A stretch of 64,000 nt of DNA from Xestospongia muta (Eukaryota; Porifera; Demospongiae; Haplosclerida; Petrosiidae): contig OY848917.1 of NCBI GenBank assembly GCA_963693285.1, positions 19,821,745-19,885,744 on the forward strand, in the 5' to 3' direction. Under the pieces are notes generated by a model. The model made no database searches. It saw nothing but the letters and a program-made list of their open reading frames with translations, and was not told the DNA's origin. Position numbers and translations under genes: made by a program. Below are positions 1-64,000 of the stretch, piece after piece. How positions within the stretch are numbered: position 1 is the stretch's first letter; each line of letters opens with the position of its first letter.

Positions 1-1104
1 TATATCCTGATAGAGATATGTTGGAATAAAGTGTAGATATGTGGCCATTAAACCAGTCAACTATAGGAGTGTTACAGTTACCATAAACAAAGATTGGATT
101 TGATTCAGGCTCAAGTGAATTAGTCAAGTTATGACAAGAGAGGCATTCCATTAGACCACTACCAGATGATAAGTCAGTATCATTGTGGTAATCTAAGTGA
201 TATGATGCTTCAAAGCCATCCACTTTTACTATAACAGCTGTTGCTATATCCTCTAATTCTCTCACTGTGATACTACCAGACATTAGACACGACTGGCACA
301 CATCATCAACATATGAAGCAAAATAGTATACACCAGACTGTGTAAATGTGTATGAATAGGTCCCTTCAACACTAGCTGTGCTTTGGAAGCCACCTCTAAG
401 ATAATTTGAAGTAGTAGGACCAGCAGTTTGATATACTTCAAATTGACGAAATTTAACGAAACTTGCACCTGTCCAATTCCACTAAAAAATACAATAATTA
501 TAAAATGAAAACAACTGTAATTACATGTCTTATTTAACAACATGGTGGTAGTAACCCAATATAATTGGTATGCTTGGAATTAAAAGCTACATGTAACTTA
601 GCTTGTCACAAAAGCCATAACTTACATTAGACTACTGTTAATACATACTCTAATATTAGAACAGACTATAAGAATATCTGTATTAATTGACTTTGATTTC
701 TTAGGCTTTTTTAAGGACAGGGTTTTAAGATCATTCATTCAACTTTCAAACAATAGAACTATCAACTACCATATTCCACATTTGAGGAAGGCAGAAATAT
801 GGAAATACTACACTTTTGTCAGTGAACGAGTGTTTTGAAACTTCTCCATAACTGTCAAGCTGTTAAGATAAGCAACTCAATGTGATTTAAATTGATTCTA
901 TGGAATCATTCAAGTTGATTTAATGAGAGTTTATCCCATCATATCAAATTGACAGAAGTCCATTTTGAGGCTATGTGATCTGAAACATTACTACCTTTCT
1001 TGTATGCGTCAATATTTTTAATTTATAATAAAAACTTACAGTGACTGTGTCTCCAGGTAAAATCTCAATATTAGCAGGATTCCAAGCAAAATAACATCCA
1101 AGAA
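1..1104 (-). CDS. Cupredoxin-like exon and start of giant last exon, copy 1 (truncated by window)
   Basis: Exon 1040-1104 encodes FAWNPANIEILPGDTVT and joins in phase 0 to the exon beginning at 481 with WNWTGASF. Together with ..GTYSYTFTQSGVYYFAS and GSITV this forms a cupredoxin-like fold, as in vertebrate PKHD1L1. Its copper ligands are not evident, so a structural role is likely. Copy 1 differs from copies 2 and 3 here (VKFRQFEVYQ against VIPRQFEVHQ). The intron 482-1039 (558 bp) is conserved in all three copies and holds nothing recognisable. Coding continues beyond base 1. Confidence 0.75.
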
Positions 1105-4100
1105 CTATTGTTGAGAACATAATATGACATACACAATGAATATATACATACTAATATAAAAGACACATACCTGCATGTTGTCCACTATTCTCTATAAGGT
1201 GTTCCTTTCTTGTTGATGAGGTAACACATTCAATATTCTCATAAGTTACTGTGGTAACGTTACACTCTATTCCTAGTCCAGTGGTGACAGTCACATTAGA
1301 TCCAAAACCACTTCCTTTTATAGAAATCTTAGTTCCTCCAAGTAAAGAGCCACTACATGGTGTCAACTTTGTTACTATGAGTTCATAAGCAAATACTGGA
1401 AGCATAAATGGAGAGGTTGTATTGAATATCTTAAGAGAAAAATAGTCGAGTATTTCCATTAGTGAGATTGATTGTTGATCAATTATATCACTTTGTGACT
1501 CATTGAATGCTACTCCAAAGGTAGTACTACGAACAGACACATCATATACTCCAGGATTATGTGGTGAAGTTGTACAGTTTATTTCTGTGTTAATGAATGA
1601 TGTTATAACACACAAGGCTTGTCCAATAGTAATGACAATGTCTGACATATCTGTTAAGTTGAAGTTGTCTCCGTTAATGGTAAGTTTTGTTCCACCATAG
1701 ACCGGTCCAGATGATGGACTAATTGATGTAATTGTAGCTGATGAATTAGCAGTGTATTCATAGCCAGAATCAATTATGGCTGTCACATCATTTACAACAA
1801 CTGTAACATCAACTACATCTGAATCATGTGGCTGTGGTGTACAAGTCAATACTGTTAAGTTTGAAGATACAATAACACAAGGAAAGTCATCAAAAACAAC
1901 ATAATAGTCACGTGAGAAGTAAAATGGTATGTTAGGGGGTTTAGTAATATTGGACATTGTTGGGAACCCCACTCCAGTAATGGTGACTAAATTTCCACCA
2001 CTAATACTTCCTCTGTCAGGTTTGATGGAATTAACAACTAAAGAATATTGGAAAATGGAGGAATTTGGAGTTGATGATATTGAATAGCCAACACCATCAA
2101 CATGTACACTGACATTTTGTGGTCCAGCAACATTAGGAGTTGGTACACATGATATGACAGTATCATTGACAGATGTAACATCACAGGGACTATTACCAAT
2201 AGTAACTGTTACATTATTGATATCATTAGTAAAGCCAGTACCATAGATAGTGATTGGAGTGCTATCTTGACCACCAATGGAAGGGGAGATTGACATGATC
2301 TGAGGAGTAACTTCAAATGAAAATTTAAAACTACACCTTCGACTCCTACAAGAAGCTGGGATACCATTAACCAAGACTTCAACCTGTGAATTGAGAAATA
2401 CAATATAAATCTTTGATGAAAACACTTGTATTTATATTCTGCTGATACTTCATACTACTATCATTCAGTGTTATATATGACCTTCAATGTTGAAATACAT
2501 GTAATATGACTTGTTATTATAATACTATGTAACATGATATAATGTTGAATGTACTATTATCTACCTGTGGTTTTAGTTCAGGTAGCCGTAACATATCTCC
2601 TCGGAATGGTCTTAGCCACACACCTCCATTAACAATGGGGACTACAGAAATGTTTACCATATGTCCTGACAGACCACTCCCATTAGCTGACATCAGTGGG
2701 AGGTCACCTCCTCTACTTGTCCACTTAATACTCCATATATAACCACTACAGTCTCCACTACGAGTTACTTCAAATCCACCTTCATTTGGGAGATATGTCT
2801 CTAGTAATGTTTTAAATTCAGAGGCTAAGACATTTGCTGGTATATTGTATACTGTTTGGTTTTCAAATGTAAGTTGAAATGTTCCAGTAACTGCTGGAGC
2901 ACCAGAATAGAGTCTTGATACTAGTACATTGTTTGGAGAAGATGACAACAAAGGCATGTTATAACCACATTGGTGAACTTTGAACTCTACAACATAACGT
3001 GAGACTATTAGGTTACATGACAATGGGTCTTCAGTATCATAACAGATCAAGTCAGTTGTGGGAGAAGCATTTGATACAGTGACTGTATCAACAAAGACAC
3101 TGTTAGGTCGGACAGCAGGTTCTAATTGTGTGACTGAAAAATAAGAAAACATAATAAATTAAATAAGAGATTTATAATAATACCAGTAGAATGTGTGCTA
3201 ATCTAATTACTTTATGATCTTTGATGTATTTAAAATAGATAGAAATTAATAAATAAGTCAAGTCATTAGTATGTCTCTAATTATTTATTAAGAAGAGTAC
3301 ATTACATAATATCTAGAATTACCTGTAGGTATTGAAGTAGTGAACATGACTTCATCCACCCAAAAATCAGTTGAACTACTACAAAAGTAAGTACTGAGTA
3401 CTTGATATGTATTGGATGCCTGATTGTAATGCTCATTAAGATAGCTAAAGACATCAACGCATAGGAACCTCCACTTATTTGTACCACTGTTATCAGTAAC
3501 TGAAATATTATGTATATCAGTTGTTGTTTGTTCATTAATACGTCCATTTATCCACAGTTCAGAATTAGGTAGTGTACCATAGACAGCAAAACATACCTAT
3601 AATAAATATAATATAATATATAATATAATCAAAATAATAATGATACTTACATATCTGTACCAAAAACTTGAAACTGTCATTGGATCTACTCTCTGGCCAA
3701 TCCTCTCATCTAGTGTCTGATTATATTGCCACACAATTGTAGGATTTTTCAAACTATATCGACCACAATATGGTTCATGGCTATTATCAAGAGTACCATA
3801 AAGATTACATTGAACAATTACGTCATAGCCATCTTTAAAATAGACATCGCCAGCTCCTGTGATGTGACAATTGGTTGTAAACAGTGCTAAGAGTTCTCTC
3901 GTCACATTGTTAGCAGACTCATGTATTGGCATAGAGTTTGTGTGTCTTGAACTCAAAGACAAATTGAAATGGGTGGGTTGAGTAAAGTCTTGTAGGACAA
4001 AAGAGGTGTGGTTACTCTGATTGATAAATTTGAAGTCCACTAAGTCTTTTTGATCTGATATGAAGATAATTGACAGTTCCAGTTCATTGTCTATGTCAGT

Positions 4101-7100
4101 AGTAACATTTATGTAAACTACAACTCTACCAAAACTCTGTACTGTTGGAAGATTATTCAATGCAGATGTTACAACAGAGGCATTGTCACTGTCAGTTAAC
4201 TCATGAGTTATATTGTTCAAGTAGGAGAGATAATAAGTGAAGTTGTTATCTTCTGAATTTAAAGTGATCACTTGTATCTTGGGTTTAGCAGTAATATTGA
4301 TTTCCTATATAAATAATAATGTAAATTGTATGTACATATAGTTTAATTATCAAGTATGTTGTGATGTATTGGACAGCAGCAGATCTGAGGGTTATTCCAT
4401 TACAAAGCTCACTTTGTAACGTATCCCATTACAAAGCTCAATATAGACTGGTCTATAATGTGTTTGTGCCATGTGATTACAGTACTATATCTGGATAAAG
4501 ATATGTATTCTATAGATAAATGTATGTATGCTGTAGGTAAACATATGAATCCTCCTCTCAAAATAACTGTAGAAGGCATACCTAGACATTTTAACCTTTT
4601 ACATGCACTCATCACACATAAATTACACACAATACATATATGCACTCACACATATATCATACATAATACATATCATATAGATGTACATGTATAATAACAC
4701 ACCTGTGTTTCATTGACCACCACAGATTGTATTGTCACTTGTTGTTCTTCATGGTCAGCATCAGCTCTATCTGTAGTCCAATTTAGACTATGTACCTTAG
4801 CACCAATTCCAATATTCCATCCTCCACCACCTTGTTGATGAACCGCTTCAATATAATAGGCTTTACCTGTAGTTGAATGATTATAATTGTAAGTAAAAAC
4901 CACATACTATGCTGTGTCCAACTGTTATGACTAAGAATAATAACTTTGTATTTCATTCTAAATGAAGCATAATAATTTCTTAATAAAAATATATTTAATT
5001 ATTTCTACTCTTACAATCATCACTCAATATGATATGTAGTCTCATTAATATAATACATAATTTACATGTTAATACTAGGAATATGTGAATGTGTAGGGTT
5101 TGCCTCATGCAGTGATAACTTAGATTTAATGACAATGCAGCTTTTGATTTATAGTCTGTTCAGAATATTAGTAAACTTGTGTAGCATATCTGTATACCTA
5201 GCTTCTAACTTAGTCATTGATCTTATTCACCTTCACACTGCTCTAGACATCTTATACGTATTGTTTTATTGTTTTAAATATGTCTGTTTTTTCCTTTCCT
5301 CAAGATTACATTGCTAAACATTGAATAAAACTTTTTGCTGTGAAAGTAACTGATCACGTGCTTTTGCATACCTGTGGTTCAGAGTTTTGGTAAAGTAATT
5401 ATTGCATTCCTAAGCCTAAGCATGACTGAACCATAAACAAATACACACATATATATCGGCAATAATATATAGTTTACACATAAACATACACAATGTACAT
5501 AATATACACAATATGGAGTTGTTAAAACAATACTTTAGTTAATAACATTTAATTATATTCCAACATCTGTGATATACATACCTCCTTGTAGTGGAATCGG
5601 GCTAGAGAATTGGGTGTCAAAATAATCCCACCTTCTTCTAGTATAACTGTCACATGTAATTAATTTTTTATGTTCTCTTGAAGTGTTAGGACTAAGATAT
5701 AGACGTAATTTATTATCAGATATAAAGTTGAAGGTATACAAACTGTCTATAGGTGGTACAAAAAATCCAGAGTAACGTTGTTGAAATCTATATATTTCTT
5801 TAAACTCTGCAGGATAGCTGCTGTCACGATAAGCTCTCTCTTGAACTGTCCAGTTAAAACTAGTGTTAGGATAACCATAAGGACGTTCTTCAACTCTGTC
5901 TAAGTTTGATGAATAATCCTCTGTCCATACTTCACGTACTATGCCACGCCCACCTGAAATATTAAAATAATTGATTAAAAACCTAACTTTTTCAGACCTA
6001 CCTGGATACACAGAACTAATGGGAGGAGCTGGTCTTGTTATACATTGTATAGTAGTACCTGTGTAGTTGACTACATCACAAGGTACTCCTACATAAATCA
6101 AAATACAATACATGAATAAATTTGTAATTAAACAAGTGAACTATGTTATGATCAAATCAATATAAAAAATATATGTCATAAGTAACATAATATACCAGTA
6201 TATTATATTATATTATATATCATATATAATTTTCTATAGATTCAATGAATGGTACTTCAGTACTCTCTAAGATATATGGTTAGAGACCAAGATGGAGAAT
6301 ACAATTCTTCTGGTTACTAAGCAACAAAAGTAACTGATGCCAAGATCTCTAATTAGCTTAGACATTAGTTTGAAACATGTCTCTGATACAGTCCAGATCT
6401 CAAGAAGAGAGCACAAACTTTGAAACTACAGTAGACTTGAGCATATAGTTACATGTACATGTAATGTTAAAAACATTATGACCATCACTTGTTGAAGGAT
6501 TATGTTAAAGTATATAGAATTATATAAACATTATTATGAATTATACATCATATTAATATTATACCTGAAATAAATGCTTTAACATCTCCCAGTGGATCAT
6601 TAAAGTGTATTCCATATATGGTAATAAGTGTACCTCCATTAGGACTACCTACATTAGGTTCTACTCGTGTGATATCTACCATACAGATAATAAAGTAATA
6701 TTAATAAAAGAAATATAACACATAATACCTGAGTGTGTTTGAAAGATATATTGTCGTAGTTTGTTGTCTACTGATAAGATCTCTTGTGAAATGTATGAGC
6801 TAAGAAACAATAATATGAATAAACCTATAATAATATTCATTTTATTCTACATAATATACATGCACATGGAATGTGTCTCATATGTTGTGTGAGATATTGA
6901 TATAGTCCTCCTCCTAAAATCCCACCCAACACACAGACTGGCATTAAAAAGCTGTCAAATATTATAACTTCACTTATGAAGGTGTAATCAATACTCTTAT
7001 TTATAAGAGTATTGATTACACCTTCATAATTGAAGTTATATAAACAACTAAAAGTGTGGACAGTACTTTATAGTAACAATATTAATACTTACTTTCCAAA

Positions 7101-10100
7101 TAAGGAGAGTACTAAAGTAGCATTCATTGAATCTAATAACAAATTAAATATAATATATAATATAATATACTGGTGTATTCTGTTACCTATTCTGGTGGTC
7201 TCTGGTTGGCAACTGATATAACCTAGACCCCGACTTGTAGTAAGTGCACCACCATATCTAACAATGAAATAAAGGAGACCATCTTATAAATAGAATAATG
7301 TGATTACTGTCTGAATTGAGAACATTAGTTCTAGTCTCATACTAGTTAAATGTGTTATTTTACTTTACTATCAAAGGATGACTCTCAATGTATTTTGTAT
7401 TAGTCTGTCCATGTAGTTAAATCTAAGCTCATTAACTACCACTTCAGTAACAAAAAGTGTATATAATCATAACATGATATTGTAGAATTTTAGAAACTGG
7501 TGAGGTGATTATGTTACTAGATGTACATATAAACATAAAACATACGGTGTCTCTGTATCATTATTCCAAGGATTACACTGTTGTCCACCAATTAATAGTC
7601 TATCTACAGTTTGAGTGATAGCGAAATCTTCATTAGCCTCTTGTGTATCAGATACAAGATACGAGAAGATACATCCACTTATTGTTATATTCATTGGATC
7701 AATACCTACAATGGAATAAGCCATGAATGAAATAGTCTACATAGAAATTATGAAAAGATAAATGATAGTAAGATAGAGTGGCCTTCAAAACATAAATTGA
7801 CAAACTAAAAGAAAAATCATTAAAATACATGAGCTTACAATGTTAAAATATAATATACAACATCTAATGATACATACTAACCAGGTATTTTAGCATGAGG
7901 CCAGACATCAGTCACCATAGGAGTTGCCCAGTTACGATACTAAAGGAGAAACCAGTAATTTAATAAACTATCTAATGTGTTTTAATTAGAACTTTACCCG
8001 AAATATGCAGTTGCACATTCTTCCATTTAAGTCTTTTACAATGTCTTTGCCATCCACTAGAACTTGAAGTTTGTAGTCTTCGTTCTTCTTCTCTGAAGAT
8101 GAACTAAAGAAGACACCAAGAAGGTAAGTTTCTTTACCACAAGATTTACCACAAATTATTGATAGCAGTATCAAAATAAGACAACTATCACTTTTTCTTG
8201 TTATATATTTGTTAATCAGTATTAGTCATATACACTTTATTATAAACTCTTTGACAATACAAATAAAAGAATCCACTTACCCAGTTTTACAAACTATTTT
8301 TGTAGTTGATGTGTAGTATGTCACCACTTGACATGGAATAGAATACTGGTCATTATACAATATGACTCTATTTCCTAAATTGGGATCATCTTTGTTGAAC
8401 TGGTCTATAGAGAAACCTAAACGACAACAAACAGAACAGATGTAATCTATAACTAAATTGAAATGATAACATCCAACACTCATATCATATTGCCATTACC
8501 ATAGAGTGTACCAGACTTCTAATGGTATTATTAATAAAGAGAACGTTAAACAATTTTTAATTTAAAACAATATTTCTAACACTGATTTTTAAATTAAGGT
8601 ACTCAAAAATCACATTGGATTGCTAAGCACCATGTGAAACAAGATTATAAATTCAAACAATTCATTCTATAATTGTTTTAGAAGATAATATTTTACAATG
8701 AAACTTTGACTATAGCTATAAAGGCTATATAATTAGCAGTAGTGTTTATAGAAGACTATATAATTATAGATTACTAGAAAAAAATTAGGCAGAGAAATAA
8801 GCTAGGAAGAAGTTTCAAGCATCATCAGTCACACCCATCATTGTTGTTGGTGGTTAAAGAATGTGTTTTAATTTCATTTGTTACTTTGAACAATTAAAAC
8901 TAATATACCAGTATACACAACACATTATCCAAAACATTTATGACACTGCCTGCATACCGTGTGTGCCAGGCAGTAAAAATTAAAGTATGTCACTAAATGA
9001 GCTAATTTGTAAGACAATAATTCTAACAATATCAGTAAATATGGTGTCTTTATACATAATGTGGCAGTTAGTATCAATGAAACTGAAATAGAAGCATTTA
9101 AGAAACATATAAATTAAGGTAAAGTGGAAATACATAAATACTGTTTAGTGAGTTACTACATATCATTAGACTCATTTACAAACCTCTTCCATGAAGTGTT
9201 AGCAATGTACCACCAGCATAGCTTCCATATCTTGGAGTTATCCGTGACACATCTGAATATAATATACACAATAATCTTTTATAAATAGTTATTATTATAA
9301 CTAACAGTACAGCATTAGTATGTATAATAACTTACTGGGTATTGTACTATCTGTATTGTCAGAAGGATCAGCAGGTATGGCATTATCAGAGTTCTCAAAG
9401 GCTATGTATGAAATATAATGTAAAATGTAAAACTTATACAAGACATCTGTAAAAGCAATATGTCATTAGTACAGAAAACAATCACCAAATAAGGTAGTAA
9501 CTTAAACAATTTGTTCCCTGTGATCTTATTGACTATCTCAATACACAATCAAACATCAATATCACATTATATCATCACATGATGAACATAATATGACATT
9601 TTACAACTGAATAGACTATAATGTACTGTTGTATGTTGATGTATATATTATATGATGATGTGTAACAGATACAACAGTATAGATATGATATGTACATATT
9701 TGATGTTCATTAAGTAGAGAGGAACAAGATTATAATTGAAAAATCATCCTATAATTGTTTTGGAAGATACTGACTTAATAGTGAAACACTAACTAACTAG
9801 AGCTATAAATAATGTATAATTAGCAGGAGTGTCTATAGAAGAGTGATAGCTATAGAATACTAGAAATATAGAAGAACAAGCTAGTAAAAAGCTTTGAGCA
9901 TTGTCAGTAACACCTATTTGTTGTACTGCTCAAAGTTAGGGTTAATGAAATTCATTGGTTGCTATATGTATTGGTAGTTAAAGGATACATTTTTCCATTA
10001 TAAGGTCTTGAAAGTCACATACAACAATAATTATATTAAAATTGGGAAAGTGGATATAAACACATATACATAACATGTGGTCCAAAATGATTATAGAACC

Positions 10101-13049
10101 GCTTGGCACTTAGTATGTAAAGAAAACTTATTAAAACATATATCACATTATTATTATCCTGTGTTTACTACAGTGCTACATGTCTCAAATTACATAAACT
10201 ATTGTAGAAATCAATATTACTTTACATTAGGAAATAGCTTAGATAACTACCTAATTAGAATGTGTAGATACATGTACATGTACAAATTAATGTAAACTAA
10301 ACCACTTTGTGTTTGCAATACTATACAAATAGTTAGAGTGTCACAAACCAATGTCTGCAGGTACTTTGAAACTATTATTAAACTGGTTACAGTTCTAACT
10401 GGTTTTAATGGTATAGAGGTACATATATGAACATAATGTGTACAATAGGTAGTATTATTAACACAGTTGTCTATCAATAACACCGAGGAATCTAATGGTA
10501 TGATACCATACTAACTACTGATATCATGAAACAGTACACTATATAATGATGATACAGAATTTTAAAGGCATTGATCATATCAGTGATAGTAATTGGATTA
10601 CTTCTGTAACAATGGGAAGATAAAATTTGATAGTATAAGATGTAAGGAATTACTATTGGCCAGGAACAGTAATAACTAAACTGAACCAAATATTCAAAGA
10701 CAAATATGGTTATCGAAGACAAGCATCTAACAAATCATGTGGTATATTAACATCGCGAGAATGAGTTGGAGTGTTTGAGGGAGTAACAACATCTTGTCTC
10801 CTTGTCATAAAGTAAAATCTGGTGAATTTCCTGTTTTTTGGGTGTAGCACTAGGAGTAACAAAGTGTACTGTCTAATGCTTAATAAGACAATTTTGTTGA
10901 CTAGTAAAATAATTTAAAATTTAGTCATATATCGTATAGTTAATTTTTCTTGTGCTGACCATTGTTGATGCATGTAGTAGCTATCCATTGATGATAGTAT
11001 ACAAAATTCTGATAATAATATTGTTGAAATATGGAGCACAATTGTTAGATAAGTTGTTTGAAATGGTAATAAAGATTGATTGCCTAATTTGTTCAGTTCT
11101 TGTCCCCCCACAGGGAGGATACTATTTCAAATATTTAAGGTCAATGTTACTATGTAAGTGACATGAAGTAGGATCATGTGATTGTTCATAAAACTGGTAT
11201 GTGTTGGAGTATTGAAGTATGAAAATATGCTGTGTGTAAATGACATACCTACCTAAGTCATTCATTAATAGTAAGTGGGTGTTCTTTTATATGACTGAGT
11301 GTCCTACGACTGTTTGAATGTACTAATTGTTTACATGTATCTAGAGCTTTCTCAATGTAATAAAAATTGGAGATCTATATTTAAAGAGTGTACAAAAATA
11401 TTTAAGGTGTTTTGAAGGAGATACTTTGAATCAATTATATTCTATTTTAATTCATTACAATTATTGTCATAGTGTTTGCAAAGAAAGTAATAATAATTTC
11501 ACAATGTTTGTCAAAAACAATACAAATATTGTAATAAACATAACATATCCAACTCAATGTTTATAATGTACATTACTTCACATCATGATGTACATTATAA
11601 ACATGTTTATAATGTACATTATCACACACACACACACATTCAAGTGTGTACATCCATAAGGATACTACAAATATGATTCAAAACAAATCTTAAATAGTTA
11701 GTAGAAAAACATAAATTGTCTACTGTCATGGTCTACATACTCTACTGTTATGATCTACCTACTCTACTCTCATGTCTATATACTCTACTGTTATGAGCAG
11801 TGTTGTAATATCATTATTGTTAACTCACCACACAATCCGTTAATACATTCAGGTGCATCAGAAGGACACTGGCTGCAAGACTCTCCAGGAACAGGTACAA
11901 TATTAGCAACAGCTCTAACAAATAGAGAATAATAATTTGTTATTTATATTATGTTATATAGTTTACACAGTAACTACTATAACTGGATTAAGTTAAACAT
12001 ACAGATCATAATTACCCTGGTGCATAGAAACATATTACTACAACTCCTGTACCAATGGCATGACATCGTTGTTCAGGAGAGAAGTATGCAGCACCACAAC
12101 CAATAAGATATGTGTCAGGAAATAAGATCTACAAAGAAAAATACTTTATATGATCTGTGAACTCTATATTTAATTGACAAGTACAAGTTTACACAAAAGG
12201 CAATACATTTTTCTACACACAATTCACTATGTATCATATGTACGTCTCACTTAACTACTTAAAAAAGTAGAATAACTAGAATTCTTTAAATAAGTAAAAA
12301 CATTACTATAACTACATGTGGTGGCAGTATGGTTGGTTAGATTCTTATTAATCACTGATAATTGTATTATATACTTTTACCACCAGCTAGTTATTATTAG
12401 CAAAATATTCCTGTTTATAATTATTATCATCAAGTCAGTGTTGTTAGTGTTACATGCTCTATTAGTATCATTAAAATCAACATCTATAATACTAATTGTT
12501 TGAAACTGCTGATGTGTAACTGATTGTTAATATAGGCATGTCAACAAAACACTTTATGAAATTAAATGTAGTGATACTTACTTGAGCTCGATTGATCTCC
12601 TTGTACTGACAGTCTGCAGTCACAGTTAACCAACAACTTATTACTTGACTCAACACAGACTGGTTGACTTGAACAGCAGAGGAAAGTAACTGACGATTCT
12701 CACCAACCCAACTAAACTTAGAACCAACAGCTGTTGAAAGGATATCTTTAGAAGCAGGTTCATTGCTACAACTACGAGCTGTAGCTTCTGCTATTTCAGC
12801 AAGAGGTTGGCTCCACTCCTTTGGAAGAGGAATATATTGTAAATTGGAGTAATGATGTATTGAACTTACCATTCGTCTCATGTTGGCAGCCTTCTGTTCA
12901 TATCTAGCACTGTTATGTCGATCAAGAAGATACTGCTTTTGATCTCTTGTTAACTGGCAATAGCAACTCGAGAAAATACAGACAAGAAAAACCAGTAAAT
13001 ACATCTTGATGATTGGAGCCATTTTAGCTCCACGATAAGAATGGTTCAT
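1..13049 (-). CDS. Fibrocystin-L (PKHD1L1)-like giant receptor with N-terminal CAP domain, tandem copy 1 (3' end outside window)
   Basis: This is a large single-pass surface protein gene read right to left; the window holds its start and about the first 1,800 codons. I traced exons by GT..AG boundaries and matching phases: 12582-13049, 12016-12128, 11829-11914, 9336-9401, 9184-9252, 8281-8416, 7998-8103, 7882-7939, 7546-7705, 7187-7257, 6729-6799 (its start is uncertain because the phase does not match), 6565-6675, 6002-6088, 5582-5953, 4703-4866, 3651-4304, 3323-3596, 2565-3133, 1171-2383, 1040-1104 and <1-481. Domain order is signal peptide, CAP, IPT, PA14, middle region, IPT, cupredoxin-like, then the start of the giant last exon. 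No frame lesion is seen. PKHD1L1 proteins are stereociliary or ciliary surface-coat proteins in vertebrates; the ligand here is unknown. Family assignment is strong. Joining the CAP exons to the rest across a 2.4-kb intron is an inference. Confidence 0.8.
1171..2383 (-). CDS. IPT/TIG-repeat exon of copy 1
   Basis: One 1,213-bp exon (404 codons plus 1, phase 0 in and phase 1 out) encodes about four IPT/TIG repeats. Each has the form ..ITSISPSSGPVYGGTKLTI..N.. with a Cys pair in the strands, for example SISPSIGGQ, SIKPDRGSISGGNLVTITG, ITSISPSSGPVYGGTKLTIN and LTPCSGSLLGGTKISIKG. Sequons are frequent, as expected for an extracellular protein. The matching exons are 28200-29413 (one base longer, frameshifted) in copy 2 and 61432-62644 (same length) in copy 3. 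Confidence 0.85.
2565..4304 (-). CDS. Middle-region exons of copy 1
   Basis: Three exons, 3651-4304 (218 codons), 3323-3596 and 2565-3133, follow PA14 with phases 0, 0/1 and 1/0. They are rich in N-glycosylation sequons and contain VCFAVYGTLPN and W..DEVMF, a pattern of the region between PA14 and the next IPT cluster in fibrocystin-type proteins. They also contain LTFENQTVYNIPANVLASEF and G.C.GYIW.IKW, which resemble a repeated beta-sandwich module of that region. Boundaries GTAAGTATC, GTAATTC and GTAGATAAT are plausible donors. I do not assign a named domain. Confidence 0.65.
4703..6088 (-). CDS. PA14-domain exons of copy 1
   Basis: Exons 6002-6088, 5582-5953 and 4703-4866 encode a PA14 carbohydrate-binding-type module: GGRGIVREVW, then YSGFFVPPIDSLYTFNFISDNKLRLYLS split over lines, then KAYYIEAVHQQGGGGWNIGIG. 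The last two blocks are the classic PA14 strands (a phenotype-like F..P....Y.F....D...L.L and YYiEa...G). The 48-bp gap 5954-6001 has GTAGGT..TTTCAG ends, is a multiple of three and has no stop, so it can be spliced out (giving YPG-GRG) or read through as 16 extra residues. The 715-bp intron 4867-5581 between PA14 halves holds nothing recognisable. Confidence 0.8.
4867..5581 (-). other. 715-bp intron inside the PA14 domain of copy 1
   Basis: AT-rich intron conserved at 32401-33146 in copy 2. No gene, RNA or transposon signature is seen. Open frames here (for example 5066-5317 plus strand) are not kept in copy 2. Confidence 0.6.
6565..9401 (-). CDS. N-terminal IPT/TIG exons of copy 1
   Basis: Nine small exons encode IPT/TIG immunoglobulin-like repeats of the ectodomain. 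Typical signatures are VSRITPRYGSYAGGTLLTL (exon 9184-9252) and DITRVEPNVGSPNGGTLITI (exon 6565-6675), each ending in a G/GF split by a phase-1 intron. Between them lie the strand-rich pieces of exons 8281-8416, 7998-8103, 7882-7939, 7546-7705 and 7187-7257, which match the inter-IPT part of fibrocystins by pattern. The 6729-6799 exon (..SVDNKLRQYIFQTHS) has a start one base out of phase with the preceding exon. Either an AAG acceptor at 6783 is used or a micro-exon was missed. Copy 2 shows the same structure. Confidence 0.7.
6963..7040. repeat. Near-perfect 38-bp-arm hairpin in an intron of copy 1
   Basis: The arms are TATAACTTCACTTATGAAGG.. and its inverse ..CCTTCATAATTGAAGTTATA, with a single mismatch and almost no loop, centred at about 7001. 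Copy 2 has only one arm here (about 39480-39512), which then continues into the same downstream sequence. Confidence 0.85.
8625..8865. repeat. Interspersed repeat, copy a
   Basis: This is the diverged partner of the repeat at 9715-9990. The same pair sits at 41030-41265 and 42150-42420 in gene copy 2, so both insertions precede the tandem duplication. Confidence 0.5.
9715..9990. repeat. Interspersed repeat, copy b
   Basis: About 250 bp beginning GAACAAGATTATAA. It matches in order, with substitutions and indels, the sequence at 8625-8865 in the neighbouring intron of the same gene. Shared blocks include TATAATTGTTTT, TATAATTAGCAG and AAGCTAG. No terminal inverted repeats or coding capacity are evident, so the class is unknown. 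Confidence 0.5.
11559..11621. repeat. Inverted-repeat cluster in intron of copy 1
   Basis: The 15-base arm GTTTATAATGTACAT occurs, then its exact inverse (11588-11602), then the direct form again (about 11605-11619). The matching site in copy 2 (about 44246-44264) has a single direct arm only. Confidence 0.7.
11829..13049 (-). CDS. CAP/SCP domain and cysteine hinge, first three exons of copy 1
   Basis: Exon 1 (12582-13049) starts with ATG at 13049. A second in-frame ATG at 13022 immediately precedes a hydrophobic signal peptide ending near CYC-Q and is an equally good start. CAP hallmarks follow: RHNSAR, then W..L...A...A..C, then GEN. Exon 2 (12016-12128) gives LIGCGAAY and VVVICFYAPG, the CAP2-type end. 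Exon 3 (11829-11914) gives CSQCPSDAPECINGLC, the CRISP-type hinge pattern. The GHYTQ-type histidine motif of classical CAP proteins is absent: QYKEINRAQ stands in its place. Donors are GTAAGT, GTAATT and GTGAGT. If the last donor is not used, translation would stop 12 codons later, giving a separate small secreted CAP protein. Phase-1 compatibility with the next IPT exon favours fusion. Confidence 0.75.
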
Positions 13050-13270
13050 TCTTTATCAGTGAAAAACTAGTGTCTGCTACCACATTGTCTTCACTCCGTT
13101 AAAGTTAACAGCAGCAGCTGTATATTAGTAGGCGGATCTTAAAACCGCGGTATGTGTGCCATATACAGTATAGACTACGTAACTTAGTCTATACTATCTA
13201 TGGTGTTGCTGCACATAATGTACATTCCTTATTTGAATCTACTGCTGCAGAAGCCTAATTAACGTCCCAT
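13050..13270 (-). promoter_or_regulatory. Presumed 5' flank of copy 1, conserved in the second spacer
   Basis: This is the sequence upstream of the CAP start codon. It is almost unchanged at 45692-45930 before copy 2. It contains CCGCGG (about 13145) and an imperfect palindrome at about 13168-13192 with arms TATAGACT and AGTCTATA around ACGTAACTT. No canonical TATA box is evident. A regulatory role is inferred from position and conservation only. Confidence 0.3.
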
Positions 13271-13431
13271 CGCCACATGGCACTGCTACAAGAAAATTTG
13301 TTTTATTTTGAATATGAGGCTGCAATGAAAAGAATTCTGAAGGTCTGTGGTTTGTTAGAACATCTAGGAAGAAGCATACAACTTACAATTTGTTGGAAGA
13401 TTTTAAAATATTTTTCAATATGTTACTTTAC

Positions 13432-15309
13432 CTTGTATGATACAGTTGTTGTGGTGTTTATTATATCTCTCAGTCCTACTATGGTCAGTTTAGCACTGTC
13501 AAGTGACATTAAAACATTGTCATTTGTAATATCAGATAAATCATTGCCAACTGTCATAATAGTATTGTCATTTGCAGTATCAAATCATCGCCAATAGGTT
13601 TTAGTATTATAACAATTTATAATTCATCACTAGAAGAAAAAAACACTTGTATCACAGTCCAGATGTTTAGGCAGCAATAGGGAACATTAATTATGGTGTG
13701 TGTAGTATACTCTGCTGAAAATATTAAGCAGATGTGTGAATATTTAACCTTGAATTAGTTATTCAATTCTTGATTGTGTGATGTGTCACAAGTGCTTATT
13801 TGTAGGATATGAGACTCTTTGGCTTAATGTTGGTTTGTAATTCCAATATAACTTTAGGATTTCCAATTAATATTTAAATTTTCAGCTTTTTTCCAAACTT
13901 TTCAATAGAAATTTGATCTATATAAGTATCTGATTGATATTAATATACAAGGTTGAATGTTCCTTTTCAAATGTAACAGGCAAGCATGTCATTTCTATCA
14001 CTACAGTCAAGTTCAAGTTAATATTCTAAAATCAAAAGATTGTCTTTAGATGCAGGGAGTTTTCTTTGTAGAAGGTACTTTTCTGTCTTTTCATATGAAA
14101 AGTGAAATTTCTTCATTATTAACAAAGTGAAAATCTATAAGTATAATTCAATGAGGTTGTGGCTTACAACTATTATTTGGAATTACCTCTGGCCAGATAG
14201 TTGATTTCATAAAATCATTTAAGTAGAAAACAGTTTTTTAGACAATCATTTGCTAAAGTAAGTAAATAGTAATGAATTTCCATTAGCTACATGAACTTGT
14301 CTGAAATAATTGTTTGTTAGACATTTCTTGTAAGCTGTCAGCTATTTTTGTAAATAATGTCAGCATGTAAATAAACAGTCTCTACTTCAAAATTATCCTC
14401 ATCATATAGTATTCTGAGATAGTTTACCACATACTGTTAATTTTATACATATATATATACATTGGTGTAGACTTTCGGAGTTGTGTTCTTATGATTAAAT
14501 ATGTTAGGGTACCCATTTTTAATAAAATTCTTTACCAACCTTCACCACATAATTTTTCCAATTGTTGTATCTTCTTGGTTGATCTTCTTGCTTCCTTTAT
14601 TATTGTTACCCTTCATGTAGCAACTACTTCCTGGAAGTTTGTCTCAATTATGTGTAGTATCTCATGTAAGTATACATGAAAGTGTCAATCAGTTCATTAA
14701 CCTTATCAATTATCTTGTCACAAATAGTATATAGTAATCATCCTTATTCTCATGTTCGCTAAAGTGTGATAGATAAGTTCATGAATGTGCATATGTTTTA
14801 TTAGTTTTCACTCATCAGTACCTTATCCTCTTTCAAAATAAGGCAAATTATCAGGGATATTTCTCCAAATCGTTGGTCTCTACTAGACCTCTATTGTGTA
14901 TAGTACACACTCAAGACTTCTTCATTGTAACTTACTTTCAAATAGAAACATGGATTTACTCTATCAAATTCCAACATAGATTTTCTTGTGATGATGAGAG
15001 TCTGATGTTGTGGACAATGAATAAGAAATATGATCATGTCTTCCTCTAACAGATTTTTCCCCTGGAATTTATTACTTTTCATATTTTGTTAATGTTATAA
15101 AAGCCTTACATATTTTGTAACACCACTAAAGTCTCTTGCTTTTAACAATGGAAGGAATGTGTAGTCAACAACAAGTATGTTCCTCTAGTTTTAACTATTT
15201 CTTTGACATGCAAGTAACATTATTTGACAAGTATAGAGTAGACTGATTATTGATATATACATACATACATACATACACACATACATACATACATGCATAC
15301 ATACATACA

Positions 15310-15345
<36 letters not shown>

Positions 15346-15500
15346 TACATATATACATACACAGTTTACTTCTGCATCAATCCATACTCCTGGCTGTAAG
15401 GTGCTGTATGGTGCCTTGATCTTTTTTCAGTCCTTTATTCACATATGTAGAATAAATTCTTTGCTAACAATGCACTTACTATTTCTTATCTTCATCAACA
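13432..15500 (-). pseudogene. Decayed Ulp1/SENP-like (C48) peptidase gene, spacer A
   Basis: Several short minus-strand coding-like blocks are conserved in spacer B. At about 15365-15425, KIKAPYSTLQPGVWIDAEVN resembles the Ulp1 motif around WLNDEVIN (spacer B reads WLNAEVN). At 14937-15060, EEDMIIFLIHCPQH followed by MLEFDRVNP and a GTAAGT donor resembles the Ulp1 block holding the catalytic His and Asp, although the usual HW is HQ and DS is DR. Further blocks are EILHIIETNFQEV (about 14650; TGA at 14613-14615 where spacer B has TGG), LTLFTKIADSLQEMSNKQL, VFYLNDFMKSTIWPE and FDTANDNTIMTVGNDLSDI (13433-13580). I did not find the catalytic Cys region. Whether it came from a host gene or a transposon is unknown. 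Confidence 0.4.
15255..15360. repeat. (TACA)n microsatellite, spacer A
   Basis: About 100 bp of ATAC/TACA repeats ending in TATATATACATATATACATACACAG. The counterpart is at 47886-48040. Confidence 0.95.
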
Positions 15501-16492
15501 ACAAATGGACTCTGACAGAAATATTATAACAGTAAAACATGCACATTGTAACAACAGACCAACTTTTCTCATGATAACATTGGTGGAGATTTGACCACTC
15601 TCAATACAGTCTGTACAAATTTAGTTAGCATAATTAATAACAAAAAGTATTATGTGATAGGAAAAAATTGCATGCTAACATCAGACTCATTGTATATAGC
15701 TAGACATAATGATCCAATATAGCTAGACACAATGATGCAATTATAATGATGCATTGTTTTTATTAGCTCTACTCACTGAAGTGTAGTTTATATTTCTGTT
15801 GTAATCATAGTTAGTGATTACGTTATTGTCATCATATTAATCCACTCTCCACCTGGTGTTTTCACTGATGCAGTGACTATTGTTTTTTAATGTAGGTAAC
15901 TTATAGAGCTGTATAATAACTTCAATGACCCGTATCTACTGATGTCGAATGTCCATGTTGAATTTCCATGACAGAATTAAAGGAAACTTTCATTATAATC
16001 AATACTAACAGCTATTCCAAGTAATCTGTAAGTTCTTGAAGTGTAATTATAATTATATTTTCAATTGTAATTGTCCTAGTAGATATAATATCAGATTGTT
16101 TATATTGCTTATAACTTACTCATGTAGCAACAATGGCTTGTGTTATTTTTTACTTGAATATGTGTTTCGAGAAATGCCTAGTATCTGTACATCAAGCAAT
16201 GAAGTAACTTTTATGCTAACAGTCATTAGATGTTCATTGCAAGGTATGCATCTGTAGGCTTTATTATGGCATTATTGTCCACAATATATAGCTTAGGAAT
16301 GATAGGATGTTTCATCTCAGTACCAAGATATTTTCTTCTAGCACAATTCCAATATCTGTTTTCTTATTGTCCAACTACTGAAATTAATAGTATTTTTGAG
16401 TACTCTTCTCCAACATATGTCTACTGTTAATATCAACAACACCGTGATCATCACCATAACAGACCTCCTTGCAAATAAGACACTGTTTCTCA

Positions 16493-16541
<49 letters not shown>

Positions 16542-16667
16542 CAGTTTATTAAATTTGGTGTCTGCTACCACATTTATACACATTGTCTTCACATTACTTC
16601 ACAAACAACTATGTCACTAATTGTCATAATATAGTCTAGAGTTTACAAAGTTAATGGTAAAAGTCAA
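15500..16667. other. Spacer A segment without recognised gene
   Basis: AT-rich sequence closely matched at 48186-49653. It contains a (TA)n tract (16496-16538). I see no protein family or RNA gene; short ORFs here are not convincing. Confidence 0.5.
16496..16538. repeat. (TA)n microsatellite, spacer A
   Basis: About 21 TA units. The spacer B equivalent (49168-49196) is shorter and is followed by about 335 bp that are absent here. Confidence 0.9.
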
Positions 16668-17330
16668 TTATAAACAAAAATCAAACAAAATACATATCAT
16701 TAAACAATTAATCCTTTTCAGTTGCAAAATGTACTCCTTTGTCAGTAGAGCAACATTTTCTGCTCCTATTTCACTCATTTCCAAAGCACTGGCAGCTTTC
16801 TCAATAGAATTAATATAGAACAGTCCTCCATTATCAAATAAAAATAGTGGAAATTGCTCTGGAGGATCATAGTGTGGATAGGCATACCATTCCTTAACAG
16901 TTTTAGACTCGATTGATCGAAACAACTTTGCTTTATCTGATGCAGTAAGAGGAACAGTAGTAAAAAATTTAAAAACCTGAGTTGGTAAATTGTGAAGAAG
17001 TTCACAATACTGTTTATCTCCTTACACAGTCATTGTAGTAGGAATTTGGTGACCAATACTACAGAAATTAACAGAAGAGTTCTAAAGGTCATCACTGTAA
17101 ATATCTAATGGATAAGTACAAGAATACCAAGGTCCAGAATATCCAAATATCTTAGGATTAGGGTCTCCTTTGATGAATGTTGCAATAGTATGATTATATG
17201 GTGATTTAACAGCTGCAATGTAAATAGGCTCATTAAAATTGTGGAAGGCAACTTTTGATACATTCAGAGGGTGACTAATAATAACAGCATCAAAATCGGG
17301 AGAGGTCAGGCATGGAGCCAAGTACATTTG
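16668..17330 (-). pseudogene. Prenylcysteine-oxidase-like gene, 3' fragment (spacer A)
   Basis: The C-terminal half of a PCYOX1-type lysosomal FAD thioether oxidase is recognisable. Block DFDAVIISHPLNVSKVAFHN (about 17200-17300) is followed by TFIKGDPNPKIFG. After one or two short introns, VFKFFTTVPLTASDKAKLF leads into [37 protein letters not shown] and ENVALL. These parallel the family's AYPHY.PPE and Y.NGIE.AASAMEMSAI.A.N.ALL motifs. The N-terminal FAD-binding part is missing: sequence just upstream (17331 on) is hAT-like. It is therefore a fragment, probably cut by a transposon. The spacer B copy has an additional nonsense codon. Confidence 0.65.
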
Positions 17331-17860
17331 TAAGGACTTAAGTAAGTACTTTTGAAAAATTTTACGTGCAAGTACAAGCCCTAATAATGAAGATATACTT
17401 AAGTAAATTACAAGTACTTTTGATAGTACTTAATTACAAGTACAAAGAAAAATGATTCAACCAATAGGTTTAATGAATTAGGAAGCATTTGGTAATGCTT
17501 ATTGTTTAGATACTGAATAAAAGATCCATATGTCAAACAGTATTATAATTATGGTACATTATTGCATCAGACAAACATCAACTATTTAAATCTATCAAAG
17601 TTCAGTCTACATCTTTGTGAAAAAGTTTCTACTGTTGAAGATAAAAAAGGTACTTCAAGAAATTCTTTGGCAAGCTTCACAAGAGAGGGAAACTTTCTAT
17701 GATTTCTATGATTCTCTTTATAATATTTGGCTGGATTTGTGTCAATGGAGATACAAGGAGTTGCTAAGTAATTGTCCTTGTTTGAATGACTCTGGAAAGG
17801 AATGGTGTTGGCCTCAGGCTCTGACATGAAGCTAAATAAAGTTTTTTTTTTGAAAGTGGT
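17331..17860 (-). mobile_element. hAT transposon remnant (transposase C-terminus), spacer A
   Basis: The minus-strand frame 17582-17827 encodes TNPAKYYKENHRNHRKFPSL, then LAKEFLEVPFLSSTVETFS. This is the hAT C-terminal dimerisation signature (P..WW..N...FP.LA.LA...L..P..S...E..FS). Next to it, 17331-17450 is full of AAGTAC/GTACTT motifs typical of subterminal repeats in some hAT elements. The rest of the transposase is missing. The same remnant lies at 50311-50870, so insertion preceded the tandem duplication. Exact ends and target duplication could not be fixed. Confidence 0.65.
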
Positions 17861-18144
17861 TCCAAACTACCCTCAACATGAACTTGGGTAGGGTTAACTT
17901 TCAAATGAAGCTCATATGGCATGAAAATTGTTTTAATTTTGCTTGAATAATATGACACATATAACTCCACATAATTAGAAATATAAGATTTTTGTGGAAA
18001 TTGTGATAATAAAAATTACTTTCAAGTTATAATGACATAAAATTATTATTAAAGCAAAACATGACAGTCTGTTAAAACTAACTACAAAATCAGTCACTAA
18101 CTATTACTACTACAAATGAAATAATTATAACAACAAAAACAACA

Positions 18145-18150
18145 TTTATT
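18145..18150 (-). terminator. Poly(A) signal of copy 2
   Basis: AATAAA on the minus strand, 37 nt after the stop codon at 18187. The same spacing is kept in copy 3. Confidence 0.6.
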
Positions 18151-18186
18151 TACTTTTAGTCTTTAGGCAGCAAATAAAATTAATGA

Positions 18187-45691
<27,505 letters not shown>

Positions 45692-46074
45692 TCTTTATCA
45701 GTGAAAAACTAGTGTCTGCTACCACAGTGTCTTCACTCTGTTAAAGTGAACAGCATATTGGTGCATCAGCTGTATATTAGTAGGCGGATCTTAAAACCGC
45801 GGTATGTGTGCCATATACAGTATAGACTACGTAACTTAGTCTATACTATCTATGGTGTTGCTGCACATAATGTACATTCCTTATTTGAATCTACTGCTGC
45901 AGAAGCCTAATTAACGTCCCATCACCACATGGCACTGCTACAAGAAAATTTGTTTTATTTTGAATATGAGGCTGCACTGAAAAGAATTCTGAAGGTCTGT
46001 GGTTTTTGTTAGAACATGTAGGAAGAAGCATACAACTTACAATTTGTTGGAAGATTTTAAAATATTTTTCAATA

Positions 46075-48185
46075 TGTTACTTTACCTTGTATGATACAGT
46101 TGTTGTGGTGTTTATTATATCTCTCAGTCCTACTATGGTCAGTTTAGCACTGTCAAGTAACATCAAAACATTTTCATTTGTAATATCAGATAAATCGTTG
46201 CCAACTGGCATAATAGTATTGTCATTTGCAGTATCAAATCATCGCCAATAGGTTTTAGTATTATAACAATTTGTAATTCATCACTAGAAGAAAAAAACAT
46301 TCGTATCACAGTCCAGATGCATAGGCAGCAATAGGGAACATTAATTATGGTGTGTGTAGTATACTGTGCTGAAAACATTAAGCAGATGTGTGAATATTTA
46401 ACCTTGAATTATTTAATCAATTCTTGATTGTGTGATGTATCACAAGTGCTTATTTGGCTTAAGGTTGGTTTGTAATTCCAATATAACTTTAGGATTTCCA
46501 ATTAATATTTAAATTTTCAGCTTTTTTCAAACTTTTCAATAGAAATTTGATCTATATGAATATCTGATTCATATTAATATACAAGGTTGAATGTTCCTTT
46601 TCAAATGTAACAGGCAAGCATGTCATTTCTATCACTACAATCAAGCTCAAGTTAATAACCTAAAATCAAAAGATTGTCTTTAGATACAGGGAGTTTTCTT
46701 TGTAGAAGGTACTTTACTGTCTTTTCATATGAAAAGTGAAATTTCTCCATTATTAACAAAGTGAAAATCTATAAGTATAATTCAATGAGGTTGTGGCTTA
46801 CAACTATTATCTGGAATTACCTCTGTCCAGATGGTTGATTTCATAAAATCACTTAAATAGAAAACAGTTTTTTAGACAATCATTTGCCAAAGTAAGTAAA
46901 TAGTAATGAATTTCCATTAGCTACATGAACTTGTCTGAAATAATTGTTTGCTAGACATTTCTTGTAAGCTGTCAGCTATTTTTGTAAATAATGTCAGCAT
47001 GTAAATAAACAGTCTTTATTTCAAAATTATCCTCATCATATAGCATTTTGAGATAGTTTACCACATACTGTTAAATTTATACATATATATATACATTGGT
47101 GTAGACTTTCGGACTTGTGTTCTTATGATTAAATATGTTAGGGTACCCATTTTTAATTAAATTCTTTACCAACCTTCACCACATTATTTTTCCAATTGTT
47201 GTATCTTCTTGGTTGATCTTCTTGCTTCCTTTATTATTGTTACCCTCCATGTAGCAACTGCTTCCTGGAAGTTTGTCTCAATTATGTGTAGTATCTCATG
47301 TAAGTATACATGAAAGTGTCAATCAGTTCATTAACCTTATCAATTATCTTGTCACAAATAGTATATAGTAATCATCCTTATTCTCATGTTCGCTAAACTG
47401 TGATAGATAAGTTCATGAATGTGCATATGTTTTATTAGTTTTCACTCATCAGTACCTTATCCTCTTCCAAAATAGGGCAAATTATCAGGGATATCTCTCC
47501 AAATCGTTGGTCTCTACTAGACCTCTATTGTGTATAGTACACACTCAAGACTTCTTCATTGTAACTTACTTTCAAATAGAAACATGGATTTACTCTATCA
47601 AATTCCAACATAGATTTTCTTGTGATGATGAGAATCTGATGTTGTGGACAATGAATAAGAAATATGATCGTGTCTTCCTCTAACAGATTTTTCCCCTGGA
47701 ATTTATTACTTTTCATATTTTGTTAATGTTATAAAAGCCTTACATATTTTGTAACACCACTAAAGTATCTTGCTTTTAACAATGGAAGGAATGTGTAGTC
47801 AACAACAAGTATGTTCCTCTAGTTTTAACTATTTCCTTGACATGCAAGTAACATTATTTGACAAGTATAGAGTAGACTGATTATTGATATATACATACAT
47901 ACATACATACATACATACATACATACATACATACATACATACATACATACATACATACATACATGTATACATACCACATACATACAAACATAAATGCATA
48001 CATACATACATATATATATACATATATACATACACAGTTTACTTCTGCATTAAGCCATACTCCTGGCTGTAAGGCGCTGTATGGTGCCTTGATCTTTCTT
48101 CAGTCTTTATTCACATATGTAGAATAAATTCTTTGCTAACAATGCACTTACTATTTCCTTGTCTTCATCAACAACAAATGGACTC
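46075..48185 (-). pseudogene. Decayed Ulp1/SENP-like (C48) peptidase gene, spacer B
   Basis: The spacer B counterpart of 13432-15500. It is better preserved in two places: about 48120-48175 reads VDEDKEIVSALLAKNLFY, and about 48040-48090 reads ALQPGVWLNAEVN, close to the Ulp1 WLNDEVIN motif, but the two are in different phases. EEDTIIFLIHCPQH with a GTAAGT donor lies at about 47570-47700, and QEAVATWRVTIIKEARRS at about 47230-47290 (no stop here). The frame FDTANDNTIMPVGNDLSDI lies at about 46090-46240. It still cannot be joined into one clean gene by eye. Confidence 0.4.
47886..48040. repeat. (TACA)n microsatellite, spacer B
   Basis: Counterpart of 15255-15360, longer and interrupted by TGTATACATACCACATACATACAAACATAAATG. 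Confidence 0.95.
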
Positions 48186-49164
48186 TGACAGAAATATTAT
48201 AACAGTAAAACATGCACATTGTAACAACAGACCAACTTCTCTCATGATAACATTGGTGGAGATTCAACCACTCTCAATACAATCTGTACAAATTTAGTTA
48301 GCATAATTAATAACAAAAAGTATTATGTGATAGGAAATAATTGCATGCTATCATCAGACTCATTGTATATAGCTAGACATAATGATCCAATATAGCTGGA
48401 CACAATGATGCAATCATAATGATGCATTGTTTTTATTAGCTCTACTCACTGAAATGTAGTCTGTATTTCTGTTATAATCATAGTTAGTGATTACGTTATT
48501 GTCATCATATTAATCCACTCTCCACCTGGTGTTTTCACTGATGCAGTGACTATTGTTTTTTTAATGTAGGTAACTTATAGCTGTATAATAACTTCAATGA
48601 CCCGTATCTACTGATGTCGAATGTCCATGTTGAATTTCCATGACAGAATTAAAGGAAACTTTCATTATAATCAATACTAACAGCTATTCCAAGTAATCTG
48701 TAAGTTCTTGAAGTGTAATTATAATTATATTTTCAATTGTAATTGTCCTAGTAGATATAATATCAGATTGTTTATATTGCTTATAACTTACTTATGTAGC
48801 AACAATGGCTTGTGTTATTTTTTACTTGAATATGTGTTTCGAGAAATGCCTAGTATCTGTACATCAAGCAATGAAGTAACTTTTATGCTAACAGTCATTA
48901 GATATTCGTTGCAAGGTATGCATCTGTAGGCTTTATTATGGCATTATTGTCCACAATATATAGCTTAGGAATGATGGGATGTTTCATCTTAGTACCAAGA
49001 TATTTTCTTCCAGCACAATTCCAATATATGTTTTCTTATTGTCCAACTACTGAAATTAATAGTATTTTTGAGTACTCTTCTCCAACATATATCTACTATT
49101 AATATCAACAACACCGTGATCATCACCATAACAGACCTCCTTGCAAATAAGACACTGTTTCTCA

Positions 49165-49199
<35 letters not shown>

Positions 49200-49653
49200 C
49201 AGTTTCTGTTAATTAGACAAACATTCACAGTAGATTATATTTGTACATTACTTAAATCTCCATTACCTGCATTGACTAAACACTAAGAGTATGTACAAGT
49301 AGTTCTGTTCTCTATATCACACCATTCTGGCCACCAAAGTCAATACGTGTCGATGTCATTAATGCCTGATAAATTACATAAATTATATCATATTGCATAG
49401 AAATAAATGAATAATTTTATCATCTGTGAGTTAACAATGTTATCCTCTACTGTGCACTCAATGTTTAAGTATTCATTTTGTACTAGTGTTACTTCCACTT
49501 GTGGTATACCTATTTAAAAATTACGCTATGATTAAATTTGGTGTCTGCTACCACATTTATACACATTGTCTTCACATTACTTCACAAACAACTATGTCAC
49601 TAATTGTCATAATATAGTCTAGAGTTTACAAAGTTAATGGTAAAAGTCAATTA
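48186..49653. other. Spacer B segment without recognised gene
   Basis: Matches 15500-16667 except for about 335 extra bp (49205-49535) after the (TA)n tract at 49168-49196. I see no recognisable gene or transposon end in the extra part. Confidence 0.5.
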
Positions 49654-50310
49654 TTAACAAAAATCAAACAAAATACATATCATTAAACAATTAATCCTCT
49701 TCAGTTGCAAAATGTACTCCTTTGTCAGTAGAGCAACATTTTTTGCTCCTATTGCACTCATTTCCAAAGCACTGGCAGCTTTCTCAATAGAATTAATATA
49801 GAACAGTCCTCCATTATCCAATACAAATGGTGGAAATTGCTCTGGAAGATCATAGTGTGGATAGGCATACCATTCCTTAAGAGTTTCAGACTCGATTGAT
49901 CAAAACAACTTTGCCTTATCTGATGCAGTAAGAGGAACAGTAGTAAAAAATTTAAAAACCTGAGTTGGTAAATTGTGAAGAAGTTCACAATACTGTTTAT
50001 CTCCTTACACAGTCATAGTAGTAGGAATTGGGTGACCAATACTACAGAAATTAACAGAAGAGTTCTAAAGGTCATCACTGTAAATATCTAATGGATAAGT
50101 ACAAGAACACCAAGGTCCAAAATATCCAAATGTCTTAGGATTAGGGTCTCCTTTGATGAATGTTGGAATAGTATGATTATATGGTGATTTAACAGCTGCA
50201 ATGTAAATAGGCTCATTAAAATTGTGGAAGGCAACTTTTGATACATTCAGAGGGTGACCAATAATAGCAGCATCAAAATTGGGAGAGGTCAGGCATGGAG
50301 CCAAGTACAT
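49654..50310 (-). pseudogene. Prenylcysteine-oxidase-like gene, 3' fragment (spacer B)
   Basis: Same fragment as 16668-17330. Blocks [37 protein letters not shown] and [17 protein letters not shown] are recognisable. A TGA at 49900-49902 replaces the CGA codon of spacer A within KAKLFRSIES, so the last exon is interrupted. The FAD-binding half is missing as in spacer A. Confidence 0.65.
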
Positions 50311-50870
50311 TTGTAAGGACTTAAGTAAGTAATTTTTGAAAAATTTTACGTACAAGTACAAGCTCCAATAATGAAGATGTACTTGAGTAAAGTACAAGTA
50401 CTTTTGATAGTACTTAATTACAAGTACAAGGAGAAATGATTCAACCAATAGGTTTAATGAATTAGGAAGCATTTGGTAATGCTTATTGTTTAGATACTGA
50501 ATAAAAGATCCATATGTCAAACAGTATTATAATTATGGTACATTATTGCATCAGACAAACATCAACTATTTAAATCTATAAAAGTTCAGTCTACATCTTT
50601 GTGAAAAAGTTTCTACTGTTGAAGATAAAAAAGGTACTTCAAGAAATTCTTTGGCAAGCTTCACAAGAGAGGGAAACTTTCTATGATTTCTATGATTCTC
50701 TTTATAATATTTGGCTGGATTTGTGTCAATGGAGATACAAGGAGTTGCTAAGTAATTGTCCTTGTTTGAATGACTCTGGAAAGGAATGGTTTTGGCCTCA
50801 GGCTCTGACATGAAGCTAAATAAAGTTTTTTTTTGAAGGTGGTTCCAAACTACCCTCAACATGAACTTGA
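50311..50870 (-). mobile_element. hAT transposon remnant, spacer B
   Basis: Same remnant as 17331-17860, with the frame 50566-50862 carrying the hAT dimerisation signature (KFPSLVKLAKEFLEVPFLSS) and GTACTT/AAGTAC subterminal motifs at 50311-50430. Confidence 0.65.
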
Positions 50871-51126
50871 GTAGGGTTAACTTTCAAATGAAGCTCATAT
50901 GCATGAAAATTGTTTTAATTTTGCTTGAATAATATGACATATATAACTCCACATAATTAGAAATATAAGATTTTTGTGGAAATTGTGATAATAAAAATTA
51001 CTTTCAAGTTATAATGACTTAAAATTATTATTAAAGCAAAACATGACAGTCTGTTAAAACTAACTACAAAATCAGTCACTAACTATTACTACTACTAATG
51101 AAATAATTATAACAACAAAAACAACA

Positions 51127-51132
51127 TTTATT
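51127..51132 (-). terminator. Poly(A) signal of copy 3
   Basis: AATAAA on the minus strand, 37 nt after the stop codon at 51169, at the same spacing as in copy 2. Confidence 0.6.
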
Positions 51133-51168
51133 TACTTTTAGTCTTTAGGCAGCAAATAAAATTAATGA

Positions 51169-54100
51169 TTACAGGTTGGTGATCCTGTTGTACTCAGTGT
51201 CAACCTGAGTCATCTGGTTAAATGCTGGCACTGGATTTCTAACCTTAACTTCTTTACTAACTAAGTACTCAACTTGGTTCTTCTCAGCGTTGACAGGATC
51301 CTTAAAACTAGAATAGTCGTCCCCATTTTTTGCCATTACATATCCTTTGTTGTCATCATCAGGTACATGGTGAAAGACTGGATAATCTCCATCTTCATCA
51401 AATATAGGAGAGTTACGATATATAGTACGCATAGCATATGCTTCATACAAGTTCTCTGAGCCTGTCTTATTAAATGCATATTTTCTTTTTGTCCTTCTCT
51501 TTCTAATACATTGACAACATATGACAGTGATTGTTAGACACATAACTAGTAACAGAGCTCCACCTACTGCACTACAAGCTATGATTAGAATAAAATACTT
51601 CTCTATGATATTAGTCTTAGTGGGTGGTTCTGTAGGCACTACAATAGGGTAACTTGGATCTTGTTGAACTGAACCGAGGATAAGATTGTTTCCACGAAAT
51701 GAAAAATAAAAGATGTTGGTGTTTGATAGGTTTTGTATGTCATTGGCAAACATGGACAATGTATTTGCACTGTTACTGGTGACAAAGAAAGTGACAATAA
51801 TACTACCTTCATATATTGATACATTGTATACCAATACATTGGGATAAATCTCTTGGATGCGTGCTATTAAAGCTGCCTTAAATTCATCTTCAAAGCCTCT
51901 AACAGTGTCATTGTAACTGTTATTGTATGTTACAATGAAACGAGTGAATGGAAACTCCTCAACTACAAAGGTATTGCTGTCTATAGGTTGAGGTAGTTGA
52001 TTGCTAGAAGAGGGAGGATTTGTAGAAACTGAAAATTGAATTTTGTATGATCCTGCACTTTTGACATGGATGTCTTGAAACTGAGCCACTCCTTGTTCAA
52101 TATTTACAGTAATATCCTGTCCATACCTCTGTCCAGTAGAAATTAAGATAATAGAACCAGTCATAAACCATTGTCGTCCCCTCCATCCTAAGTTAGTAGG
52201 AACAATATTGGTATTGCTATCCAAAATGTGAACAGTTACAGTAGATGAGAAAGGAAATGTTGTATTGGTAACTGATGGTGGCTGTGAGATGACTTGAAGG
52301 TAGAACTGTCTGACTTGAATGTTGATAACATTACTACTATTGGTGAGAGAGAAGTTAGCAGTAAGAGGGTATGTGATGTCAAATTGTAAATGATATGTTC
52401 CAGGATGGCTAAAGAGGAGATCAGAGAACTGTGCTATACCATTTCCCATATTGGCAGTAGAATTCATTAGAAAAGCACCAGTGGGTTTTGATATCAATGA
52501 TACTGTTAACTGCCAAGGTTGTCCTACACCTAATGTAGACACTACAAGGCCAGCCCCATCATACATTGCTACTTTAATGGGAGAAGTTAATAGAATACCT
52601 TCAACACCCTGTGAAGGAAGATGGACAATACCGAGTCTTGTTGGAATACTTAATATAACTGGATTAGTATCATTTCTTTCTTCTTCTTCTTTTTGAAGTT
52701 GTTGATCATAAAATGTTGTTAAGTTAGCTGTACCATTATCTCCAGGTTGAGGTCCACCAGTTACATTTGTTGCTCTAATTCCTTGTGTTGGATCAGATCT
52801 TATTGCCTGTGGCTCAATAACAACAGCATCTAAAACATCATAACCTATTTCTTTTGATAGTTCTCCAGTTTGAATGACTTCACCAACACGAGTTGTGATA
52901 TTAAGAAGCTCTTTGTAGACCGTGTTATCTTGTGGAGTTGATCCAGTTTGGTTGTTATAACTTCCATCTGTTCCATTGACACTTGGTGTTGTAGTGTCAT
53001 TAGAAGGTGATGCACCTATTTCAAATTCAACTCTGGTATGTGCTGTTTCTCGTTTGCGGCCTGCACTTTCAGAAATTACGTTGACAATTCTGATGTGATT
53101 TGGTGTAATGCCAAGGAGCAGGGCTAAGTTTTGAATTAAGTTGACTTCAAAAAATTCATCCACAGTAACAGGAGGAAGATCAATACCAAGTTGGATGACT
53201 TGAGTAGTCTCAATTCTAACTGGTGTGTCACCTTTGATCACTATATGTAATCTTTTAGTGTTACGATCATAATAATTTGTTCCATGGCTATCAGAGAGTG
53301 TTGGTATGAAATTGTCACCACGTTTATATCGAAGGTTGCCATTCTTCATATAGCCATTAGTTGGAATGATATATTCAGTACCAACATATACATCCAGTCT
53401 CTGTGGGTTAGTATATATTATAGCTATAACAAGACCTTGAGAGTCATTGGCATTGAGAAGATAAAGGTTTGTCTTTTGAGGATTGGTACTAGTCATACCA
53501 ATAGTGTAGTTTAGACCAGTTGATACTATAGCATAGAAAGTTGATATACGTTCTTGACATGTGTATCCACCACACCATCCATGATCTTGAGGACCATTTA
53601 TCAAATCTATATACCCATTAGCACCAACAGCAATGGGAGAGAGTCGACGAACTTCTGTATCAGCATCAAGACTTTCTATGACAAACATCATGTGATCAAT
53701 ATTGGTACAGTGGTAAGAGTTCCATTGTGCTTCCCACTGACAATCACCAGGACTGCCTCTATAGATGCCCTTATTTGGACAGAGTACATCAGGATCAATT
53801 TTACTACCGGTTGGAGTAGCTAACATTGTTTTTGGAATTCGATAGTCACCCAAACCACGTCTACGATCACCATCCCATTCAAACTCTGATTTTGAAATGA
53901 GGGAATTCAAACCTCTAGAGTCTGTGAAAGAACCATCAAGATCTCGAATGAGAATTTTCTTTAATGCATCACAATCCATATCAACACAGTCTGAAGGATT
54001 GACACTACCAAGTATTGGGTTGTGATTGAAGAATTTAGAAGTTTTGTTCACTGACAGAAATGAGATTTCTTTTGTCCAAACAGGATGTTGACAGTCTTCA

Positions 54101-57100
54101 GATTTAGGATGTGTCATCAATGCTACTTCTTTCATAGAAGAGCAGTTAGTACCAAAGTTACAGAAGCTAACATTATTGAGTTTAGTGAGGCCTTTGATTG
54201 CAGGATAATTTGGAACGTCTGACCATGGGAACTTAGGAAAGTGACCAGAACCTGATGTAAATGAAGACAGAATTATACCCACATGTCCTTTCCAAGGACT
54301 TTGGATGCCTGAATGTGATCTGGCATGATAACCAATGATTGGTTTAAAGCTGTACTCAGTGCAATTAATAGTAACACCAGAGTTAATACTGGAAATGATC
54401 TCTGAGTCTTTTATAATGACAGTTTTAGTACTGACTCGATGAGATAGAGCAGCAGGTCCAATTACAGCAGAGAAAATGGCAGCATAATTGTTAACAAATG
54501 TAGATTCTGTAACTAAAACACCAGCTTTAGAATATGAGAAAAGGCCATAGTGATAACAGCTATATATTGTGAAGTCATGGAAAGATGAACACCCACTCTC
54601 ATCACCTACAAAGTGACCATCACTGTAGCCTACATGAATACCATGTAGTGTGGTATGTGCAATGTTGTTTCTCCAGGTAGGACTGAAATTGGATGATATA
54701 CAGTTTTCTCCATTAGTATTATAGCCAGCCTTAGCTCCACCAGCAGCTGAATTTCCGATCAAAACATAGTTACTGGCTTCAACAAGTTCATAGTTGGCCG
54801 TCCACTCAGCATTCCAAGGTTCATTACGACCATTGTATGTTCCAGGAAACAAAGCTACCACTGCTAGATTTTGAATCAACTGATGATCACTGCCTGTAAT
54901 ATAGAGAGAGGGTCCTACAGTACGATGGACTACGTTATTGGTGATTGACATTCCTTTAGTCCCAAATAGACCAATGCCTGTATTGTAACCTTTATGAAAA
55001 CTACAGCTTTTGACATACGAACTGTTGTCCTTAACTTGACCAATGTTGAGAAATGCCAGTGAGTATCTAGGATCGAAACTTTCCACAAAACCTTCTTGAC
55101 CACATCCTTTAAATTCAACTCCTTCTAGTTGAGCTGATCCAGTATATTGTACTGTACCAGAAATGTCAACAAAATAAGTACCAACAAGAACACGACAACC
55201 ATATGATTGCTGATCTGCAACATCAACAGTAGCATTAGGATGTGTTCCTAGAATTTTGATGTTTCGAGAGAGAAGTCCAACTTCAGCACTGATATTTACT
55301 GAGCAGGAGTTTGTGTTGTGAACTCCTCCAAGATGGTTATAAGTTAAAGGACTGTTTAGACTAAGAGTTAGTCCATCATTACTGATACTAGTAATAGTAC
55401 GTTCTTCTGTTTGTTCTGCTTCATAGAAAGTGGATGCAATAACAATTTCTTCTCCTATTTGCCAGTCTACAGCTTGGCTTAATACAATTTGAGTGTCTCC
55501 TTCCTTTGCTGTTTGAGCCAAGAAGGTCCAAGTAGGAGAGCGATCTTTACCATGTAAGCTTAGTTGACCAAACACACCAATACCTTTAGCACCTAAAACT
55601 GGTCCAAGATTGGGGAGCCGATATTCTGGTGAATTTAAGTTACCATTGAGTATAATTGTTAATTGATGTTGAAATGGCATGTCTTCAGAGCCAGCAATGA
55701 GGCGTCCATTGTCAATTAAAATCAAATTTGCCTCTAAAATGTGGTCACGTTCATCTAGAAATTCTAGTCCTCCACAGATAGATAATGTTTTAATACGTGG
55801 TAAAGGAACATCAACCAGAATATATAAACTACAGTTAATGTACACATCTGTATCATTTTGTGGTAACAGTTCATTAGGCCATATAGATTGATCAGACCAG
55901 AGATTGGTGACATTAGGACGACCAGGAGGTAGAGGGGTTGGTGGTTTAGGTGGAGGAGGTGGAATACAATTCTTATAGAAACATCGATAAGAAGTAAAAG
56001 ATACTGGAACATTACTAGGACAGGTTGGGTTACTACCATTTACATAATATGTGACAGATGTCTCATTGTTATTGACATACCAATCTCCTAACTGTGATGA
56101 CCCACCAGGTGGTATGATCAAACTGGCATTCTTTTCCTGTTTATTGATGTTTATATTATCCACCCTTTTGTTAAAATCATGTCGTATCCAAAGGTAATCA
56201 GATGTTGTAATACCAGAATAAAGGGAGGAATAAGATATGTTATTAAACCTTTCTCCTTCATCCCAATCAAGTTGATATATTTCTTTGATGGGTAATAGAG
56301 CCATATAGCCAGGACCTAGTAGAAGTCGTTTGAACACATATTCTAATTGAAGAATACCATGTTGACTAGTGACATTGAGATTTCTGGTTGTGAGAGATGA
56401 TGGAGTAGGATTAGTGAGAGCAAAACGAGCAAAGTGGACTTTATCATCACAAACACTTCCTCTGACAGCTCCAAAACTTGAAGCAGAATGATTACTACAA
56501 TGAGGAGAAGGTAAAATAGTAGAAGTAGGTAGAAGAGCTCCTCCAACAGTGCCAGTTAGTGTACCATCCATATCTCTGAAGACTTGTTCATGTTCCCATT
56601 TCCAAGTTGCAACATTAGGACTGTTATCAAACACTAGTTTCTCAAACCTAGTTTCAAATCCTCCTTGTTTTGTTCTGCAATGTGAACAAGCTTGTAGTGT
56701 GTAACAGTTACTTTCATCAAAGTTAACAAAGCTAACATTGGACACGGTCAGATAGTATGAATGAGGAGTTTTAATACCAGCACCAGTACAAACTTTGGTG
56801 CCAACATTATCTATATTTCTTAAATCAGAATGAGCTACAATAAGGACATCTTCAATGAGGGAGCCATTCTTACCCCAAGCTGCTGTAACCTTAGTGTACT
56901 CCACACCAGCAACTGTGTTATCTAACATTACACTGTCCTTTAGTTGAACAGCACCCACTTCTGAGAATTCAACACCTCGTACATTACGCCAAGCCAAAAA
57001 TTTCTCAAATACTGCTGGAGTGACTTCATTACAAGTGTTAGCCTTTTCAGGATGATAACTAGGAAAGATCCATATACCATACCAACCAAAGGAGTGAGCT

Positions 57101-60100
57101 GAGTTATTAGTAAATTTGGCAAGTGGAAGATGAAGGGGCTCTATAGCTGTAGTGAAGGATGGACCTGTTGGATTTGCAGGGAGACGATACCAAAACCCAA
57201 AATGTGTACCTCCAGCTGCTGCATTATGTCTCAAAGTATTGTTTGGATTAACTACCCAAAATGTTGCAGGTGTGATGTCCACATTAAGTAGACTACTGGA
57301 TGCTCTAACAAATATACCCAAGTTGTATTGTATAACATTGCCTTGTTCAATGCCATCCTCCAAGAAATATGCATGGCCTAAGATGTTATATGCCACATTT
57401 TTTTCAACCAGTAGATAGTCAACACCATGAATAGTAACAGCTCTGTTAAAAGTATGGTGTATACCACATCCTCTAACATAGGAGTCACTGACATCACCGT
57501 TAAGGTGGAAATGAATTGGATAACGACCAAGTCGGAATGCCTGTCCAGCATGAGTAACTTCAATGTATTCAATTCTACCAACGACTTTGTCCCTTGGTCC
57601 TCTGTGTAACATAATCTGAGATCCAAATTGATCATCAATAGTCTCTGCTCCAAATCGTCCATTGAAGCAAGTCTGTACTGCAAACTGGCCTGGATCAAAA
57701 TCACTAGGACAATTTTCAAAGAACTCATTCCATTCAGAATTTTTGTTACCACGGACAACTACATTTCTAGTGAGGTAACCTACCTCAGCACGTGTTTCAA
57801 TGACTCGACCATGTATCACTTGTGTCACTGCTATATGTGTATATTGTAATGGTGGATCAACTGTTATGCTCATGTTATCAGCACCAATGCTTACAATGGT
57901 CAGTTCTTCATTCTCACGCTGACTATAACTAGTAGAAGCAATAACTACTTTACCACCAACTTCCCAGTCAGCCACTGTATTTTTAAGATATAGGGTTGTA
58001 TTTCCAGCATATGCTGTGGTAGATAACCATGTCCATGTGTTAGCAATGGGTTTACCATGTAAGTCTAATGTTCCATTTCTAACAGCTAGGGTCTTAGCAC
58101 CAAAGAGAGGAAGCTCAGTTGACAAGACATGGCCATACATGACAATCTGAGCTTTGTGCTGATATGGTTGGTCTTCAGTACCCACTTGTAATTTGCCACC
58201 ATCTGTGATCAAGATGTGTTCACTGTGAAGTTGTACGTCATCTTTTTCGTCGTCAAATATGAGTTCACCTCCTTGAATTAAAAGTATTTTGAGAACTGGA
58301 GTAATGATATCCAGTACCAATGTTTGTCCTGCTGGTACTATGACAAAATCTCCTTCTTTTGGTAAGCCTAATCCACCCCATGTGTACTTTGAACTCCACA
58401 GATCAACATAATAGAACTCAATATTATTGGTAATAGCATAACCTTTTCCCTCAACATAAACCATTACAGGTGCTTTAATGGTTCTACCACTAGCTCCAGT
58501 TTGACATACAATAGAAGATTGAGTTTTGTCAAGCACAGAGCAGTCTATACCAGCTATGGTAACAGTGACATTGTTACTAAAGCCACTTCCTACAAGTTCA
58601 ATGATAGAACCTCCAGCTGTCCCACCACGAGTACGATTAATGGATGTAACGTTAGGTGTGAGGTCTAGAAGGAGAGTATAAGCTTGTGGTAGAGATACAG
58701 TTGATGACAAGCTAGTAACAGTAACATCACAAACCTGTGATGTTAGAGTTGGAGTATTTTCAAGTAGATATGAGAATGATGGGATAATACATTGTATTGA
58801 TGTAAGAGATGGTTGAGTGAAACTAGGCAAACATGTTTGATTACATACTGTAATAAATGTTGATACAGGATTGAAGCCAACACCAAGAATAGTCAATATG
58901 TTTTGGCCAGCAAAACTACCTTTAATAGGAGAGACACTATCAACTTGTAAAGTGTACATGAAGGTAAGTTGACCATCAGCCTTTCCTTTATCAAAAATAA
59001 CAACTTCAACTTGATAACTTCCATTGTAATTAGGTCCAAGAGTGCATATTATAATTGTGTTATTGGTAAAAGAGACATTACATTTTGAGCTACCAAAGCT
59101 TACAGAAACCAATGATATGTCAGAGGTGAAACCATGTCCTGAAATAATAACTACATCTCCCTGTTGACCAGACATTGGTTCAATACCCGCTATTTGAGGA
59201 GTAACATCTTTGCTGTACTGTATGATAAGACCACCATCTCCATCTCCATCAGCATCTCGTTTTCTCATTTGCCATGATGAATTTGCTGGAACTACTGTAA
59301 CAGCTACAGAGTAATTGCCTACTTGACCAATATTTGGAGTAAAGCAACTTATGCTTGTATAATTACTCTCAACAATTTGACAAGTGCCATTGCCAATAGA
59401 TACAGAGTTGTTGTTGAGATAGTCACTGAAACCAATACCAGATATTGTTAGTTTTGTACCACCTCGTATGCTACCTAAAATTGGAGAGATACCATCAATT
59501 CTGAGTTGACTAGTAATTGAGTTGTCTGTTTCTTCACTAAACTGCGCAAAACCATAAGTTGGAACTAAAACTGATACTAAGTATTTGCCAGCTTGAATAG
59601 GAGATAATTGACAAGTTATGTTTTTAAAGTCAATTAAAGTGACATTGACACATTCAAACGGCCCTACCATTACAGTGGAGTCAGAGTCCAAAAATTCACC
59701 ACTAATTGTGATTGTTTGCATGTCAACTCCACCCACAATGATTGGATCCACAGCAAAAATTGTCGGTGTAGCATTTAATGAATACTGATAGTCACAACCA
59801 TCACTGCTATCACAGATCACTTCCCATTTTGGACCATAGCTAACATTAAGAGGTACAGTGGAGTATGGCATATTGATGTTCACTGATTGTGGAACAATAT
59901 ATTGAATTTGATAGTAAGAGACTTGTTTGATGGTACATCTTTCAGTTCCTATATATACAGTAAGGTTGGTCTCTACAAATGAAGCTCCTGTGATGGTGAT
60001 GATGTTACCACCTAACACTGACCCAGATAAAGGTAAAATGTTTTTAATCACTGGTGTGATGATTATTGCTCTATGAACCACAGCTTCATTATTAAGGAAA

Positions 60101-60750
60101 GCAAAGCCACTGTTATATATGTGGAGTGATAAAGGAAGAATGTTAAATGGAGTAGGTTGAGATGTCATATTAAGACGACAAGTTATTAAGCTATCACTAT
60201 ATACAAGTGATGTACAAGAGTAGTCACCAAATTTGATAATAGCATTACTTGCATCAAGACCAAAGTTATATCCTGAGAGAGATATGTTGAAATAAAGTGT
60301 AGATATGTAGCTATTAATCCATTTGACTACAGGAGTGTTACAGTTACTATAAACAAAGATTGGACTTGATTTAGGCTCAAGTGAATTGGTCAAGTTATGA
60401 CAAGAGAGGCATTCTGTATGACCACTCCCAGTAGATGATAAGTCAGTATCATTGTGGTAATCTAAGTGATATAATGCTTCAAAGCCATCCACTTTTACTA
60501 TAACAGCTGTTGCTATATCCTCTAATTCCCTTACTGTGATACTACCAGACATTAGACACGACTGGCACACATCATCAACATATGAAGCAAAATAGTATAC
60601 ACCAGACTGTGTAAATGTGTATGAATAGGTCCCTTCAACACTAGCTGTACTTTGGAAGCCACCACTAAGATAATTTGAAGTAGTAGGACTGGCAGTTTGA
60701 TGTACTTCAAATTGACGAGGTATAACGAAACTTGCACCTGTCCAATTCCA
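51169..60750 (-). CDS. Copy 3 giant last exon, 3,193 codons, intact
   Basis: One exon of 9,582 bp including the stop, entered in phase 0 at WNWTGASF. Approximate order by exon residue: cupredoxin end 1-75; IPT repeats 230-785, one holding an acidic DADGDGDGG loop; first G8 785-905 (58390-58040); beta-helix about 1090-1400; proline-rich linker and second G8 (about 55910-55560); second beta-helix; VNPSDCVDMDCD; GPQDHGWCGGYTCQ; SEA-like segment ending AGRKRET (about 53050); Ig-like or sandwich segments, including the 76 codons deleted in copy 2 (52127-52354); second SEA-like segment; transmembrane helix (about 51515-51600); RKRRTKRK; tail with NLYE, TIYRN, EYLV and YNRI. Similarity to PKHD1L1 is strongest in both G8/beta-helix units. 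Confidence 0.93.
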   Translation of the reverse strand, partial: WNWTGASFVIPRQFEVHQTASPTTSNYLSGGFQSTASVEGTYSYTFTQSGVYYFASYVDDVCQSCLMSGSITVRELEDIATAVIVKVDGFEALYHLDYHNDTDLSSTGSGHTECLSCHNLTNSLEPKSSPIFVYSNCNTPVVKWINSYISTLYFNISLSGYNFGLDASNAIIKFGDYSCTSLVYSDSLITCRLNMTSQPTPFNILPLSLHIYNSGFAFLNNEAVVHRAIIITPVIKNILPLSGSVLGGNIITITGASFVETNLTVYIGTERCTIKQVSYYQIQYIVPQSVNINMPYSTVPLNVSYGPKWEVICDSSDGCDYQYSLNATPTIFAVDPIIVGGVDMQTITISGEFLDSDSTVMVGPFECVNVTLIDFKNITCQLSPIQAGKYLVSVLVPTYGFAQFSEETDNSITSQLRIDGISPILGSIRGGTKLTISGIGFSDYLNNNSVSIGNGTCQIVESNYTSISCFTPNIGQVGNYSVAVTVVPANSSWQMRKRDADGDGDGGLIIQYSKDVTPQIAGIEPMSGQQGDVVIISGHGFTSDISLVSVSFGSSKCNVSFTNNTIIICTLGPNYNGSYQVEVVIFDKGKADGQLTFMYTLQVDSVSPIKGSFAGQNILTILGVGFNPVSTFITVCNQTCLPSFTQPSLTSIQCIIPSFSYLLENTPTLTSQVCDVTVTSLSSTVSLPQAYTLLLDLTPNVTSINRTRGGTAGGSIIELVGSGFSNNVTVTIAGIDCSVLDKTQSSIVCQTGASGRTIKAPVMVYVEGKGYAITNNIEFYYVDLWSSKYTWGGLGLPKEGDFVIVPAGQTLVLDIITPVLKILLIQGGELIFDDEKDDVQLHSEHILITDGGKLQVGTEDQPYQHKAQIVMYGHVLSTELPLFGAKTLAVRNGTLDLHGKPIANTWTWLSTTAYAGNTTLYLKNTVADWEVGGKVVIASTSYSQRENEELTIVSIGADNMSITVDPPLQYTHIAVTQVIHGRVIETRAEVGYLTRNVVVRGNKNSEWNEFFENCPSDFDPGQFAVQTCFNGRFGAETIDDQFGSQIMLHRGPRDKVVGRIEYIEVTHAGQAFRLGRYPIHFHLNGDVSDSYVRGCGIHHTFNRAVTIHGVDYLLVEKNVAYNILGHAYFLEDGIEQGNVIQYNLGIFVRASSSLLNVDITPATFWVVNPNNTLRHNAAAGGTHFGFWYRLPANPTGPSFTTAIEPLHLPLAKFTNNSAHSFGWYGIWIFPSYHPEKANTCNEVTPAVFEKFLAWRNVRGVEFSEVGAVQLKDSVMLDNTVAGVEYTKVTAAWGKNGSLIEDVLIVAHSDLRNIDNVGTKVCTGAGIKTPHSYYLTVSNVSFVNFDESNCYTLQACSHCRTKQGGFETRFEKLVFDNSPNVATWKWEHEQVFRDMDGTLTGTVGGALLPTSTILPSPHCSNHSASSFGAVRGSVCDDKVHFARFALTNPTPSSLTTRNLNVTSQHGILQLEYVFKRLLLGPGYMALLPIKEIYQLDWDEGERFNNISYSSLYSGITTSDYLWIRHDFNKRVDNININKQEKNASLIIPPGGSSQLGDWYVNNNETSVTYYVNGSNPTCPSNVPVSFTSYRCFYKNCIPPPPPKPPTPLPPGRPNVTNLWSDQSIWPNELLPQNDTDVYINCSLYILVDVPLPRIKTLSICGGLEFLDERDHILEANLILIDNGRLIAGSEDMPFQHQLTIILNGNLNSPEYRLPNLGPVLGAKGIGVFGQLSLHGKDRSPTWTFLAQTAKEGDTQIVLSQAVDWQIGEEIVIASTFYEAEQTEERTITSISNDGLTLSLNSPLTYNHLGGVHNTNSCSVNISAEVGLLSRNIKILGTHPNATVDVADQQSYGCRVLVGTYFVDISGTVQYTGSAQLEGVEFKGCGQEGFVESFDPRYSLAFLNIGQVKDNSSYVKSCSFHKGYNTGIGLFGTKGMSITNNVVHRTVGPSLYITGSDHQLIQNLAVVALFPGTYNGRNEPWNAEWTANYELVEASNYVLIGNSAAGGAKAGYNTNGENCISSNFSPTWRNNIAHTTLHGIHVGYSDGHFVGDESGCSSFHDFTIYSCYHYGLFSYSKAGVLVTESTFVNNYAAIFSAVIGPAALSHRVSTKTVIIKDSEIISSINSGVTINCTEYSFKPIIGYHARSHSGIQSPWKGHVGIILSSFTSGSGHFPKFPWSDVPNYPAIKGLTKLNNVSFCNFGTNCSSMKEVALMTHPKSEDCQHPVWTKEISFLSVNKTSKFFNHNPILGSVNPSDCVDMDCDALKKILIRDLDGSFTDSRGLNSLISKSEFEWDGDRRRGLGDYRIPKTMLATPTGSKIDPDVLCPNKGIYRGSPGDCQWEAQWNSYHCTNIDHMMFVIESLDADTEVRRLSPIAVGANGYIDLINGPQDHGWCGGYTCQERISTFYAIVSTGLNYTIGMTSTNPQKTNLYLLNANDSQGLVIAIIYTNPQRLDVYVGTEYIIPTNGYMKNGNLRYKRGDNFIPTLSDSHGTNYYDRNTKRLHIVIKGDTPVRIETTQVIQLGIDLPPVTVDEFFEVNLIQNLALLLGITPNHIRIVNVISESAGRKRETAHTRVEFEIGASPSNDTTTPSVNGTDGSYNNQTGSTPQDNTVYKELLNITTRVGEVIQTGELSKEIGYDVLDAVVIEPQAIRSDPTQGIRATNVTGGPQPGDNGTANLTTFYDQQLQKEEEERNDTNPVILSIPTRLGIVHLPSQGVEGILLTSPIKVAMYDGAGLVVSTLGVGQPWQLTVSLISKPTGAFLMNSTANMGNGIAQFSDLLFSHPGTYHLQFDITYPLTANFSLTNSSNVINIQVRQFYLQVISQPPSVTNTTFPFSSTVTVHILDSNTNIVPTNLGWRGRQWFMTGSIILISTGQRYGQDITVNIEQGVAQFQDIHVKSAGSYKIQFSVSTNPPSSSNQLPQPIDSNTFVVEEFPFTRFIVTYNNSYNDTVRGFEDEFKAALIARIQEIYPNVLVYNVSIYEGSIIVTFFVTSNSANTLSMFANDIQNLSNTNIFYFSFRGNNLILGSVQQDPSYPIVVPTEPPTKTNIIEKYFILIIACSAVGGALLLVMCLTITVICCQCIRKRRTKRKYAFNKTGSENLYEAYAMRTIYRNSPIFDEDGDYPVFHHVPDDDNKGYVMAKNGDDYSSFKDPVNAEKNQVEYLVSKEVKVRNPVPAFNQMTQVDTEYNRITNL

Positions 60751-63700
60751 CTGAAAAATACAATAATTATAAAATGAAAACAACTGTAATTACATGTCTT
60801 ATTTAACATCATGTGGTAGTAACCAAATATAATTGGTATGCTTGCAATTAAAAGCTACATGTAACTTAGCTTGTCACAAAAGCCCTAACTTACATTGGAC
60901 TACTGTTAATACATACTCTAATATTAGAACAGACTATAAGAGTATCTATATTAATTGACTTTGATTTCTTAGGCTTTTTTAAGGACAGGGTTTTAGGATC
61001 ATTCATTCAACTTTCAAACAATAGAACTATCAACTACCACATTCCACATTTGAGGAAGGCAGAAATATGGAAATACTACACTTTTGTCAGTGAACGATTT
61101 TACTTTTCCACAACTGTCATGCTGTTAAGATAAGCAACTCTATTGTGATTTTATTGATTTTATGGAATCATGTAAGTTGATTTAACGAGAGTTCATCCCA
61201 TTGTACCAAACCAACAGCAGCCCATTTTGAGACTATGTTATCTGAAACATTACTCTCTTTCCTGTACATGTCAATATTTTAATTTATAATAAAAACTTAC
61301 AGTGACTGTGTCTCCAGGTAAAATCTCAATATTAGCAGGATTCCAAGCAAAATAACGTCCGAGAACTATTGTTGAGAACATAATATGACATACACAATGA
61401 ATATATACATACTAATATAAAAGACACATACCTGCATGTTGTCCACTATTCTCTATAAGGTGTTCCTTTCTTGTTGATGAGGTAACACATTCAATATTCT
61501 CATAAGTTACTGTGGTAACGTTACACTCTATTCCTAGTCCAGTGGTGACAGTCACATTAGATCCAAAACCGCTTCCTTTTATAGAAATCTTAGTTCCCCC
61601 AAGTAAAGAGCCACTACATGGTGTCAACTTTCTTACTATGAGTTCATAAGCAAATACTGGAAGCATAAATGGAGAGGTTGTATTGAATATCTTATTAGAA
61701 GAATAGTCAAGTATTTCCATTAGTGAGATTGATTGTTGATCAATTATATCACTTTGTGACTCATTAAATGCTACTCCAAAGATAGTACTACGAACAGACA
61801 CATCATATACTCCAGGATTATGTGGTGAAGTTGTACAGTTTATTTCTGTGGTAGTGAATGATGTTATAACACAAAAGGCTTGTCCAATAGTAACGACAAT
61901 GTCTGACATATCTGTTAAGTTGAAGTTGTTTCCGCTAATGGTAAGTTTTGTTCCACCATAGACTGGTCCAGATGATGGACTAATTGATGTAATTGTAGCT
62001 GATGAATCGGCAGTGTATTCATAGCCAGAATCAATTATGGCTGTCACACCATTTACAACAACTGTAACATTGACTACATCTGAATCATGTGGCTGTGGTA
62101 TACAAGTCAATACTGTTAAGTTTGAAGACACAATAACACAAGGAAAGTCATCAAAAACAATGTAAAAGTCACATGAGAAGTAAAATGGTACATTAAGGGG
62201 TTTAGTGATATTGGACAGTGTTGGGAACCCTACTCCAGTAATGGTGACTAAATTTCCACCACTAATACTTCCTTTGTCAGGTTGAATGGAATTAACAACT
62301 AAAGAATATTGGAAAATGGAGGAATTTGGAGTTGATGATATTGAATAGCCAACACCATCAACATGTACACTGACATTTTGTGGTCCAGCAACATTAGGAG
62401 TTGGTACACATGATATGACAGTATCATTGACAGATGTAACATCACAGGGACTATTACCAATAGTAACTGTTACATTATTGATATCATTAGTAAAACCAGT
62501 ACCATAGATAGTGATTGGAGTGTTATCTTGACCACCAATGGAAGGAGAGATTGACATGATTTGAGGAGTAACTTCAGATGAAAATTTAAAACTACATCTT
62601 CGACTCCTACAAGAAGCTGGGATACCATTAACCAAGACTTCAACCTGTGAAATGAGAAATACAATATAAATCTTTAATGAAAACATTTATCTTTGTATTC
62701 TGCTGATACTTCATTCAGTGTTATATATGACCTTCAATGTTGAAATACATGTAGTATGATTTGTTATGATAATATAATGTTGAATGGACTATTATCTACC
62801 TGTGGTTCTAGTTCAGGTAGCCGTAACATATCTCCTCGGAATGGTCTTAGCCACACCCCTCCATTAACAATAGGGGATACAAAAATGTTTACCATATGTC
62901 CTGACAGACCCCTCCCATTAGCTGACATCAGTGGGAGATCACCTCCTCTACTTGTCCACTTAATACTCCATATATAACCACTACAGTCTCTGCTACGAGT
63001 TACTTCAAAACCACCTTCATTTGGGAGGTACATCTCTAGTAATGTTTTAAGTTCAGAGGCTAAGACATTTGCTGGTATATTGTATACTGTTTGGTTTTCA
63101 AATGTAATTTGAAATGTTCCAGTGACTGCTGGAGTACCAGAATAGAGTCTTGATACTAGTACATTGTTTGGAGAAGCTGACAACAAAGGCATGTTATAAC
63201 CACAGTGGTGAACTTTGAACTCTACAACATAACGTGAGACTATTAGGTTACATGACAATGGGTCTTCAGTATCATAACAGATCAAGTCAGTTATGGGAGA
63301 AGAACTTGATACAGTGACTGTATCAACAAAGATGCCATTAGGTCGGACAGCATGTTCTAAATGTGTGACTATGGAAAATAAGAAAAACATAATAAATTAA
63401 ATAAGAGACTTATAATAATACAAGTAGAATGTGTGCTATAAAATCTAATTACTTTATGATCTTTGATGTATTCAAAATAGATAGAAAATAATAAATAAGT
63501 CAAGTCATTAGTATGTCTCTAATTATTTATTAAGAAGAGTACATTACATAATATCTAGAATTACTTGTAGGTATTGAAATAGTGAACATGACTTCATCCA
63601 CCCAAAAATCAGTTGAACTGCTATAAAAGTAAGTACGGAGTACTTGATATGTATCGGACGTCTGATTGTAATGCTTATTAAGACACCAAAAGACATCAAT

Positions 63701-64000
63701 GCATAGGAACCTCCACTTATTTGTACCACTGTCATCAGTAACTGGAATATTATGTATATCAGTTGTTGTTTGTTCATTAATACGTCCATATATACGTAGT
63801 CTAGAATTAGGTAATGTACCATAGACAGCAAAACATACCTATAATAAATATAATATAATATATAATATAATCAAAGTAATTATGATACTTACATATCTGT
63901 ACCCAATACTTGAAACTATCATTGGATCTACTTTCTGGCCACTCCTCTCATCTACTGTCTGATCATATCGCCACATAATTCTAGGATTTTTCAAACTATA
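51169..64000 (-). CDS. Fibrocystin-L (PKHD1L1)-like gene, tandem copy 3 (5' end outside window)
   Basis: The last six exons are present: <63893-64000, 63565-63838, 62800-63368, 61432-62644, 61301-61365 and 51169-60750. All phases match, and the IPT exon is 1,213 bp as in copy 1. No stop or frameshift is seen, so the 3' two-thirds encodes a complete cupredoxin/IPT/G8/beta-helix ectodomain, membrane helix and tail. This makes copy 3 the reference for the damaged copy 2. By homology it is a type I surface glycoprotein. Whether copy 3 also begins with a CAP domain cannot be seen here. Confidence 0.88.
61301..62644 (-). CDS. Copy 3: IPT exon and cupredoxin-start exon
   Basis: Exon 61432-62644 (1,213 bp) encodes about four IPT repeats without lesion. 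Exon 61301-61365 encodes VLGRYFAWNPANIEILPGDTVT. Toward its 3' end (61380-61650) the sequence is closest to copy 1. In the middle (SIQPDKGSISGG, VPFYFS) it is closer to copy 2. The intron 60751-61300 (550 bp) is conserved in all copies and holds nothing recognisable. Confidence 0.85.
62800..64000 (-). CDS. Copy 3: middle-region exons (truncated by window)
   Basis: Exons 62800-63368, 63565-63838 and the 3' part of the next (63893-64000) match the copy 1 middle region with the same phases. The short intron 63839-63892 has no CT tract. In the 63565-63838 exon a local change gives DVFWCLNKHYNQ where copy 1 has DVFSYLNEHYNQ. Coding continues beyond 64000. Confidence 0.7.

Follow-up and report, generated by a model that had tools for sequence, protein, structure and literature searches.

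CAP domains bind metal through a set of histidine and glutamate residues in a cavity, and the full cysteine-rich domain of the CRISPs consists of a hinge and an ion-channel regulator. TMEM2 has, to our knowledge, neither an IPT array nor a CAP domain. PKHD1L1, the gene of fibrocystin-L, is described as the ancestral member of the family that contains the kidney-disease protein fibrocystin, and its variants cause hearing loss (PMC11043200, PMC13424714). A metal-binding histidine in its TMEM2-like region is discussed in one of these papers (PMC11043200). A CAP domain on fibrocystin-L is not described in the matches listed for the open-licence literature (titles and the beginnings of abstracts).

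In this study, we analysed a window of 64,000 nt, the whole stretch of DNA under consideration, which is part of contig C1 of a 158-Mb, 28-contig assembly, probably that of a sponge, that was also searched. The CAP exons in this window most probably belong to a fibrocystin-L (PKHD1L1) gene, as its 5′ end (probability about 0.94); the predicted product, some 4,800 residues long, is a type I membrane protein.

Structure of the gene

Copy 1 of the gene is intact, with 23 coding exons, 4818 aa and a single stop, at its end (Table 1). The model is based on splice sites and on alignment to the other copies and to the JGI protein P0099, and its 3′ part was taken from the adjoining sequence. Translation starts at the ATG at 13022 or at an in-frame ATG at 13049 (minus strand), and down to 6565 all exons have GT-AG borders and keep the frame. 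The domain order is signal peptide, CAP, cysteine hinge, linker, IPT1, IPT2, PA14 and further IPTs; the IPT array is followed by two G8/CEMIP beta-helix units, one predicted transmembrane helix and a tail. Within the first 700 residues, Pfam recognized a member of the CAP superfamily with 37.4 bits (cut-off 21.1; E 5.4e-9), together with IPT and with PA14, which scored 33 bits (cut-off 24). The big-exon frame of copy 2 contains six stretches of IPT and two each of G8 and CEMIP beta-helix. In copy 1, the last exon stays open over 3193 codons and covers the membrane helix (predicted from hydropathy) and the tail. The introns are concentrated in the first third of the gene and these final codons (window 481 to -9097) are intron-free; the 3′ end looks as if its introns had been lost through a cDNA.

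The preliminary description of this DNA had placed signal peptide, CAP domain and hinge in the first three exons. The parts were identified correctly but the exons number four, the 51-nt intron (12869-12819) having been read through as coding because its length is a multiple of three. The phase-1 GTGAGT donor after 11829 is present on the minus strand, as is the phase-1 acceptor at 9401; the exon behind this acceptor, however, which had been taken for the first IPT exon, is the linker (9401-9336), and IPT1 starts in 9252-9184. Two further statements hold: there is no nearby in-frame start, the 20 open codons upstream of 9401 being without an in-frame ATG, and the stop reported about 36 nt past 11829 lies in frame, 12 codons after the donor.

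Table 1. Features of copies 1 and 2 in the window (window coordinates)
Feature	Position	Strand	Details
Copy 1			
Exon 1, signal peptide and start of CAP	12870..13022	-	donor GTAAGT; open in 11/11 copies
51-nt intron	12819..12869	-	82-nt intron at the equivalent site in paralog x; residues missing from P0099
Exon 2, CAP domain	12582..12818	-	
Exon 3, CAP domain	12016..12128	-	
Exon 4, end of CAP and cysteine hinge CSQCPSDAPECINGLC	11829..11914	-	phase-1 donor GTGAGT; hinge aligns with GLIPR1 3q2r
Exon 5, hinge-IPT1 linker	9336..9401	-	equal length and frame in paralog x; aligned in P0099
Exons 6-9, IPT1 region	7882..9252	-	9252-9184, 8416-8281, 8103-7998, 7939-7882
Exons 10-13	6729..7705	-	7705-7546, 7257-7187, 7132-7093, 6799-6729
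Exon 14, start of IPT2	6565..6675	-	
Exons 15-16, end of IPT2 and most of PA14	5582..6088	-	6088-6002, 5953-5582
Exons 17-22	1040..4866	-	4866-4703, 4304-3651, 3596-3323, 3133-2565, 2383-1171, 1104-1040
Last exon, beginning	1..481	-	frame runs beyond the window start to position -9097
Copy 2			
CAP exons	44470..45664	-	pieces 45664-45224, 44769-44657, 44555-44470; first piece includes the 51-nt intron
Linker exon	41726..41791	-	
Remainder of gene	18190..41642	-	1-base insertion near 28899, break near 19125

A tandem array of CAP-PKHD1L1 genes

Three tandem-repeat units lie, each in part, inside the window. A protein search of the genome revealed a CAP-PKHD1L1 tandem array of 10 copies over about 250 kb (G000:C1:19737889-19990881), with CAP starts spaced 23-33 kb apart array-wide, and an eleventh, diverged copy (paralog x) at C1:18.56-18.58 Mb, 1.2 Mb from the array. 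The earlier account of two tandem copies was therefore right about the tandem arrangement and too low in number, and one of its two copies, copy 2, is frameshifted: compared with both other copies in the window it has a 1-base insertion near 28899, and the big frame stops prematurely near 19125, which makes copy 1 the better copy for study. The window copies share 88.6-97.1% identity with introns counted (aligned blocks of 400 bases or more) and are recent duplicates, so the agreement of copies 1 and 2 with each other was rejected as independent evidence.

The CAP loci found by the protein search, ten in the array and one at C1:18.56 Mb, pair with G8 loci 11:11 on C1, and the IPT1 exon was likewise found 11 times. 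Genome-wide, CAP exons lie upstream at 11 of the 12 G8 loci. At the twelfth, on C3, the protein search of the genome detected no CAP, which is weak evidence because a Pfam CAP search of the whole genome recovered none of the eleven known copies and gave a single locus, on C11. The C3 locus (G000:C3:10349507-10376645, minus strand) holds a G8 gene in its own right, which has multiple exons and resembles IPT sequences, and the CAP frame on C11 (G000:C11:5624435-5624782; 85.7 bits, Pfam) looks stand-alone, unlike the eleven.

Other features of these loci were also seen. The G8 region of paralog x is 98% identical, as protein, to that of copy 2, whereas the best CAP piece of this paralog shares 73% identity with copy 1; gene conversion has possibly affected the 3′ part of this paralog. 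Pieces of a PCYOX-like prenylcysteine lyase (PF07156) lie between the PKHD1L1 genes on the minus strand (window 16671-17429 and 49657-50413). One intron of copy 2 (window 33795-38693) contains a 4.5-kb insert between 184-bp direct repeats that are 96% identical. The insert has four ORFs of at least 150 aa on the plus strand; copy 1 does not have it, and it is probably a retroelement.

A single open reading frame from CAP to the membrane segment in P0099

The strongest evidence for a fusion of CAP and fibrocystin-L is P0099, a 4540-aa protein encoded on a contig of 15,675 bases and belonging to a cluster of 5 sequences. Its single ORF comprises CAP (29.1 bits, Pfam cut-off 21.1; paralog x scores 36.4), hinge, linker, IPT, PA14 (23.6 bits, slightly below the cut-off of 24), G8, CEMIP beta-helix and a hydrophobic membrane segment. 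BLASTP matched residues 48-4433 of the spliced window gene to its residues 1-4423 in one HSP (38% identity). P0099 starts within CAP, opposite window residue 48, so its first residues are missing. Compared pairwise, the N-terminal parts of the two proteins (340 against 270 residues) match with E 2e-30, and CAP and hinge alone give 31 bits (phmmer). The CAP homology is distant, since in a local search of 133 proteins the window CAP region did not recover P0099; the corresponding region of P0099 did recover it.

The fusion point is carried by this one independent protein. P0099 is the only protein with the CAP accession among the 120 of 735 G8-region matches listed, and a CAP-directed search with its residues 1-175 over proteins of similar length matched P0099 itself only. 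Many of the G8-region matches look like single-exon predictions on DNA contigs, so that their missing CAP is uninformative. A search from an alignment of both N termini matched 13 proteins, among them a single close relative, P0121, whose 5′ end is absent. This intronless protein (1029 residues, 51% identical) starts 1-2 residues past the linker/IPT1 boundary, leaving CAP uncovered. A contig edge, a retained intron or an alternative start could explain where it begins, and it is neutral as evidence.

The intron between hinge and linker

An arrangement of two neighbouring genes would also place CAP exons here: one for a secreted CAP protein, terminated by the stop that lies 12 codons after 11829, and next to it a classical PKHD1L1 with a signal-peptide exon of its own within 9402-11828. 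Such an arrangement would suit the 2.4-kb length of this intron in copy 1, the in-frame stop that follows the hinge donor in all ten array copies, and the hydrophobic ATG frames with a phase-1 GT found inside the intron in copies c, d, e and f, as well as the echinoderm and hemichordate relatives described below, which begin near IPT1. In paralog x, however, only 133 bp separate the two exons, and the scan for hydrophobic frames found no candidate there; the linker exon of this paralog is nevertheless 66 nt long and in the same phase as in the array (compared in 5 of the 11 copies), despite a dN of about 0.5. Moreover, the peptide read through past the donor is not conserved, with 11-14 codons in the ten array copies and 24 unrelated codons in paralog x, and the one candidate frame common to all four of these copies lies, in two of them (d and e), over sequence that is repeated within the window. 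Together with the single ORF of P0099, these findings led us to reject two separate genes as very improbable. Hydrophobic frames ahead of the linker acceptor were likewise rejected as evidence for a second start, 11 of the 21 other acceptors of copy 1 scoring equal or higher. Two PCYOX queries gave no match in the 50 kb around paralog x, whereas both window units carry PCYOX; as paralog x keeps CAP with no PCYOX found nearby, CAP goes with the PKHD1L1 gene.

The same intron could serve both forms, that is, the fusion together with either a short secreted CAP-hinge protein made by intron retention or a CAP-less protein from an internal start, an option compatible with the fusion. An in-frame ATG does lie inside the 133-bp intron, upstream of the linker exon, so a CAP-less product of paralog x is possible; the stop past the hinge donor would end a retained-intron product, and all five copies examined carry ATTAAA, a weaker poly(A) signal, in this intron. 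Set against this, the four array copies examined (c, d, e and f) lack an in-frame ATG ahead of the linker exon, AATAAA is absent from the intron in d and x and lies at differing distances in e, c and f, and the hydrophobicity ahead of the linker is unremarkable by the acceptor comparison above. We regard the coexistence of both forms as unlikely.

The CAP head and its conservation

Among solved structures, GLIPR1 (3q2r) was the sole match to the CAP domain at E <= 0.001 in a sequence search (E 2.3e-10). In the alignment with 3q2r, the first cavity histidine and the glutamate of GEN are kept and the second histidine is asparagine; NRAQ is found in all 11 CAP copies, which thus lack the complete His/Glu cavity set for metal binding. 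This replacement makes metal-dependent CAP activity doubtful and binding the likelier role. The window protein does not have a full CRISP cysteine-rich domain, as a hinge-like stretch alone precedes the linker.

That copy 2 is frameshifted elsewhere in the gene might be taken to mean that the CAP exons are unused, decaying leftovers that lie upstream by chance. Yet the CAP frames are open and the donor sites kept in 11 of 11 copies, P0099 keeps CAP, and dN/dS of CAP against paralog x is 0.30-0.44 in all ten comparisons (pN/pS 0.41 when pooled across 45 array pairs, which are non-independent). CAP is under purifying selection, and decay of these exons is scarcely conceivable.

Relatives in other animals

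The animal-named proteins among the 120 of 735 G8-region matches listed are fibrocystin-L-like; no named sponge, cnidarian or choanoflagellate protein is among them, nor among all 13 N-terminus matches. Nine of those listed are named echinoderm or hemichordate proteins, of which the models of P0110 and P0112 begin later than IPT1. In the other seven (P0109, P0113, P0114, P0115, P0117, P0118 and P0119) the IPT1 match starts at residues 27-43, so there is no room for an N-terminal CAP; the CAP accession is missing from their Pfam lists, and in most of them, P0109 excepted, a signal peptide was seen by eye immediately before IPT1. CAP, hinge and linker would hence be extra relative to these seven proteins. 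A MYND-type zinc finger (PF01753) is present in the Pfam lists of P0109, P0115 and P0119, and one was seen by eye in the tail of P0110.

The tail of the window gene, encoded near window 18190-18600 in copy 2, contains the motif (T/N)(I/V)YxN, of which YxN is an SH2 consensus. The motif is found in 13 of 14 sequences (the window gene, paralog x, P0099 and 11 others; P0008 is without it), the 11 others being a biased sample chosen for a tail match to the window. None of 7 echinoderm and hemichordate proteins examined has this form, and P0114 has another YxN.

Discussion

We infer that the CAP-headed PKHD1L1 is a real fusion and, as far as the literature found goes, a previously undescribed PKHD1L1 variant. 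This reading, which the preliminary description had put forward, is supported at the level of genes by the gene structure, the intact frame, the one-ORF relative P0099, the 133-bp intron of paralog x and the purifying selection on CAP.

In the mature protein, a long rod of IPT domains would hold CAP at its outer end, far from the membrane, where CAP might bind a ligand as a recognition module rather than act as a classical metal-binding CAP, because its second cavity histidine is asparagine. The PA14 and G8/beta-helix units could bind or process glycans, and the (I/V)YxN motif of the tail might recruit SH2 adaptors upon ligand binding. It is an improbable but conceivable extension that the array, with its ten near-identical but distinct CAP-headed PKHD1L1 genes and their tail tyrosine motif, represents an expanding family of sponge surface receptors that recognize microbes, self or matrix.

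A CAP head on PKHD1L1 in what is probably an early-branching animal offers a tangible example of how this giant protein has been rebuilt, perhaps into a recognition receptor. It makes ligand binding at the N terminus testable and raises the question of whether this lineage gained CAP or other animals lost it. The ten-copy array also means that genome annotations may wrongly split or merge CAP-PKHD1L1 genes.

Compared with GLIPR1 and other CRISP-type CAP proteins, the window protein shares the CAP domain and its C-terminal cysteine hinge but carries them on what is predicted to be a giant membrane protein, and the histidine of GLIPR1 HYTQ is asparagine in its CAP (in P0099 it is, by eye, not histidine either). 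With TMEM2 and CEMIP it has in common the G8 and CEMIP beta-helix units, and its G8-beta-helix region matches TMEM2 8c6i, RYP-HFHL stretch included; the likeness to these hyaluronidases is one of sequence match. The closest system is PKHD1L1 of echinoderms, hemichordates and human, in which IPT1, IPT2, PA14, the IPT array, the two G8/CEMIP units and the transmembrane helix are colinear with those of the window gene, as judged from Pfam and the colinear alignment with P0099. PKHD1L1 has IPT1 near the N terminus with no domain before it, whereas in the window gene CAP, hinge and linker come first; we treat the preceding CAP as a variant feature that is compatible with membership in PKHD1L1. The window gene differs further in its last exon of about 3,200 codons and in its tail of about 110-120 residues, as against the 9 residues given for human FPC-L (PMC13424714); long tails also occur in the relatives examined from echinoderms and hemichordates.
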